64,000 nucleotides of DNA from Sphingomonadaceae bacterium 3R27E2-A (lineage in GTDB: Bacteria; Pseudomonadota; Alphaproteobacteria; Sphingomonadales; Sphingomonadaceae), in NCBI GenBank assembly GCA_005503165.1, contig SCNT01000023.1, positions 1 through 64,000 of the forward strand, written 5' to 3'. The first letter of the stretch is position 1. Every line of letters begins with the position of its first letter. A model generated the notes under the pieces. The model was given only the letters and a program-made list of their open reading frames with translations. It was not told the DNA's origin and ran no database searches. Of this stretch, positions 1 to 64,000 are shown piece after piece. The translations under genes and the position numbers were made by a program.

Positions 1-202
1 CCTCCCCCCGCCCCGCCTCCCGCAAAAACCCTTGCCCAACAAATGCCGCTGTGCTTCGACCTTGAAACAGCCGCGCGCGGTCTGGCGGCCGCTGTTCTCG
101 ACACATGGGGCGCGGAGGGATCGGCTTTCCTACCCCTTTCGCAGTTGCAGCATTTCGGCTAATCGGGCCGCCGATCCTGTTTCCCCTACGGAGTCTTTTG
201 CC

Positions 203-1390
203 ATGACCGCCACCGATCCCGTTGTTTTCCTCTCCTATGCTCGCACGCCGATGGGCGGCATGCAGGGCGCCTTGTCGGACGCGAGCGCGACCGATCTCGG
301 TGCGACCGCGGTCAAGGCGGCGGTCGAGCGCGCTGGCGTTTCAGGCGACGATATCGAGCGTATCTATATGGGCTGTGTGCTCCCGGCCGGGCTCGGCCAG
401 GCGCCGGCGCGCCAGGCCGCGATCAAGGCCGGCCTGCCCAAGTCGGTGCAGGCAACGACCGTCAACAAGGTGTGCGGCTCGGGCATGCAGACGGTGATTA
501 TGGGCGCCGAAGCGCTCGCCGCGGGCAGCATCGACCTGGTCGTCGCCGGCGGTATGGAGTCGATGACCAACGCGCCCTACCTGCTGAAAAAGCATCGCTC
601 GGGCGCGCGGATTGGGCACGACACCGCCTATGACCATATGTTTCTCGACGGGCTGGAAGACGCCTATGAGGCCGGCCGTGCGATGGGCACTTTCGCGCAG
701 GATACCGCCGACGCCTATCAGCTCAGCCGCCAGGCGCAGGACGATTATACGCTCGAATCGCTGAGCCGCGCCAAGGCCGCGATCGCCGACGGCGCCTTCG
801 CGGCCGAGATCGCGCCGGTGACCATCGCGGGTCGCAAGGGCGACGTCGTCGTCGACACCGACGAAGCGCCGGGCAAGGCAATGCCCGACAAGATCCCGAC
901 GCTCAAGCCCGCCTTTGCCAAGGACGGCACGATCACCGCCGCGACCAGCAGCTCGATCTCCGACGGCGCCGCCGCGGTGGTGCTGACGCGCCAGTCGGTC
1001 GCCGACGCCAGGGGCGCCAAGCCCGTCGCGCGCCTCGTCGCGCACGCCGCGCATGCGCAGGAGCCCAAGGATTTCACCGTCGCCCCGGTCGGCGCGATCA
1101 ACAAATTGCTCGCCAAGACCGGCTGGTCTATCGGCGACGTCGACCTGTTCGAGGTCAATGAAGCGTTCGCGTGCGTAGCGATGTTCGCGATGCACGACCT
1201 CGGCATCCCGCGCGAGAAGATCAACGTCCATGGCGGCGCGACCGCGCTCGGCCATCCGATCGGCGCCAGCGGCACGCGCATCATCACGACGCTGATTGCC
1301 GCGCTCCAGCGCCACGGCAAAACGCGCGGCATCGCAAGCCTGTGTATCGGCGGCGGCGAAGCGACCGCGGTGGCGATCGAACTCGTCTGA
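203..1390 (+). CDS. Acetyl-CoA acetyltransferase (thiolase)
   Basis: Thiolase II family enzyme of 395 residues, the usual length, which condenses or cleaves acetyl-CoA units in the cytoplasm. Visible catalytic signatures are Cys91 in VNKVCGSGM, His351 in ALGHPIGASG and Cys381 in SLCIGGGEA. I chose ATG 203 because it follows a GGAG-type site and begins exactly where thiolase homology starts (TDPVVFLSYARTPMG). The open frame runs back to position 32, but those 57 residues look like translated leader. It stands alone on this strand. Biosynthetic (phaA/atoB-like) and degradative roles cannot be separated from sequence alone. Confidence 0.93.
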   Translation: MTATDPVVFLSYARTPMGGMQGALSDASATDLGATAVKAAVERAGVSGDDIERIYMGCVLPAGLGQAPARQAAIKAGLPKSVQATTVNKVCGSGMQTVIMGAEALAAGSIDLVVAGGMESMTNAPYLLKKHRSGARIGHDTAYDHMFLDGLEDAYEAGRAMGTFAQDTADAYQLSRQAQDDYTLESLSRAKAAIADGAFAAEIAPVTIAGRKGDVVVDTDEAPGKAMPDKIPTLKPAFAKDGTITAATSSSISDGAAAVVLTRQSVADARGAKPVARLVAHAAHAQEPKDFTVAPVGAINKLLAKTGWSIGDVDLFEVNEAFACVAMFAMHDLGIPREKINVHGGATALGHPIGASGTRIITTLIAALQRHGKTRGIASLCIGGGEATAVAIELV

Positions 1391-1585
1391 TTACGCTTTT
1401 CGGCGAAAGTTCCGGGGCGTCGTCGCAAGACGGCGCCCTTTCGTCGTTAGGGTACGACAAATTGCGACACTAATGTCCTGAAAATAAACGTCGCGTTCCG
1501 GAACAATTCAAAACGACTCGCGTAGATCACTACTTGTCATCGGGCAGATCCCCCTCCCCCTGACGGATGAACAAGGAATGGCACA

Positions 1586-2065
1586 ATGAAGAAGACCAAA
1601 TTTCTCACCGCCGGCCTGATCGCCGCGATGATGGTTCCTGCAACCATGCCCGTCGCCGCGCAGGCCCAGACCCGCGAAATCCGCAAGGATCGCCAGGAAG
1701 TCCGCGAAGAGCGGCGCGAACTGCGCGATGCGAAACGTTATGGCGACCGCGGCGACGTCCGCGAGGAGCGCCGCGAACTGCGCGACGCGAAGGGCGATCT
1801 GCGCGACAGCAAGCGCGACTGGCGCCGCGACACGCGCTACCAGAATTACCGCGCGCCCTTCCGCTATCAACAATTCCGGGTCGGCGCGACGCTCCGTTCG
1901 AACTATTACGCGCCCGGCTATCGCCCGACCTGGGACAGCCGCTGGGGCGTGCCGCGCGCGGGCCGCAACCTGGTGTATGTCCGCCATTATAACGACCTGC
2001 TGCTCGTGAACGAACGCAACGGCCGGGTCGTGAAGGTCTACCGCAACCACTTCCGCTGGCGCTGA
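1586..2065 (+). CDS. RcnB-like secreted basic protein
   Basis: 159-residue exported protein. A signal peptide covers about residues 1-28 (basic start, hydrophobic core, cleavage near AQAQ). Residues 30-80 form a highly charged Arg/Glu/Asp helix with two near-identical blocks reading EERRELRDAK. The C-terminal 70 residues (YRPTWDSRWG, LVYVRHYNDLLLV) resemble the RcnB/YohN fold. In E. coli RcnB is a periplasmic protein linked to nickel/cobalt homeostasis; that role is only inferred here. AAGGAA precedes the ATG at suitable spacing and a strong terminator follows, so the gene is monocistronic. Confidence 0.75.
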   Translation: MKKTKFLTAGLIAAMMVPATMPVAAQAQTREIRKDRQEVREERRELRDAKRYGDRGDVREERRELRDAKGDLRDSKRDWRRDTRYQNYRAPFRYQQFRVGATLRSNYYAPGYRPTWDSRWGVPRAGRNLVYVRHYNDLLLVNERNGRVVKVYRNHFRWR

Positions 2066-2082
2066 ACCGGCGGGTCATGGGG

Positions 2083-2113
2083 AGGGCCGGACGGGCGACC
2101 GTCCGGCCCTTTT
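2083..2113 (+). terminator. Rho-independent terminator after the RcnB-like gene
   Basis: Perfect 12-base-pair GC-rich stem (AGGGCCGGACGG with CCGTCCGGCCCT) closing a GCGA tetraloop and followed by four T residues, 17 bases after the stop codon. Confidence 0.9.
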
Positions 2114-2165
2114 CTGTGGGTTTTTGAAAAGACCGCTTCCGGGCGAAACACGACATTTATAGCAT

Positions 2166-2268
2166 CGTCATCCTGAACTTGTTTCAGGATCCATGGTCTG
2201 CCGTTCCCTTCAGCGCCGCCTTATATTCGAGCGCGGGCCATGGATGCTGAAACAAGTTCAGCATGACG
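2166..2268. repeat. Palindromic intergenic repeat, copy 1
   Basis: Imperfect inverted repeat with 31-base arms at 2166-2196 and 2238-2268. The left arm begins CGTCATCCTGAACTTG and the right arm ends CAAGTTCAGCATGACG; a roughly 40-base spacer separates them. A second copy of the same family lies at 25825-25927 with nearly identical arms and an unrelated spacer. It sits between convergent genes. This is a small non-coding palindrome of the REP/MITE kind. Confidence 0.85.
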
Positions 2269-2325
2269 AGCTTTGAGAGGCAGCTCCCCACCCCGGAACG
2301 GCCATTGCTCCAGGATTTCGCGGCA

Positions 2326-3453
2326 CTAAGCGGCCCCGTGATACCACCACACCCCGTCACGGTCCTCGCGTTTGATCCGCCCCTCGACCTCGAGCCGCTT
2401 CAGATGCGCGAGGGCCTCGCCGGTCGCCATGCCCAGTTGCTCCGGCCCGATCGTCCGGTTGAACAGCAGGGGAAAGCTGTCGACCGCGCGCATCGGCGCC
2501 TTGGCGATCGCTTCGGACAGGTTGTAGAGCCGCATGCGATGCTCGTCGCGGAGCGCCATGAGGCGGACGTGGAGCCCCTTGAACGGCTGGCCGTGCGCGG
2601 GGCAGGTGATCACGTCGGCGGGCACGGTCGCGATCAGCTTGTCGATCGACGCGAGCCATTCGCCCAAGGGGTCGGCGTCGGGTTCGGTGATGTTGACCGA
2701 CACGTTCGAGCTGATTCGCGGCAGCACCTGGTCGCCCGACACCAGCACGCCCTCGCGCTCGTTCCACAGGCACGCATGTTCGGGGCTGTGCCCCGACCCG
2801 ACGACGACGCGCCATTTATGCACGCCCATGTCGAGCACATCGCCGTCCTTTATCCGGCGATAGCTACGCGGCAGCGGGTACATCACCATCGCAAAGCGGC
2901 CCCAGCCACCGTTCCTCTGCGCCTCGATCTGCTCCTCCTCCCAGCCCGCGGCGCGCGACTGGACCAGCGCCTCTTCGGGCACCGTCTCGCCGGTGTCGCC
3001 GACGATCATCCGCGCGGTCAGCATCTCGCCGCGCGTCATCCACAGCTGGACGCCCTTCTTCTTCGCGATCCAGCCCGCGAGGCCGATATGGTCGGGGTGG
3101 AGGTGCGTGCCGATGACGCGGGTGACCGGCACATCCTTGAGCGCGCCCGCATAGAGCGCCTTCCATGCGTCCGAACAGATGGTCAGGCACACGCCGGTGT
3201 CGACCACCGCGACGCCATCATGGTCGTCCAATACCCAGCTGTTGATATGGCCGAGCGAGCCCGGCATCGGGATGCGCGCCCAGCTGATTCCCGGCGCAAT
3301 GCGGATCGTCTCGCCCGCCCCCGGCGCGGCGTCGCCCCAGGGATAGGTCAGCCCGGCGTGGCTCGTCGCGGTGAAGCTGTCGTCCTGCGTCAGCGAGGCG
3401 TCCGGCGAGCCGCTGGCTGCCGGGATGCCCTCGTCGTCGCTGACCGACGCCAC
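2326..3453 (-). CDS. MBL-fold metallo-hydrolase
   Basis: 375-residue metallo-beta-lactamase-fold hydrolase. The metal motif is HLHPDHIGL (His117, His119, Asp121, His122); further ligands are probably the His in GSGHSPEHA, the Asp in VSGDQVLP and the His in CPAHGQPF. About 80 C-terminal residues look like the winged-helix tail found in LACTB2/glyoxalase-II-like members. The start is GTG, three bases after the stop of the upstream trcR gene, suggesting co-transcription; no strong ribosome site is visible. The substrate is unknown (thioester, phosphodiester or lactone hydrolysis are all possible for the fold). Confidence 0.85.
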   Translation of the reverse strand: MASVSDDEGIPAASGSPDASLTQDDSFTATSHAGLTYPWGDAAPGAGETIRIAPGISWARIPMPGSLGHINSWVLDDHDGVAVVDTGVCLTICSDAWKALYAGALKDVPVTRVIGTHLHPDHIGLAGWIAKKKGVQLWMTRGEMLTARMIVGDTGETVPEEALVQSRAAGWEEEQIEAQRNGGWGRFAMVMYPLPRSYRRIKDGDVLDMGVHKWRVVVGSGHSPEHACLWNEREGVLVSGDQVLPRISSNVSVNITEPDADPLGEWLASIDKLIATVPADVITCPAHGQPFKGLHVRLMALRDEHRMRLYNLSEAIAKAPMRAVDSFPLLFNRTIGPEQLGMATGEALAHLKRLEVEGRIKREDRDGVWWYHGAA

Positions 3454-3456
3454 GCC

Positions 3457-4131
3457 TTACGCGGCCGTTTCGTCGTTCGCCGCTTCGGCGGCTTCCTCGG
3501 CGGCGCGCGCTTCGGCAGCGGCGGTGCGCTCGGCGCGCAGTTCCTCGAGCAGCGCCTCGCGGTCACCCTCGAAACGGCTGTCCTCGGGCGCCTTGATGCC
3601 GGCCTTCTTCGCCGCCTTGGCAACCAGCGCGTCGAGCTCGCGCTGCGAGCAGAGGCCGAGCGTCACCGGATCCTTGGGCACGATATTGGCGCTGTTCCAG
3701 TGGCTGCGATCGCGGATCGCGCCGATCGTGTTGCGCGTCGTGCCGATCAGCTTGCCGATCGCGCCGTCCGACACCTCGGGGTGGTTCTTGAGGATCCAGG
3801 CGATGCCGTCGGGCTTGTCCTGGCGCTTGCTGACGGGGGTGTAACGCGGGCCGCGGGTGCGGCGGATCGTATCCTGCGCCTGCTTGCTCATCTTGAGCTT
3901 GTAATTCGGGTCGTTCTGGCCCTTCTCGATCTCTTCCATCGACAGTTCGTGCGCGCGCACCGGGTCGCGGCCGGTATATTTGGTCGCCGCGGTCTCGTCG
4001 GCGATCGCCTGGACCTCGAGGATGTGGATGCCGCAATATTCGGCGATCTGGACGAAGGTGAGGCCGGTATTGTCGACCAGCCAGGCGGCGGTCGCGTGCG
4101 GCATCAACGGGGTGGCATCGGCATTGGCCAT
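3457..4131 (-). CDS. trcR: Cell-cycle transcriptional regulator TrcR (DUF1013)
   Basis: 224-residue DUF1013 protein, a family restricted to alphaproteobacteria and named TrcR for a cell-cycle transcriptional regulator. Typical stretches are MPHATAAWLVDNTGLTF near the start, YTGRDPVRAHELS and DGIAWILKNHPEVSD. The C-terminal ~50 residues are a charged, alanine-rich probable coiled coil. I start at ATG 4131 because GGAGAG lies just upstream and the family begins MANADATPLMP; the frame is open 19 codons further. The MBL-fold gene follows 3 bases later. Confidence 0.88.
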   Translation of the reverse strand: MANADATPLMPHATAAWLVDNTGLTFVQIAEYCGIHILEVQAIADETAATKYTGRDPVRAHELSMEEIEKGQNDPNYKLKMSKQAQDTIRRTRGPRYTPVSKRQDKPDGIAWILKNHPEVSDGAIGKLIGTTRNTIGAIRDRSHWNSANIVPKDPVTLGLCSQRELDALVAKAAKKAGIKAPEDSRFEGDREALLEELRAERTAAAEARAAEEAAEAANDETAA

Positions 4132-4160
4132 GACTGCTCTCCAAAAGCGCAAATAATAAG

Positions 4161-4182
4161 GGCCGCCCCTCGCGGGGCGGCC
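4161..4182 (-). terminator. GC-rich hairpin between the GFA gene and trcR
   Basis: Perfect 9-base-pair stem (GGCCGCCCC with GGGGCGGCC) and 4-base loop. Read on the minus strand it is followed by CTTATTATTT, so it may terminate the acyl-CoA synthetase/GFA transcript, or lie in the trcR leader 30 bases before its start. Confidence 0.55.
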
Positions 4183-4339
4183 GGACATTGGGTGGGGCTA
4201 TATGCCGGTTTCGAAAAAGGGGCAAGTGCGGGATACAGCGGCCGCTTAGCGGTGGGGGTTGCCGTGAGCCCTCCCCCCCTTGAGGGGAGAGAGAGAGCGG
4301 GTTCAGCCAATGTCCCTCCCGCCCGAAAACCGAAGCTCG

Positions 4340-4747
4340 TCAGAACCACATATCCCTCACGACGCGACCGTCGGGCGGCAGATCCTCGAAACTCTCGAGC
4401 CCTTCGAAATGATCGATCGGCAGGTCGGCGACCGCGTCGGGATCGGCCAGCCGGATGTTCACCGCCATGCGCCGCCGACCGTCCTCCTCAAGCCGCAGTC
4501 CGCGCCAGGCGAGCAAGCAGCCGCAGGTCGGGCAGAAATGGATTTCGAGCGCCGGGTCGGCCTTGCCGACGCGGGTAAAGGTGCGCGTCACGCCGTTGAG
4601 GACGATCCGCCCGCCCTCATAATCATAGGCCCAGAGCGCCCCGTAGCGACGGCAGAGCGTGCAGTTGCATGCGGTGACCGAGCCCGGATCACCGGTAAGC
4701 GCCCAGCCTGCCTCGCCGCAGAGGCAGCTGCCCTCGAGCGCGGTCAA
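4340..4747 (-). CDS. GFA-family zinc-binding protein
   Basis: 135-residue member of the GFA (glutathione-dependent formaldehyde-activating enzyme / CENP-V) family. Zinc cysteines are at CLC (8, 10), CNCTLC (27, 29, 32) and HFCPTCGC. Members are often annotated as S-hydroxymethylglutathione synthase, but most are of unproven function. The start appears to be TTG, overlapping the TGA of the upstream acyl-CoA synthetase as TTGA, which implies translational coupling. No better in-frame ATG precedes the first cysteine pair. Confidence 0.85.
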   Translation of the reverse strand: MTALEGSCLCGEAGWALTGDPGSVTACNCTLCRRYGALWAYDYEGGRIVLNGVTRTFTRVGKADPALEIHFCPTCGCLLAWRGLRLEEDGRRRMAVNIRLADPDAVADLPIDHFEGLESFEDLPPDGRVVRDMWF

Positions 4748-6300
4748 TTTACCATCCGCTCATAACCCTCCCAATAGGGGGCGCGGAGGTCCTTGCGCAG
4801 GATCTTGCCGCTGGCGTTGCGCGGCAGCGCCTCGATCACGTCGATGCTGCGCGGGCATTTGAAGGGCGCGATGCGCTCGCGGGTCCAGGCGATGATGTCG
4901 TCCGCATCGACGCTCATCCCGGGCCTGGGGACGACCACCGCCTTCACTGTCTCGCCCCATTTGGCATCGGGGATGCCGATCACCGCCACCTCCTGCACCG
5001 CCGGGTGCCCGAAGATCGCGCTCTCGACCTCGGCCGGATAGACATTCTCACCGCCCGAGATGATCATGTCCTTCACCCGGTCGTGGATATAGAGATAACC
5101 GTCGGCGTCGAGATAGCCCGCATCGCCGGTGTGGATCCAGCCGTCGGCGGTCATCGTCTTCGCCGTCGCCTCGGGCAGGTTCCAGTAACCGAGCATATTG
5201 TTCGACGAGCGGGTGACCACCTCGCCGACCTCGCCCACCGGCAGCTCCCGGCCGTCGTCGCCGAGGATGCGGATTTCGACGCCGGGGAGCGGCTTGCCCG
5301 CCGAGCGCATGCGCTGGTTGCCCTCGGGATCGTGATCCTCGGGCGGCAGCATGCAGATGGTGCCCGTCGTCTCGGTCATGCCATAGGCCTGAATGAAATC
5401 CGCGCCGAACATCTTGATGCACTGACGGAGCAGCTCGAGCGGGATCGGCGCGGCGCCGTAGAGGATATATTTGAGGCGGCCGAAATCGGTCTCGGCGCAG
5501 CGCGGATGCATCAGCAGCATCTGGAGCGCCGCGGGGACGATGAAGAAGCGCGTCACCCCATGGTGCTCGACCGCGTCGAACACGCCGTCGGGGTTGAACT
5601 CGGCGAGGATGACGCCGGGGAGCCCCGCGGCGAGCGCCATGATGCCGAGACCGGTTCCGCCGATATGCGCGCAAGGCATGGCGACGAGCACCGCCTCGTC
5701 ATCCTCCCATTCGGTATAAGGCATGTCGAGGTCGCTCGAATTGCGGCGCAGCGCGAAGAGGTTGCGGTTCGACAGCACCGCGCCCTTGGGATTGCCGGTC
5801 GTGCCCGAGGTGTAAAGCTGGAGCACCGCATCGTCGGGGCCGGCCGCATCGAAAGCCGCGCGCGGGGTAGCGGCGATCAGCGCGCGCGCCTCGCCATCGG
5901 TCAGGATTTTCGGGTCCTGCTCGAGCTTGTCTGCGAGCTGCTGCGACACGGCCTCGAACCCCGGGCCGGTGAAGAGCATCTTCGCCCCGGTGTCATTCAG
6001 AACATAGGCCCATTCGGTCGGCGACAGGCGCCAGCCGATCGGCGCCATCACGATGCCCGCGCGCGCGGCCCCGAAGAAGAGCTGGAAATAGAGGTCGCTG
6101 TTCTTGCCGATCCACGCGATGCGGTCGCCCTTCACGAGCCCCGCGTCGAACAGCGCGCTGGCGATCTTCGCGGTCAGTTCGTCCAGTTCGCCATAGGTGT
6201 AGACGCGGTCCTCCTCACGCAGCGCGATCCGGTCCGGCCGGTCGGCCGCCCAATGGGCGATGAACTCGTCGAAGGTCAGAAGGTCCGCCAGATCTTTCAT
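4744..6300 (-). CDS. Class I adenylate-forming acyl-CoA synthetase
   Basis: 518-residue ANL-superfamily enzyme that adenylates a carboxylic acid and transfers it to CoA. Motifs in order: AMP-binding loop YTSGTTGNPKGA (about 163-174), AYGMTETTG, HTGDAGYLDADGY, the hinge DRVKDMIISGGENVYP and the C-terminal catalytic-lysine motif PRNASGKILRKDL. ATG 6300 is preceded by GGGAGAG. It lies first in a two-gene unit with the GFA protein. Substrate chain length cannot be read from sequence; the general form fits long-chain or aromatic acid CoA ligases. Confidence 0.92.
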   Translation of the reverse strand: MKDLADLLTFDEFIAHWAADRPDRIALREEDRVYTYGELDELTAKIASALFDAGLVKGDRIAWIGKNSDLYFQLFFGAARAGIVMAPIGWRLSPTEWAYVLNDTGAKMLFTGPGFEAVSQQLADKLEQDPKILTDGEARALIAATPRAAFDAAGPDDAVLQLYTSGTTGNPKGAVLSNRNLFALRRNSSDLDMPYTEWEDDEAVLVAMPCAHIGGTGLGIMALAAGLPGVILAEFNPDGVFDAVEHHGVTRFFIVPAALQMLLMHPRCAETDFGRLKYILYGAAPIPLELLRQCIKMFGADFIQAYGMTETTGTICMLPPEDHDPEGNQRMRSAGKPLPGVEIRILGDDGRELPVGEVGEVVTRSSNNMLGYWNLPEATAKTMTADGWIHTGDAGYLDADGYLYIHDRVKDMIISGGENVYPAEVESAIFGHPAVQEVAVIGIPDAKWGETVKAVVVPRPGMSVDADDIIAWTRERIAPFKCPRSIDVIEALPRNASGKILRKDLRAPYWEGYERMVN

Positions 6301-6583
6301 TCAAAACTCTCCCGCATGCCGTTCGCGGCAATTCTCAAACCTGATAACAAACGCGCGGTCGGTTTGACAAGCGGCGCGCGCGCCGTGCTTCGCCGCGCAT
6401 CTTGGAGTCAGTTTGAAGTCCGGGCAATCCCGAGCGGCGGCCGGGCTTCGTCGAATGCTGTCGCGCATTCGGCGGGCGGCGATTGTGCCCGGAGCGCCGC
6501 AACTTATTGCGAGACTTGGGCAATCCCTCTATGGTGGATTATCGAAATAACACAGCCGGGCCGGGGCCCGTACGGAGATTCAT

Positions 6584-7804
6584 GTGATCAAGACCCGCTT
6601 GCCGATCCTGTTGCTCGCTTCGGCGCTGACGCTTCCGGCCGCCGCGCAGACGAACGGCGATTCCGAGATCGTCGTCACCGGCCGATCGCTGAAGGAAACC
6701 GCCGACGACCTGGCCGCGTGCCTCGCGCGCAACTGCCCGCCCGACGAGGATATCGCCGCCAGCCTCGCGCATGCCGAAAACCAGCTGCTGCAGGGCGATT
6801 ACAAGGATTCGCGGACCACCCTCCTCAAGTCGATCGGCCGCAACCGCAAGCATGGCGACAAATTTCCGGTCGAGGTGTCGGACCTGTTCCGCGCCAACAG
6901 CCGCGTCGCCGAACATGTGGGCGAAGCCAAAAATTTCCAGCTGTCGGTACTCGACATGCGCAACACGCTGAAGGCCGGACTGGGAGAGAAGGACCCGCGC
7001 GTGATGGTCGCGCAAATCGAGGTCGGCGACAGCCGCGCCAAGCTGGGTTTCCCCGACGAGGCCGAGCGCATCTATCAGGACGTCGAGAAGCAGGCGCTGG
7101 CCAACGGCCAGAACCGCGTCGCGATGTTCGCACGCGTGCGCCAGGCGTTGCTGGCCCAGACGCGCGCCGAAGCGTCGAACCTGGACAGCGACCGCAAGGA
7201 TGCGCGCAAATTGCTGGACGACATCATCAGCAACCCGCTGCCCGGCGCCGAGGAGTTTGCGATGGCGGCGCAGGTGATGCGTGCGCGCAACGACCGCAAA
7301 AAGGGCGATGCAAGTTCGACCGAGGCAATCCTGCGCGAATTCGCCGAGCGTGGCGGGACGACCCGGCCAGTGTTGTTGTTCAGCGAGCCGATCAAGCGCA
7401 TCGACCTGTCGCAGGACTTTGGCAACGAACAGCCGCCGGCCAATACGCTGCAAAGACTGACGGCGCTCAACAGTGTCGGCAAATGGGCCGATGTCGGCTT
7501 CTGGATCAACGCTGACGGGCGGGTCAGCGATGTCGAGGTGCTGCGCGCCGAAGGCACCAAGCAGTGGCTGAAACCGGTGTTCGACCAGATCAAGACCCGC
7601 GTCTACGCCCCGCTGCGCCGCAGCGACAATGATGCGAGCCCGGGCTTTTACATGATCGAGCGCTACACGTTGACCGCGCGCTGGACCGACGACGCGACGG
7701 GCACCAACATGCGCCGCCGCGAGGCGACGCCTCGCATCGAGCGGCTGGACATCACCCCGCATAACTACCAGCGTCCGGTCGTCGAAAGCGGGGCCACCGG
7801 CTGA
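6584..7804 (+). CDS. Secreted TPR-like protein with TonB-C-like end, paralogue 1
   Basis: 406-residue exported protein of unknown function. A signal peptide ends near residue 22 (LPAAAQ) and is followed by EIVVTGRSL, which resembles the segment after the signal peptide of sphingomonad TonB-dependent receptors. Residues ~40-250 are helical and TPR-like (SLAHAENQLL, RVAEHVGEAKNF, AKLGFPDEAERIYQDVEKQA). The last ~110 residues (GFWINADGRVSDVEVLR to [14 protein letters not shown]) look like a TonB C-terminal domain. The start is GTG after CGGAG. A close paralogue follows 72 bases downstream, clearly a tandem duplication. Confidence 0.75.
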   Translation: MIKTRLPILLLASALTLPAAAQTNGDSEIVVTGRSLKETADDLAACLARNCPPDEDIAASLAHAENQLLQGDYKDSRTTLLKSIGRNRKHGDKFPVEVSDLFRANSRVAEHVGEAKNFQLSVLDMRNTLKAGLGEKDPRVMVAQIEVGDSRAKLGFPDEAERIYQDVEKQALANGQNRVAMFARVRQALLAQTRAEASNLDSDRKDARKLLDDIISNPLPGAEEFAMAAQVMRARNDRKKGDASSTEAILREFAERGGTTRPVLLFSEPIKRIDLSQDFGNEQPPANTLQRLTALNSVGKWADVGFWINADGRVSDVEVLRAEGTKQWLKPVFDQIKTRVYAPLRRSDNDASPGFYMIERYTLTARWTDDATGTNMRRREATPRIERLDITPHNYQRPVVESGATG

Positions 7805-7876
7805 CCCGCATGGCTTGACGCTACGGCGCCTTCGTGAGACCTTTCGCGCTCAAAATAGCGTGAAGGGAGAAGGTTG

Positions 7877-9130
7877 ATGCTTCGCCTTGTTTTTCTCGCC
7901 CCGCTCGCCGCGACGCTCGGTGTCGCGCCAGCGCTTGCCGCCGATGGCGACGGCCCCATCATCGTCACCGCACAGCCTCTCGCCGAGACCGCCGCGGCGC
8001 TCGCGGCCTGCCTCGCGCGAAATTGCCCGCCCGACCAGGATATCGCGGCGACGCTCGCCCACGCCGAGAACCAGTTCGTCGCCGGCAGCTACAAGGCGGC
8101 GCGGACCACCCTGCTCAAATCGATCGACCGCAACGAGGCCCATGGCCGCGCCTTTCCTATCCCGGTTTCCGATCTGTACCGCGCCAACGGGCGCGTCGCC
8201 GAACATATCGGCGAGCCGCGCAGTTTCCAATCGTCGGTGCTCGAGATGCGCGACACGCTGCGCGAGGGGCTAGGCCGCGACGATCCGCGCGTGCTGGGCG
8301 CGCAGGTCGAGGTCGGCGACAGCCGTGCCAAGCTGGGTTTTCCCGCCGAGGCTGCACGCATCTATGCCGATGTGGAGAAGGAGGCGCTCGGCAAGGGCCA
8401 TAATCGCATCGCGATGTTTGCGCGGCTGCGGCAGGCGGTGCTTGCGCAGGTCGCCGCCGAGGACAGCAACCTCTCTGCCGAGCGCAAGCGCGCCCGCGCC
8501 ATGCTGGAGGCGATCGTCGCCGATCCGCTGCCCGGCACCGACGACCTGCGAATGGTGGCGCAGGTGTCGCTGACGCGGATGGACCGCAAGGCGGGCCGCG
8601 AGGAATCGACCGCGGCGCTGATGCGGCAATTCGCCGAGCAGGGCGGCGCCACCCGCCCGATCCTGATCGCCGCATCGCCGATCAAGTCGCCCGGCATCGA
8701 CACCGTCCGCAACGCCGCGAACCAGAGCCTGGCCGACAGCAGCACCAGCGCTGCTTTCCTCACCATCGCGTCGGGGGACACGTCGCGGCGGCTGGCGGCG
8801 TTGAACTCGATCGGCAAATGGGCCGACCTCGGCTTCTGGGTGACGCCGTCGGGAAAGGTATCCGAAGTCGAGGTTCTGCGATCGAGCGGTGGGACAGGCT
8901 GGCTCGCCCCGGTCGTCGCGCATCTGGAGGGCCGCGTCTATGCACCGCTGAAAGCCAACACGGACGGGGTGAATCCGGGCTTCTACATGATCGAGCGCTA
9001 TTCGCTGACCGCCCGCTGGACCGACGATGCGACGGGCACCAACATGCGGCGGCGCGAGTTCACACCGCGGATCGAGCGGCTGGACATCACACCCGAAAAT
9101 TATGGACGGCCGATGACCGACGGCGCCTAA
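7877..9130 (+). CDS. Secreted TPR-like protein with TonB-C-like end, paralogue 2
   Basis: 417 residues, by eye about two thirds identical to the preceding gene, with the same architecture: signal peptide (ends near PALAADG), [11 protein letters not shown] after the cleavage site, TPR-like middle and a TonB-C-like C-terminus ([28 protein letters not shown]). It has an extra ~18 residues before the TonB-C part. ATG 7877 is preferred over the TTG one codon earlier because GGGAGA lies six bases upstream. Its stop overlaps the stop of the convergent methyltransferase gene. Function unknown. Confidence 0.75.
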
Positions 9131-9765
9131 GCGCGGCGGAAGAGCAGCATGAGATTGTTCGCGGGCATCGCGCGCCGCTCGGCGAAGGCGAAGCGAGCGG
9201 CCGTCGCGGCGGCCTTGACCGCATCGGTGTGGCGAAGTCCCCAGGCGGGGTCACGGGCGCGCAGGCTGGCGTCGAAGGCCTGGTTGCTTTCGGCGGTAGG
9301 CACGCCGGGCTCGACATAGGGGCCGTAGAGGATCAGCGGCGCGCCAGGCGCGAGCAGGCGCGCGGCGCCGGTGAATAGCCCGAGCGTCGCATCCCACGGG
9401 CTGATATGCACCATGTTGATGCAGAGGATCGCGCCGGCGTGCTCGACCGGCCAGCCGGGTGCCGCGGCGTCCAGAGGAAGGGGCGGCGCGACGTTGGGCA
9501 ATCCGGCCTCGGTCCGCCACGCGGCGATCGACGCGAGCCCCGCCGGGTCGGGGTCGCTTGGCTGCCAGCAGAGGTGCGGAAAGGAAGCGGCGAAATGGAC
9601 CGCATGCTCGCCCGACCCGCTCGCCACTTCGAGGATCGTTCCCGACGGCGGCAGCCAGTCGGCGAGCACGGCGGCGATCGCTTCGCGATTGCGCGCGGTA
9701 GCGGGGGCGTGGCGCTTCGCCGCTGCCTCGCCCGTGTCGCCCGGCATCCACGGCTGCGAGGTCAC
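9127..9765 (-). CDS. DUF938 SAM-dependent methyltransferase
   Basis: 212-residue class I methyltransferase of the DUF938 family. The N-terminus has the family hallmark [14 protein letters not shown]; the SAM-binding glycine motif is [14 protein letters not shown], and the C-terminus has [11 protein letters not shown]. The start is GTG, overlapping the TGA of the ABA4-like gene as GTGA, so the two are translationally coupled. A longer open frame extends upstream but only as a shadow of that neighbour. The substrate of this family is not known to me. Confidence 0.85.
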
Positions 9766-10208
9766 GCCTTCGCCTGCGCCCGTGCGCGGCGTTCGCGGAC
9801 GACCAGCCAGGACAGGAGGCCGACCGGGCCGACCATCAGTGTCAGGAACAGGAAGGGGACCTGCGCGATGCGGCCGAACCCCTTGTTGTCGGCATCGCGC
9901 GCGATCCAGAGCCCGGTGAACAGGTCGAAGGCGAGATAATGGATCCAGCCGAGGGTCGTGCCGCCGGGGGTCGCGAACAGCTTCATGACCCCGGCGAGCG
10001 TGGTGAAGCTGCCGCCGCCGGGGCCGCCCTGGTCGATCGAGCCGGTCAGGAAACCGATCAGCAGCACGGCATAGGCGAGGCAGAGCAGGAATACCCCGGC
10101 ATAGAGGATGAGCGCCAGGATTTTCGGGCTGCGCGGTAGCGCCACGAGCGCGATCCAGCCCGCGATCGCCCAGTAATTTGCCAGCAGAAACAGCGTGTGC
10201 CAGTTCAT
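9762..10208 (-). CDS. ABA4-like (DUF4281) membrane protein
   Basis: 148 residues with four probable transmembrane helices (about 4-22, 31-52, 84-103 and 115-136) and the conserved patch [20 protein letters not shown]. In plants ABA4 is needed for neoxanthin formation; bacterial homologues in carotenoid-making sphingomonads are uncharacterised. Its ATG overlaps the stop of the TMEM175-like gene (ATGA), and its own stop overlaps the methyltransferase start. Confidence 0.85.
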
Positions 10209-10849
10209 GCTTCACTTCCTCGTTCGGCGGGTTCGGCCCAGCGGTAGCGCCCCGCGAAAAGTCCGGTGGTCAGCGGCAGCGTCGCATAGATCATCGGCGC
10301 GAAAGGCACGGTGGCGCGAAAAAAGGTCAGCGCCGTCGACACGACCCCGGTCGCGGCGAGGATCGCCCAGATGATGACCTGGCCATAGGCTTCGCGATGC
10401 CCCTGCGCATCGAGGGCGGGGTTGCGCCGCGCGGTGTGGAACAGGCCCGCGGTCAGCACCGACATCAGCACGAAACCCGCGCCGTAGAGCGCGAACATCT
10501 GCCCCAGCCGGCCGCCATAATCGTCGGCATTGCCGGAGATGAAGGCCGCGAAGCTCGACGCCATCGCGCGCAGCGGATGGACGTAGAGCAGCACGGTGAA
10601 GACGAGCGCGAGCGTCAGCAGCAGGAAACGCCAGTCGCCGTCGCCCGCCATCCGCCGCGCGCGGACATGCGCGAGCCAGAACATTGCGATGATCGCGAAG
10701 GCGATGACGAAGCTCGGCGCCCCCGCGAGCGCCGCCTCGAGCTGGCGATAGTCGGGCGCCATGCCGCCGGTGCCCGCGACCATCAACGTGACCGCAAAGG
10801 CAAAGGCCGCATCGGTGAACGCGTCGAGCCGTTCCTGTCCGCTGGTCAT
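10205..10849 (-). CDS. TMEM175 / DUF1211-like membrane protein
   Basis: 214 residues. The N-terminal [16 protein letters not shown] matches the pore-helix signature of the TMEM175 family (usual form RxxxFSDAVFAIAIT), and about six hydrophobic segments follow. Eukaryotic TMEM175 is a lysosomal potassium channel, and bacterial members form K+-permeable pores. ATG 10849 follows the strong site GGGGGAAGG; earlier in-frame codons would run into the neighbouring gene. It overlaps the ABA4-like gene by four bases. Confidence 0.8.
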
Positions 10850-10881
10850 GCGCCTTCCCCCTCGCGCGCTTCTTGCCAGCG

Positions 10882-11181
10882 CTAGAGCAGCGCGCCAAGC
10901 CCGAAGAACAGTAGCGCTCCGAACAGCGCGACCAGTCCGGCGGCGAGGATCAGCAGGGTGAGGCGTGCCGTCGCATAGCGCCGCGTCGCGAGGAAAGCGG
11001 CGGCGAAGCCCAGCGCCAGCGCGATCAGCGGCGCCCAGAGGAAGGCCCACTCATAGCTGAACTCGCGGCGGACGCGCACCAGTTCCCACTGCTCGACGAC
11101 AAGGCCGTAGAGCATGATCGCGGCGAGCCAAACGGCCACGAAGACCGCGGCGAACAGCGCGCCGCCGATGAGGCACCCCAT
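10882..11181 (-). CDS. Small three-helix membrane protein
   Basis: About 99 residues from ATG 11181, with hydrophobic segments at roughly 2-25, 41-60 and 72-97 and a charged loop (QWELVRVRREFSY). An alternative TTG at 11220 overlaps the gcvPB stop as TTGA and would add 13 polar residues; no clear ribosome site decides between them. No family recognised. It sits directly behind gcvPB and 32 bases before the TMEM175-like gene, so it probably shares the gcv transcript. Confidence 0.6.
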   Translation of the reverse strand: MGCLIGGALFAAVFVAVWLAAIMLYGLVVEQWELVRVRREFSYEWAFLWAPLIALALGFAAAFLATRRYATARLTLLILAAGLVALFGALLFFGLGALL

Positions 11182-11216
11182 CCCGGCGCGCGGCGGGCGT
11201 CCATCGGCCGGTTCGT

Positions 11217-12812
11217 TCAACTGCCGCCGATCTCGCTCAGCGACGGAGTGCCCGGCGCGACTGCAGGTTCGCTCCATGCCAGCACGGGCTTGCGCGCCGC
11301 CGCGGTCTCGTCGAGCCGCGCGCGCGGCGCGAAATGCGGCGCCGACTTGAGCGCCGGATCGCCATTCTTCGCGCGCAGCGCAACGCTGCGCAGCGCCCCG
11401 ATGAACTGGTCCAGCACCGCCTTGCTCTCTGTCTCGGTCGGTTCAATCAGCATCGCTCCATGGACGACGAGCGGGAAATAGACGGTCATCGGGTGATACC
11501 CCTCGTCGATGATCCCCTTGGCGATATCGAGCGTCGAGAAACCCTCGGCGAGGCCGTTGTCGGTGAACAAGGCCTCATGCATGCACGGACCCGAGCCGCA
11601 GAAGGGCGCCTCGAGCACGTCGTCGAGGCTGCGCAGGATATAGTTGGCGTTGAGCACCGCATCCTCGGCGACCTGCTTGAGCCCGTCCGCGCCATGGCTG
11701 AGCATGTAGGTCAGCGCGCGGGTGAACATGCCCATCTGGCCGTGGAAGGCGGTCATGCGGCCGAAGGTTTCGGGATGCTCCACGTGCGCGCTTTCCTCCT
11801 CGACCAGCTTGAACGAGCCGTCGGCGTAGCGCGCCGCATAGGGGATCGGGCCATAGGACGACAGCGCCTCCGACAGCACCACCGGGCCCGAGCCGGGGCC
11901 CCCGCCACCGTGCGGGGTCGAGAAGGTCTTGTGCAGGTTGATGTGCATCGCATCGACGCCGAGGTCGCCGGGGCGCACCTTGCCGACGATCGCGTTGAAG
12001 TTCGCGCCGTCGCAATAGACGTAGCCGCCCGCGGCGTGGACCGCGTCCGAGATCGCCTTCATGTCGCGCTCGAACAGGCCGCAGGTGTTGGGGTTGGTGA
12101 TCATCACGCCCGCAACATCGGGGCCGAGCCGCGCCTTCAGCGCCTCGAGATCGACGCGGCCCTCCGGGGTCGCGGGAATATCCTCGACGGTGAACCCAGC
12201 GAAGGCGGCGGTCGCGGGGTTGGTGCCGTGCGCGCTTTCTGGAACGAGCAGCACGCGCCGGTCCTCGCCGCGCGCCTCGAGCGCCGCCTTGATGCAGAGG
12301 ATGCCGCACAGCTCGCCATGCGCGCCGGCCTTCGGCGTCATCGCGACCCCGTGCATGCCGGTGAGCTTGATCAGCCACATCGCGAGTTCGTTGATGACGG
12401 CGAGCGCGCCCTGCACCGTTTCCTGCGGCTGGAGCGGGTGGATGTCGGCAAAGCCCGGCATCCGCGCGACCTTTTCGTTCAGGCGCGGGTTGTGCTTCAT
12501 CGTGCACGAACCGAGCGGGAAGAGGCCGAGGTCGATGGCGTAATTCTGGCGCGACAGGCGGGTGTAGTGGCGGATGGTCTCGCTTTCGCTGAGGCCCGGG
12601 AGGCCGATCGCATCGGTACGATAGAGATTTCCGATCTGCGGCCGGCCGATCACTACCGAGTCAAAATCGACCCCGGTGGTCTCGGTCGAGCCGATCTCGA
12701 AGATCAGCGGCTCTTCGAGCATCAGCGCGCGGTTGCCGGTAAAGGTCGTGCTGTCGTCGGCGCCGCCCGCATTCATTTCGGGGCGCCAGCCGGATGCGTT
12801 GGGCGTGCTCAT
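11217..12812 (-). CDS. gcvPB: Glycine dehydrogenase (decarboxylating) subunit 2
   Basis: 531-residue beta-type subunit of the split P-protein of the glycine cleavage system. It carries the PLP-binding lysine, Lys295 in [16 protein letters not shown]. With GcvPA it decarboxylates glycine and transfers the aminomethyl group to the lipoyl arm of GcvH. Its ATG overlaps the gcvPA stop (ATGA), consistent with equimolar synthesis. Expression is probably glycine-dependent through the riboswitch upstream of gcvT. Confidence 0.96.
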
Positions 12813-14167
12813 GCGAGTACCTCCTTCAGCGCCGCGGCAAAGGCGGCGATGTCCTCCGCGGTGCAGGTTTCGGTGACCGCGACGACGAGGCCGTTTTCGA
12901 GCCCTTCATTGTCGGGATAGAGGCGGCCGAGCGACACGCCGCCGAGGATGTCGCGCTCGGCGAGCTGGTGGACGACCGGGCGCGCCGCGGTGGGCAGCAG
13001 CAGCGTGAACTCGTTGAAGAAGGCGCTGTTCAGCACCGACACGCCCGGCACTTTCGCGAGTTGCTCGGCGGCCGCGAGCGCGCGGCCGTGGTTGATCGAC
13101 GCGAGCTGGCGCAGGCCGGCCTCGCCAAGCAGGGTCATGTGGATGCTGAACGCCAGCGCGCAAAGCCCCGAGTTGGTGCAGATATTGCTCGTCGCCTTTT
13201 CGCGGCGGATATGCTGCTCGCGCGTCGAGAGCGTCAGCACGAAGCCGCGCTTGCCATTGGCATCGACGGTCTCACCGCACAGGCGCCCGGGCATCTGGCG
13301 GACATATTTCGCCTTGCACGCGAAGAGGCCCACATAGGGACCACCGAACTGGAGGCCGACGCCGATCGACTGCCCCTCGCCTACGACGATGTCGGCGCCC
13401 ATCTCGCCGGGCGACTTGATCAGGCCGAGTGCGACGGGTTCGGTTACGACCGCGATCAGCAGCGCGCCCGATGCCTGGCAGGCCGCGGCGAGCGCCGCCA
13501 TGTCGTCGATACGGCCGAGGATGTCGGGATATTGGACGACGACGCAGCTCACTTCCTTATCGACCGCCGCGGCGAGCGCCGCCCAGTCGGTGCCGGGGAC
13601 GAGCTCGGGATCGGCCTCGACCAGCACATCGCCGGTATATTTGGCCATCGTGCGCGCGACGCTGCGGTAGTGCGGGTGGACGCCGGTCGAGAAGAGCGCC
13701 TTCGCGCGCTTGGTGATGCGGCGCGCCATCACGACCGCCTCCCAGCAGGCAGTCGAGCCATCGTACATCGACGCGTTGGCGACGTCGGTGCCGAGCAGGC
13801 GCGCGACCTGGCTCTGGAACTCGAACAGCATCTGCAGCGTGCCCTGCGCGATTTCGGGCTGGTAGGGCGTGTAGGCGGTGAGAAACTCGCCGCGCTGGAT
13901 CAGATGGTCGACGCTCGCCGGGACATGGTGGCGATAGGCCCCCGCGCCGAGGAAGAAGGGTCCGTCGCCGGCCGCGCGGTTGCGCCGCGCGAGCGCGCCC
14001 ATGTGGCGCTCGACCGCGAGTTCGCTGGCCTGGTTCGGCAGATCGGGAATCGGGCCGTCGAGCCGCGCTTCGGCGGGAACGTCGACGAACAGGTCGTCGA
14101 TCGACGCGGCGCCGATGACGCCGAGCATGGCCGAACGGTCGTCGGCGGTGAGCGGGAGGTAACGCAT
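12809..14167 (-). CDS. gcvPA: Glycine dehydrogenase (decarboxylating) subunit 1
   Basis: 452-residue alpha-type subunit of the split glycine decarboxylase, beginning [15 protein letters not shown] as is typical. It contains [14 protein letters not shown] and [14 protein letters not shown] and pairs with GcvPB. It is the third gcv gene; a palindromic repeat of about 105 bases separates it from gcvH. Confidence 0.96.
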
Positions 14168-14174
14168 TTCACTA

Positions 14175-14280
14175 TCTCCCCCCTCCCGCTTGCGGGAGGG
14201 GTCGGGGGAGGGAATGTTCGAAGGAAAGTCCGTCCCCTGACAGACCCTCCCCTAACCCCTCCCGCAAGCGGGAGGGGGAC
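14175..14280. repeat. Palindromic element between gcvH and gcvPA
   Basis: Nested inverted repeats. Each half contains a small hairpin (CCTCCCGCTTGCGGGAGG on the left, CCTCCCGCAAGCGGGAGG on the right), and the two halves are themselves inverted copies around a 30-base centre. It fills nearly the whole 118-base gap inside an otherwise tight operon, so it is probably an inserted non-coding palindrome. Confidence 0.8.
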
Positions 14281-14285
14281 CGAAG

Positions 14286-14657
14286 TCAAAGATTGTCGCA
14301 AAAGGCTTTGTACTCGGTCGCGTTCATCAGCGCGTCGAGCTGGCCCTTGTCGCCGAGCGTCATACGGAAGAACCAGCCTTCGCCCTCGGGATCGCTGTTG
14401 ACGAGCGCGGGGTCTTCCTCGAGCTGGCCATTGCCTTCGGTGACGGTGCCGTCGACCGGGGCATAGACGTCGCTCGCGGCCTTGACCGATTCGACCACTG
14501 CGGCGTCGCCGCCCTGGCTGAGTTCGGCACCGGTGTCGGGGACCTCGACGAAGACGATGTCGCCGAGCTGGCCCTGCGCGAAGTCGGTGATGCCCACCGT
14601 CGCGACGTCGCCATCGACGTCGATCCATTCATGCTCTTCGGTATAATAACGCGGCAT
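14286..14657 (-). CDS. gcvH: Glycine cleavage system H protein
   Basis: 123-residue lipoyl carrier that shuttles the aminomethyl group between P and T proteins. The lipoylated residue is Lys59 in [13 protein letters not shown], and the N-terminus [12 protein letters not shown] is standard. It starts three bases after gcvT stops. Confidence 0.97.
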
Positions 14658-14660
14658 CGG

Positions 14661-15794
14661 TCAGCCTCCCTGTTTGCGGACATAGCGGTGTGGAACGAAG
14701 GGCATCGCGGTCACGGTGCAGGGCACGCGCTTGCCGCGGACCTCGGCGGCGACCGCCTTGCCGGGGACGGCGTGGCCCGCCGGGACATAACCCATGGCGA
14801 TGGGGGCGCCGACGCTGGGGGCGAAGCCGCCCGAGGTCACGACGCCGATCTCGTCCTCGCCGTCGAACAATTTGGCGCCTTCGCGCACCGGCAGCTTGCC
14901 GTCGACGGTGAGGCCGACGCGCTTGCGCGGCGGTCCGTCTTCGAGATGACCGAGGATGCGGGCAGCGCCGGGGAAGCCACCCTCTTCGCGGCGGCGTTTG
15001 CTGATCGCAAAGCCGAGATCGGCCTCGACCGGATCGGTCGCCGGGTCGAGATCGTGGCCGTAAAGCGGCAGGCCCGCTTCGAGCCGCAGGCTGTCGCGCG
15101 CGCCGAGGCCGATGGGCTTTACTTCGTCCATCGCGCAAAGCGCATCGGCGAACGCTTCCAGCGCCTCGTTCGGCAGCGAGATTTCGAAGCCGTCTTCACC
15201 GGTATAACCCGAGCGGCTGATGCCGATCGGATGGCCCCGCCATTCGGCCGGGATTGCCTGCATGAAGACGAGGCCCGCGGCCTCGGGCACAAGCCGCGCG
15301 AGTGCGGCGACTGCCTTTGGCCCCTGCAGCGCGAGCAGGCCGTAGTCCTCATTATGGTTGAGGGTAACATCGTCAGGAAGGTTTTCGCGCAGGTGGCCGA
15401 TATCTTCCCATTTCACCGCGCCGTTGACAACGACGCCGAATTGGTCACCTTCGTTGGTGATCATGAGGTCGTCGAGGATACCGCCATCCTCGGCGAGGAG
15501 CAGCGAATAGCGCATCCGGCCGGGCTTGAGCGCCGAAATGTCGCCGGGGACCAGCGCTTCGAGCGCTTCGGCGACGCCTGCACCCGAAATAAGCAACTGG
15601 CCCATGTGACTGACGTCGAACAGCCCCGCATTTTCGCGGGTCCAGAGGTGCTCGGCCATGATGCCTTCATACTGGATCGGCATCCAGTAGCCGGCGAACT
15701 CGACCATGCGGCCGCCCTTGGCGCGGTGCCAGGCGTCGAGCGGCAGCGTCGCGGTGGGGGCCGCTTCCTCGCCCGTCTGTTCCGTTTCGGTCAT
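14661..15794 (-). CDS. gcvT: Aminomethyltransferase (glycine cleavage T protein)
   Basis: 377-residue tetrahydrofolate-dependent T protein that releases ammonia and forms methylene-THF. Landmarks are GYWMPIQYEGIMAEH, DVSHMGQLLISG, a folate-site acidic stretch near SRSGYTGEDGFE, and GARDSLRLEAGLPLYGHD. ATG 15794 follows GGGAGA; the open frame extends 19 codons more but that part lies between the riboswitch and the start. It is the first gene of the operon. Confidence 0.96.
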   Translation of the reverse strand: MTETEQTGEEAAPTATLPLDAWHRAKGGRMVEFAGYWMPIQYEGIMAEHLWTRENAGLFDVSHMGQLLISGAGVAEALEALVPGDISALKPGRMRYSLLLAEDGGILDDLMITNEGDQFGVVVNGAVKWEDIGHLRENLPDDVTLNHNEDYGLLALQGPKAVAALARLVPEAAGLVFMQAIPAEWRGHPIGISRSGYTGEDGFEISLPNEALEAFADALCAMDEVKPIGLGARDSLRLEAGLPLYGHDLDPATDPVEADLGFAISKRRREEGGFPGAARILGHLEDGPPRKRVGLTVDGKLPVREGAKLFDGEDEIGVVTSGGFAPSVGAPIAMGYVPAGHAVPGKAVAAEVRGKRVPCTVTAMPFVPHRYVRKQGG

Positions 15795-15854
15795 GTCAGT
15801 CTCCCGCGGTTGCACGGCGAACGCGCGGCGGGGTGCCGCAGTTTCGACCATGCC

Positions 15855-16060
15855 CCCTCTGTCACGGGAACCTGAGAGTTTTCCCCCACGAGCCGACGCG
15901 GCGCGCGAGGTTACCCCTTCGGTGGTCCCGGCAAATCGCCGAAACGCTTTCCAGAGTGTCCGTTCCAGCCGGCGCGGTCCGCTTGACCTGAGAGTTTCCG
16001 GGGCGGTTGCTCCTTCGGTGGCGAGGCGCGGGTTGCCCCGCCCTCGCGCTCTCCCGCGCG
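15855..16060 (-). ncRNA. Tandem glycine riboswitch
   Basis: Two consecutive glycine aptamers on the minus strand just ahead of gcvT. Aptamer 1 spans about 16060-15955, with GGAGAG near 16056, CACCGAAGGAGCAAC at 16020-16007 and GAAACTCTCAGG at 15998-15987. Aptamer 2 spans about 15955-15855, with CCACCGAAGGGGTAAC at 15925-15910 and AAAACTCTCAGG at 15882-15871. The pairs of CCGAAGG and ACTCTCAGG motifs are diagnostic of the Rfam gcvT element. In other bacteria it activates gcv expression when glycine is plentiful. Confidence 0.95.
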
Positions 16061-16124
16061 GCCGGTCGAATCCCTTGGCGGAACCCGACAGACGCCCGAG
16101 CCTTGGCGGGGCCCTTTCGCAGAG

Positions 16125-16778
16125 TCAATCGGCGAGCCGCCGCATCGCGTCATTTTCATGGATTCGCACACCCGGCTGCGCGATTCCGATCAGCGCGACG
16201 ATCGCGCGCGCGACCGCATCGCCGCGGATCGAGCGATAGCGGCGCAGGCTGCCGTGGAGCAAAGCGTCGGCGAAGGGCGCCGCTGCCATGGCCAACCCCT
16301 CGCCCAGCCGCTTCGGTCCGACGCGCTCGCCCACCAGCAGGCCGGGGCGCAGGATGTCGAGCCGTTCGAAGCCGAGCGCGCGGAGGCCGTCCTCGGTCTC
16401 GCCCTTGGTCTTCAAGTAGAAGTTACGGCTCTTCACCGCGGCGCCGACCGAACTCACGACGATCATCTGCCGCGCGCCCGCCATTCGCGCGGCGCGCGCC
16501 GCCGACAGGATCAGGTCGTGGTCGACCGCGCGGAACGCCGCCTCCGAACCCGCCTGGCGGATCGTCGTGCCCAGACACGAGATGAGCGTCGCGGGCGCCT
16601 CGACCGCGACGATGTCCGCCCAGCGCTCGGGCGGCGCGACGAGTAGCGCATGTTGCTCCGGCAGATCGCTTATCTCGCGCCGCGCGAGGATGGTGAGCGG
16701 ACGCTCCCCCGCATTGGCGATGACCGCCTGCCCGACCATGCCGGTCGCGCCGAGGAGCAGGGTGCCGGGCTTCGTCAC
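16125..16778 (-). CDS. NAD(P)-binding Rossmann-fold protein
   Basis: 217 residues of the atypical/extended SDR type. The nucleotide-binding glycine motif is LLLGATGMVGQAV at residues 7-19, and VVSSVGAAVKSRNFYLKTKGETE resembles the Ser/Tyr-Lys region of TIP30/HTATIP2-like and YbjT-like proteins. The start codon is GTG. It lies just upstream of the riboswitch in the same direction and downstream of the dGTPase-like gene. Substrate unknown. Confidence 0.78.
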   Translation of the reverse strand: MTKPGTLLLGATGMVGQAVIANAGERPLTILARREISDLPEQHALLVAPPERWADIVAVEAPATLISCLGTTIRQAGSEAAFRAVDHDLILSAARAARMAGARQMIVVSSVGAAVKSRNFYLKTKGETEDGLRALGFERLDILRPGLLVGERVGPKRLGEGLAMAAAPFADALLHGSLRRYRSIRGDAVARAIVALIGIAQPGVRIHENDAMRRLAD

Positions 16779-16798
16779 GCCGCCAGTCTAATGGGTTT

Positions 16799-17974
16799 TC
16801 AGGCGTGCGCCAGCGCTTCCGGCACTTCGCCGCGCCCGAAAATCTCGGCATAGCGGTCGATGGCGAAGCGGTCGGTCATGCCGGCGATATAGTCGCCGAT
16901 ATGGCGTACCGTGTCGCGCGGGTCGTGCGGCAGGCGGGCGGACCAGTCGGCGCCCATCAGGCGCGGGTCGGCGGCATAGGCGGCGAAGAGGCGCGCGATG
17001 ACCTGGTTCGCGGCCTCGGCGGCGGCGAGCTGTTCGGGGTGGTGGTAGAGATTGGCGTACATGAAGCGCTTGAGGTCGCGCTCGGCCGCCGCGAGTTCGG
17101 GCGAGAAGGTGCCGAGCGTGCGGCCCGCCATGCGCACCTCGTCGGCGCTGGTGACTCCGGCCTCGGCGACATTGGCGGTCGTCGCGGCGATGACGTCGTT
17201 GACCATCACCCCGATCTGGTCGCGGACCAGTTCGCGCAGCAGCCGCTCGCGCGGGGCGCCGGGAAAGCGCTCCTCGACGCCCGCGAAATTGGCGGCGACG
17301 AAGGGCTGCGCCATCAACTGGTCGAAATCGAGCAGCCCGGCGCGCAGCCCGTCGTCAATGTCGTGATTGTCATAGGCGATGTCGTCGGCGACCGCGGCGA
17401 TCTGCGCCTCGAGGCTGGCGTGGCTGTCGAGATCGAGCGCGAAGCGCGCGTCGATCTCGGCAAGCGCCCAGCCGGGATTCCTCACCGGGCCATTGTGCTT
17501 GGCGAGCCCCTCGAGCGTTTCCCAGGTCAGGTTGAGCCCGTCGAAACGCGGATAGGGGCATTCGAGGCAGGCGAGCGTGCGCAGCGTGTGGCCGTTGTGA
17601 TCGAAGCCGCCGTACGCCGCCATCGCCGCCTTGAGCGCATCTTCGCCGGCATGGCCGAAGGGCGGATGGCCGATGTCGTGCGCGAGGCAGAGCGCCTCGG
17701 TCAGATCCTCGTTGAGTCCGAGCGCGCGCGCGATGCCGCGGCCGATCTGCGCCACCTCGATACTGTGGGTCAGGCGGACGCGATAATGGTCGCCGTCGGG
17801 CGCGACGAAGACCTGCGTCTTGTGACGGAGGCGGCGGAAGGCGATCGAATGGATGATCCGGTCGCGGTCGCGCTGGAAATCGTCGCGTGGCCCGCGCACG
17901 ACGCGGCCCGCCTCCTCGTGCAGGCGCCCGCGGCTCTGTTCGGGACGGCTGGCGCAGTCGGCGACCGAAGGCAT
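16799..17974 (-). CDS. dgt: dGTP triphosphohydrolase-like HD protein
   Basis: 391-residue member of the Dgt family type 2, which hydrolyses dNTPs to nucleosides and triphosphate. Metal-binding HD motifs are His70 in RLTHSIEVAQIGR and His99-Asp100 in AHDIGHPPFGHAGE; SIAFRRLRHKTQVF precedes them. Length matches the family. It is separated from the upstream SPOR gene by a palindromic repeat that ends two bases before its start codon. Confidence 0.92.
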   Translation of the reverse strand: MPSVADCASRPEQSRGRLHEEAGRVVRGPRDDFQRDRDRIIHSIAFRRLRHKTQVFVAPDGDHYRVRLTHSIEVAQIGRGIARALGLNEDLTEALCLAHDIGHPPFGHAGEDALKAAMAAYGGFDHNGHTLRTLACLECPYPRFDGLNLTWETLEGLAKHNGPVRNPGWALAEIDARFALDLDSHASLEAQIAAVADDIAYDNHDIDDGLRAGLLDFDQLMAQPFVAANFAGVEERFPGAPRERLLRELVRDQIGVMVNDVIAATTANVAEAGVTSADEVRMAGRTLGTFSPELAAAERDLKRFMYANLYHHPEQLAAAEAANQVIARLFAAYAADPRLMGADWSARLPHDPRDTVRHIGDYIAGMTDRFAIDRYAEIFGRGEVPEALAHA

Positions 17975-17976
17975 TT

Positions 17977-18119
17977 ATATCCTCCCTGTCGCGGAGCGAT
18001 GGGGAGGCGGCAGCGGCTTTAGCCGCTGACGGAGGGGCGAAAGAGCCAGCGTCGCGGCCCCTCCACCACTCGCTTCGCGAGCGGTCCCCCTCCCCATGGC
18101 TTCGCCACAGGGAGGATAT
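17977..18119. repeat. Long palindromic intergenic element, copy 1
   Basis: Inverted repeat of about 140 bases. The left arm begins ATATCCTCCCTGTCGCGGAG, the right arm ends CGCCACAGGGAGGATAT, with inner complementary GGAGGGGC / GCCCCTCC. It ends against the dgt start codon and begins 20 bases after the SPOR gene stop. The same family occurs at 52756-52901. Confidence 0.82.
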
Positions 18120-18138
18120 ATGCGGGCATCGCCCACAC

Positions 18139-20091
18139 TCATTTGACCGGATCGACTTCCTGGCCCGCCTCGCTGTTGAAGAGGAAGCCGTCGCCGCCGG
18201 CCTTCTTGTAATCGGCGAGCCAGGCGTCCGCGCCCTTCTTGTTCGGGAAGGGCCCGACGAGCAGGCGGCGGGTGCGGCCCCATTCGGTGCTGCCGCCCGA
18301 CTTGCCCTTGAACAGCGCCGGGTTCTTCTTCGCAAATCGGTTAAAGTCGAACGCCAGCGCCTTGGCATTGGCGCCGGTCGCAATCTGGACCCAGATGCGT
18401 GCGGGGTTGGCTTTCTTTTCAGCGGCTTCGGCCTTGGCCTTCGCATCAGCTTCCGCCTTGGCCTTGGCGGCGGCATCGTCCTTGATCCGCTTCGCCTCGG
18501 CGGCGGCCTCGGCCCTGCGCTTGTCGTCGCGGAGCTTTGCGAGGGTTGCGGCGTCGACGGCGTCGGTAGCGGCGGCCATTTCCTCCGCCGGAATTTCGAT
18601 CGAGCCGACGACATCGGCGAGCGAGGCCAGCGGTGCGGCGGGGGTCGGCGCGAAGGTTGGCGCCGCCGAGACCGTGGAGGTCGGCGGGGGCGCGGCTTCG
18701 GCGGCGGCGAGCTCGACTGGCTGCGGCGTCGCGGCGGCGGGCGGGCTCGCGGGCGCCGGGGCTGCGACGGTCGCGGGCTGGCCGATGTCGGAGATCGAGA
18801 AGCCGGGACCGACGGGGCCGCTGTCGCGGATCGCAACGCCGATGGGGGCAGCAGCGGGCGGCGCTGCGACGGGCGGCGGTGCGGGTGTCGGTGCGGGTGT
18901 CGGTGTCGGTGTCGGCAGGATCGCGGCTGGCAGCGTCGAGGTCCCGGCCACGGTCGCCGGCGGGGCGGCCGCCGGAGCGGGTGTCGGGGCGGGGCGCAGC
19001 GTCGGCGCGGGCGTCGGTGCCGGGCGCGCCGGGGTCGCGGCGGCGACCTGCACAGTGGGTGGCTGGCGCGGCGGGACCGCGGCGGGAGGCGGCGGGTCGG
19101 GCTGACGGCGCACGCTCACCGCCGGCGGGGTCACGGTGGCGGGGGTCAGCGTGCCGCGCGCACGTTCGCGCTCGCTCGGGCGGCGGCGGTCGGACCTGGC
19201 GCCGGCCGGAGCGGGGGCGGCGGCGGGCGGCGGAGTCGCGGCAGCGACCTGCACCGGCTTGCGCGGTGGACCGAGATTGCCCGAGGGGAAGCGCCCGAAA
19301 TGCGCCGCCGCAGCCTGCTGCGCCGGGTTGAGGCGGTTCATCTGGGTCAGGTAGGGCAGGATATTCTGCGCAAGCTGCGGCGGCATTGTCGCGTTGACGA
19401 TTTCGGTCGCCTCGCCGTTGCGGCCGGCGATCGCGAGGATCATCGCGCGCATGCGCCAGGCGCCGCGATCCTGCGCGCGGAGCTGGCCCGCGAGCAGTTG
19501 CACGCCGCGGTCGGCCTCGCCCGCGATACCCAGCGAAAGCGCATAGCGGCGCAACGTCTCGTCATTGGGGGCGAGCGATAGCGCGAGCTGGTAATCGCGC
19601 TGCGCGGCATCCTGCTGACCCAGCAGGTCGCGTGCGAGACCGCGGTCGGCGAGGAACAGCCGCTCGGGCGCGCCGAGCAATTGCGCCTCGCCGAAATAGT
19701 CGAGCGCGCGCGTCGGATTCTCCATATGAACCATCGCCGAGCCCATCGCCGCCTTGACCGCGCCATCGCGCGGGTTCGCCTGTTCGGCGCGGGTCAGGAA
19801 ACCCAAAGCGGCGCGATAATCCTCGAGCTCGACCGAGGCGCGCCCAGCGTCGAGCAGTGCGGCGCCGTCGGTGCTGTTCGCGGCGATACGCGCGAGCGCC
19901 GAGGAGAGCAGCGTCCGCGCGGCGGTGCGCTTTTCCATCGCCGCACGCGTCGCGGCGTCGGGGGGCGTGACCTGCGCCTGCGCCGCGGACACGAGCGCGG
20001 TCGCGCCGAGCAGCAAGGCTGCGAACGTCGCGGCGCTACGCCGTACGCGTCCCGGCCCCGTCTTCATCGATCGCCGCATGGGCAAGGTCAT
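18139..20091 (-). CDS. TPR and SPOR-domain secreted protein downstream of ftsZ
   Basis: 650 residues. A signal peptide ends near AQAQ (residue 40). Residues ~55-270 are TPR-like (DGAALLDAGRASVELEDYRAA, YFGEAQLLGAPERLFLADRG). Residues ~290-520 are a long Pro/Ala/Thr-rich linker, then ~45 residues of Lys/Ala/Glu coiled coil. The last ~85 residues are a SPOR domain (RIWVQIATGANAKAL, RRLLVGPFPNKKGADAWL), which binds denuded septal glycan strands. It starts 47 bases after ftsZ, suggesting a divisome role. ATG 20091 is the best start; 20079 and 20067 are alternatives. Confidence 0.8.
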   Translation of the reverse strand: MTLPMRRSMKTGPGRVRRSAATFAALLLGATALVSAAQAQVTPPDAATRAAMEKRTAARTLLSSALARIAANSTDGAALLDAGRASVELEDYRAALGFLTRAEQANPRDGAVKAAMGSAMVHMENPTRALDYFGEAQLLGAPERLFLADRGLARDLLGQQDAAQRDYQLALSLAPNDETLRRYALSLGIAGEADRGVQLLAGQLRAQDRGAWRMRAMILAIAGRNGEATEIVNATMPPQLAQNILPYLTQMNRLNPAQQAAAAHFGRFPSGNLGPPRKPVQVAAATPPPAAAPAPAGARSDRRRPSERERARGTLTPATVTPPAVSVRRQPDPPPPAAVPPRQPPTVQVAAATPARPAPTPAPTLRPAPTPAPAAAPPATVAGTSTLPAAILPTPTPTPAPTPAPPPVAAPPAAAPIGVAIRDSGPVGPGFSISDIGQPATVAAPAPASPPAAATPQPVELAAAEAAPPPTSTVSAAPTFAPTPAAPLASLADVVGSIEIPAEEMAAATDAVDAATLAKLRDDKRRAEAAAEAKRIKDDAAAKAKAEADAKAKAEAAEKKANPARIWVQIATGANAKALAFDFNRFAKKNPALFKGKSGGSTEWGRTRRLLVGPFPNKKGADAWLADYKKAGGDGFLFNSEAGQEVDPVK

Positions 20092-20138
20092 CCCGATTTC
20101 CGGGCCGCCATGCCCTGGCGGCGGCCTGTTACGCCCTG

Positions 20139-21605
20139 TTACTGGTTGTTCTGGCGGCCAAGGAAGCGCGGGATGTCGACCCCGCCTTCCTTGCCCTCTT
20201 CCTCGCCCTCGGCCGGCGCCGCACCCCGCGACAGGCGCGACATGCGCTCGAACAAGGTACCGCCGCCGATATTGCGCGACGGGGTTTCCTCGACGGGCGC
20301 CGCCACAGGCGCGGGCTCGGCGGCCGCGGGCCGCTGCCACGGATCGGGGGTCGCTTCGGGCGCGTCGAGGACGAGTTCGTCCGCGGTGTCGTCGTAGGTG
20401 GCGGCGACGTCGGACAGTTCCATCGGCTCGTCGTCGTAGCTCGCCGCGGGCGCGGCGGGCTCTTCGACCGGGGCCGCGTCGCCGAGCGAGAAGCCCGGCG
20501 CCGGATCGGGCTCGGACGGCGCCTCATAGGCGGCTTCCTCGACCGGTTCTTCCACGATCGGCGCGGCGGTGGGTGCCGCGCTGCGCGCCGGGGCAAAAGA
20601 GAAGCTGCGCGTCGCGGCGGGCGCTGGCGCAGCCTCGCCGGTGCCGTCGATGCCGGTCGCGACGACCGAGACGCGGATCTTGCCGTCGAGCGCGTCGTTG
20701 AAGGCGCTGCCCCAGATGATGTTGGCGTCGGGGTCGACCAACTCGCGGATATGGTTCGCGGCCTCGTCGACTTCCATCAGGCGCATGTCCTCGCCGCCGG
20801 TGATCGAGATGATGACGCCCTTGGCGCCCGCCATCGAAACGCCGTCGAGCAAGGGGTTGGCGATCGCCTTTTGCGCGGCTTCCAATGCGCGGCCGTCGCC
20901 TTCGGCCTCGCCGGTGCCCATCATCGCCTTGCCCATTTCGCGCATCACGCTGCGCACGTCGGCGAAGTCGAGGTTGATGAGGCCGGGCATGACCATCAGG
21001 TCGGTGATGCCGCGCACGCCTTGCTGCAGCACTTCGTCGGCCATGGTGAACGCTTCCTTGAAGGTCGTGTTCGGGTTGGCGACGAGGAAGAGATTCTGGT
21101 TCGGGATGACGATCAGCGTGTCGACATGGTCCTGCAACTCGGCGATGCCGGCCTCGGCCGAGCGCATGCGCCGCGCGCCTTCGAACATGAAGGGCTTGGT
21201 CACGACGCCCACCGTCAAGATGCCGCGGTCGCGCGCCGCCTTGGCGATGACGGGCGCCGCGCCGGTGCCCGTGCCGCCGCCCATGCCGGCGGCGATGAAG
21301 CACATATGCGCGCCGTCGAGTGCGTCCTCGACCTGCGCGATGCTTTCCTCGGCCGCAGCGCGACCGACCTCGGGCCGCGAGCCCGCGCCCAGACCCTGGG
21401 TGATCTGCGTCCCCAGCTGGATGCGCCGTTCGGCGGGCGAGGCGTTGAGCGCCTGCGCGTCGGTGTTGGCGACGACGAAGTCGACGCCTTCGACGCGGGC
21501 CGCGATCATGTTGGCGATGGCATTGCCCCCTGCGCCGCCGACGCCGATCACCGCGATCCGCGGCTTCAGCTCATCGACCTGCGGCGGGCCAATATTGATG
21601 CTCAT
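20139..21605 (-). CDS. ftsZ: Cell division protein FtsZ
   Basis: 488-residue tubulin-like GTPase that forms the Z ring. The GTP-binding signature [10 protein letters not shown] is present, followed by the T7 loop region ([11 protein letters not shown]). An acidic, proline/alanine-rich linker of about 150 residues separates the GTPase from the conserved C-terminal peptide [12 protein letters not shown] that binds FtsA. ATG 21605 follows GGGAGA; the preceding in-frame TTG is not needed. Confidence 0.98.
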
Positions 21606-21755
21606 CAAACAATCTCCCTGCAGCGGCGAACCTTTGCCGCTTCCTCACCTTGCGACCCATGGGCGGTGGTCCGGCCGCCCCCATATCCAGTAACGCATTG
21701 CACTATTGTGACGCTAGAATCACCCAAAAAATTAACCCTTTCGGCACTTCTGCAA
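21606..21755 (-). promoter_or_regulatory. ftsA-ftsZ intergenic region, likely ftsZ promoter
   Basis: This 150-base gap is the largest between protein genes inside the dcw run. On the minus strand it holds an AT-rich stretch (GGGTTAATTTTTTGGGTG near 21745-21722), a GANTC site at 21717-21721 and a 5' leader ending in GGGAGA. GANTC is the CcrM methylation site, and ftsZ transcription in Caulobacter depends on it. I see no convincing -35/-10 pair. Confidence 0.5.
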
Positions 21756-23012
21756 CTAAAAACTGCTTTTCAATGCGGCCATGAGGCGGTTGATTATCCC
21801 CGTGCTTCGGGGCCGATAGACGTCCTGCGCCATCATCGGCAGGTCGCGGAGGTCGACGGGGTCCGACGCGGCATATTGGACAAGCCCTGCGAGCGTCGCG
21901 AAGGCGGGTCCCGAATGCGCATCGGGCAGCCCGATCAGCCCTTTCGGCCGGCCGACGCGCGACGCGCGGCCGAGCGCGCTTTGCGTATAATCGGCGATGC
22001 CTTTGAGGTCGGCGCCGCCGCCGACGAGCACCACCTGGCGCCCGATGGGACCGACGAAATGCAGGTCTTTCAGCGTCCTGCCGATCTCTCCCATCATCGC
22101 GTCGAGGCGCTGGCGGATGACCGAGACGAGCTGGGCACGGTTGATGCGTGGCGATTCCGATCCCGAGGGCGCGCCGGGTTCGAGGTCGATGACCTCGTTA
22201 TTGTCGCGCGGGGACGCCGAGGCCGAGCCGTAAAAATGCTGGAGGCGCTGCGCCTGGCTGCGGCGGATGCCGAAGGCCGAGGCGATGTCGTCGGTGATGT
22301 CGCTGGCGCCGAAGGGCAAGGACACCATCTCGACCAGCATGCCGCCGGCGTAGAGCGAGACGGTGGTGACCGCGGCGCCGAGTTCGACGAGCGCGACGCC
22401 GAGGTCGCGTTCCTCGTCCGACAGGCACGAGAGGCCCGCGGCGATCGGTGACGCCACGACCGCGTTGACGTCGAGATGCGCTTGCCGAACAGCAGCCTCC
22501 AAGTTCCGCACCGGGGCGCCGTCGGCCATGATGATGTGGATGTCGACGCCGAGGCGGTCGGCGTGGAGGCCGATCGGGTTCTTGACCCCGGTGAGGCCGT
22601 CGAGCGTGTAGAGCGCAGGCTGGGCATGGAGGATCATGCGCCCCTCGGGGTCGATGCCGGCGCGGCCCGCGGCGAGGAGGTCGTCGACATCCTCCTGTTC
22701 GATGCGGTGGCCGCCGAGCTCGCTCTCGATCGGCGCAACGTCGCTGAGCAGGCTGCCCGCCGAGAAGGCGACCCAGACGTCGTCGATGTTGAGCCCCGCG
22801 ATCCGTTCGGCCTGTTCGATCGCCTCGCGCACGACATGCTCGGTCTGTTCCATGTCGGCGACGTAGCCGCGCTGGACCCCGCGACTCTCGCGCTGGCCGG
22901 TGCCGAGGACATGGAGCGCGCCGTCGGCGGTCTGCCCCGCGATCAAGGCGCACACCTTCCACGACCCGACGTCGAGCGCGGTGATGATCTTCTCGATCCG
23001 CGGCGGGGCCAT
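21756..23012 (-). CDS. ftsA: Cell division protein FtsA
   Basis: 418-residue actin-like ATPase that tethers FtsZ to the membrane. It has the phosphate-1 motif ALDVGSWKVCALIAG at the start, VVLVGGGADLKGI near the C-terminus and a C-terminal amphipathic helix (GIINRLMAALKSSF) typical of the membrane-targeting sequence. It follows ftsQ by five bases. Confidence 0.96.
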   Translation of the reverse strand: MAPPRIEKIITALDVGSWKVCALIAGQTADGALHVLGTGQRESRGVQRGYVADMEQTEHVVREAIEQAERIAGLNIDDVWVAFSAGSLLSDVAPIESELGGHRIEQEDVDDLLAAGRAGIDPEGRMILHAQPALYTLDGLTGVKNPIGLHADRLGVDIHIIMADGAPVRNLEAAVRQAHLDVNAVVASPIAAGLSCLSDEERDLGVALVELGAAVTTVSLYAGGMLVEMVSLPFGASDITDDIASAFGIRRSQAQRLQHFYGSASASPRDNNEVIDLEPGAPSGSESPRINRAQLVSVIRQRLDAMMGEIGRTLKDLHFVGPIGRQVVLVGGGADLKGIADYTQSALGRASRVGRPKGLIGLPDAHSGPAFATLAGLVQYAASDPVDLRDLPMMAQDVYRPRSTGIINRLMAALKSSF

Positions 23013-23017
23013 GGCTC

Positions 23018-23956
23018 CTATCCTTCCTCGGCCGCGGTCGCCGCGGCCAGCGCGTCGGCGGCGGCGCGCGCACCCTCGAGCTTGGCGGGCGCCACCTGCC
23101 CTTCGTGCGGCAAGCGTAGCACGAAACGTTCGGGGTCGCGCATGTCGAAACGCAATATACCGCGCCCGAGCAACCGGTTGGCGCCGTCCATATGCGCGAA
23201 TTTGGCGAGCGCCTTCTTCGCCTCGCCTTCGCCCTCGGGCAGCGACAGCGTCTCGCCGCTGCGGAAGCGGAGGTCCCAGCGGCGGTCGCCGACCCAGGTC
23301 GCGCCCGCGAGCAGTTCCTTGAGGCTGCTGGCTTCGGCGAGCAGGCGGTCGAGGTCCTGCGCACGGGTGTTGGCGCGCGGGCCGATGACGAGCGGCAGGT
23401 CGGGCATGGTCGCGATGGTGACGGGTTCGAGCACGACGCCCTTTTCGTCGATCAGCGACAGCTTGCCGGAGTGCTGCCAGATCGCGGCGGGGGCGCGCTC
23501 GACGATGTCGACGACGAGCGTGTCGGGCAGGCGGCGGGAAACGCGCGCGTCCTTGATCCAGCCATATTTCATCAGGTCGGCGCGCACCCCTTCGAGGTCG
23601 AGCGCCGCCATCGAGCGGTCCTTCTGCGCGAGGGCGATGTCATAGACCTTGAGGCGGTCGATGCGGTCGGCGCCGACGACCTCGACCTTCCTGACCTGGA
23701 AGCCCGCGCGGCCGACCGCCTGGGCATATTCCTCCTGCACCTTCGCCGTGACGCCCGTCGCGTGCGCGGCGAGGCCGACGGCCGCGAACAGGCCGAGGCC
23801 GATCGTCCAGTTGGCGACCTGCTGCAGCCGCTGCGGGCTGATCGGCAGCGCGTTGATCAGCGCGTCGATGCGAGACGTCCGGATCGTCTTGCGCTTCTTG
23901 GGCGCGCGCGCCGGGCGGCGCGGGGCCGAGGTCGGCCGCTTGATCTTCTGGCTCAT
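23018..23956 (-). CDS. ftsQ: Cell division protein FtsQ
   Basis: 312-residue bitopic division protein: a basic cytoplasmic tail (ARAPKKRKTIRTSR), one transmembrane helix around residues 48-68, a POTRA domain starting at FQVRKVEVVGADRIDR, and a periplasmic FtsQ domain (DTLVVDIVERAPAAIWQ). It bridges FtsL/FtsB and the late divisome. Its ATG overlaps the ddl stop by four bases. Confidence 0.95.
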   Translation of the reverse strand: MSQKIKRPTSAPRRPARAPKKRKTIRTSRIDALINALPISPQRLQQVANWTIGLGLFAAVGLAAHATGVTAKVQEEYAQAVGRAGFQVRKVEVVGADRIDRLKVYDIALAQKDRSMAALDLEGVRADLMKYGWIKDARVSRRLPDTLVVDIVERAPAAIWQHSGKLSLIDEKGVVLEPVTIATMPDLPLVIGPRANTRAQDLDRLLAEASSLKELLAGATWVGDRRWDLRFRSGETLSLPEGEGEAKKALAKFAHMDGANRLLGRGILRFDMRDPERFVLRLPHEGQVAPAKLEGARAAADALAAATAAEEG

Positions 23957-24876
23957 AATGCTTCCCCCACGATGCGTTCGACCAGTTCCGCATAGTCCAT
24001 GCCGATCGCGCGTGCCTGTTCGGGCACGAGGCTGAGCGGCGTCATCCCCGGCTGCGTGTTGACCTCGAGCAGGAAGATGCCCGCGAGGCCATGTTCGTCG
24101 TCCCAGCGAAAATCGGAGCGCGAGGCGCCCTTGCAGCCGAGCAGGCGGTGCGACTGGACCGCGAGGTCCTTCATCCGCTGCGCGACGTCGTCGGGGACTT
24201 CCGCCGGGCAGACATGCTCGGTCAGCCCGTCGGTATATTTGGCGTCATAGTCGTAGAAGCCCGACTTGACGCGAAGTTCGGTGACCCCGAGCGCCTGGTC
24301 GCCGAGCACCGCGACGGTGAGCTCGCGCCCCTTGATGAAGGGTTCGGCGAGCAGGCGGTCGAATTCCTGCCAGGGGCCGACGGCGTCGCGCGCGATCGGG
24401 TTGCCGTAATTGCTGTCGTCCTTGACGATCGCCACACCGACCGACGAGCCTTCGTTCACGGGTTTCAGCACATAGGGGCGCGGCAGCGGGTCGACCGTAA
24501 ACAGGCTTTCGCTGTCGACCATGGCGCCCGTCGGCATCGGGATGCCGTGCGGGACGAGCGCCTGCTTGGTCAGCTCCTTGTCGATCGCGATCACCGAGGT
24601 GACGAGCCCGCTGTGGGTGTATTTGAGCCCCATCAGGTCGAGCATGCCCTGCACCGTGCCGTCCTCGCCGGGGACGCCGTGCAGCGCGTTGAAAACGACG
24701 TCGGGGTTGGCGTCGGCGAGCTTGCGGGCGACGTCGCGGTCCATGTCGATGCGGGTGACTTTATGGCCGCGGCTTTCGAGCGCGTCGGCCACGCCCGCGC
24801 CGCTCATCAGCGACACTTCGCGCTCGGCGGACCAGCCGCCCATCAGGACGGCGACATGCCACGGACCCCGGCTCAC
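23953..24876 (-). CDS. ddl: D-alanine--D-alanine ligase
   Basis: 307-residue ATP-grasp enzyme making D-Ala-D-Ala. Motifs: VLMGGWSAEREVSL at the N-terminus, PVNEGSSVGV in the ATP site, and EVNTQPGMTPLSLVPEQA at the C-terminus. The start is GTG overlapping the murB stop (GTGA); the open frame further upstream only shadows murB. Confidence 0.96.
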   Translation of the reverse strand: MSRGPWHVAVLMGGWSAEREVSLMSGAGVADALESRGHKVTRIDMDRDVARKLADANPDVVFNALHGVPGEDGTVQGMLDLMGLKYTHSGLVTSVIAIDKELTKQALVPHGIPMPTGAMVDSESLFTVDPLPRPYVLKPVNEGSSVGVAIVKDDSNYGNPIARDAVGPWQEFDRLLAEPFIKGRELTVAVLGDQALGVTELRVKSGFYDYDAKYTDGLTEHVCPAEVPDDVAQRMKDLAVQSHRLLGCKGASRSDFRWDDEHGLAGIFLLEVNTQPGMTPLSLVPEQARAIGMDYAELVERIVGEAL

Positions 24877-25802
24877 TTCTTCACTCCCACATTCTTGGCT
24901 GGCGCTCCGGCAAAAATGCCGACGCGCTGAATTTCCCATTGCAGTTCGATGCCGCTCTTGTCCTTGACGCGGCGGCGGACTTCCTCGCCGAGCGCTTCGA
25001 TGTCGGCGCTCGTCGCGTCGCCGGTGTTAATCAGGAAATTGGTGTGCTTCTCGCTGACCTGCGCGCCGCCGACGGCGAAGCCGCGGCAACCGGCCTCATC
25101 GACGAGCTTCCACGCCTTGTGGCCGTCGGGGTTCTTGAAGGTCGAACCGCCGGTCTTCGAGCGCAGCGGTTGCGACGCCTCGCGGCTCGCCGAGATGCGG
25201 TCCATTTCGGCCTGGATCGCTTGCGCCTCGCCGGGGCGGCCGCGAAAGGTCGCGCCGACGACGACCGCGCCTTCGGGCAGTTCGCTGTGGCGATAGGTGT
25301 AGCCGAGGTCGGCAAGCGCGAGCGTGCGGCGCTCGCCCGAGCGCAGGACGGTATCGGCATCGACGAGGATATCCTTGACCTCGCCGCCATAGGCGCCGCC
25401 GTTCATGCGCACGAAGCCGCCGACGGTGCCGGGGATCGAGCGCAGGAACTCCATGCCCGCGATGCCCGCGTCGCGCGCGGTCGAGGAGACGAGGATGCCC
25501 GACGCGCCGCCGCCGCAGCGCAATGTGGTGGCGTCGATGGCTTCGACCTTGGCAAAGGCCTTGCCGAGCCGGACGACAACGCCGGGGAAGCCGCCGTCGC
25601 GGATGATGAGGTTCGAGCCGAGGCCGAGCGCCATCACGGGGATCGCGGGGTCGAGATCGCGCAGGAAGTCGGCGAGGTCGTCCGCGTCCCTGGGTTCGAA
25701 CAGCCAGTCGGCGGGACCGCCCGACTTGAACCAGACGAGCTGCGCGAGCGGGGCCTTGGCCGTCAGCTTGCCGCGAACGGCCGGGAGGGTGGCGGTGGTC
25801 AT
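24873..25802 (-). CDS. murB: UDP-N-acetylmuramate dehydrogenase
   Basis: 309-residue FAD enzyme reducing UDP-GlcNAc-enolpyruvate. Family signatures are WFKSGGPADWLFEP, the flavin-binding GLGSNLIIRDGGFPG, RSIPGTVGG and the catalytic serine in GGSTFKNPDG. It is the first gene after the only inserted palindrome in the cluster, so it may need re-initiation or its own promoter. Confidence 0.96.
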   Translation of the reverse strand: MTTATLPAVRGKLTAKAPLAQLVWFKSGGPADWLFEPRDADDLADFLRDLDPAIPVMALGLGSNLIIRDGGFPGVVVRLGKAFAKVEAIDATTLRCGGGASGILVSSTARDAGIAGMEFLRSIPGTVGGFVRMNGGAYGGEVKDILVDADTVLRSGERRTLALADLGYTYRHSELPEGAVVVGATFRGRPGEAQAIQAEMDRISASREASQPLRSKTGGSTFKNPDGHKAWKLVDEAGCRGFAVGGAQVSEKHTNFLINTGDATSADIEALGEEVRRRVKDKSGIELQWEIQRVGIFAGAPAKNVGVKK

Positions 25803-25824
25803 ATTCCACCGCCCAAATATTCAT

Positions 25825-25927
25825 CGTCACCCTGAACTTGCTTCAGGGTCCATGGCCGGACATCGAAACAAACGCTGCGGTGACCGAGAAGACCGGCCAT
25901 GGATGCTGAAACAAGTTCAGCATGACG
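25825..25927. repeat. Palindromic intergenic repeat, copy 2 (murC-murB)
   Basis: Inverted repeat with 31-base arms at 25825-25855 and 25897-25927, the same family as 2166-2268; the right arms of the two copies are identical. It lies in the 139-base gap between murC and murB, the one wide break among the upstream dcw genes. Confidence 0.85.
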
Positions 25928-25941
25928 AGTGATGGAGAGGG

Positions 25942-27378
25942 TCATTTCAGCCCCCCCACCGCGCTCGCCAAGCTCGCCGCCATCTTGGTGATGTCGCCCG
26001 CACCGAGGCAGATGATCTTGTCGCCCGCGCCGATGTCGCCCGCGGTAATCGACTGCGCGATGGCGGCGGCGAGCGCATCGGCGTCGGCGACGGTCGAGGC
26101 CTGGCGGTGGCCGCGGTCGCGGAGGCCCTGGACGAGCGCTTCGGACGACACGCCCTCGATCGGCGCCTCGCCCGCGGTGTAGACCGGCAAGGCGAGCACA
26201 ATGTCGGCGTCGTTAAACGCCTGCTGGAAATCGTCCATATGATCGCGCAGCCGCGTGAAGCGGTGCGGCTGCACCACCGCGACGACGCGTCCGGCGCCGA
26301 CGCCCTCGCGCGCCGCCGACAGCACCGCGCGGATTTCGACCGGGTGGTGGGCGTAATCGTCGATGACGGTCACACTCCCCTCGCCCGCCGCGATCTCGCC
26401 GACCTTGGTGAAGCGGCGCTTGACGCCGGCGAAGCCGTTGAAGCCCGAGGCGATCTTTTCGTCGGTCACGCCCATGTGCAGCGCGACGGCAATCGCGGCG
26501 AGCGCATTCTGGACATTGTGGCGCCCCGACATCGGCAAATGGATGCCCTCGATCGTGCGGCTGTTCCCGTCGCGGTCGCGCACGACGACGTCGAAGCGGT
26601 TGCCGTCGGAGCCGGGCGTCACATTGGTGCCGCGCACGTCCGCTTGGGCTGAAAAGCCATAGGTGACGATGCGGCGGTCGCGGATGCGCGGGATAATCGC
26701 CTGCACCTCGGGATGGTCGAGGCAGAGCATCGCAGCGCCGTAGAAGGGCACATTCTCGATGAACTCGACGAAGGCGTCCTTGATCGCGTCGAAGCTGCCA
26801 TAGTGATCGAGATGCTCGGGATCGATGTTGGTGACGACCGCGATTGTGCCATCGAGACGCAGGAAGCTGCCGTCGCTCTCGTCGGCCTCGACCACCATCC
26901 AGTCCGACGCACCGAGGCGCGCGTTCGATCCATAATTGTTGATGATGCCGCCGTTGATCACCGTCGGGTCGATCCCGCCCGCGTCGAGCAGCGCCGCGAC
27001 GAGGCTGGTCGTCGTCGTCTTGCCATGCGTGCCCGCGATGGCGACGGTCGATTTCAGCCGCATCAGCTCGGCGAGCATTTCGGCGCGACGGACGATCGGG
27101 ATACGGCTTGCCAGCGCGGCTTCGACTTCGGGGTTGCCGCGCTTGACCGCAGTCGAGGTGACGACCACCGCGACGCCGTCGACGTTCGAGGCCTCATGGC
27201 CGATGCTGACCTTGATCCCGCGCTTGCGGAGGCCCTCGATCACATAGCCGTCGGCGATGTCGCTGCCCTGCACCTGATAGCCGAGATTGTGCATCACCTC
27301 GGCGATGCCCGACATGCCGATGCCGCCGATGCCGATAAAGTGGATGGTCCCGATGTCGGTCGCGACGCCGCGCATCAT
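25942..27378 (-). CDS. murC: UDP-N-acetylmuramate--L-alanine ligase
   Basis: 478-residue Mur ligase that adds L-Ala to UDP-MurNAc. It has [15 protein letters not shown] at the N-terminus, the ATP loop [19 protein letters not shown] and YAHHPVEI. Two ATGs are adjacent; the first (27378) overlaps the murG stop and has GGGAGA seven bases upstream. Confidence 0.97.
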
Positions 27379-28559
27379 TTATCTCCCGAGCGAGTGGCGG
27401 CTACGCCGGCGGCGACCGCGGCGCTGCGCGATTTCGCACCGACGCGGATGACGTCCATCATCGGCGGCGCGGCGAGCGATTCGACGAGGTCGGCGAGGTC
27501 GCGGGTCGCATCGGGCAGGCCGCAGCTCGCGGCGCGGTTCGCGGCTTCCTCGAGCGCGCCGGGTTCGAGCGCCATTCGCTGGATCTGCTTGGCGAGCGCC
27601 GCGGGGGTGAAGTCGGGCTGCGCGAAGGAGACCGCCCCGCCCGCTTCGACGAGGTCGGCGACATTATAGGTCTGATGATTGTCCATCGCGTGCGGATAGG
27701 GAATGAACACCGCAGGGCGCCCCGCGCAGGCGAGTTCGGCGACGGTCGAGGCGCCCGCGCGCGCGATCACCAGATGCGCCCAGCGCATGCGATCGGGGAT
27801 GTCGGCAAAATAAGGCGCGCATTCGGCGGCAACGCCGAGCTCGGCATATTTGGCGCGCACGCCGTCGAGGTCGGCCTCGCGCGCCTGCTGGACGATCTGC
27901 AGCCGGTCGAGCAGCGCGCGCGGCAGCATCGCGATGGCGGCGGGGACGACTTCGCTGAGCACGGTCGCGCCGAGGCTGCCGCCCACGACGAGGAGGCGCA
28001 GGATGCCGTCCTCGGGGAGCGGCGGATAGCCTTCCTCGCGGATCGCGATGACTTCCTCGCGCACCGGATTGCCGGTGAGGTGGCGCTTCGCCTCGCAGCT
28101 GGCGGGGAAGCGATGGATGTTGCGATAGGCAACCGCGATGGCGTTGACGCCCCCCGCCATCAGCCGGTTGGTGCGGCCGAGCACGGCATTTTGTTCGTGG
28201 ATGACGCTCGGGCGCCTGGTCGCCTTGGCGGCGAGCAGGCTGGGAAGCGAGGGATAGCCGCCGAAGCCGACGACGACCGCGGGGTCGAATTCGTCGATGA
28301 GGTCGATGGCCATGCGGCGGCCCTTGCGGATCGCGAGCGCGGCCTTCACCCAGCCGATGGGGCCGCCCGCGACGCGGCCAGCGGGCAGGACATGCGCTTC
28401 GAGCTCGTCGGGCTTGCCCGGAATCTTGAGGCCGCGGTCGTCGCTGACCAGCGCCACGCGGTGCCCGCGCGCGATCAGCTCGCCCGCAAGGGCGTAGGCG
28501 GGCAGCATATGTCCCCCCGTCCCGCCGGCGGCGAGAAGGAAGTGGCGGGTTGCGGTCAT
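27375..28559 (-). CDS. murG: Undecaprenyl-PP-MurNAc-pentapeptide GlcNAc transferase
   Basis: 394-residue GT28 glycosyltransferase that converts lipid I to lipid II at the inner face of the membrane. It has the donor loop [45 protein letters not shown] and [18 protein letters not shown]. Its ATG overlaps the ftsW stop by four bases. Confidence 0.97.
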
Positions 28560-29797
28560 TTCTTGTTCCAGTTGCGGGTGAGCGACACCCGCGCGGCATA
28601 GGGGTTCCGCCGGGTCAGCGACAAGAGCAAACCCATGCCAATCGACAGCGCGATCATCGACGAACCGCCGTAGGAGATGAAGGGCAAGGTCATGCCCTTC
28701 GACGGGAAGAGCTGGGTGTTCACCGCCATGTTGATGATCGCCTGACCGCCGAATTGCGCGACGAGACCGGCGACGGCGAGGATCAGGAAGCTGTCCTCCT
28801 CGTCAAGCAGGCGGACGAGGACGCGCACGATGATCGCGAGATAGAGGATCGCGATCGCCATGCACGCGATCATGCCGAACTCCTCGCCGATGACCGAAAA
28901 GATATAGTCGGTATGCGCCTCGGGCAGCTGGAACTTGGCGAGGCCCGCGCCGGGGCCGGTGCCGATGAGGCCGCCCGCGGTGAGCGTCGCATGCGCCTTG
29001 TCGACCTGGAAGCTGTCGCCCTCGGCAAACAGCCAGATATTGATGCGCTGCTGCGCGACCGGGTAGAAGAAATAGGCGAGGACGATGCCCGCGAGGCCGC
29101 CGCCCGCGAGCATGCCCATGATCCGCATCGAGAGGCCCGCGACGAGCACGAGCACCAGCAGGGTGGCGACGAAGATGATCGTCTGGCCGAGGTCGGGCTG
29201 GCCCATGAGCAGCAAAGCGATGATGCCGGTGAGCACGAAGGCGAGCGGCACCACGGGCAGGCTCTGGTCGTGGAGGCGAAGCGAGAGGATCCAGGCGAGC
29301 GAGACCGCGAAGAAGGGTTTCAGAAACTCCGACGGCTGGAGGCGGAAGACGCCGCTGCCGAGCCAGCGCTGCGCGCCGTTCACCTCGGTGCCGATCAGCG
29401 GCACGAGGAAGAGCAGGACCATGAAAACGATCGTGCCATAGATGGCGAAGCGCCGCGCCTGCGCCTTGGGCAGCATCGACACGCCGAGCATCACGGGCAC
29501 GCCGAGGATCACCCACATCAGCTGGCGATAGAAATAATAGAGCGGGTCGAGGCTGGCGGTCGAGGTCGAGAGCTTCTGCGCCGCGACGGGCGAGGCGGCG
29601 GTGACCGCGACGAGGCCGATCGCGATGAGCATCGACACGAGCAGCAGCAGCACGCGGTCGATTTCCCAGAACCACAGGCCGAGCGGGGTGCGGTCGGCGC
29701 GGCTGAGACGCGGGCCGCGACGTTTCACCGTGCGTGTCGTGGTGGCGATGACCGGCTTTTCCCCCGTCGCGTCCATATTGTCGAAACCCCCGCTCAT
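28556..29797 (-). CDS. ftsW: Peptidoglycan glycosyltransferase FtsW
   Basis: 413-residue SEDS-family polymerase of the septum, with about ten transmembrane helices. Diagnostic pieces are QPSEFLKPFFAVSLAW, MGQPDLGQT, TGPGAGLAKFQLPEAHTDYI and PFISYGGSSMIALS. A cytoplasmic basic tail of 35 residues precedes the first helix. It overlaps murD by four bases. Confidence 0.96.
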   Translation of the reverse strand: MSGGFDNMDATGEKPVIATTTRTVKRRGPRLSRADRTPLGLWFWEIDRVLLLLVSMLIAIGLVAVTAASPVAAQKLSTSTASLDPLYYFYRQLMWVILGVPVMLGVSMLPKAQARRFAIYGTIVFMVLLFLVPLIGTEVNGAQRWLGSGVFRLQPSEFLKPFFAVSLAWILSLRLHDQSLPVVPLAFVLTGIIALLLMGQPDLGQTIIFVATLLVLVLVAGLSMRIMGMLAGGGLAGIVLAYFFYPVAQQRINIWLFAEGDSFQVDKAHATLTAGGLIGTGPGAGLAKFQLPEAHTDYIFSVIGEEFGMIACMAIAILYLAIIVRVLVRLLDEEDSFLILAVAGLVAQFGGQAIINMAVNTQLFPSKGMTLPFISYGGSSMIALSIGMGLLLSLTRRNPYAARVSLTRNWNKK

Positions 29798-31098
29798 GCC
29801 CCGAACGCCCTGACGATGCTGCGGAAGCGGTCGCCGCGTTCCTCATAGCTTTTGAACTGGTCGAACGATGCACAGGCCGGCGACAGCAGCACGATGTCGC
29901 CGCGCTCCGCTGCCGCGGCCGCGCGCGCGACCGCGGTCGCGAGGTCGCCCGAGCGGTCGACCGGGATCGCGTCGCCGATCTCTGCCGCGAAAGCCTCCAT
30001 CGCCTCGCCGATCAGATAGGCGCGCTTGACGTGACCGAACCAGGGCGCGCAAGCCGAGAGCCCGTCACCCTTCGCCTGCCCCCCGGCGATCCAGTGGAGG
30101 CGCTGGTCCGGCGCCGGCGGAAAGGCCGCCAGCGCCGGTGCAGCGGAAGCCGCGTTGGTCGCCTTGCTGTCGTTGTACCAGCACACGCCCGCGACTTCGC
30201 CGACCCATTCCATGCGATGCGGCAGCGCGCTGTAGGTCGCGAGACCGCGTTCGATCTGTTCGTCGTTCAATCCCAGCACGCGGCACACAGCGATCGCGCA
30301 GACGGCGTTCTGGGCGTTGTGCGGGCCCTGCAGCGCGGGCCAGCGCGCCTGGTCGGCAGGATCGATATCCTTCGCCGAGACGCGGTGGAGACGGTGGTTG
30401 ATGCGGCCCGCGATCATCTTCGACGGGTCGTCGTCCGTGGCGACGATCGCGACCTGATCGCGGTGCTGGAGGCTGAACAGCCGCGCCTTCGAGGCGGCAT
30501 AGCCGGCGAAACCGTCGTAGCGGTCAAGATGGTCGGGGCTGATGTTGGTCAGCACCGCGATATCGCAGGCGAGGCTGTGCGAGAGATCGATCTGGTAGCT
30601 CGACAGTTCGAGCACATAGACACCGCCTTCGGGGAGCGGGTCGCGGCTGAGGATCGGCAGGCCAATATTGCCGCCCATCAGCGCGGGGATGCCCGCGCTT
30701 TCGAGCATGTGGGTGACGAGCGCGGTGACAGTCGACTTGCCGTTGGTGCCGGTGATGCCGACGACCTTGTGCGCGGGCAGTTCGGCTCGGGCTTCGGCGA
30801 AGAGCTCGATATCGCCGATGATCGGCACATGCGCCTCGCGCGCGTGCGCGGCGATCGGGTGGCGGTTGAGCGGCACGCCGGGCGAGACGACGACGCCCGC
30901 GAAGCCGATCAGGTCGATGTCGAGCGGGTTGCCGATGTCGGCGCCGAGCGCCATCCCCTCGTCGCGCGCCTCTTCCTTGTCGTCCCACGCGGTGACGCCC
31001 GCGCCGCTGGCGACGAGCGCCTCGACCGTCGCGAGCCCCGAGCGCGCCAGCCCCAGCACCGCATAACGGCGGCCGGCAAAGGCGCGGCTGGTGATCAC
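29794..31098 (-). CDS. murD: UDP-MurNAc-L-alanine--D-glutamate ligase
   Basis: 434-residue Mur ligase adding D-Glu. The ATP loop is [30 protein letters not shown] and [13 protein letters not shown] are typical of MurD. The start is GTG overlapping the mraY stop (GTGA). The reading frame stays open far into mraY, but that extension is out of frame with the neighbour and not homologous. Confidence 0.96.
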
Positions 31099-32165
31099 CG
31101 GAGCTTCAGCGTCGCGAGCCCCGCGAGCGCGAGCACGATCGAGACGATCCAGAAGCGGATCACGACCGTGGATTCGGGCCAGCCGAGCTGCTCGAAATGA
31201 TGGTGGATGGGCGCCATGCGGAAAACGCGTTTTCCGGTGCGCTTGTACCAGAAGACCTGGATGATCACCGACAGCGCCTCGACCACGAACAGCCCGCCGA
31301 TGATCACGAGCACCAGCTCGTGCTGCGCGGTGACCGCGATGGTCGCGAGCGCGCCGCCCAAGGCAAGGCTGCCCGTATCGCCCATGAACACCGCCGCGGG
31401 CGGCGCATTGAACCACAGAAAAGCGAGGCATGCGCCGATGATCGCCGCGGCGAAGATCGCGAGCTCGCCCGCCCCGGGCACGTGCGGAATGCCGAGATAT
31501 TCGGCGAATTTCACGTTGCCCGACAGATAGACGATGACGAGAAGCGTGAGGCTGGCAATGACCACCGGGAAGGTCGCGAGGCCGTCGAGCCCGTCGGTGA
31601 GGTTCACCGCATTGCCGAAGCCGACGATCATCACCATCGCGAAGACATAATAGAAGGGCCCGAGTTCGAGCACGAGGCCGCTGAAGAAGGGCAGATACAG
31701 GTCGGTGCCGGTACGCGAGACGATCAGGGTCACCGCGACCCCCGCGATGACGAACTCGATCAGCAGCCGGATGCGCCCCGGAATGCCGCGGTGGCTGGCC
31801 TTGGTGACCTTGTCGAGGTCGTCGAGGAAACCGACCACGGCGAAGCCGCCGGTGACGAACAGGCACGCCCAGACGAAACGGTTCGAAAGGTCCATCCACA
31901 AAAGCGCCGAGATCATCAGCGAGATGAGGATCATCAGCCCGCCCATCGTCGGCGTGCCCTTTTTCGCGAGATGGCTTTGCGGGCCGTCGTCGCGGATCGG
32001 CTGGCCCTTGCCCTGCCGCATGCGCAGCATCAGGATGAAGCGCGGCCCGATCCACAGGCCGATGATCAGCGCGGTCGCGACCGCGGCGCCCGAGCGGAAG
32101 CTCAAATAGCGGATGAGGTTCAGGACCCCCGGAAAGCCAAGCCATTCCGCCAGCCAGTACAGCAT
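31095..32165 (-). CDS. mraY: Phospho-MurNAc-pentapeptide translocase
   Basis: 356-residue ten-helix enzyme making lipid I from UDP-MurNAc-pentapeptide and undecaprenyl phosphate. It contains [13 protein letters not shown], the catalytic [26 protein letters not shown] and the HHHFE loop. It overlaps the murF stop by one base (TGATG). Confidence 0.97.
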
Positions 32166-33541
32166 CAGTAATCCCCGTTGGTCAGCGCCGTCACCAGATG
32201 CGACAGGCCAACGCTGTTCGACCCCTTGACCAGCACGGCGTCGCCGGCGCGGATCAAGTTCTTCAGCCGCTCCCTGGCGGCCGCGTGGTCGGGCACATGC
32301 GCGAAATCGATACGCCCCTCAAGCGCTTTGGCGAGCGGCGCCATCTCGGCGCCGACGAGCAAGGCGAAATGCACGCCTGCTGCGACGAGCGGAGCCGCGA
32401 GACTCGCATGATAGGCCTCGCCGCCGGGGCCGAGCTCCTTCATCGCGCCGAGAATCGCGACCTTGCGCTCCGCGGATTCGGTGCCGAGCTGGCCGATGGT
32501 CGCCGCCATCGAGGCCGGGTTGGCATTGTAGCTTTCGTCGATCAGCAGAATATGTCCGCCCGGAACCGCCAGCCGGTGGCGCGCCCCGCGCCCGGCGAGC
32601 CCGGCCATTTCGGCGAAGGCGAGCCCTGCGGCGGGGAGGTCGCCGCCGACCGCCTTGACCGCGGCGAGCACCGCCATCGCGTTCAACACCCAATGCGCCC
32701 CCGCCTGCGCTATGGTGAAGCAGAGCAGCGCATCCTGCACCTGCGCAGTGACGAGCGAGCCGCCGCGCCCGTCGGACAGCCAGTCGACCGCGCGCACGTC
32801 GGCGCCCGCACCGAGCCCGAAGCTGACGACATGCGCCGCGTGCTGGTCGGCCTTGGCGCGGAGGCGCTCGTAATGCGGGCTGTCGAAGGGGATGATCGCG
32901 GTGCCGCCGGGCTCGAGCCCTTCGAAAATTTCGCCCTTCGCGTCGGCGATCGCCTCTTCGCTGCCGAAGAACTCCATATGCGCGGGGGCGATGGTGGTGA
33001 CGATGGCGACGTGCGGGCGCACCATGCGGGTCAGCGCAGCGAGTTCGCCCGCGTGGTTCATCCCCATTTCGAACACGCCATAATCGGCGGTCGAGGGCAT
33101 GCGCGCGAGGCTCAAAGGCACGCCGACATGGTTGTTGTAGCTCTTGACCGAACGATGCGCCTTGCCGGGGCGGAAGCGGTCCAGCGCCGCGAAGAGCGCT
33201 TCCTTGGTGCCCGTCTTGCCCGCCGAACCGGTGACGCCGATGATGCGGCCATGGCAGCGCGCGCGCGACGCGGTGCCGAGCGCATTGAGTGCTGCGATGC
33301 TGTCGGCGACACGGACGTGGGGGTGGTCGATAGCGGTTTCGCAGACGATGCCCGACGCCCCCGCGGCGATCGCCTTGTCGATGAAGTGGTGGCCGTCGGT
33401 CGCCTCGCCCTTCATCGCGATGAAGAGGTCGCCCTTGCCCACTTCGCGCGAGTCGAAGGCGACGCCGTTGACGGTGAAGTCGCCGCTGGCGGTGCCGTTG
33501 GTCGCAGCAGCGATGGCGCGGGCGGTCCAGAGCGGGTTCAT
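32165..33541 (-). CDS. murF: UDP-MurNAc-tripeptide--D-Ala-D-Ala ligase
   Basis: 458-residue Mur ligase that completes the pentapeptide. The P-loop reads [29 protein letters not shown] and [13 protein letters not shown] are MurF-specific. Its ATG overlaps the murE stop by four bases. Confidence 0.96.
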
Positions 33542-34977
33542 GCCGCCGCCTCGCGCGCGACGCTGACGTCATCGAAGGGGATGACGCGCATCGCGTCGCC
33601 GCGGCCGATAACCTGACCCTGTTCGTGCCCCTTGCCCGCGATGCAGACGATATCCTCGGCGCGCGCTTCGGCGATGGCGGCGGCGATCGCAGCGCGCCGG
33701 TCGCCGATGATTTGCGCGCCGGGCGCGCCCAGGGCGATGGCGGCGCGGATGTCGGCGGGGTCCTCGCCGCGCGGATTGTCGTCGGTGATGATCGCGACAT
33801 CGGCCTTGGCGGCGGCGACCTTGCCCATTTCGGGACGCTTGTCCTTGTCGCGGTCGCCGCCGGCGCCGAAGACGAGGATCAGGCGCCCCGCCGCATGCGG
33901 GCGCAGCGCGTCGAGCGCCGCCTCGAGACCGTCGGGGGTATGCGCATAATCGACGTAGACCGGCGCGCCGGCCCTGGTGATTGCGGCGCGTTCGAGGCGG
34001 CCGCGCACCGGCTGCAGGCGACCGAGATTGGCGAGCGTCTGGCCGGCATCGCCGCCGGTCGCGATGACGAGCCCTGCGGCGACGAGCGCATTGGCGACCT
34101 GATAGGCGCCGATCAGCGGCAGCGTGACCTTGTGCGCCAGCGGACCGGCCTGGATCAGAAGCGACTGGCCCAGCTGGGTCGGCTCGCGGCTGACGAGGCG
34201 GAGGTCCTCGCCATGCTGGCCCACGGTCAGAACATGCAACCCGCGCTGCTTCGCCTCATGTTCGGCGGCGGCTGACCAGATGTCGTCGTTCCAGATCACC
34301 GCTGCGCCCGCGGGATCGACGACCTCGCGGAACAGCCGCATCTTGGCGGCCATATAGCGGTCCATATCGCCGTGATAGTCGAGATGATCGTGGCTGAGAT
34401 TGGTGAAGGCGGCCGCCTTTACCGGCAACCCTTCGGTGCGATACTGGTCGAGACCGTGACTCGACGCCTCGAATGCCGCGTGGGTGACTCCCTCGGCGGC
34501 GAGGCCCGACATGTTCGAGAGGAAAGTGACGATATCCGGAGTGGTCAGCCCGGTCACGACGCGGTCGTCGCCGGTGGTAACGCCGAGCGTGCCGATCGAG
34601 GCGGCGTGGAAACCCGCCATGCGCCACAGCTGGCGCGTCATCTCGACGGTCGAGGTCTTGCCGTTGGTGCCGGTGACCGCGACACAGGTCGCAGGGAATT
34701 TGTGAAAGAAGCGCGCGGCGATGTGCGCAAAGGCACGGCGCGGATTGGCATCGGCGATATGCACTGCCCCTTCGACCTTCGCCCCGGGCCGCGCGACGAT
34801 GGCGATGGCGCCGGCTTCGATGGCGGCGGCGATGAAATCCTCGCCGTTGAACTTTTCGCCCACGAAGGCGCCGAAGATCGTGCCCGGCGCGACCTTGCGA
34901 TGGTCGATCGCGAGGCCGGTGACGACGGGGTCGCCCCCCCTGATATCCTGATGTTCAAGCAGCGCCGCCAGACGCAT
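33538..34977 (-). CDS. murE: UDP-MurNAc-dipeptide--2,6-diaminopimelate ligase
   Basis: 479-residue Mur ligase. The ATP loop is VTGTNGKTSTVEM. The substrate-selecting motif is DNPRGEDP, the meso-diaminopimelate form, so the organism has DAP-type peptidoglycan. YAHTPDGLEAAL is also characteristic. It shares one base with the ftsI stop (TAATG). Confidence 0.97.
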   Translation of the reverse strand: MRLAALLEHQDIRGGDPVVTGLAIDHRKVAPGTIFGAFVGEKFNGEDFIAAAIEAGAIAIVARPGAKVEGAVHIADANPRRAFAHIAARFFHKFPATCVAVTGTNGKTSTVEMTRQLWRMAGFHAASIGTLGVTTGDDRVVTGLTTPDIVTFLSNMSGLAAEGVTHAAFEASSHGLDQYRTEGLPVKAAAFTNLSHDHLDYHGDMDRYMAAKMRLFREVVDPAGAAVIWNDDIWSAAAEHEAKQRGLHVLTVGQHGEDLRLVSREPTQLGQSLLIQAGPLAHKVTLPLIGAYQVANALVAAGLVIATGGDAGQTLANLGRLQPVRGRLERAAITRAGAPVYVDYAHTPDGLEAALDALRPHAAGRLILVFGAGGDRDKDKRPEMGKVAAAKADVAIITDDNPRGEDPADIRAAIALGAPGAQIIGDRRAAIAAAIAEARAEDIVCIAGKGHEQGQVIGRGDAMRVIPFDDVSVAREAAA

Positions 34978-36668
34978 TATTCCTCTTCCCCGTTTCTCCA
35001 GAGCAGCGGGGTCAGTTCGGACACGTCGACGTCGCGGCTTTCGTCGGGGAAGACGCCGAGCATCGGGCCCGCGCGCATCACCACCTTCTTGACCACCGGC
35101 GCCGCCGTCCAGCCCGCGGTGCGCTGGCCCGAACTGTACGCATTGCCCTTGGGCTCGTCGATCATGACGAGGACGACGTAGCGCGGATTGTCCATGGGGA
35201 AAGCGGCCGCAAAGGTCGCCACGACCGAGCTGCGGTTGTAGCCGCCGATGCCGGGCTTTTCGGCGCTGCCCGTCTTGCCGCCGACGCGGAAGCCCGGGGC
35301 GTTGGCCTGCTTGCCGGTGCCGTCGGACACGATCAGGCGGAGCAGCTGGCGCATGCGCGCGCTGGTCGCGGCCTTGAACACACGATGGCCCTGCGGCGGC
35401 GCCTTGTCACCGAGCTTGAGCATCGTCGCGGGGCGATAGATGCCGCCGTTGACGAGCGCGGCATAGGCGTTGGCGAGGTGGAGCGGGGTCACCGCGATGC
35501 CGTGACCATAGCTGGTCGTCATCGTCGTGAGGCGTCCCCAGTCGCGCGGCCACAGCGGATGCGCGCGTTCGCGCATCTCGATGTCGGGACGGCGGTCGAA
35601 ATGCAGCTCGCGATAGAGATGCTCGAGCTTTTCGCGGCCGAGTTCGTCGGCGATGCGCGCGGTGACGATGTTCGAGCTGTGGATCAGCGTTTCCGGCACA
35701 TTCAGCCAGCGGCGCGACGGATGGCTGTCGCGGATGCGGAACCCCGCGATCGCGAGCGGCTCGGTCGCGTCGTAGCGGCGCGCCATGCTGGTCACCGAGC
35801 CATTGTCGATGGCGGCGGCGATCGACAATGGCTTGAAGGTCGAGCCTAGCTCGTAGAGATTATAGGTCACCGCGTTGCGGCGCGTCGCGGGGTCGCTGCC
35901 GGTCAGCTTGTTCGGGTTGAAGGTCGGCAGCGAGGTCATCGCCATGACTTCGCCGCTGTGGACGTCGAGGATGATCCCCGCGCCGCCGATCGCCTCCAGA
36001 TTGGTCACCGCCGAGCCGAGTTCGCTTTCGAGCACGCCCTGTACGCGCGCGTCGATCGACAGCTGGAGCGGCTGGCCGCGTGTGGCGGCGTCGGTAAGCC
36101 GGTCGTTGAAGGCGCCCTCCATGCCGGTGACGCCCTGCCCCTCGGCATTGAGGAAGCCCAGGACGTGCGCGGCGAGCGAAGTCTGCGGGTAAAGCCGCTC
36201 CTTCTCGCGCGGGAAGTCGAAGCCGATCTCGCCGATCGCATTCACCGCCGCGACCTGGTCGGGCAACGCGCGGCGGCGGATATAGGTCGCGCGCGGGCCG
36301 CTCAATTTGGCGAGGAATTCCTCGCGCGTCGTGTCGGGGAAGATCTTGACCAGCTCGTCGGCCAGATACTGCCGGTCGTTGAGCAGCTTCGACGGCACGA
36401 CGCGGATCGAATAGCCGTCGATCGTGCGCGCGAGCGGCACGCCGTTGCGGTCGACGATGTCGGCGCGCGCGGGGACGAAGGCGTTCGACGCGGCACGCTG
36501 CGGCCCGGTGTCGAAGGCGACGAACCACAGGAGGCGCAGTGACACGAGGAAGATCGCCGCCATGAACAGCAGCATCAGGATCATCAGCCGCTGCTGCGCG
36601 GTCAGCAGCAGTTGCTGACGGACCCCGGCGGTACGGACGCGCGTCGGACGGACGACTACCGTGTTCAT
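34977..36668 (-). CDS. ftsI: Septal transpeptidase FtsI (PBP3)
   Basis: 563-residue class B penicillin-binding protein: N-terminal membrane anchor (about residues 29-50), pedestal domain and C-terminal transpeptidase with active-site motifs STFK (in ELGSTFKPLS), SSN (in HSSNIVTAR) and KTG (in GGKTGSAEKPG). It crosslinks septal peptidoglycan as FtsW's partner. Its ATG overlaps the stop of the FtsL gene. Confidence 0.96.
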   Translation of the reverse strand: MNTVVVRPTRVRTAGVRQQLLLTAQQRLMILMLLFMAAIFLVSLRLLWFVAFDTGPQRAASNAFVPARADIVDRNGVPLARTIDGYSIRVVPSKLLNDRQYLADELVKIFPDTTREEFLAKLSGPRATYIRRRALPDQVAAVNAIGEIGFDFPREKERLYPQTSLAAHVLGFLNAEGQGVTGMEGAFNDRLTDAATRGQPLQLSIDARVQGVLESELGSAVTNLEAIGGAGIILDVHSGEVMAMTSLPTFNPNKLTGSDPATRRNAVTYNLYELGSTFKPLSIAAAIDNGSVTSMARRYDATEPLAIAGFRIRDSHPSRRWLNVPETLIHSSNIVTARIADELGREKLEHLYRELHFDRRPDIEMRERAHPLWPRDWGRLTTMTTSYGHGIAVTPLHLANAYAALVNGGIYRPATMLKLGDKAPPQGHRVFKAATSARMRQLLRLIVSDGTGKQANAPGFRVGGKTGSAEKPGIGGYNRSSVVATFAAAFPMDNPRYVVLVMIDEPKGNAYSSGQRTAGWTAAPVVKKVVMRAGPMLGVFPDESRDVDVSELTPLLWRNGEEE

Positions 36669-37252
36669 CGGGCCTTGCCATCCCCTGCTTCGGCGGCGGC
36701 GGCGCGCTTGAGATCGGCGAGCGTCGCTTCGGAGAGGAGCTGGTCCTCGATCATCTTCAATTGCTCGCGGCGGCGCGTGGGCGCCATGCGGGGGGCGACG
36801 TCGGACTGTACCGCGGCGACCTTGACCGGCGCGGGCTTCGCGGCCGCGGCGGGCGCGTCGGTGGTGGCCGCGGGCTTCGCCTTGTCGGGGATCGCGACGG
36901 GCGAGACCATCGCCATCAGCACCGGCGCGACCTCGTTGGCGCCGCGCGCGCGGGGCACGCGCCCGAGCGAGGCGAGCTGGCGCTCATTCTCGAGATACTG
37001 GCTCGCCGAAGGGGCAGAATATCCGAAGGTATCGGCATTCCACTGTTCGAGCTGGCGCATCGAGGCGCGCACCGCGAGTTCGGATTCGAGGTAGCGGATG
37101 TTGCTCTCGGTCCGGTCGATCTGCTGCTCGATGCGTGCGAGTTCGCTGCGCGTCGCCGCGACCTTGAGCGACACCGGGTAGAGCATCATCGCAAAGACCA
37201 GCACCAAGAGGACCAGCCCGATCCCCTGAAGCTTGCGCGCGGCCATCAGCAT
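36665..37252 (-). CDS. ftsL: Cell division protein FtsL
   Basis: 195-residue bitopic protein: a transmembrane helix at about residues 10-27, then a coiled coil ([19 protein letters not shown] and following) and an Ala/Pro-rich tail. Divergent in sequence, it is recognised by topology and its conserved place between rsmH and ftsI. GGAGG lies seven bases before ATG 37252, which decides that start over ATG 37246; the chosen start overlaps rsmH by seven bases. Confidence 0.82.
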
Positions 37253-38226
37253 GACAGGGCCTCCTTTGTCGTCGGACTTTCGGACCAGGCGGGAGCGCCG
37301 GTGCGCACCGCGCTGCGAAGCGTCGCCGAGCGCGCGCGCGGATTGCGTGCTTCCTCGGCCTTGCCCGGGCGGACCTTGCGCGCCGGGGTCAGGAAAGTTG
37401 CGGCCCGCGCCGGAGGGGCTAGCGCGGGCCGGTGGCGCGAAGCGCGGACATCGCCACCGCTGCGTTCGCGCAGGAAATTCTTCACGATGCGATCCTCGGT
37501 GCTGTGGAAAGACACGACCGCGAGCCGGCCGCCGGGACGCAGCAGCCGCTCGGCGGCGTCGAGCCCCGCGGCGAGTTCGTCGAGCTCCGCGTTGATGTGG
37601 ATCCGGATGGCCTGAAAACTGCGGGTCGCGGGATCCTTGGGCGCGCCGGGGGGATGGCGCAGCGCCTTGCGGATCGTGGCCGCGAGCTCGGCGGTGCGCG
37701 TAAAGGGGCGGTCGGCGACGATCGCGCGCGCGACGCGGCGCGACTGACGCTCGTCGCCATAATGGAAAAGTACGTCGGCAATCGCGCTCTCGTCGGCGCG
37801 GTTGATCCAGTCAGCCGCGGTCTCGCCGTCCTGCGACATGGTCATGTCCAGCGGGCCGTCATTCTGGAACGAGAAGCCGCGCTCGGCGCGGTCGAGCTGC
37901 ATCGACGAGACGCCGATGTCGAAGACGATGCCGTCGACCGCGGCAATTCCCCGCTCGGCGAGCAGCCGGTCGATCTCGCCGAAACGGCCGTGGATCAGCG
38001 TAAGCCTGCCGCCGGCTTCGGCGACGAGCGCCTGGCCCTCGGCGATCGCGTCGGGGTCGCGGTCGCATGCGATGACGTTCGCCTCGGCCGCGAGCAGCGC
38101 GCGCGAATAGCCGCCGGCGCCGAAGGTCGCATCGACATGGGTTTCGCCGGGCACGATGGCGAGCGCCGCAACAACCTCGTCGCGGAGCACGGGGTCATGG
38201 CGCGGATCGCGAGGGACGTCGCTCAT
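37246..38226 (-). CDS. rsmH: 16S rRNA m4C1402 methyltransferase
   Basis: 326-residue SAM-dependent methyltransferase (formerly MraW) modifying C1402 of 16S rRNA. It has [49 protein letters not shown] and [17 protein letters not shown] 38226 overlaps the mraZ stop by four bases; the longer open frame shadows mraZ. Confidence 0.96.
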
Positions 38227-38744
38227 TTGCGTCCCTTCCCTTTGTTGGCATCCCAAGCGGCGGCGACGCGGCGGAGGCGCGGGTCGACCTCGTCGCACTG
38301 CGCGATGAAGGGTAGCCACCAGATTTCGAAGCGGCGCCCGGCGCCGACGAAGGCGCAGGCGCCGCCGTCGAACGCGAGTTCCGCCTCGTCATAGGGATTG
38401 TCGCGGTGCGAGAAGGTGGGCAGGAAGCGGCCGCTATCGTCGAGCGTATAGGGCTTGGTGAAGTCGTAACGGGCCTTGTAGGCAGCGTCTTCTGCGAAAT
38501 CGCCGCCGCGATCTTCGACCACCTTGCGGCCATGCTCGATCTCGCCCGCAAGACGGTCGAACTGGTCCTGGCCGTAGGCGACGAGGCACGGCAGCACCTC
38601 GTGATAGCCGACCCAGAGCACGCGCTGATTTTCCGCATTGAGGGGCACATTGTTGCGGAATTCGGAAGGTACGGCGATGCGCCCCTTGCCATCGATCGCG
38701 GCGAATTCGGTGCCCGAATAGTTGCCGGGCGTCACAACCGCCAT
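38223..38744 (-). CDS. mraZ: Transcriptional regulator MraZ
   Basis: 173-residue double AbrB-like protein, first gene of the dcw cluster; in E. coli it binds short G-rich direct repeats upstream and represses the cluster. [21 protein letters not shown] and [19 protein letters not shown] are the two DNA-binding halves. ATG 38744 follows GGAAGGGGCGG. It is somewhat longer than the E. coli protein (152 residues). Confidence 0.95.
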
Positions 38745-38865
38745 CGATCCGCCCCTTCCTGACACCCCGGGCAAAACTTCCCCGATCCCGGAATCGCGAA
38801 ATTCCGAATCCAATGGCTCAGGCGGAGATTGCCCCTCTCCGATTCCTGCCTATCAGCAAGCCGCT

Positions 38866-38950
38866 GGGGAGAAAAGGGGAAAATTCGGGCTGAAGCGGGG
38901 AAATCTTGCACTGAAACGGGGTGAAATCGGGTGCAGGCGGTCGAAAAGGG
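38866..38950. promoter_or_regulatory. Phased GGG/A-tract array upstream of mraZ
   Basis: Seven G3-G4 runs recur at about 10-11-base intervals (starting 38866, 38876, 38887, 38897, 38918, 38929, 38948; one phase skipped) separated by A-rich stretches. MraZ operators known from E. coli are TGGGN repeats with 5-base spacers, i.e. the same 10-base period, so this is a candidate MraZ operator. Here the G-rich strand is opposite to the mraZ coding strand, which makes the match uncertain. Three GANTC sites lie nearer the gene (38791, 38806, 38841). Confidence 0.5.
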
Positions 38951-39022
38951 TGGCACGCGTGCGCCGGCGCCCCGCGGCGGCGACGCTGTGGAAAACTGCC
39001 GGCAATTCGCAAGAGGCGCAGA

Positions 39023-40180
39023 TTAGCGCCGGTTTTGGGCGATCCAGACGGGCCGGAGAAGCGGCGCACGATAGTCGGGACCATCGAGGCGCGCGCCGAT
39101 CCACTCGATCGTGTCGGCGCGGCGCAGATGCGCCAGATCGCCGACGAGCGGTTGCCAGAGCGGGGCGAAGAGCAGGTCGGCGTCGCCGACCAGCCACGCC
39201 TCGCCAGCGCCGAGTCGGCAAAGGAGGATCCGCGCCCCGGCTTGCGGCGTGCAGCCAGCCGGCAGCGCCTCGAAGCGTCCCGCGCTGAACAGGCGCAGGC
39301 GGTGGCCGTCGACGTCGAGCGTCTGCGCCGCGGTCGCGCCCGAGGGCGCGGCGCCGAGGGTAATACCCCAATGGTCGAGCAAAGGTGTGAGCAGGCTGGT
39401 GACCGGCGGGTTGCGGCTGTCCCCGGTCGGATGCGGCGCGGGCCAGCCCGAGAGCGCGTCGGCGAGGATCACGGCGCGCCCGCCGCCGCGGACGAAGGCG
39501 TCGATCGCGACCAGGTCCTGCGGCGCCAGGGCGCGCGGGTGCGCGAGCAGGAGCACCGCCCCCGCGCGCGGGACATGGTCGGCAAGGCTGTCGACCAGCG
39601 CGATGCGATGGGTGCGTTGGAGGCGGACGAGCGCCGGATCGTCGGCGGCGCCGCGCTGGAGCATCTCCGCAAGGTCGCCCTCCCCCGCCCAGCGCAGCGG
39701 CAGGCCGCTGAGCATCGTCACCGGGGTATCGGACGCGGGTTCCTCATAGAGCGCGGCGAGCGCGGCATGGCCGGCGGCGAACCAGAGGATGGCCGCGAGC
39801 TTGGCGATAAGCGCCTTGGCGACGAGGCGCCTGGCGGCGCGCTGGACGATCCAGTCCGCGAGCGTCGCCGCCACGAGGCCCGCCAGCGCGGTCACGCCAA
39901 GTTGCGGCCAGGGCAAATATCCCGCGAGCGCAACGCTTAGCACGCCTTGCCCGACCAGAAGGATCGCCAGCGCGGTCAGATTGGCGCGGAGACGCGTGCG
40001 CGGCGCATCGGCGCGACCGAACCAAGCGAGCGGCAGCAGGGCGGGCAAAAGCCAGGGGACGACCAGCGCCGGATCGATCCGCCCGAGCGCCATCTGCCCG
40101 CCGAGCGCCCACGCCAGCGCGAGCGCGAGGAGCGCGGCGCCGGGCGGCCGCCAGCGCGTCGCCGGACGCCCTGGCTTCAC
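39023..40180 (-). CDS. GldG/DUF4350-like membrane protein
   Basis: 385 residues. The first ~190 carry about four or five hydrophobic segments (ALLALALAWALGGQMAL, VVPWLLPALLPLAWF, AILLVGQGVLSVAL). The C-terminal half resembles the GATase-like fold of GldG/DUF4350 proteins (VLLLAHPRALAPQDLVAIDAF, FVRGGGRAVILADALSGW, GEAWLVGDADLL). GldG-like proteins usually pair with an ABC transporter, but none is adjacent. The start is GTG overlapping the preceding gene as GTGA. Function unknown. Confidence 0.65.
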   Translation of the reverse strand: MKPGRPATRWRPPGAALLALALAWALGGQMALGRIDPALVVPWLLPALLPLAWFGRADAPRTRLRANLTALAILLVGQGVLSVALAGYLPWPQLGVTALAGLVAATLADWIVQRAARRLVAKALIAKLAAILWFAAGHAALAALYEEPASDTPVTMLSGLPLRWAGEGDLAEMLQRGAADDPALVRLQRTHRIALVDSLADHVPRAGAVLLLAHPRALAPQDLVAIDAFVRGGGRAVILADALSGWPAPHPTGDSRNPPVTSLLTPLLDHWGITLGAAPSGATAAQTLDVDGHRLRLFSAGRFEALPAGCTPQAGARILLCRLGAGEAWLVGDADLLFAPLWQPLVGDLAHLRRADTIEWIGARLDGPDYRAPLLRPVWIAQNRR

Positions 40181-40575
40181 TGGCCGGTCTTGTTCCGCGC
40201 GCGCTGGAGTTCGGGATCGGGTTCGAGGTCGGGCACCTTCGCCGTGGTGGGCGGCAACGGCACCGCCTTCGCCGGTGCATCCACGACGGCGGCCGGCGCC
40301 TGTTCGTCGATCGGAGTCGTTTTCGGCTGGACGCCCAATTCCTCGAGCGGCGCGCCGGTGCCCGCATCGGCCTGTCCCGCCGCGGCGGCATTGGCGGTCG
40401 CGGCGGCCTCGCCCGCGACCTGCTCGCGCGCGCGATCGCCGATCAGCCCGGCGAGGCCGACGAGCAGCAGCACCGCCATCACGCCGGCGATGCCGATCTG
40501 CAGCCGCCGCATCGAATCGCTCGGCCCCCACGCCTCGGGCGGCGGGGCGGAGGTCGGGGGTTTCTTCATGTTCAT
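40177..40575 (-). CDS. Small single-helix membrane protein
   Basis: 132 residues with a cytoplasmic Pro-rich start (KKPPTSAPPPEAWG), one transmembrane helix at about 32-53 and a long Ala/Pro/Glu-rich tail. No family recognised. Its ATG overlaps the cysK stop (ATGA) and its stop overlaps the GldG-like start, so it probably works with that protein. Confidence 0.65.
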   Translation of the reverse strand: MNMKKPPTSAPPPEAWGPSDSMRRLQIGIAGVMAVLLLVGLAGLIGDRAREQVAGEAAATANAAAAGQADAGTGAPLEELGVQPKTTPIDEQAPAAVVDAPAKAVPLPPTTAKVPDLEPDPELQRARNKTGQ

Positions 40576-41543
40576 GCCGCCAGCCCCTTCGAAGCAAGCC
40601 ACGCGGGATTGTAGAGCGTCGAGAGATAGCGGAAGCCGCTATCGCAGAGGATCGTCGCGATGCGCTTGCCGGGGCCGAGCCGTCGCGCGAGCGCCATCGC
40701 CCCCGCGACATTGATTCCCGACGACAGGCCGAGGCACAGACCCTCCTCGTCGAGCAGCTGGCGCACCACGTCCAGCCCTTCGGCGTCGGAGATGCGGAAC
40801 TGCGTGTCGATCGGCGCGCCTTCGAGGTTCGCGGTGATGCGGTTCTGACCGATGCCCTCGGCGACGCTCGACCCCTCGGGCTTCAGCTCGCCGCACTGGT
40901 AATAATTATAGAGCCCCGCGCCGTGGGGATCGGTGAGCGCGACGGTGATCTTCTCATCCTTGGCCTTGAGGCCCAGCCCGGTGCCCGCGATCGTGCCGCC
41001 GGTGCCCGCGGCGCAGGTGAAGCCGTCGATGCGGCCCTCCATCTGCGCCCAGATCTCCTCGGCGGTGCCGAAGATATGCGCCTTGCGGTTGGCGATATTG
41101 TCGAACTGGTTCGCCCAGATCGCATTGTCGGTTTCCTCGGCGATGCGGCGCGAGGTGTGGACGAAATGACCGGGGTTGGCGAAGGGCGCGGGCGGGACGA
41201 GCACCAGCTCGGCGCCGAGCGCGCGGATCGTCGCCATCTTCTCGGCGCTCTGGTTGTCGGGCATGACGATGATCGTCTTGTAGCCCAGCGCATTGGCGAC
41301 GAGCGCGAGCCCGATGCCGGTGTTGCCCGCGGTGCCCTCGACGATCGTGCCGCCGGGCTTCAGGCTGCCGTTCGCCTCGGCATCGCGGACGATATAGAGC
41401 GCGGCGCGGTCCTTCACCGATCCGCCGGGGTTGGCATATTCGCACTTGCCCCAGATTTCGCAGCCGGTCGCTTCGCTGGGGCCTTTGAGCAGGACAAGCG
41501 GCGTGTTGCCGATCAGCTCGAGGCTGGTTTGCGCAATGGTCAT
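40572..41543 (-). CDS. cysK: Cysteine synthase A
   Basis: 323-residue PLP-dependent O-acetylserine sulfhydrylase. PLP lysine is Lys44 in NPGGSVKDRA; the substrate loop EGTAGNTGIGLA and phosphate loop GTGGTIAGTG are present. ATG 41543 begins at the family start (TIAQTSLELIGNTPLV). It is the first gene of a three-gene unit and divergent from a TonB-dependent receptor. A homologous methionine-pathway beta-synthase role cannot be excluded. Confidence 0.9.
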   Translation of the reverse strand: MTIAQTSLELIGNTPLVLLKGPSEATGCEIWGKCEYANPGGSVKDRAALYIVRDAEANGSLKPGGTIVEGTAGNTGIGLALVANALGYKTIIVMPDNQSAEKMATIRALGAELVLVPPAPFANPGHFVHTSRRIAEETDNAIWANQFDNIANRKAHIFGTAEEIWAQMEGRIDGFTCAAGTGGTIAGTGLGLKAKDEKITVALTDPHGAGLYNYYQCGELKPEGSSVAEGIGQNRITANLEGAPIDTQFRISDAEGLDVVRQLLDEEGLCLGLSSGINVAGAMALARRLGPGKRIATILCDSGFRYLSTLYNPAWLASKGLAA

Positions 41544-41668
41544 GGCGCCTGATCTAGGGCGGCGGTCGGCGCGTCGCAAGACAGCTTCTGTTGGGTGGGC
41601 GATGACAGGGCTTCATCGACGGACGGCACCCTGTTGACGACGAACGCCGGGAACTGGCCCTTGTCATT

Positions 41669-41686
41669 GTAACAGTATATCATTAC
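41669..41686. promoter_or_regulatory. Zur-like palindrome before the receptor gene
   Basis: The 18-base sequence GTAACAGTATATCATTAC is an imperfect palindrome (GTAA and TATA core and TTAC symmetric) 43 bases before the receptor ATG. Its AT-rich form resembles Zur boxes, and the gene downstream looks like a zinc receptor. Reading is by eye only. Confidence 0.45.
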
Positions 41687-41729
41687 TGACGCCGCAACAG
41701 TCGCCAACCAGAACAGGAACAACCTCCCC

Positions 41730-43862
41730 ATGCGCTTGCTTGCCTCCGCCGCCTTTTCCCTGGGGCTGGTCCTCGCCGCCCCCGCTTTCGCGCAGGAGCG
41801 CGGCGCCGCCGGCAGCGACGACGACATCCACACCGGCGACCCGATCATCGTCACCGCGCCCTATGTCCGCAGCCTCGACATCCTCGGCAATGTCTCGGTG
41901 CTCGAGGGCGAGGAGCTGGCGCGCGACATCCGCGGGCAGATCGGCGACACGCTGACCCGCCAGCCGGGCGTGTCGGCGACGAGCTTCGCCCCCGGCGCCT
42001 CGCGCCCCGTGCTGCGCGGCTTTTCGGGCGAGCGCGTGCGCGTGCTGACCGACGGCATCGGGTCGATCGACGTGTCGAACACGTCTGCCGACCACGCGGT
42101 GACGATCGACCCGCTGACCGTCGAGCGCATCGAGATATTGCGCGGCCCCGCGGTGCTGCTGTTCGGCAGCCAGGCGATCGGCGGCGCGGTCAATTTGTTC
42201 GACCGGCGTATCCCCCGGAAAGTGCCAACCGACCATGTCCATGTCGACGCGATCGGCGGCTATGCGACCAACGCGAACGACCGCAACATCGGCAGCTCGG
42301 TCGACGTCGCGCTGGCGCCGAACATCGTCGCGCATGTCGACGGCAGCTGGCGCAAGACCGGCGACGCGCGCGCCGGCGGCTATGTCTATGCGCCGGGTAT
42401 CCGCGGCGACCTGCTCCACCTCGCCGAGCATGAGATCGAGGAAGGCCATGCCGACGAGGCCGCCGAACTGACCGCCCAGGCGAACAGCCGCGGCAAGATT
42501 CCCAACACCGCCAGCGAGACCTGGACGGCGGCGGGCGGGCTGTCGCTGATCAACGACGGCGGCCAACTTGGCGTCTCGGTCAGCTATTACGACAGCAATT
42601 ATGGCGTCCCCGACCGCCCGAACACCGCGCACGAGCATGAGGGCGAAGAGGAAGGCGACGACCATGGTCACGAGCATGGCGAAGGCCCGGTGACCATCGG
42701 ACTGAAGCAATGGCGCGCCGACCTGCGCGGCGAGGTCGAGATGGGCGACGGCTTCTTCGACAAATTGCGCGTCCGCGCGGGCTATGCCGATTATCAGCAC
42801 ACCGAGTTCGAGGGCGACGAGGTCGGCACAATCTTTTACAACAAGGGCGTCGAGGGCCGGCTCGAGCTGGCGCAGAACGACCGCGGCGGCTGGCGCGGCG
42901 CGAGCGGCGTGCAGTACAGCCACCGCGATTTCGACGCCGTGGGCGCCGAAGCCTTCGTGCCGCGGAACCTGACCGACCAGTTCGCGGTCTTCACCCTGCA
43001 GGAATTCGAGGCCGGCCCGCTCGGCCTCGAAGCCGCGGGCCGCTTCGAGACCACTAGTGTCCGCGCTCCGGCGCTGGGGATCGAGCGCAAGTTCGACAGC
43101 TTCTCGGGCGCGCTCGGTGCGACCTATGACGTCACCGAAAGCGCGAAATTCGGCGTCTCGGTCGCGCGCGCGGTGCGCGCACCGTCGGCCGAGGAGCTGT
43201 TCTCGAACGGCCCGCATGTCGCGACGCAGAGCTTCGAGCTCGGCAACCCCAATTTGAAGCGCGAGGCGAGCTGGGGCGCCGAGGCGTCGTTCAAGCTCAA
43301 GACCGATGCGTTCAACCTGTCGCTCACCGGCTATTCGAACTGGTTCGACGACTTCATCTATTCGGCCGCGACCGGCGCCGAAGAGGACGAGCTGCCCGTC
43401 TTCCAATATTTCCAGCGCGACGCAAAGGTCTATGGCTTCGAGGCCGAGGCGAGCGCGCGGCTGGCGCAGATCGGCGGCTTCAACATCGTCGGCGACGTCA
43501 CCGCCGACATGACGCGCGCGACGATCAAGGGCGCCGGCGCCGACCGCAATGTCCCGCGCATCCCGCCGCTGCGCATCCTCGGCGGGCTGGAAGCGCAGGG
43601 CGAGCGCATCGACGCGCGCGCCGAGGTCGAATGGACCGACGACCAGAACCGCGTCGCGCAGTTCGAAACCCCGACCAAGGGCTTCACGCTAGTTAATGCG
43701 TCGATCACCTGGCGCCCGCTGCCCGACACCAGGCATCTGTCGCTGAGCCTCGCCGCGAACAATATCTTCGACGTCGACGCACGGCGCCACGCGAGCTTTA
43801 CCAAGGATTATGTGCCGCTCGCCGGCCGCGACATCCGCCTGACCGCCCGCGCGAGCTTCTGA
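41730..43862 (+). CDS. TonB-dependent receptor, probable zinc uptake (ZnuD-like)
   Basis: 710-residue outer-membrane receptor. A signal peptide ends near residue 21 (AFAQ); IIVTAPYV resembles the TonB-box region; the plug follows (GDTLTRQPGVSATSFA, RPVLRGFSGERVRVLTDG, VERIEILRGPAVLLFGSQAIGG) and then a 22-strand barrel ending in Phe. A His/Glu/Asp-rich extracellular loop (HEHEGEEEGDD then HGHEHGEG) and a second His/Glu stretch (HLAEHEIEEGHADE) are typical of zinc receptors such as ZnuD. A Zur-like palindrome upstream supports this; a strong hairpin follows the stop. Confidence 0.88.
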   Translation: MRLLASAAFSLGLVLAAPAFAQERGAAGSDDDIHTGDPIIVTAPYVRSLDILGNVSVLEGEELARDIRGQIGDTLTRQPGVSATSFAPGASRPVLRGFSGERVRVLTDGIGSIDVSNTSADHAVTIDPLTVERIEILRGPAVLLFGSQAIGGAVNLFDRRIPRKVPTDHVHVDAIGGYATNANDRNIGSSVDVALAPNIVAHVDGSWRKTGDARAGGYVYAPGIRGDLLHLAEHEIEEGHADEAAELTAQANSRGKIPNTASETWTAAGGLSLINDGGQLGVSVSYYDSNYGVPDRPNTAHEHEGEEEGDDHGHEHGEGPVTIGLKQWRADLRGEVEMGDGFFDKLRVRAGYADYQHTEFEGDEVGTIFYNKGVEGRLELAQNDRGGWRGASGVQYSHRDFDAVGAEAFVPRNLTDQFAVFTLQEFEAGPLGLEAAGRFETTSVRAPALGIERKFDSFSGALGATYDVTESAKFGVSVARAVRAPSAEELFSNGPHVATQSFELGNPNLKREASWGAEASFKLKTDAFNLSLTGYSNWFDDFIYSAATGAEEDELPVFQYFQRDAKVYGFEAEASARLAQIGGFNIVGDVTADMTRATIKGAGADRNVPRIPPLRILGGLEAQGERIDARAEVEWTDDQNRVAQFETPTKGFTLVNASITWRPLPDTRHLSLSLAANNIFDVDARRHASFTKDYVPLAGRDIRLTARASF

Positions 43863-43891
43863 CCCCTCTCCGATGGGTCGCTCGGGAGGGA

Positions 43892-43923
43892 GGCCGGGCC
43901 CGGCACCGCCGCCGGGCCCGGCC
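43892..43923. terminator. Bidirectional GC hairpin between receptor and fabG
   Basis: Perfect 13-base-pair stem (GGCCGGGCCCGGC with GCCGGGCCCGGCC) and a 6-base loop, lying between two convergent genes. It lacks a T run, so termination may be imperfect or Rho-assisted. Confidence 0.7.
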
Positions 43924-43937
43924 AATCCCTGTGGCGT

Positions 43938-44678
43938 TTACGACAGCATCGCCATGCCGCCGTTCACGTGCAGCGTCTGGCCGGTGACATAGCCGGCTTC
44001 CTTCGAAGCGAGGTAGACGACCGCGGCGGCGATATCTTCGCCAGCGCCCATGCGACCCGCGGGGATGCGCGTGTTGAGCGCCTCCTTCTGCGCGTCGGGC
44101 AGGTCGGCGGTCATCGCGGTGGCGATGAAGCCCGGCGCGACGCAGTTCACGGTGATGCCGCGGCTCGCCAGTTCCTGCGCCAGCGCCTTGGTCATGCCGG
44201 TGACGCCCGCCTTCGACGCGGCATAGTTCGCCTGCCCCGGATTGCCCGTCGCGCCGACGACGCTGGTGATCGAGATAAAGCGCCCGAAGCGCGCCTTCAT
44301 CATCGGCTTTGCCGCGGCGCGCGCGAGGCGGAAATTCGCCTCGAGGTTGATGCGGATGACCTCGGACCATTCGTCGTCCTTCATCCGCATGATGAGGTTG
44401 TCGCGCGTGACGCCGGCATTGTTGACCAGGATGTCGAGCTTGCCGAGCGCCTCGACCGCCGCGGGAACGAGCGCATCGACTTCGGCGCCGTCGCCGAGGT
44501 TGCACGGCAGCGCGACATGATCGCCGCCGAGGCTATCGCGAAACGCATTCAGCTTGTCGGCATTGGACCCCGAAACCGCAAGCCGCGCGCCCTGCGCCGC
44601 GAGCGCCTGTGCAATCGCCGAGCCGATACCGCCCGAAGCGCCGGTAACCAGGGCAGTCATGCCGGTGAGATCGAACAT
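43938..44678 (-). CDS. fabG: 3-oxoacyl-[ACP] reductase FabG
   Basis: 246-residue short-chain dehydrogenase of type II fatty-acid synthesis, reducing beta-ketoacyl-ACP with NADPH. It has VTGASGGIG (11-19), the catalytic Ser139, Tyr152 and Lys156 (ITSVVGATG, NYAASKAG) and the C-terminal VTGQTLHVNGGMAM. fabD lies 3 kb upstream on the same strand; usually these genes are close neighbours. Confidence 0.94.
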   Translation of the reverse strand: MFDLTGMTALVTGASGGIGSAIAQALAAQGARLAVSGSNADKLNAFRDSLGGDHVALPCNLGDGAEVDALVPAAVEALGKLDILVNNAGVTRDNLIMRMKDDEWSEVIRINLEANFRLARAAAKPMMKARFGRFISITSVVGATGNPGQANYAASKAGVTGMTKALAQELASRGITVNCVAPGFIATAMTADLPDAQKEALNTRIPAGRMGAGEDIAAAVVYLASKEAGYVTGQTLHVNGGMAMLS

Positions 44679-44731
44679 TTAACTTGGCTCCTAACGAGCG
44701 CCCGGCCGTGGGCGCAATAAATTCCAACGAA

Positions 44732-45301
44732 TCAGGTCGCGTCGAATAGCTCTTTGAAACGGGCGCACAATATGGTTGCGCCGATCCAGCCGCCGGCTGC
44801 CGGCGCCAACTCCGCCGGAACGCCCGACCGCATGATAAGCCTGCCAACGAACATGTCAGGCGATTCCGCCGGCATCGCGGTACCTTTACTATAGGCTTCC
44901 GCCATCTGTTCGAACACGATCTTACCCTTGCGAATGTCTTCCGGCGTAATGGATTTTCGCAGCCCGGCAATGTGGCTGTCGTTCAACGTGCCATTATGCT
45001 CCGAACCCGCAAGGCCGATGCGCCCCAGTTTGAATAACGTGGCATAGCGTGCCGCGTCGTCGGACCAACCGTGCAGCCTTGCGCAGGCACCCACGCGTGT
45101 GGAGACCATTTGCATGATGTCGGCGGGCGGCCCTTGCGTGCCCCATGCCGCGAGGTCGAAACCAGCCGCGAAACTGTCGAACCGCGCCTGCTCCGCAGCG
45201 CTATAGCCGCTATCGACGCAATCGAGATTCTCCGCGGCGGTCGCCTCCGTGGAAATCGAAGCCAGTGCTGCCGCAACCAGCACCGTCCAGTCGAATTTCA
45301 T
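44732..45301 (-). CDS. Hypothetical secreted protein
   Basis: 189 residues with a signal peptide (cleavage near residue 22, TEATAAEN). The mature part has four cysteines (one in ENLDCVDSG, one in VGACARLHGW, one in ILCARF and possibly none paired) and is mostly helical. No family recognised. Its ATG overlaps the stop codon of the fabD-tail remnant as ATGA, and fabG follows 53 bases later. Confidence 0.6.
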   Translation of the reverse strand: MKFDWTVLVAAALASISTEATAAENLDCVDSGYSAAEQARFDSFAAGFDLAAWGTQGPPADIMQMVSTRVGACARLHGWSDDAARYATLFKLGRIGLAGSEHNGTLNDSHIAGLRKSITPEDIRKGKIVFEQMAEAYSKGTAMPAESPDMFVGRLIMRSGVPAELAPAAGGWIGATILCARFKELFDAT

Positions 45302-45387
45302 CGGCCGCCCTTTTCGTCACGTCGAAATGTCTTCACCAACGTCTCAATGTCGTCCATCGAAAGCACGCCCGTCACCTCGACCTCGCC
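45298..45387 (-). pseudogene. Remnant of a fabD 3' end
   Basis: In one minus-strand frame this stretch reads GEVEVTGVLSMDDIETLVKTF and then nine more residues to a TGA. The last 21 residues of the intact fabD at 47741 read GEVEVTSLISMDDIEALLKAL. About 15 of 21 residues and roughly three quarters of 63 bases (45325-45387 versus 47744-47806) agree. Nothing upstream of GEVEV resembles FabD, so only the tail is present. Its stop overlaps the start of the hypothetical secreted gene. Confidence 0.7.
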
Positions 45388-45415
45388 ATTCTCTGCGCCT
45401 CTTCGCAAAAATCTT

Positions 45416-47365
45416 CTACCCCGACCGACCACCACCACGCGGGGTGAAGTCGATGCGCGTTTTTTCGCGCACCTTCCCGTCCTGCCAGCGGCCTTCGACA
45501 AGCTCATAGCCCATCAGCGCGAAGATGCGATCGCCAAAAAACACCGGCCGCGCGTTGCCGTACCAGTCGACGCACGAGGCGAGGCAATGGTCGTCGCGCT
45601 GCCCCGGGCGCGCGTCGAGCGTGCCCGCGAGCGACAATTCGCGCGCCGCGCGGCGGAGATAGAGGATCGACGCAGCGCTGCCGAGGAATTTCGTGCCGTC
45701 GTCACTGCCGCGCATCACCGGCAGGCCGAGCAGCCCGTCGTCGCCGTCGCTGCCCGGATCGGGGCGATAGAAGAAGGCGTGGCTGCGATTCTCGCCCTCG
45801 GCCGCCGCGGGGAAGGCGTAACGACTGGCGAGGCGCGGGCTGCCGTCGAGCGCGACGGTGGTAAAAGTGAGCGCGCCGCCATCGCTCGAGCCGACGATGA
45901 TCGCGTCGCGGCCCATGACGTCGATACGCCCAACCTGATGCCCCGGATCGAGCGGCACGACCTTGCCGCCCTTGACCGGCACCGCATAGAGTGCGGCCTG
46001 TTCGCTGCCCTCCTTGCGGAGATCGCGGCGGACGCGGCCGCCGGCGTAGAGCAACCAGTCCCCAACGAAGCGGTTCTGGCGCTCCCAGTCCTTGACGCCG
46101 GGCAACGCGCGGAAGTCGGCGGGCTTCGCTTTCTCGCCGCCGTCGCCGAAGCGGCTTGCGGCGAGGTGGAGCAGCGCCATGTCGCCCTCGTCGTCGCGCT
46201 CGGGCTCCCACATGGCGTCGCCGCCCCCCTCCGCCATCGTCAGGACGTTGAGCGAGCCGTCGCCCTCTTCGCGGAAGGAGAATTGGTCGAGCGGCATGCC
46301 CGCGACCTCGACCGCCTGCGGCGCGGTGCCGTCGAGCGGAATGCGGTAGAGCATCGCGCGATTGTCGCTGTCGTAGCTCATGCCGAGCCCCGCCCAGACA
46401 TAGACCGCCTTCTGCGAGACGTAGAAGCTGCGCGACCAGCTGCCGAGGACATTGGTGCCGTCGCAGTCCATGTCCTCGCCGCCCAGGTCGCAGATCATCA
46501 CGCTGTGCAGCATGTCGCCCGCGAGCTCGGGGTCGCCCCACGACGGCAGCGGCATGTAGATGTCGCGCGCGCCGGTGAAGGGCTTGAAGGCGCCGACCTT
46601 GCCCTTCCGCCACTCGGCTAGCGCGGGCATCGCCTCGTCGATTTCGCCCCAGATCGGCAGCGGAGCGTAGAAGATCAGCTTGTCGCCGATCAGCCGCGAG
46701 GCATAGTTGCGCGACGAATAATAATCGCCCGAGCGCAGATAATGGGTGTCGCGCCAGCTGAGCTTGCCGTCGGCGGAAAGGTCGAAGCGGTTCACCTCGG
46801 TGCCGTCGCGCGCATAGCTGTAGCCGAGCACGACGACGGTATCGCCGCTCGCCAGCATCTCGTCGTACCAGGTGCCGTCGGGCTCGCCGGCCTTGCCCGG
46901 GAAGACGTCGGTCGCGGCGATCGGCCGCATGCCGCCGCCCGACGCGTCGATCGTGAACAGTCGTCCGCGGCGCAGCACGATGAGCAAATCGCCCTGCTTC
47001 TTGACAATCCCACCCTCGTCGACCCCGGCGGTCTGGACGTTGGTGATGCCGTCGGGATCGACCTTGGCGGCGGTTACCGGCGCGGGCTCCTCGACATCGA
47101 GCGCCATGGCGGGCGGCGGCTCGGCGGGGGCCGCTGCGGCGTCGGCCGACTCGGCGACGGCGAGGTTCTGGACCGACTGGCGCTTGGCAAGGAAGGCCTT
47201 GAGCTCGGCCTCGCTGGCGAAGGCGCGCATATGGCTGGAACCGCCGGTGGCTGCTGCGATCTGCCGGGCCACGGGCGCCACCGCGCCCGCCCATAAAGGC
47301 GACGCGATCAGTGCGCCGACGACAGCCCATTGGCCGAAAGCCCAAATGCGTGTGAAACCGTCCAT
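45416..47365 (-). CDS. Secreted beta-propeller domain protein
   Basis: 649 residues. A hydrophobic N-terminal segment (about 12-28) is a signal peptide or anchor. The family hallmark of Pfam Beta_propel is ITNVQTAGVDEGGIVKKQGD, followed by repeated blade-like strands (LLIVLRRGRLFTID, VVVLGYSYARDGTEVNRFDL, DAIIVGSSDGGALTFTTVAL). Acidic loops such as PDPGSDGDDGLLG may bind calcium. GGGAGAG precedes ATG 47365. It is flanked by a fabD tail remnant on one side and a nested palindrome plus intact fabD on the other. Molecular function unknown. Confidence 0.78.
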   Translation of the reverse strand: MDGFTRIWAFGQWAVVGALIASPLWAGAVAPVARQIAAATGGSSHMRAFASEAELKAFLAKRQSVQNLAVAESADAAAAPAEPPPAMALDVEEPAPVTAAKVDPDGITNVQTAGVDEGGIVKKQGDLLIVLRRGRLFTIDASGGGMRPIAATDVFPGKAGEPDGTWYDEMLASGDTVVVLGYSYARDGTEVNRFDLSADGKLSWRDTHYLRSGDYYSSRNYASRLIGDKLIFYAPLPIWGEIDEAMPALAEWRKGKVGAFKPFTGARDIYMPLPSWGDPELAGDMLHSVMICDLGGEDMDCDGTNVLGSWSRSFYVSQKAVYVWAGLGMSYDSDNRAMLYRIPLDGTAPQAVEVAGMPLDQFSFREEGDGSLNVLTMAEGGGDAMWEPERDDEGDMALLHLAASRFGDGGEKAKPADFRALPGVKDWERQNRFVGDWLLYAGGRVRRDLRKEGSEQAALYAVPVKGGKVVPLDPGHQVGRIDVMGRDAIIVGSSDGGALTFTTVALDGSPRLASRYAFPAAAEGENRSHAFFYRPDPGSDGDDGLLGLPVMRGSDDGTKFLGSAASILYLRRAARELSLAGTLDARPGQRDDHCLASCVDWYGNARPVFFGDRIFALMGYELVEGRWQDGKVREKTRIDFTPRGGGRSG

Positions 47366-47474
47366 CGCCCTCTCCCTTGGCTTGAACCGATGGAGGAATG
47401 ATACCTTATTACCTTGGTAGAGAAAAGCGGTTTATCTTCGAGGGCAAGCTGCGTCGAGAGTGGGCCTATTATGG

Positions 47475-47705
47475 TTCACGCGGAGACGCGGAGGCGCGGA
47501 GGCGCGGAGAAAGGAAGAAGAAAAAAGGGATTCGCGCAGAGGTGCAGAGATCGCCGAGGAAGAGATATGAAGGAAACCGTTCGCCCTGAGCTTGTCGAAG
47601 GGCCGTTCTTTCTTCTCACGCCGTCAAGGAAGAACGGTGCTTCGACAAGCTCAGCACGAACGGCGTTGGAACGATCTCCGCGTCTCCGCGTCTCCGCGTG
47701 AACAA
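47475..47705. repeat. Nested palindromic element downstream of fabD
   Basis: The outer arms are TTCACGCGGAGACGCGGAGG (from 47475) and its inverted near-copy ending at 47703. The inner arms at 47577-47611 and 47630-47663 are also inverted copies (CCCTGAGCTTGTCGAAGGG and CTTCGACAAGCTCAG). A further CGCGCAGAGG-type motif lies between. This fills the 375-base stretch between the beta-propeller gene and fabD; no gene is visible in it. Confidence 0.82.
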
Positions 47706-47740
47706 ATTCACTGCGTCCTCTGCGCCTCGGCGCGAATCCT

Positions 47741-48679
47741 CTAGAGCGCCTTCAGCAGCGCTTCGATATCGTCCATCGAGATCAGGCTCGTCACCTCGAC
47801 CTCGCCCGACGCGCTGCGCTTGACCATCGGGCCGAGCACCTTGCCGCCGAATTCGACGAACTGGCCGACGCCGATATCCTCCATCGCGCCGACGCTTTCG
47901 CGCCAGCGGACGCGGCCGGTGACTTGGCTGACGAGCAGGTCGCGGATCGTGTCGGCATCGCTCACCGCGCTCGCCGTCACGTTCGCGACGACGGCGACCA
48001 GCGGCGCGGCTGGCGGGTTCGCGCCGAGCGCCTCGGCCATCGCGTCGGCCGCGGGCTGCATCAGCGGGCAATGGAAGGGCGCCGACACCGGCAGCAGCAC
48101 GCCGCGCTTGATCCCATAATCCTTGACCAGCGCGACCGCGCGCTCGACCGCGCCCTTGTGGCCCGAGATCACGACCTGCGACGGGTCGTTGTCGTTGGCG
48201 ACGGTGCAGACCTCGCCCTCGGCGGCGGCGTCGGCGAGCTTCTGCGCGGTCTCGATGTCGGCGCCGAGCAGCGCCGCCATCGCGCCGACCTCGACGGGCA
48301 CCGCCGCCTGCATCGCCTGCCCGCGCGTCTTGAGCAGCCGCGCGGTGGTCGCGAGGTCGAAGGCGCTCGCGGCGCAGAGCGCGCTATATTCGCCGAGGCT
48401 GTGGCCCGCGACATAGTCGGCTTTGGCGGCGAGCGTCACGCCGCCTTCCTTTTCGAGCACGCGCAGTGTCGCGATGGCGTTGGCCATGATCGCGGGCTGG
48501 GCATTTTCGGTAAGGGTCAGCTGGTCCTCGGGGCCTTCGGTCATCAGCTGGAACAGTTTCTGGCCGAGCGCGTCGTCGACCTCCTGGAACACCTCGCGCG
48601 CCGCCGGCGACGCATCGGCGAGCGCCTTGCCCATGCCGACCGACTGGCTGCCCTGACCCGGAAAGATGAATGCGCGCAT
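47741..48679 (-). CDS. fabD: Malonyl-CoA:ACP transacylase
   Basis: 312-residue acyltransferase loading malonyl groups on ACP for fatty-acid elongation. It has FPGQGSQSVGMG, the nucleophile Ser94 in AGHSLGEYSAL, and VPVEVGAMAALLGAD. Full length with a normal C-terminus. Its last 63 bases are duplicated at 45325-45387. Confidence 0.96.
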   Translation of the reverse strand: MRAFIFPGQGSQSVGMGKALADASPAAREVFQEVDDALGQKLFQLMTEGPEDQLTLTENAQPAIMANAIATLRVLEKEGGVTLAAKADYVAGHSLGEYSALCAASAFDLATTARLLKTRGQAMQAAVPVEVGAMAALLGADIETAQKLADAAAEGEVCTVANDNDPSQVVISGHKGAVERAVALVKDYGIKRGVLLPVSAPFHCPLMQPAADAMAEALGANPPAAPLVAVVANVTASAVSDADTIRDLLVSQVTGRVRWRESVGAMEDIGVGQFVEFGGKVLGPMVKRSASGEVEVTSLISMDDIEALLKAL

Positions 48680-48695
48680 GACCCTGTCCCTATAT

Positions 48696-48785
48696 CGTCG
48701 CCCCCGCGGAGGCGGGGGCCGCTGGAGGTTTATACTTCGCCGTCGGGCTAGGCCGACAACGGCCCCCGCCTTCGCGGGGGCGACG
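48696..48785. repeat. Palindromic element between ldcA and fabD
   Basis: Inverted repeat with arms at 48696-48722 (CGTCGCCCCCGCGGAGG...) and 48759-48785 (...CCTTCGCGGGGGCGACG) around a 36-base centre. It occupies most of the gap between the LD-carboxypeptidase stop and fabD start. Confidence 0.82.
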
Positions 48786-48802
48786 AGTGGGCGCCTATTC
48801 CT

Positions 48803-49630
48803 TCACCCCGCGCGATGCAAGCCGAAGGGCACGATCTTGTTCGCCCCGTCGTGGCCGATGTCGGCCCGGCCGAGCCAGGGGATTTCGCAGCGTACGCACC
48901 AGTGGCGCGCGACCTCCTCGGCATCGGCGCCGAAGGGCCGGTCGTTGTCGGGAATATCGCTCACCCGCCCGAGCCTGAGCCCGGCGAGCCCGCGGGGGCC
49001 GAGGTAGCTCGCGACGTGGAAAAAGGCCCTGTCGAAGGCGTAAAGATATTCGCTGACCTCCTCTATCAGCAGGATATGGCCGCCGAGATCGGGCTCGAGC
49101 GGGGTGCCGAGCAGCATCGACAGCGTCATCAGGTTGAACGCGGCATGGCGCGCGCCATGCTCGAGCCCCGGCTCGCACGCCGCAGGATCGCGCGCGACGA
49201 GCCAGTCGAGCGCGCGCAGCACCGCACCGTCGCCGCCCTCGCGGCGGATGTCGGCGACCATCGGGCCGTGCGCGACATGGTCGAAGCCGTCGCGATAGAG
49301 CGCGCCAAGCAGATTGCCCTGGTCCGAATAGCCGAGGAACGCCTTGCCGCGCGCGACGTCGGTCATCGCCGCGACCGCTTCCCCGGCGATGCGGCACGCG
49401 CCATAACCGCCGCGCGCGAACCACAGCGCGTCGATGTCGGGCCGGTTCGCCATCTCGACCAGCGCCGCGAAACGATGCCCGTCCTCGCCCGCGAAATGGC
49501 CGTGGACCGCGAAACATTGGGGATCGAAGACCAGCTCGACGTCGGGATAGCCGAGGCTGGCGAGCGCGCGCACCGCCTCGGCATCGTCGGGCAATATCGG
49601 CGTCGAGGGAGCAACTATCCCGATGCGCAT
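48803..49630 (-). CDS. ldcA: LD-carboxypeptidase (peptidase S66)
   Basis: 275-residue cytoplasmic S66 enzyme that removes the terminal D-Ala from murein tetrapeptides during recycling. The catalytic triad is visible as Ser102 (LGYSDQGN), Glu190 or Glu191 (LLIEEVSEY) and His260 (DIGHDGANKIVPFG). ATG 49630 is chosen because GGAGAAGGA lies five bases upstream; the GTG one codon before is too close. Divergent from the Mur-ligase-like gene 211 bases away; the gap holds short hairpins and no gene. Confidence 0.9.
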   Translation of the reverse strand: MRIGIVAPSTPILPDDAEAVRALASLGYPDVELVFDPQCFAVHGHFAGEDGHRFAALVEMANRPDIDALWFARGGYGACRIAGEAVAAMTDVARGKAFLGYSDQGNLLGALYRDGFDHVAHGPMVADIRREGGDGAVLRALDWLVARDPAACEPGLEHGARHAAFNLMTLSMLLGTPLEPDLGGHILLIEEVSEYLYAFDRAFFHVASYLGPRGLAGLRLGRVSDIPDNDRPFGADAEEVARHWCVRCEIPWLGRADIGHDGANKIVPFGLHRAG

Positions 49631-49841
49631 CACGTCCTTCTCCCCATGGGAGAAGTATACGCAGCCTTGCCGGCTCGCCGGCTAGGCAGAGTTGGATGAG
49701 GGCGTCCGCCGCCGATCCTGCACGCCACGTCCGATCCCCTCCCCCAGCTTCGACTAGACGCTTCGCGCCAAGTCTGCGCACCCTCTCCCGACGGGAGAGC
49801 GAATAGTTGCCTTCAATCAAGCAAGGCCATAACGCCGCGCC

Positions 49842-51251
49842 ATGGCGGAAAACAAATCCTATTTCTTTTGCGGCATCGGCGGGTCGGGCATGCTGCCGCT
49901 GGCGATGATAGTCGCGGCGCGCGGAGCCAAGGTTGCGGGCTCGGACCGCAGCCGCGACCAAGGCCGCAGCCCCGGGAAATTCGCGTGGATCGAGGACCAG
50001 GACATCGCGCTGTTCCCGCAGGACGGCAGCGGCGTCGCCGCCGGCCAGACGCTGGTTGCCTCGGCGGCGGTCGAGGACAACGTGCCCGACATCGCCGCCG
50101 CGAACGCGCTCGGCCTGCCGCGCATGACGCGCGCCGACCTCAACGCCGCGCTGTTCAATTCGGCTGGCCAGGCGGTCGGCGTCGGCGGCACCAGCGGCAA
50201 ATCGACCGTCACCGGCATGATCGGCTGGATCCTCGAAAGCGTCGGGCGCAAGCCGACGGTGATGAACGGCGCGGTGATGCGCAATTTCGCGAGCGACGAC
50301 ATGCCCTTCGCGAGCGCGCTGGTCGGCGGCGACGCCGTCTATGTCAGCGAGGTCGACGAGAGCGACGGCTCGATCGCGCTCTACCGGCCCGACGTCGCGG
50401 TGGTCACCAACATCAGCCTCGATCACAAGAGCCTGGCCGAGTTGCACCAGTTGTTCGGCGATTTCGCCGGCAAGGCGCGGGTCGCGGTGGTCAATGCCGA
50501 CGACCCCGAATCGCGTCCCCTGATGAGCGGCGAGAATGTCATGCGCTTCGGCTTCAGCCCGCTCGCGGGCATGCGCGGCAGCGACTTCGAGGCGCTGCCC
50601 GATGGCAGCCGCTTCACCGCCCATTTCAACGTCACGCAATGCGAGGTCCGGCTGCGCATGCCCGGGCGCCACAACGCCTCCAATGCGCTGGCCGCGATGG
50701 CCGCCGCGCGCGCACTCGGCATCTCGATCAAGGATTCGGCCGCCGCGCTCGCCGATTTCACCGGCCTCGCGCGGCGTTACGAGGTGCTGGGGCAAGCAGG
50801 CGGGATTACCGTTATCGACGACTTCGCGCACAACCCCGACAAGGTCGCCGCGACGCTCGCGGCCGTCGCCGAACTGCCGGGCCGCGCCCTGCTCTTCTTC
50901 CAGCCGCACGGTTACGGCCCGCTGCGCCAAATGGGCAAGGAACTCGCCGCGAGCTTCGCCAAGGGCATGCGCGACGGCGACAAGCTTTACGTCTGCGACC
51001 CCGTCTATTTCGGCGGCACCGTCGACCGCAGCATCGGCAGCGAGGCGCTGGTCGCCGACATCGTCGCGGGCGGAGCCCACGCAGTCCACCTGACGACGCG
51101 CGCCAACTGCGGCGCGGCGATACTCGACGAAGCGAAGGCGGGCGACCGCATCCTGATCCTTGGCGCGCGCGACGACACGCTGACGGAATTCGGGCGCGAA
51201 CTGCTGGAAAAACTCGCCGCCGGCTTGATTTCCGACCGCGAATCTGTATAG
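49842..51251 (+). CDS. Mpl/MurC-like Mur ligase
   Basis: 469 residues with all Mur ligase domains: Rossmann-like start ([15 protein letters not shown]), ATP loop [14 protein letters not shown] (113-126), [18 protein letters not shown] and [13 protein letters not shown]. It is a second MurC-like enzyme apart from the dcw murC. Beside ldcA, the best reading is Mpl, which ligates recycled tripeptide to UDP-MurNAc. Substrate is inferred; it lacks the usual MurC histidine pair YAHHP and has DFAHNPDKV instead. Confidence 0.8.
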
Positions 51252-51252
51252 G
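51225..51252 (+). promoter_or_regulatory. Sigma-70-type promoter of the rpsF operon
   Basis: TTGATT (51225-51230), a 16-base spacer and TATAGG (51247-51252), located over the last codons of the Mur-ligase gene and followed by a structured leader to rpsF. Confidence 0.6.
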
Positions 51253-51263
51253 CGCGCTCATCC

Positions 51264-51352
51264 GGGGCGAGGCCTTGTGCCGTTCGCCCCGTTTGCTTTG
51301 CACGGATACGCAAAGCCGGACGACAGCCGGAGGGGCCTGCGATTGGCGCAGG
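51264..51352 (+). promoter_or_regulatory. Structured leader of rpsF-rpsR-rplI
   Basis: Three consecutive hairpins: GGGGCGA/TCGCCCC (51264-51290), GCTTTGC/GCAAAGC (51295-51316) and CCTGCG/CGCAGG (51336-51352), with a CCGG...CCGG repeat between the last two. In many bacteria the S6:S18 complex binds a leader RNA of this operon through a CCG element, so this is a candidate autoregulatory site. Confidence 0.5.
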
Positions 51353-51384
51353 TCAGCGATCGGCCAAATGAAGGAAGCGCGACC

Positions 51385-51753
51385 ATGCCGTTCTACGAGC
51401 ATGTCTTTATCGCGCGTCAGGACCTGAGCCAGGCTCAGGTCGACGCGCTGGCGGAAAACGTCACCAATATCTTCGGCGAGTATAAGGGCCAGGTCCACAA
51501 GACCGAGACCTGGGGCCTGAAGCAGCTTGCCTACAAGATCCAGAAGAACCGCAAGGGTCATTATGTGATGCTGTCGGCCGAAGCGCCGGGCGAAGCCGTC
51601 GCCGAAGTCGAGCGTCAGGCCGCGATCAACGAAGACATCATCCGCTGGATGACCATCCGCGTCGACGAACTCGAAAAGGGCCCGTCGGTGATGATGCGCA
51701 AGCAGGAACGTCGGGGCGGCCGTGGCGGCCGTGACCGCGACGGCGAAGAATAA
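51385..51753 (+). CDS. rpsF: 30S ribosomal protein S6
   Basis: 122 residues, beginning [15 protein letters not shown], with [16 protein letters not shown]-type core (here [16 protein letters not shown]) and a basic Arg/Gly tail ending in acidic residues. AAGGAAG precedes ATG 51385; the open frame upstream is leader. First gene of the S6-S18-L9 operon. Confidence 0.97.
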
Positions 51754-51764
51754 GGAACACGACC

Positions 51765-51989
51765 ATGGCACGACCCTTTTTCCGTCGCCGCAAGACCTGC
51801 CCCTTCAGCCAGAAGGACGCACCGGTCATCGATTACAAGGACGTCCGCCTGCTCCAGGGTTACCTGTCGGAGCGCGGCAAGATCGTCCCGTCGCGGATCA
51901 CCGCGGTGTCCACCAAGAAGCAGCGCGAGCTGGCGAAGGCGATCAAGCGCTCGCGCCACATCGGCCTGCTCCCCTACATCGTGAAGTAA
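51765..51989 (+). CDS. rpsR: 30S ribosomal protein S18
   Basis: 74 residues, standard S18 ([38 protein letters not shown]). Starts 11 bases after rpsF with TAAGGA upstream. S18 pairs with S6 on the 30S platform. Confidence 0.98.
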
Positions 51990-52002
51990 GGAGGGCGGAC
52001 CG

Positions 52003-52632
52003 ATGGAAATCATCCTGCTCGAACGTATCGAGAAACTGGGCGGTATCGGCGACGTCGTCACCGTCAAGAACGGCTTTGCCCGTAACTATCTGCTGCCGAA
52101 CAACAAGGCGCTCCGTGCGAACGAAGCCAACCGCAAGCTGTTCGAAGCCAATCGCTCGAAGATCGAGGCCGACAACGCCGAACGTCGCACCGACGCCGAA
52201 GGCCGCGCCAAGGACATCGACGGCAAGCAGGTCGTCCTGATCCGCCAGGCGTCGAACACCGGCCAGCTCTACGGCTCGGTTTCGGTGCGCGACATCGTCG
52301 ACGCGCTCGCCGAGGACGGCGTGACCGGCGTCACCAAGGCGATGGTCGAGCTGGAACGCCCGATCAAGTCGCTCGGCCTGTTCGAGGTCAAGGTCAAGCT
52401 GCACCCTGAGGTCGCAGTGACCGTGGGCGTCAACGTCGCACGCTCGCCTGACGAAGCCGAAATGCAGAAGCAGGGCATCGACGTCATCGCCGCGATGTTC
52501 GAGGAAGAGCAGGCCGAAGCCGTCGCTTCGGCGCTGGAACCCGACAGCGAAGACGAGTTCGAAGACGCCACGCCGCCTTCGGAACGCGCCGCCGGGGAAG
52601 CTCCGGCTGCGGACGACGCCGAAGAAGCCTGA
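52003..52632 (+). CDS. rplI: 50S ribosomal protein L9
   Basis: 209 residues. The N-terminal domain (MEIILLERIEKLGGIGDVV, GFARNYLLPNNKA) and second RNA-binding domain (GSVSVRDIVDALAEDG) are normal. A strongly acidic C-terminal extension of about 50 residues (EEEQAEAVASALEPDSED onward) makes it longer than the E. coli protein (149). A terminator follows. Confidence 0.97.
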   Translation: MEIILLERIEKLGGIGDVVTVKNGFARNYLLPNNKALRANEANRKLFEANRSKIEADNAERRTDAEGRAKDIDGKQVVLIRQASNTGQLYGSVSVRDIVDALAEDGVTGVTKAMVELERPIKSLGLFEVKVKLHPEVAVTVGVNVARSPDEAEMQKQGIDVIAAMFEEEQAEAVASALEPDSEDEFEDATPPSERAAGEAPAADDAEEA

Positions 52633-52658
52633 ACGCTTCCGGCACAAGCGATTTGAGA

Positions 52659-52692
52659 GGGCCGCGTTTCCGATGGAAACGCGGCCCTTTCT
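52659..52692 (+). terminator. Rho-independent terminator of the rpsF operon
   Basis: Perfect 13-base-pair stem (GGGCCGCGTTTCC with GGAAACGCGGCCC), GAT loop, then TTTCT, 27 bases after the rplI stop. Confidence 0.93.
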
Positions 52693-52755
52693 GCTTGGGC
52701 GATCATATCGATCGCAAAGGCGCGTGACCGCTTCCGGGCGGGAGGGGACGTTCTT

Positions 52756-52901
52756 AATCCTCCCTGCGGCGTAGCCGTGGGGAGGGGGACCACCCGTAGG
52801 GTGGTGGAGGGGCCGATGCCCCAGGCCCAGTTTCCAGGCGGCCGCCCCTCCACCATGCTTCGCATGGTCCCCCTCCCCATCGCTTCGCGACAGGGAGGAT
52901 T
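52756..52901. repeat. Long palindromic intergenic element, copy 2
   Basis: Inverted repeat with ~58-base arms (52756-52813 and 52843-52901), the left opening AATCCTCCCTGCGGCG and the right closing CGACAGGGAGGATTA, each arm carrying its own small hairpin. Same family as 17977-18119. It fills the gap between the rplI terminator and the sulfotransferase-like gene. Confidence 0.83.
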
Positions 52902-52957
52902 ATTACGTCCGCTTTCCACCCCAATGCAGACTCTGGCCAAGCCCCCTCGCCTTTCCT

Positions 52958-54007
52958 ATGGCGGCAGCGATGGCCGACGATCCCTTTCAGCGCCGCTTTG
53001 CCGCCGATGCCGCGCTGCTGCCGCATATGGCCGACCTCGCGAACGATCGGGTGCTCGTCGCATTGGTGACCGAGGCCGACTATCGCGGCGCGAGCTTTCT
53101 CGACCAGCGGCTGCTCACCGATCGGATCGGGCGCGAGTGGAAGGCGTGGGACGCGCTGCCGGGCCTCGGCCCGGACGCCGCGCGGCCCGACTATATCTTC
53201 CATATCGGCCATGTCGGCTCGACGCTCGTCTCGCGCCTGCTCGCCGAGACGGGCGACGTGCTGCCGCTGCGCGAGCCGATGCTGCTGCGCACGCTGGCGC
53301 AGGTCGCCGAGCGGATCGACCGCCCCGAATCGCTCTGGTCGCCCGAGCTTTACCGCGCGCGGCTGGCGCAGGTCGGCGGCTGGCTTGGCCGCTCTTTCCG
53401 CCCCGGGCAGCGCGCGACGGTCAAGGCGTCGAGCGTCATTACCGCGATCGCGGGCGACCTGACCGGCCCGGAAGGCCGCGCGCTGTTCCTCCATGTCCCG
53501 CTCGCGCGCTATATCGAGACCATACTCGCCGGCGAGGCGTCGACGGCCGAGACGCTGGCGCAGGCGCCCGCGCGCATCGCGCGGCTCGCGGCGCTGGTCC
53601 CCGACTTCCCCTTCCAGCTGTGGCAATTGCCGCCGGTAACCCGCGTCGCAATGAGCTGGCTCTGCGAAATGGCGAGCGCCGCGCGGACGCTACCGCCCGC
53701 CGATCCGCGCCATTTGTGGGTCGATTTCGAGGCGATGCTCGCCCATCCCGCCGCCGCTCTCGCGGCGCAGGCGGCGCATTTCGGTCTCGCCCCCGACGCG
53801 GCGCGGATCGACGCGCTGCTCGCGGGGCCGATCATGCGCCAATATTCGAAGGCGCCCGAGCATGGCTACAGCCCCGACCTGCGCCGCGAATTGCAGGCGC
53901 AGGCCGCGGCCGAACATGGCCGCGAAATCGCCGAGGCAATCGCATGGGTTGAAGCGCTCGCGGCGCGCGATACAAGCTTGGCCGCGCTGCCGATCCACGG
54001 CCGATAG
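52958..54007 (+). CDS. Sulfotransferase-like P-loop protein
   Basis: 349 residues. HIGHVGSTLVSRLLAET at 82-98 resembles the 5' phosphosulfate loop of sulfotransferases, followed by a strand-helix core and a C-terminal WVDFEAMLAHPAAAL segment. ATG 52970 (MADDPFQ) is an alternative; no clear ribosome site precedes either. It is followed after 8 bases by a PKHD-type hydroxylase, implying joint action. Substrate unknown; assignment rests on the loop and overall pattern. Confidence 0.6.
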   Translation: MAAAMADDPFQRRFAADAALLPHMADLANDRVLVALVTEADYRGASFLDQRLLTDRIGREWKAWDALPGLGPDAARPDYIFHIGHVGSTLVSRLLAETGDVLPLREPMLLRTLAQVAERIDRPESLWSPELYRARLAQVGGWLGRSFRPGQRATVKASSVITAIAGDLTGPEGRALFLHVPLARYIETILAGEASTAETLAQAPARIARLAALVPDFPFQLWQLPPVTRVAMSWLCEMASAARTLPPADPRHLWVDFEAMLAHPAAALAAQAAHFGLAPDAARIDALLAGPIMRQYSKAPEHGYSPDLRRELQAQAAAEHGREIAEAIAWVEALAARDTSLAALPIHGR

Positions 54008-54015
54008 GAAAACCG

Positions 54016-54672
54016 ATGTTCAAGCTTGTCCCGCTGCTCGACGAACAGGAAGTGCGCACCTTGCGCGAAATCGCCGCGGCGGGGAAATTCGTCGACGGCA
54101 AGATCAGCAACCCGCATTCGAAGATCAAGAACAACCTGCAGCTCCACGACGCGCAGGCCTATGAACGGTCCTCGAAAATCCTGCTCGACGCGATGGTGTC
54201 GAATCCCGATTTCATGGAATTCAGCTTTCCCGCGCGCATCGCGCCGCCGCTGCTGACGCGCTACACGCCGGGCATGCATTATGGGCTGCATCCCGATGCC
54301 GCCTATATCCCGCTGCCCGACGGCCAGTTGCGCACCGACATCAGCTGCACGGTGTTTCTGGGCGACCCTGCCGACTACGACGGCGGTGCGCTGCACGTCA
54401 CGCTGGGCGGCGCCGATCTGCGCTTCAAGGAAGCCCCCGGGGTCGCGATCGTCTATCCCTCCCATACGCTGCACGAGGTCGAGCCGGTGACGCGCGGCGA
54501 GCGGCTGGTCGCCATCACCTTCATCCAGAGCCTGATCCCCGACGTCCAGCAACGCAATCTGATGTACGAGCTCAACGACGTCGCGGGGCTCGAGGGCGCG
54601 AAGATGGACCCGGAAAATTATACCCGGCTACAGGCGGTGCAGTACCAACTGCTCCGTATGTGGCGGCGCTAG
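54016..54672 (+). CDS. PKHD-type Fe(II)/2-oxoglutarate hydroxylase
   Basis: 218-residue PiuC/YbiX-family dioxygenase. The iron triad is His92-Asp94 (LHPDAAY) and His153 (SHTLHEVEPV), with Arg163 (TRGERLVAIT) as the 2-oxoglutarate ligand. Such genes often sit with TonB siderophore receptors and are iron-regulated. AGGAAAA precedes the ATG. The substrate is unknown. It converges on the next gene with one base between stops. Confidence 0.88.
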   Translation: MFKLVPLLDEQEVRTLREIAAAGKFVDGKISNPHSKIKNNLQLHDAQAYERSSKILLDAMVSNPDFMEFSFPARIAPPLLTRYTPGMHYGLHPDAAYIPLPDGQLRTDISCTVFLGDPADYDGGALHVTLGGADLRFKEAPGVAIVYPSHTLHEVEPVTRGERLVAITFIQSLIPDVQQRNLMYELNDVAGLEGAKMDPENYTRLQAVQYQLLRMWRR

Positions 54673-54673
54673 T

Positions 54674-55183
54674 TCAGAGCATCTTCGCCGCGAGGATCCA
54701 CCCCCACACCACGAGCGTCAGCGCGCCGCCGGCGATCGTCCAGCGCACCGCGGCGGTCAGCAGCCGTGCCTGCGCGTCGATCGAATAGGTGAAGGCGGCG
54801 AACAGCCGCTGGCGCAGCCCGTCGGCCTTTTCCAGCCCGTCGCTGTCGAATTCCTCGCCGAGCAGCAGCGCGCGCAGGCAGAGGAAGCTCGACAGGATTA
54901 ACGGCGCGATGCCGACGATGCTGGCGATCGTCAGCGCCGGCTGCGTCACGGCGTCGAGGCTGAGCGGGGCGCCCGGGCTCGCCGAGATGGGGTGCGTGCC
55001 GATGGTGATCGCGAGCGCGTTGAACGCGAGCAGCCCGCCGAGCCGCACCGACAGGTCGAGGTCGCGGTTCTCGAGGAACTCAAGGTCGGCGATAAACCCC
55101 GGATCAGGGTTTTCGCCGCGCATCTCCTGAAACGCGCGGAGGCGGGTGCGAAAGCTGCGGTTGCGCCGCCCCCGCCAGCGCAT
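54674..55183 (-). CDS. Uncharacterised membrane protein behind folE
   Basis: 169 residues with a basic start (RWRGRRNRSFRTRLRAFQE), hydrophobic segments at about 50-65, 80-105 and 148-166, and an acidic loop (LLGEEFDSDGLEKAD). Possibly DUF2721-like, but I cannot confirm a family. It starts two bases after the folE stop, so it is probably co-translated. Confidence 0.6.
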   Translation of the reverse strand: MRWRGRRNRSFRTRLRAFQEMRGENPDPGFIADLEFLENRDLDLSVRLGGLLAFNALAITIGTHPISASPGAPLSLDAVTQPALTIASIVGIAPLILSSFLCLRALLLGEEFDSDGLEKADGLRQRLFAAFTYSIDAQARLLTAAVRWTIAGGALTLVVWGWILAAKML

Positions 55184-55185
55184 CG

Positions 55186-55782
55186 TCAATAGCCCATCAG
55201 CGCGAGCACTTCCTTGCGGCTGCGCTCGTCGTCGAGGAAGCAGCCAAGCAGGCGGCTGGTGACCATGCCGACACCGGGGGTGCGCACGCCGCGGCCGGTC
55301 ATGCAGCCATGCTGCGCGTCGATCACCACCGCGACGCCGTGCGGCTGGAGATTGTCCCAGATGCATCTGGCCACTTCCGCGGTCAGACGCTCCTGCACCT
55401 GCAGCCGGCGGGCGTAACCATTCAGGACGCGCGCAAGTTTCGAGATGCCGACGACGCGGTCCTTCGGGAGGTAGGCGATCGACGCCTTGCCGGTGATCGG
55501 CGCCATATGATGTTCACAATGTGACTGGAACGGGATGTCGCGCAGCATGACGATCTCGTCATAGCCACCCACTTCCTCGAAGGTGCGCGACAAATGGATC
55601 GCGGGATCCTCGGCATAGCCCTGGCAATATTCAAGCCATGCCCGCGCGACGCGCTTTGGCGTGTCGACCAGCCCCTCGCGCGTGACGTCGTCGCCGGCCC
55701 AGGTGATGAGCGTGCGGACCGCCTCTAGCACATGTTCGGGCACCACCGGCTTGCCGTCCGCGCCCACTTCCACCTTGGTCAT
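55186..55782 (-). CDS. folE: GTP cyclohydrolase I
   Basis: 198-residue enzyme opening folate/pterin synthesis from GTP. Zinc ligands lie in SHCEHHMAPITGKASIAY and in the later Cys of QHGCMTGRGV; KLARVLNGYARRLQVQERLT is the usual signature. ATG 55782 begins MTKVEVGADG; the frame is open much further upstream but without homology. Confidence 0.95.
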   Translation of the reverse strand: MTKVEVGADGKPVVPEHVLEAVRTLITWAGDDVTREGLVDTPKRVARAWLEYCQGYAEDPAIHLSRTFEEVGGYDEIVMLRDIPFQSHCEHHMAPITGKASIAYLPKDRVVGISKLARVLNGYARRLQVQERLTAEVARCIWDNLQPHGVAVVIDAQHGCMTGRGVRTPGVGMVTSRLLGCFLDDERSRKEVLALMGY

Positions 55783-56219
55783 CCGCCCGCTTTCACTGTT
55801 GCATTCATGTCGCACATTTCGGCGCGATTGTGCCAATACGCAACCCCGGCTTGGGAAGAATTTCCTGTCGCAAAACAAGTTTACGTTGCGGAATCGGACC
55901 TTTTTCCTTCGCAAGCGAAGCAAGAAAATTTCCCCTGCCCTTCGCCGAACAAGTGGCTTGACGCTCGCGTCAACTGAGCGCAACTTTATGAGATTACAGA
56001 ACCTGCCGAAGCGGGTCGTGATCGGAGATGCCGGTATCAGTCCCCGGGTGCCGGTGGGAGAGGACGATGCCCAGCACAGCTGGCTACACCAATTTGCGCG
56101 CGCGCCTGCGCCGGATCGACGAGGTCCGGCGCCCGTAGTCACGTCTGGACATATCCCCTCCCGGTTGAGCGATGCAATTGGGCGGCCCGTGGGTGCGGGC
56201 TGAAAAAGGGAGGCACAAT
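55783..56219. other. Divergent intergenic region, folE and receptor
   Basis: 437 bases without a gene. It contains an AT-rich stretch (55855-55935), a hairpin CTTCGCAAGCGAAG (55907-55920), a GANTC site (55891-55895) and the palindrome at 55958-55973. The start-proximal part carries GGGAGG for the receptor gene. Promoters for both directions must lie here; I could not fix them beyond a possible TTGACG -35. Confidence 0.55.
55958..55973. promoter_or_regulatory. Perfect-arm palindrome TTGACGCTCGCGTCAA
   Basis: Seven-base arms (TTGACGC and GCGTCAA) around a two-base centre. The left arm also reads as a TTGACG -35 element for the receptor 245 bases downstream. A regulator binding here could block or assist transcription. 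Confidence 0.45.
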
Positions 56220-59205
56220 ATGAAGTTCAAGGCACTGATCGGTACCTCGATCCTCGCGATGTCGTTGGCGACTCCGGCGTTCGCGCAGGATGCCGCGGAC
56301 GAGAACGAGCGCGACGCCTTTGGCGGCGAAATCGTCGTCACCGCGCAGCGGCAATCGGAACGCCTGCAGGACGTCCCCATCGCGGTCAGCGCCTTTTCGT
56401 CCGAAGCCCTTGAGGCGCAGCAGATCAAGACCCCGTCCGACCTGCAGCTGACCCTGCCCAACGTCACCTTCACCAAGACCAACTTCACCGGGGCCAGCTT
56501 CACCATACGCGGCATCGGCGACCTTTGCGTCGGCACGACCTGCGACAGCGCCACTGCGATCCACCTCAACGGCGATCCGCTCTTCTCGACCCGCCTGTTC
56601 GAAACCGAATTCTTCGACCTCGAACGCATCGAGGTGCTGCGCGGGCCGCAGGGCACGCTGTTCGGCCGCAACGCGACCTCGGGCGTCGTCAACGTCATCA
56701 CCGCCAAGCCCAAGCTCGGCGCATTCGAAGCCGCCGCCGAAGCCGAATATGGCAATTATGACTCGATGAAGGGCAAGGCGATGGTGAATATCCCCATCGG
56801 GGACACCCTCGCTCTGCGCGTCGCAGGCATCTACCTCAACCGCGACGGGTATACGAAGAACCTCTTCCTCGGCAATCGCATCGACGACCGCGACCTTTAT
56901 TCGGTGCGCGGCTCGATCCGCTGGGAACCCACCGAAAACACCACGGTCGACTTCCTTGCCTCCTATTTCCACGAGCGCGACAATCGCACTCGCATCCAGA
57001 AGCAGCAGTGCCAGCGTGACCCGACCGGCATCCTCGGGTGCCTGAACACGCGCCGCGACAATTCGCCCTTCAACGGCAACGCGACCTTCACCGCCGCGCT
57101 GACCTCGCGCGAGTTTCTGGCGATCCAGGGCATTCCCGCGGCTTTCGCGCTGGGCAGCCTCTACGGCCCCGACGTGTACGCCAATACGACGATCCCCAGC
57201 GATCCGCGTGTCGTGAACACGGCGTTCACACCGCAATATTTCACCAGTGAGCTGACGCTGCAGGGCGAGATCGAGCACAATTTCGGGCCGGTCTCGCTAC
57301 AAATTTCGGGCCAGTACCAGAAGGTGAAGCTCGACTCGATGCAGGATTACAACAGCAATGTCGGCAACCGCGCGCTTTATGCGGGGGGGCTGAACACGCT
57401 GGCCTTCTTTGCCGCGAACGGTATCCCGACCGGGCTGCCCGCGCCGGCCCCCGCGTTCGTTCCGGGCTCGGCGGCCTATTTCGCGCCGATCGCCGCCGCG
57501 ATCATCCCGCAGGGCCCGAACGGCCCGCTCTGTACCTCGCTGCCCGAAGAAACCGGCTTCGGTTCGTTCGGCGGCAACCGCATCTGCGACGCCACCTCGC
57601 TCCAGTTCGACCGCTCGAACCAGAATAACAGCAGCTGGTCGACCGAAGCGATCCTGACCAGTGACTTCGACGGACCCTTCAACTTCCTGCTCGGCGGCAT
57701 CTATGCCGACTACCACCTGACCGAGAACAGCTATTATGTGAACGCTTTCCCGATCGACTATCTGACCGGCGTGCTCGGCGCGTTCAACAGCTTCGCCAAT
57801 GGCTTGCCGCCTTCCTTCCTCGCCACACCTTTCTTTCGCAACAACACCGACGACCTCAAGATCACCTCCTATGGCATCTTCGGCGAAGCCTATTTCGAGT
57901 TCAGCGACCGGGTGAAGCTCACTGCCGGCCTGCGCTACAACAACGACAAGAAGAGTGTGCTGGCGCGGTCGACGCTGGCCAGCTTCCTGACGCCGATCGG
58001 GCTGAACAGCGACACCGTCTTCGGCTCGCCCTTCGTCGGGTCGTTCGACGCCGATCCGGGCACGCCGGGCAACCAGATCATCCAGGCGCGCAGCGTGAAG
58101 TTCAACAAGCTGACGGGCCGCGCGGTGCTCGACTTCAAGGTCACCGACGACAATCTGCTCTATGTCTCCTATTCGCGCGGCTACAAGTCCGGCGGTATCA
58201 ACCCGCCGCTGCAACCGATCTTCGCGGTGCCGGAGAGCTTCAAGCCCGAGCAGGTCGACGCCTTTGAAATCGGTTCGAAAAACACCTTCGGCAACGGCGA
58301 GCTGCAGCTGAACCTCACGGCTTTTTATTACAAATACAAGGACCTGCAGCTCAGCAAGATCGTTGCCCGTACGGCGGTCAACGACAACATCAACGCCAAC
58401 ATCTGGGGTTTCGAGGCCGAGGCGATCGTCCGTCCCGTCCCGGAATTCGTCGTCAACCTCGGCTTCAGCTACCTGAACACCGAAGTCGCCGGCGACGAGT
58501 TCAGCAGCAACCCGCGCGATTTCGGCGGCGGCCGCGCCGATGCGGTGATCATCAAGGATATCACCAACGCAGCAAACTGCGCCGTCGCCTCGACCTCGGG
58601 CAGCGTCGCGGGGGTCAACGGCTATGTCAACCAGATCAACTCGCTGATCAATGCAGGCGCCTTTGCAGCAAACGGCGTGCGCGGCGGCGCGGGCCTCCAG
58701 GGAACAACCCCCTTCCCGTCCGATGGCGGCATCGCGTCGACCGGCGCGTTCAGCATCTGCGGTATCCTGCAGGCCGCCGCGGCGACCGTCGGCCCCGCCT
58801 TCGGGGGGGGTTGAGGTGTTTTCGGCGGGTATCCCCGTCAACCTGAAGGGCAACAAGCTGCCGCAGGCGCCGAACTATAAATTCTCGGCGGGTGCGCAAT
58901 ATACGATTGGCTTCGACAACGGCATGTCGCTCGTACCGCGCTTCGACCTGGCCTATACCGGCGACAGCTATGGCAGCATCTTCAACGGCAACGTCAACAA
59001 GATCAAAGGCTATGCGCAGGTCAACGCCCAGGTCCAGCTGAACGGCACCGACGACAAATGGTATGTAAAGGGGTTCATCCAGAACATCTTCGACGCCAAC
59101 AGCGTGACCGGCCTTTATGTCACCGACCAGTCGTCGGGTAACTACACCAACATCTTCACCCTCGAACCGCGCCGCTACGGCATCGCGGCGGGCGTGAAAT
59201 TCTAG
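56220..59205 (+). pseudogene. TonB-dependent receptor, frameshifted in a G8 tract
   Basis: Large outer-membrane receptor: signal peptide (ends AFAQ), EIVVTAQRQSERLQDVPIAV after it, plug (IRGIGDLCVGTTC, ERIEVLRGPQGTLFGRNATS) and barrel ending GVKF. The frame from ATG 56220 stops at 58814, in the last quarter of the barrel, straight after a run of eight G (58803-58810). Removing one G restores AFGGVEVFSAGIPVNL and the frame continues to 59205, giving about 994 residues. As sequenced it lacks its final strands. It may be an assembly error, a pseudogene or a slippage-controlled gene. GGGAGG precedes the ATG. Confidence 0.82.
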
Positions 59206-59231
59206 GCCTACCCTGGCGGCAACGCCGAAAG

Positions 59232-59266
59232 AAAACCCGGCCTCTCGGCGGAGAGGCCGGGTTTTT
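59232..59266. terminator. Shared terminator of two convergent receptor genes
   Basis: 15-base-pair stem (AAAACCCGGCCTCTC with GAGAGGCCGGGTTTT), GGCG loop, followed by T on the plus strand and preceded by A residues, so it can work in both directions. Confidence 0.92.
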
Positions 59267-59331
59267 CTTACCCGGAGGTCGGGAGCCGAAAGCAAGGAGC
59301 GGACGCGCCGCCCCTCACCGTTTCCCGGCCA

Positions 59332-61989
59332 TCAGAATTTGTAGCGGACCACGCCGCCATAGGTGCGCAGCTGGCTGGGATAGCCCGACACGCTGCCCGA
59401 CTGCGCCACGGCAGGGAAGATCGTCGTCAGATATTGCGCATTGGTGAGGTTGCGGCCCCACACGCCGACTTCGAGGCCGTTGGTCAGCGCGACAGTGAAC
59501 GACGCGTTGAGCTGGTTGACCTCGCGCTTCAGATTCTGCGCGACACTCGCCGGGAAGCCGGTCAGGCCCTCGACGATCTGCACCGGGCTCTCATAATGAT
59601 AATCGACGTGCAGGATCGCGCGCGTGCCGCCCGCGAACTCGTGCGTGTAGGTACCGCCCGCCGCCATCGTCAGCTCGGGAATGCCTGCCGGCGTGGTGCC
59701 CGAGATGTCGCCGAACGCCGAGTTGACGAAGCTGTCGTACTTCGGATCGAGGTAGGTCACCGCCAGCGTCAGGTTGAGGCCGTCGACGGGGCGGACCGAG
59801 CCGTCGAACTCGATCCCGAAGGTCGACTGCTTGCCCGCATTGGCGAGCGCGAAGCCGGTGCCGGTGAAGATGTTCGACTGGAACCCCTTGATGGACTGCT
59901 TGAACACCGCGAGGTTCAGCGCCGCGACCGACCAGTTCGCCTTCAGGCCGAACTCGTAGACCGTCGATTCCTCGGGGTCGGCGAAGCGCGAACCCGAGAC
60001 CAGGTTCGGGGTCGCGAGCCCGCCCGAGATGATCGCCGGCAGGTCCGACGCGAGCGGCCGGCTGTCGCGCGACAGGTTGACCGAGCTCGCCTTGAAGCCC
60101 GTCGCATAGGTCGCATAGACGTTGACCGTGTCGGTCAGCTCGTACGAGGCCCGGACGCTATACGCCAAGTCGCTGTCGCTGGTCTTGCCGTCCTCGACCG
60201 CGTTGGGGACGTTCAGGAACGGCGGGAGGAACTGGAACGGGCGCAGCGCGAGCAGCGGGTTGACCTGCGGGTTATTCTGGTTCGCCGCGGCAAAGGCCGC
60301 CGCGCCGGCGCTGATCTGGCCGAAGAGAGCCGGCTGCGCCTGCGCGAAGGCCTGAATCTGCGCGGCATTCGCGAGGCCCGGAAGACCCAGCGCCTGGCCG
60401 ACGGTCGTCGCGATGCCCTGCTGGGTGATCGCGGTGCGGCCGATCGTCGTGAGATTGAGGCCCGAGAAAACGTCGCTGCTCGCCACATTGGTGGCGAAGC
60501 GCTTGCGGTCCTTGGTGTAGTTGAAGCCGCCGGTCAGCGTGAGCCGGTCGGTGACGTCGAAATCGACGGTGCCGAAGATCGAGAAGGCCTCGTCCTTCAG
60601 GCGATAGGCTTCGTCGAGACCGTCGCCGGCGCGGAAGAACTGGCCCGCAAACTGCGCGGGATTGCCGAGGATGCCACCGATCTGCTGCTCGAGACCCGAA
60701 ACCACGGCGTTGCCTGCGGCGTTGGGATTGGGCGAGGTCAGCACCGCGGTCGGGTTGATCAGCCCGCCGGCATAGGCGCGGAACTGGGTGCCGAAGCGGA
60801 TGTCGTTCTTCTGCTTGATCTTTTCGTTGAAATAATAGCCGCCGAGCAGGAAGTTGAAGGGGCCGTCGAAGTCCGAGGTCAGGCGGACTTCCTGCGTCCA
60901 GGTGTCGATGCCGAGATTCTGGCTGTTCTCGCCGATCAGGTCGGCGCCGGTGAAGTCCGAATCCTGATTGGTGAGCGCGCGCACTTCGCGATAGGCGGTG
61001 ATCGAGGTCAGCGCGAGCGCGCCGAGGTCGTAGTCGATCTGCGCCGACCCGCCGTAATTCTTGATCCTGTTCGACGACAGGAAGTTGTTGTAGACGTCGT
61101 ACGAGAAGGGATCATTCGCGTCGACGCTGGGACCGCCGGCGAGTGCGTTGGTGATCGCGACGGTCGGGCCGGCGATGACATTACCGGCGATGCAGCAATT
61201 CTCGTCGATCTTGTCGTAATCGCCGATCAGGCGGATCGACAGCGCGTCGGTCGGTTCGAACAGAAGCTGGCCGCGGACGCCGTAGCGGTTGCGGTCGTTG
61301 ACGTCGGTCCCGAGCTGCAAGTCTTGCGCGTAGCCGTCGCGGCGGTTGTAGTTGCCGCCGATCGAGAAGGCGACCGTGTCGCTGATCGGGCCGGTGACGT
61401 TGCCCTTCACCGTGACCGCGTCGTAATTGCCATAGGTGACTTCGGCGGTGCCGCCGAACTCATATTGCGGCTTCTGCGTCACGATGCTGATGACGCCCGC
61501 CGAGGCGTTCTTGCCGAACAGGGTCGATTGCGGACCGCGCAGCACTTCGATGCGCTCGACCGAGGGAAGGTCGCCGATCTGCGCGGCCGAACGCGAACGA
61601 TAGACGCCGTCGATGAAGACGCCGACCGAGGGTTCGATGCCGGCGTTGTTCGCGCCGTTGCCGAAGCCGCGGATGATGAAGTTGGTGTTCGCGCTCGACT
61701 GGAGCTGCGAGACGCGCAAGCTCGGCACCGCCGACTGCAGGTCGATGAGGTCGCGGATCTGCGAGCGTTCAAGGTCGGCGGCCGAGGTTACCGAGACCGC
61801 GACCGGCGTGTCCTGCAGCGTCTGCGAGCGCTTGGTCGCGGTGACGATGATCTCGTTGCCGTAATCGGTCGTGTCTTCGGCGGGCGCGGCGGCGTCGTCG
61901 GCCGGGGCGGCATCCTGGGCATAAGCGAAAGCGGGGGTGGTCGCGGCGCACAGCATGGTGGCGCCCAACAAAATGTTGCGCAAGGTCAT
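59332..61989 (-). CDS. TonB-dependent receptor
   Basis: 885-residue outer-membrane receptor. Signal peptide about residues 1-26 (ends FAYAQD), an acidic linker, EIIVTATKRSQTLQDTPVAVS, plug with IIRGFGNGANNAG and ERIEVLRGPQSTLFGKNAS, then a barrel ending in VVRYKF. GGAGAGAG lies before ATG 61989; the open frame upstream is leader. The ligand is not evident; such receptors in sphingomonads often import plant- or aromatic-derived compounds or siderophores. Confidence 0.92.
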   Translation of the reverse strand: MTLRNILLGATMLCAATTPAFAYAQDAAPADDAAAPAEDTTDYGNEIIVTATKRSQTLQDTPVAVSVTSAADLERSQIRDLIDLQSAVPSLRVSQLQSSANTNFIIRGFGNGANNAGIEPSVGVFIDGVYRSRSAAQIGDLPSVERIEVLRGPQSTLFGKNASAGVISIVTQKPQYEFGGTAEVTYGNYDAVTVKGNVTGPISDTVAFSIGGNYNRRDGYAQDLQLGTDVNDRNRYGVRGQLLFEPTDALSIRLIGDYDKIDENCCIAGNVIAGPTVAITNALAGGPSVDANDPFSYDVYNNFLSSNRIKNYGGSAQIDYDLGALALTSITAYREVRALTNQDSDFTGADLIGENSQNLGIDTWTQEVRLTSDFDGPFNFLLGGYYFNEKIKQKNDIRFGTQFRAYAGGLINPTAVLTSPNPNAAGNAVVSGLEQQIGGILGNPAQFAGQFFRAGDGLDEAYRLKDEAFSIFGTVDFDVTDRLTLTGGFNYTKDRKRFATNVASSDVFSGLNLTTIGRTAITQQGIATTVGQALGLPGLANAAQIQAFAQAQPALFGQISAGAAAFAAANQNNPQVNPLLALRPFQFLPPFLNVPNAVEDGKTSDSDLAYSVRASYELTDTVNVYATYATGFKASSVNLSRDSRPLASDLPAIISGGLATPNLVSGSRFADPEESTVYEFGLKANWSVAALNLAVFKQSIKGFQSNIFTGTGFALANAGKQSTFGIEFDGSVRPVDGLNLTLAVTYLDPKYDSFVNSAFGDISGTTPAGIPELTMAAGGTYTHEFAGGTRAILHVDYHYESPVQIVEGLTGFPASVAQNLKREVNQLNASFTVALTNGLEVGVWGRNLTNAQYLTTIFPAVAQSGSVSGYPSQLRTYGGVVRYKF

Positions 61990-62324
61990 CGGGTGTCTCT
62001 CTCCAACCCAGCGAAGCGCGGCCTTGCGGCCAAAGGAGGGGATGCTCCGGCGGGAACTCGCCGCTCTAATCGCCCGGCCCGCCGCGTCAACGCGGCGCGG
62101 CGCGGCCCTAAAGTTTTTCGAGCGATTAGTGACCAAAAAGCAACAGTTTGCGCCGCAACATAACAACGCACTTCCGTGGCGCATTGCAGGCATAGCGCCC
62201 TCCCAATCGCGGACGCCGGTTTTCATACATCGAGCCGTGTCGGTGCGGGACACCCCGGATATGCTCGGCAACCAAGCAGGAGATGACGGCGTTTTCGCGT
62301 CATCTTTTGCAAAAGGATAAACGC
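61990..62324. other. Divergent intergenic region, receptor and lipoprotein
   Basis: 335 bases without a gene. On the plus strand it ends with an 8-base-pair hairpin (AGATGACG/CGTCATCT, 62281-62305) followed by TTT and then TTGCAAAAGGA, the ribosome site of the lipoprotein gene. AT-rich DNA at 62110-62165 probably holds promoters; none could be fixed. Confidence 0.5.
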
Positions 62325-62729
62325 ATGCGCACCCTCATTCTTCTGGCCGCTTCGGCGACCTTGCTGGCAGCCTGCACGGATTCGGACAATGCGACCGAAG
62401 CCCGGATCGAAAAGACCGCCGAAACCAGTGCTACGGTCGCGGGCCCCGTCCCCGCCGCCTTCGGGCTCAGCGAAGCGCAATTGCTCAACGTCGATATCGT
62501 CGGCGCCGACGGGAAGGAGGTCGGAGATGTCGCGCAGGTGTTGCGGACGCGCGACGGCAAGGTCGATCGATTGCTGGTCGAACTCGAGGGAAGCAACCCC
62601 GACCGTTATGTCGAACTGCCCGTTCTCGGACTCACCGCCGTCGTCCGCGACAATGAAACCGATCTCGCCACCTCGATGACCAAGGACGAGCTGGGTGCGT
62701 TGCCCGAAGCCAAATTACCGCTGCCCTGA
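62325..62729 (+). CDS. PRC-barrel lipoprotein
   Basis: 134 residues. A lipobox LLAAC puts the lipidated cysteine at residue 17. The mature part contains a PRC-barrel-like segment (LLNVDIVGADGKEVGDVAQ, KVDRLLVELEG). AAAAGGA precedes the ATG. Membrane-anchored in the envelope; role unknown. Confidence 0.75.
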   Translation: MRTLILLAASATLLAACTDSDNATEARIEKTAETSATVAGPVPAAFGLSEAQLLNVDIVGADGKEVGDVAQVLRTRDGKVDRLLVELEGSNPDRYVELPVLGLTAVVRDNETDLATSMTKDELGALPEAKLPLP

Positions 62730-62734
62730 AATAG

Positions 62735-62810
62735 TGGTGCCTGGGGACGGGATCGAACCGCCGACACTGCGATTTTCAGTCGCATGCTCTACCAACTGAG
62801 CTACCCAGGC
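62735..62810 (-). tRNA. tRNA-Phe (GAA)
   Basis: 76-base cloverleaf on the minus strand: acceptor GCCTGGG/CCCAGGC, D arm GCTCAGTTGGTAGAGC, anticodon loop CTGAAAA with anticodon GAA, T loop GGTTCGATCC, and encoded CCA. Confidence 0.97.
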
Positions 62811-62904
62811 ACGGGCCTTGCGGACCTACCGGCCCGCTGGCGAGCGGCGGCTATAGGCAGGGCTTGGCGTCCTGTCCAGCATCTTTGTTGCACATATTCT
62901 GCGC

Positions 62905-63099
62905 CTATTCGTCGGTGAAATTATCGGCGTCGGCGGTGCCGTCGGGCGGCTGGTCGGCGGGCACGCGATAATCCTCGCCGAACCAGTTCAGGAGGTCGCG
63001 GTCGCGGCAGCCGCGGCTGCAGAAAGGCTTGAACTCGTCGGCGCGCGGCGCGCCGCAGAGCGGGCAGGCGCGCGATCGGGCGGGGGCGTTACTGGGCAT
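62905..63099 (-). CDS. yacG: DNA gyrase inhibitor YacG
   Basis: 64-residue zinc protein with Cys12, Cys15, Cys27 and Cys31 (CPLCG and FCSRGCRDRDLLNW). In E. coli it inhibits gyrase. Its ATG lies inside the end of the upstream RNase E/G gene (11-base overlap). Confidence 0.93.
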   Translation of the reverse strand: MPSNAPARSRACPLCGAPRADEFKPFCSRGCRDRDLLNWFGEDYRVPADQPPDGTADADNFTDE

Positions 63100-64000
63100 G
63101 GCCCGGTCCTTTGATGGCTAAATCGGCGGCGACCGCGACGGGGCGTCCGGTGCGCGCCTGCAGCATATGGGTCCAGCCGGGGTGCGCCGCAAGCCGTTCG
63201 GCCACCGCCGGGCGTGCGGTGAGCGTCAGCCCCCCCGTCCCGACCGCGCGCTCGGCGTGGCGCAGCAGCAGCGCAGCATCGGTCGCGACGGGGTCGAAGC
63301 GTATCTGCTCGATCAGCGACGGGCGCTCGCGGCGGCGGATGATCTGCATCAGGCCAAAGCCGTTGGTGCCAGTCCGCTCGAAAGGCGGCGGCAGGCATTC
63401 GTCGACCAGGGCATCGACCGCCAGCCGCTCGGCCCGGCTGCGCAGCGACGGAAAATCGATCCCGATCGACCCGCCGATGCCGCAGCAGCGGATGACCCGC
63501 GCCGCGGCAACGGCGCCGGCTTTCGCAAGCGCAAAGGAATCGCCCTCGCCATCGATATCGATCAGCGTCATCGCGGGGGTGGCATCGACCCAAAGCGCGC
63601 CGCCGGGAAAGGGCCAATGGCCGGTGCGCACATGGTCGACCACTTCGGACCATCCCGCCGCTTCAAGCCGGTCGGGACCCTGCGCACCGAGGTCGACGAC
63701 GGGGATGCCGCTGGCAGCCAGTCGCGCGCGAAGGTCGGGCCCTTCCGTCAGCGCCGCGCCCGGCTCGGCGAGCCGCGCCCGCGGCGGCTTGTCGCGCCCC
63801 CGTTCGCGCAATGCCATGCGCGTTATCTGTACGGTAAGTTTGCTGCCCAGCGACGTGGCGCCGGGCAGGTTGCCGCTCGTCGCCGCGGGTTCCCCCGGTG
63901 CATCGAGGACAAGCTTGCCCGGTTCGACAAGCCTTGCATGGAGGATGGCGCCGATCCGCGGCCCCTCGCCTTCGCGCTCGATCCGGGCTTCGACGATCCG
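63089..64000 (-). CDS. Ribonuclease E/G family protein (partial, 5' end outside)
   Basis: The frame is open without a stop from 63089 through the window edge at 64000 (303 codons seen), so the N-terminus is missing. Family features are TLIDIDGEGDSFALAK in the catalytic DNase-I-like region, VIRCCGIGGSIGIDFPSL and GFGLMQIIRRRERPSL. Compared with RNase G it is short and lacks the long scaffold of RNase E. An internal ATG at 63817 exists, but the codons before it (LGSKLTVQITR) fit the S1-side domain, so it is not the start. It overlaps yacG. Confidence 0.85.
   Translation of the reverse strand, partial: RIVEARIEREGEGPRIGAILHARLVEPGKLVLDAPGEPAATSGNLPGATSLGSKLTVQITRMALRERGRDKPPRARLAEPGAALTEGPDLRARLAASGIPVVDLGAQGPDRLEAAGWSEVVDHVRTGHWPFPGGALWVDATPAMTLIDIDGEGDSFALAKAGAVAAARVIRCCGIGGSIGIDFPSLRSRAERLAVDALVDECLPPPFERTGTNGFGLMQIIRRRERPSLIEQIRFDPVATDAALLLRHAERAVGTGGLTLTARPAVAERLAAHPGWTHMLQARTGRPVAVAADLAIKGPGHAQ

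Follow-up and report, generated by a model that had tools for sequence, protein, structure and literature searches.

A tandem pair of secreted TPR proteins from a Sphingomonadaceae genome with a conserved TonB-box-like N-terminus and a TonB_C-like C-terminal domain

The means by which numerous receptors share a small supply of TonB have yet to be explained. Group B colicins are bacteriocins that are taken up from outside and made without a signal peptide. They are also known non-barrel proteins with a TonB box, and in the non-receptor protein colicin M this box (ETLTV) occupies residues 2-6 (consulted portions of the review PMC11658791). In the E. coli BtuB complex the box lies beside TonB residues 226-231, with its highly conserved Val adjoining Phe230 in the last strand of TonB (consulted portions of PMC6118199). 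For the receptor DdvT of Sphingobium SYK-6, the accessible text of PMC6874591 reports alanine mutants according to which IIVT acts as the TonB box: V42A and T43A lower growth and conversion, the double mutant resembles the deletion, and IIVT is required for full uptake.

Here we describe two paralogous proteins, encoded by ORF A and ORF B, which are a new architecture assembled from known parts. Like sphingomonad TonB-dependent receptors such as DdvT (in the same sections of PMC6874591), they have a signal peptide followed by an I[IV]VT[AG] segment; however, whereas the receptors consist of a Plug and a 22-strand barrel, ORF A/B lack both and specify a soluble protein of 385 residues. The closest precedent is offered by the group B colicins, which share with ORF A/B a non-barrel structure and a TonB box in an unstructured N-terminus (a predicted one in our case), and the colicin M box is as close to the start of the protein as is the Q-E-I-V-V-T-G seen at the mature start of several Novosphingobium members of the family. 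Unlike these colicins, which come from outside the cell, ORF A/B are made by the cell itself with a signal peptide and contain TPR and TonB_C-like parts; no toxin domains were detected in them by Pfam. The fold of their last domain is common to TonB (Pfam TonB_C, TIGR01352), but they lack its membrane anchor, proline-rich spacer and YP, and score under the curated cut-offs. Their superhelix of 11 helices resembles TPR proteins such as BtubC and the kinesin light chain, a likeness that concerns the repeat fold only and implies no functional link. In the literature searched, which lay largely outside subscription journals, we found no description of a periplasmic TonB-box protein with TPR or TonB_C parts. 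The initial annotation of this DNA, which knew of no described system of this form, has to be qualified by the group B colicins as known non-barrel bearers of an N-terminal TonB box.

The two genes lie in tandem on the plus strand within the window, by which we mean the whole 64-kb stretch of DNA analysed, and their products are 59% identical over 406 aligned columns. ORF A (6584..7804) encodes a secreted TPR/TonB_C-like protein of 406 aa from a GTG start with GGAG immediately 5' of it. ORF B (7874..9130) spans 418 aa when counted from a TTG, and the ATG at 7877, which is placed behind a purine-rich stretch, is the likelier start; 72 nt separate the stop of ORF A from this ATG. The upstream ORF (4744-6300) is divergent and the called downstream genes are on the opposite strand. 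A scan for promoters and terminators gave 0 and 2 sites, respectively, not above shuffled sequence, and a search of a plasmid collection returned no match.

Both paralogues display the same order of elements, namely a signal peptide, the motif, a helical start, a helical middle and a C-terminal domain. The signal peptide of ORF A covers residues 1-21 (6584..6646), with A-x-A before Q22 as judged by rule and eye, and that of ORF B (7877..7939) ends in ALA before A23, as judged by eye. In Novosphingobium aromaticivorans, the periplasm of which has been studied by top-down mass spectrometry, periplasmic proteins are documented to be cleaved after A-x-A, with the mature Gln being converted to pyroglutamate (PMC3608174, in part); the ORF A/B family was not seen by name there. 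The motif, EIVVTG in ORF A (6665..6682, mature residues 7-12, predicted disordered) and PIIVTA in ORF B (7955..7972), comes after the hydrophobic core of the signal peptide and the A-x-A, and therefore belongs to the mature protein by rule and eye. In ORF A it is followed by the TPR-like helical domain (mature residues 15-234, 6689..7348), the TonB_C-like domain (mature residues 267-343, 7445..7675) and a tail past the last TonB_C strand (7676..7801), of which the first part is conserved and includes one extra predicted strand (mature residues 363-368). The region of ORF B aligned to the TonB_C-like domain of ORF A lies at 8780..9010. The tandem arrangement, the place of the motif just behind both signal peptides and its presence in three receptors of the window (41844, 56331 and 61851), all of which the initial annotation had put forward, were borne out, as was the claim that the paralogues have no barrel: no Plug or barrel model is listed for ORF A/B at E <= 10 in Pfam, and the predicted model of ORF A is composed of a helical and a small alpha/beta part with no receptor barrel.

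We then surveyed the motif across the 4.5-Mb genome, using reversed patterns as controls. Written as codons, I[IV]VT[AG] gives 81 matches against 4 for the reversed pattern, and [DE]I[IV]VT[AG] gives 39 against 0. A Pfam scan took the 72 of the 81 matches with at least 100 aa after the motif, the other nine being too short, and in 54 of these 72 a Plug match followed (E <= 0.001). The genome holds 67 Plug matches; when receptors were picked by Plug rather than by the motif (the 30 best of the 67), [IV][IV]V[TV][AG] was present in all 28 readable cases, with T in 27 of the 28. When all 81 matches were read by eye, the only non-receptor matches directly behind a signal peptide were three, namely ORF A, ORF B and a further TPR protein (L083, see below), and the matches of the looser [IVM]V[IVM]T[AG] outside the first set yielded, by eye, no further signal-peptide protein. 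Two matches of a different kind were encountered on the way. One (L112; G000:C29, motif 40574-40587) is a weakly DUF4139-like protein (E 0.045) with EIVVTGSRIAPRED in a Gly-rich stretch that is not N-terminal, and the other (L074; G000:C1:25712) has EIVVTAQKS, again not N-terminal, within an ORF that looks by eye like a tape-measure protein, where it is probably there by chance.

We also considered whether such a motif might be general to secreted proteins of the group, which was not borne out as far as tested by two comparisons. In a relative that lacks the family (G015), 42 of the 44 [DE]I[IV]VT[AG] matches, judged by ORF length, lie in ORFs that continue for at least 590 residues beyond the motif; the two others appear incidental. 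This pattern does not detect the second TPR family, where the motif is preceded by S. A crude rule applied to the 416 ORFs called in the window and 19 loci picked out 54 signal-peptide genes. A loose match within the first 30 mature residues occurs in 17 of them, made up of 14 family members, 2 receptors and 1 other. Setting aside the family and the two receptors leaves a single gene with such a match out of 38, a count to be read with the proviso that the rule overlooks some genes, family members among them, and that the loci are partly homologous and hence not independent.

To gauge the conservation of the motif within the family, we aligned 72 homologues (ORFs of at least 300 aa with an HMM span of at least 300), of which 61 were left after removal of those with 80% or more pairwise identity. 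Near the start of the mature protein all 61 show [IV][IVLT][VI]x[GA]. A version that does not admit T at position 2, [IV][IVL][VI]x[GA], fits 59 of them, and the strict receptor form [IV][IV]VT[GA] fits 29. The pattern was widened to allow T at position 2 after the order-wide matches had been read: a narrower regular expression had found the motif in 50 of 54 such matches, and the four misses were resolved by alignment as two misplaced anchors (L263 and L288) and two cases of T at position 2 (L285 and L290). Position 3 is the least variable of the box (V in 57, I in 4), and at position 5 the 61 sequences have either G (48) or A (13). Position 4 has T in 33, V in 13 and I in 9, so that 28 homologues have a residue other than T there (V, I, Q, K, R, S or A), V or I accounting for 22 of these. 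An acidic residue (D/E) directly precedes the box in 38 of the 61. An A-x-A lies 0 to 25 residues ahead of the box in 48 of the 61 homologues, with the box 0-14 residues behind the last A-x-A in 45 of these 48, and the remaining 13 have no A-x-A within 45 residues of it. In the homologues where a cleavage site could be placed, the box thus lies behind the signal peptide and not inside it, as the initial annotation had it for the two paralogues. The box lies nearer to the A-x-A in the family than in most I[IV]VT[AG] receptors of the genome.

Ranked by conservation among 334 windows of five well-filled columns, the box is 3rd in the 61 sequences and 2nd in the 46 sequences of less than 60% identity. 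The two 5-mers above it, IERYT and RVYAP, are both in the C-terminal domain. In the alignment of 28 members the mean entropy of IVVTG is 0.82 bits, versus 2.33 for the preceding residues and, in the folded parts, 1.50 (TPR domain) and 1.47 (TonB_C-like domain), and the residues directly before the box are among the most variable. The AlphaFold2 (AF2) model built from 28 sequences has no strand in mature residues 1-10 (mean pLDDT 39), which predicts a flexible, exposed segment and fits a TonB box, given that an unbound box should be disordered. That a segment predicted to be disordered is conserved above the means of the folded domains is the main addition to the initial annotation; it looks like a docking motif, and since it is better conserved than most of the protein, a role in docking is likely.

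These data bear directly on two ways of explaining the motif away. As the motif is short, it might resemble a TonB box by chance in two proteins of one genome, but its presence in 61 of 61 homologues, together with the 81 against 4 matches of the reversed-pattern control, contradicts this, and we reject chance as very improbable. Alternatively, the segment might be a non-functional relic of a fusion that put the signal peptide and box of a receptor in front of a TPR gene, and the order of these two elements is indeed the same as in receptors. A relic would drift, however, whereas the conservation of this segment exceeds the averages of both folded domains and the full-length members extend over 16 genera, making this reading very improbable.

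The looseness of position 4 deserves closer consideration, since a T that is not strict counts against a TonB box. This objection is weakened by two lines of evidence. First, the receptors ahead of the family gene in three related Sphingomonas loci (see below) have the boxes DIVVRG or DIVVVG, showing that T is not essential in real receptors either. Second, a review states that local structure matters more to the TonB box than individual side chains do (PMC11658791, in the portions consulted). Nevertheless, the invariant pattern is a hydrophobic one with G/A behind it, and with T replaced in 28 of 61 homologues the N-terminal strand might dock on or cap something else, such as a TPR groove in a dimer or another envelope protein, its likeness to a TonB box being convergence on a short hydrophobic strand. 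We consider this unlikely: the likeness extends to the preceding acidic residue (38 of 61) and to the position behind the signal peptide, and a loose match recurs in just one of the 38 other signal-peptide genes, which come from the partly homologous, non-independent loci noted above.

The rest of the protein was characterized by structure prediction and profile searches. The AF2 model of mature ORF A (28 sequences, mean pLDDT 82.9) contains 11 TPR-like helices, followed by a helix-strand-strand-helix-strand unit and one more strand. Searches with the full-length model were topped by TPR chains, the best being the bacterial BtubC and the kinesin light chain TPR, and TPR_12 was recovered in relatives with a best E-value of 2.5e-6 (8 of 28 members at E <= 1), bearing out the TPR-like middle of the initial annotation. 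As these full-length searches were filled by TPR chains, with no TonB chain among the rows shown, the C-terminal domain (last 124 residues) was predicted alone (mean pLDDT 76.2) and searched separately. In Foldseek its top 8 rows are all TonB or FusB, the best being 1xx3 at E 3.6e-3 and none below 1e-3. In VIA-align the top 13 rows are all TonB/FusB with Z from 7.5 to 4.3, led by 9hi3 (Z 7.5, rmsd 2.9, 85 aligned) and including 1xx3 (Z 6.5, rmsd 2.4, 73 aligned). Below these come TolA domains (Z 4.1 to 3.0), with the first unrelated row at Z 3.7. All of these values are below 8 and, taken alone, middling, in a range that can mean a common arrangement only. At the sequence level, Pfam TonB_C was found in ORF B only (0.22) and tonB_Cterm (TIGR01352) in both window proteins (0.0081 and 0.0064), all under the curated cut-offs, whereas the aligned members reach 9.5e-5 for TonB_C (16 of 28 match) and 6.1e-5 for tonB_Cterm (18 of 28 at E <= 1). 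A profile comparison by hhalign of the family domain with four TonB_C domains of the genome gave a probability of 84 over 45 columns. The assignment of the TonB_C fold to this predicted domain, first made in the initial annotation, is accordingly well supported by models and profiles.

The genome encodes 4 proteins with TonB_C above cut-off, three of which look membrane-anchored by eye (L152, L153 and L154), and DYP is present in all 4; by comparison, YP at the start of the domain occurs in none of the 28 C-terminal rows of our family. Inspection of ORF A/B revealed no membrane anchor and no proline-rich stretch, the cleavable signal peptide being followed by TPR helices. Given that YPxxA, the membrane anchor and the proline-rich spacer are all missing, ORF A/B are not TonB proteins. 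A side observation concerns L155 (G000:C37:12286-12516), an apparently exported non-TonB protein whose TonB_C domain keeps DYP and which has no box at its start.

A box and a TonB_C-like domain in one polypeptide raise the alternative that the box docks on that domain in the same protein, another copy or the paralogue. The recognition between TonB and receptors would then have been converted into a latch, or into chains linked head to tail, that do not touch TonB; this is the nearest rival with a defined mechanism. It derives its force from the observation that IERYT, RVYAP and the box are the three most conserved 5-mers, and that IERYT, the single most conserved window, sits in the last TonB_C strand (mature residues 334-343), which corresponds to the box-binding strand of TonB (consulted portions of PMC6118199); moreover, tandem pairs recur (G000, G332, G100, G094 and G221). 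However, AF2 leaves mature residues 1-10 unpaired (mean pLDDT 39, as above), mutual information with APC correction over 72 sequences, a weak test, gave no convincing covariation between the box and the last strand, and the YP is missing throughout. In addition, a single copy is the rule among the 49 genomes that match in full length, and another family combines the signal peptide, box and TPR in the absence of a TonB_C domain. On this balance we regard docking on the own domain as unlikely.

This other family is represented by the 132-aa secreted TPR protein mentioned above (L083:3485-3880; G000:C7:33796-34191), whose TPR matches are under cut-off (best E 1.3e-5) and for which no TonB_C model is listed. 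It has matches in 34 of 60 relatives (E <= 0.001); 33 of these relatives belong to the genus, which is represented by 36 genomes. Thirty same-genus loci (L202-L231) were read, and 28 of them have SI[IV]VVT[GAS] directly at the likely mature start, most commonly as SIIVVTGPQ or SIVVVTAPQ, and the other two have SIIVTG or SIVVNG; in the distant homologues of G014 and G016 the motif is absent. That two secreted TPR families, unrelated to each other, both begin with a box-like segment points to a common acceptor, for which TonB is the obvious candidate.

We tentatively favor the view, to which we give slightly less than even credence, that the ORF A/B proteins work in the periplasm as soluble adaptors with a TPR domain, or as brakes, and dock on TonB via a genuine TonB box. 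Export by the Sec pathway and cleavage would leave a free, presumably disordered tail with [DETP]-[IV]-[IV]-V-[TVI]-[GA] near its start, which would add as an extra strand to the C-terminal domain of the inner-membrane TonB in the manner of receptor and colicin boxes. The TPR domain would hold a partner, with the degenerate TonB_C-like domain as a second contact surface. The partner would thereby be brought to TonB, and since competition with receptor boxes would be unavoidable, the protein might act as an adaptor or a brake on energy coupling; occupancy of TonB by the family protein would be expected to matter. The mimicry of, or competition in, TonB coupling that the initial annotation had raised is plausible, and better founded than could be known there. 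In favor of docking on TonB are the conservation and predicted disorder of the box, its counterpart before the Plug of the genome's receptors, the DdvT mutants, the least variable third position seen next to the conserved Val of the BtuB box, the second TPR family, the precedent of colicin M, and the three loci in which a receptor and a phytase precede the family gene. Several observations count against docking on TonB: T is found at position 4 in 33 of 61 members versus 27 of 28 receptors, the exported L155 has a TonB_C domain without any such tag, the gene does not adjoin TonB, ExbB or a receptor in most loci examined, several copies have in-frame stops, and the distant homologues of the second TPR family are without the motif.

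In this genome 67 Plug matches face only 4 TonB_C proteins above cut-off. A conserved TonB box on a protein of the cell's own making would single that protein out as a direct candidate regulator of the traffic between receptors and TonB, or as a means to redirect it. It is possible, although we hold it to be rather doubtful, that Sphingomonadales make their own pore-less, soluble TonB-box proteins, which set the share of TonB energy that receptors obtain or pass it to a TPR-bound partner, and that this docking tag is used by two or more TPR families of a single genus that are not related to each other. If so, the TonB box would be a portable docking tag that extends beyond receptors and colicins.

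Within Sphingomonadales 52 of 397 genomes have a match to ORF A/B, in 18 of 82 genera; 49 of these genomes, in 16 genera, have full-length matches, all of them of the family to which the window itself belongs, and G040, G041 and G237 have partial ones. A sample of 387 genomes of the class, in which no full-length member was seen outside Sphingomonadales, gave 4 matches, with the own genome and G060 (same family) matching in full and the other two covering C-terminal stretches alone. Six of the 60 nearest genomes match, one over its C-terminal part only, so the gene comes and goes from species to species. Being present in a minority of genomes, it does not belong to the general machinery of TonB coupling. 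One in-frame stop each was noted in five matches (L248, L254, L255, L259 and G123:C2:826733-827815), and the family gene may be decaying in some species. In Sphingopyxis sp. KK2 the second copy (L011:11091-11867; G026:C25:19701-20023) consists of remnants in two frames, while the first copy is open.

A search for related loci yielded 22, and in most of the loci examined there is no TonB, ExbB or receptor beside the family gene. The neighbours common to the Sphingopyxis and Novosphingobium loci have a housekeeping look; by eye we take them to include glycine cleavage genes, and in L015 they include a T2SSE ATPase and an EamA transporter. A divergent receptor adjoins the family gene in L029. In only three loci a receptor, a phytase and the family gene follow each other on the same strand (L026:5979-12298, with two family copies, L028:6078-11119 and L032:6110-11155), the phytase being identified by Pfam in all three, and the receptor by Pfam in L026 and by clustering in L028 and L032; a home-made receptor HMM built from 15 sequences missed these receptors and was excluded from counting. 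These are the loci with the DIVVRG or DIVVVG boxes, and, being closely related, they represent at best one event, with an order of genes suggesting a phytate-uptake operon.
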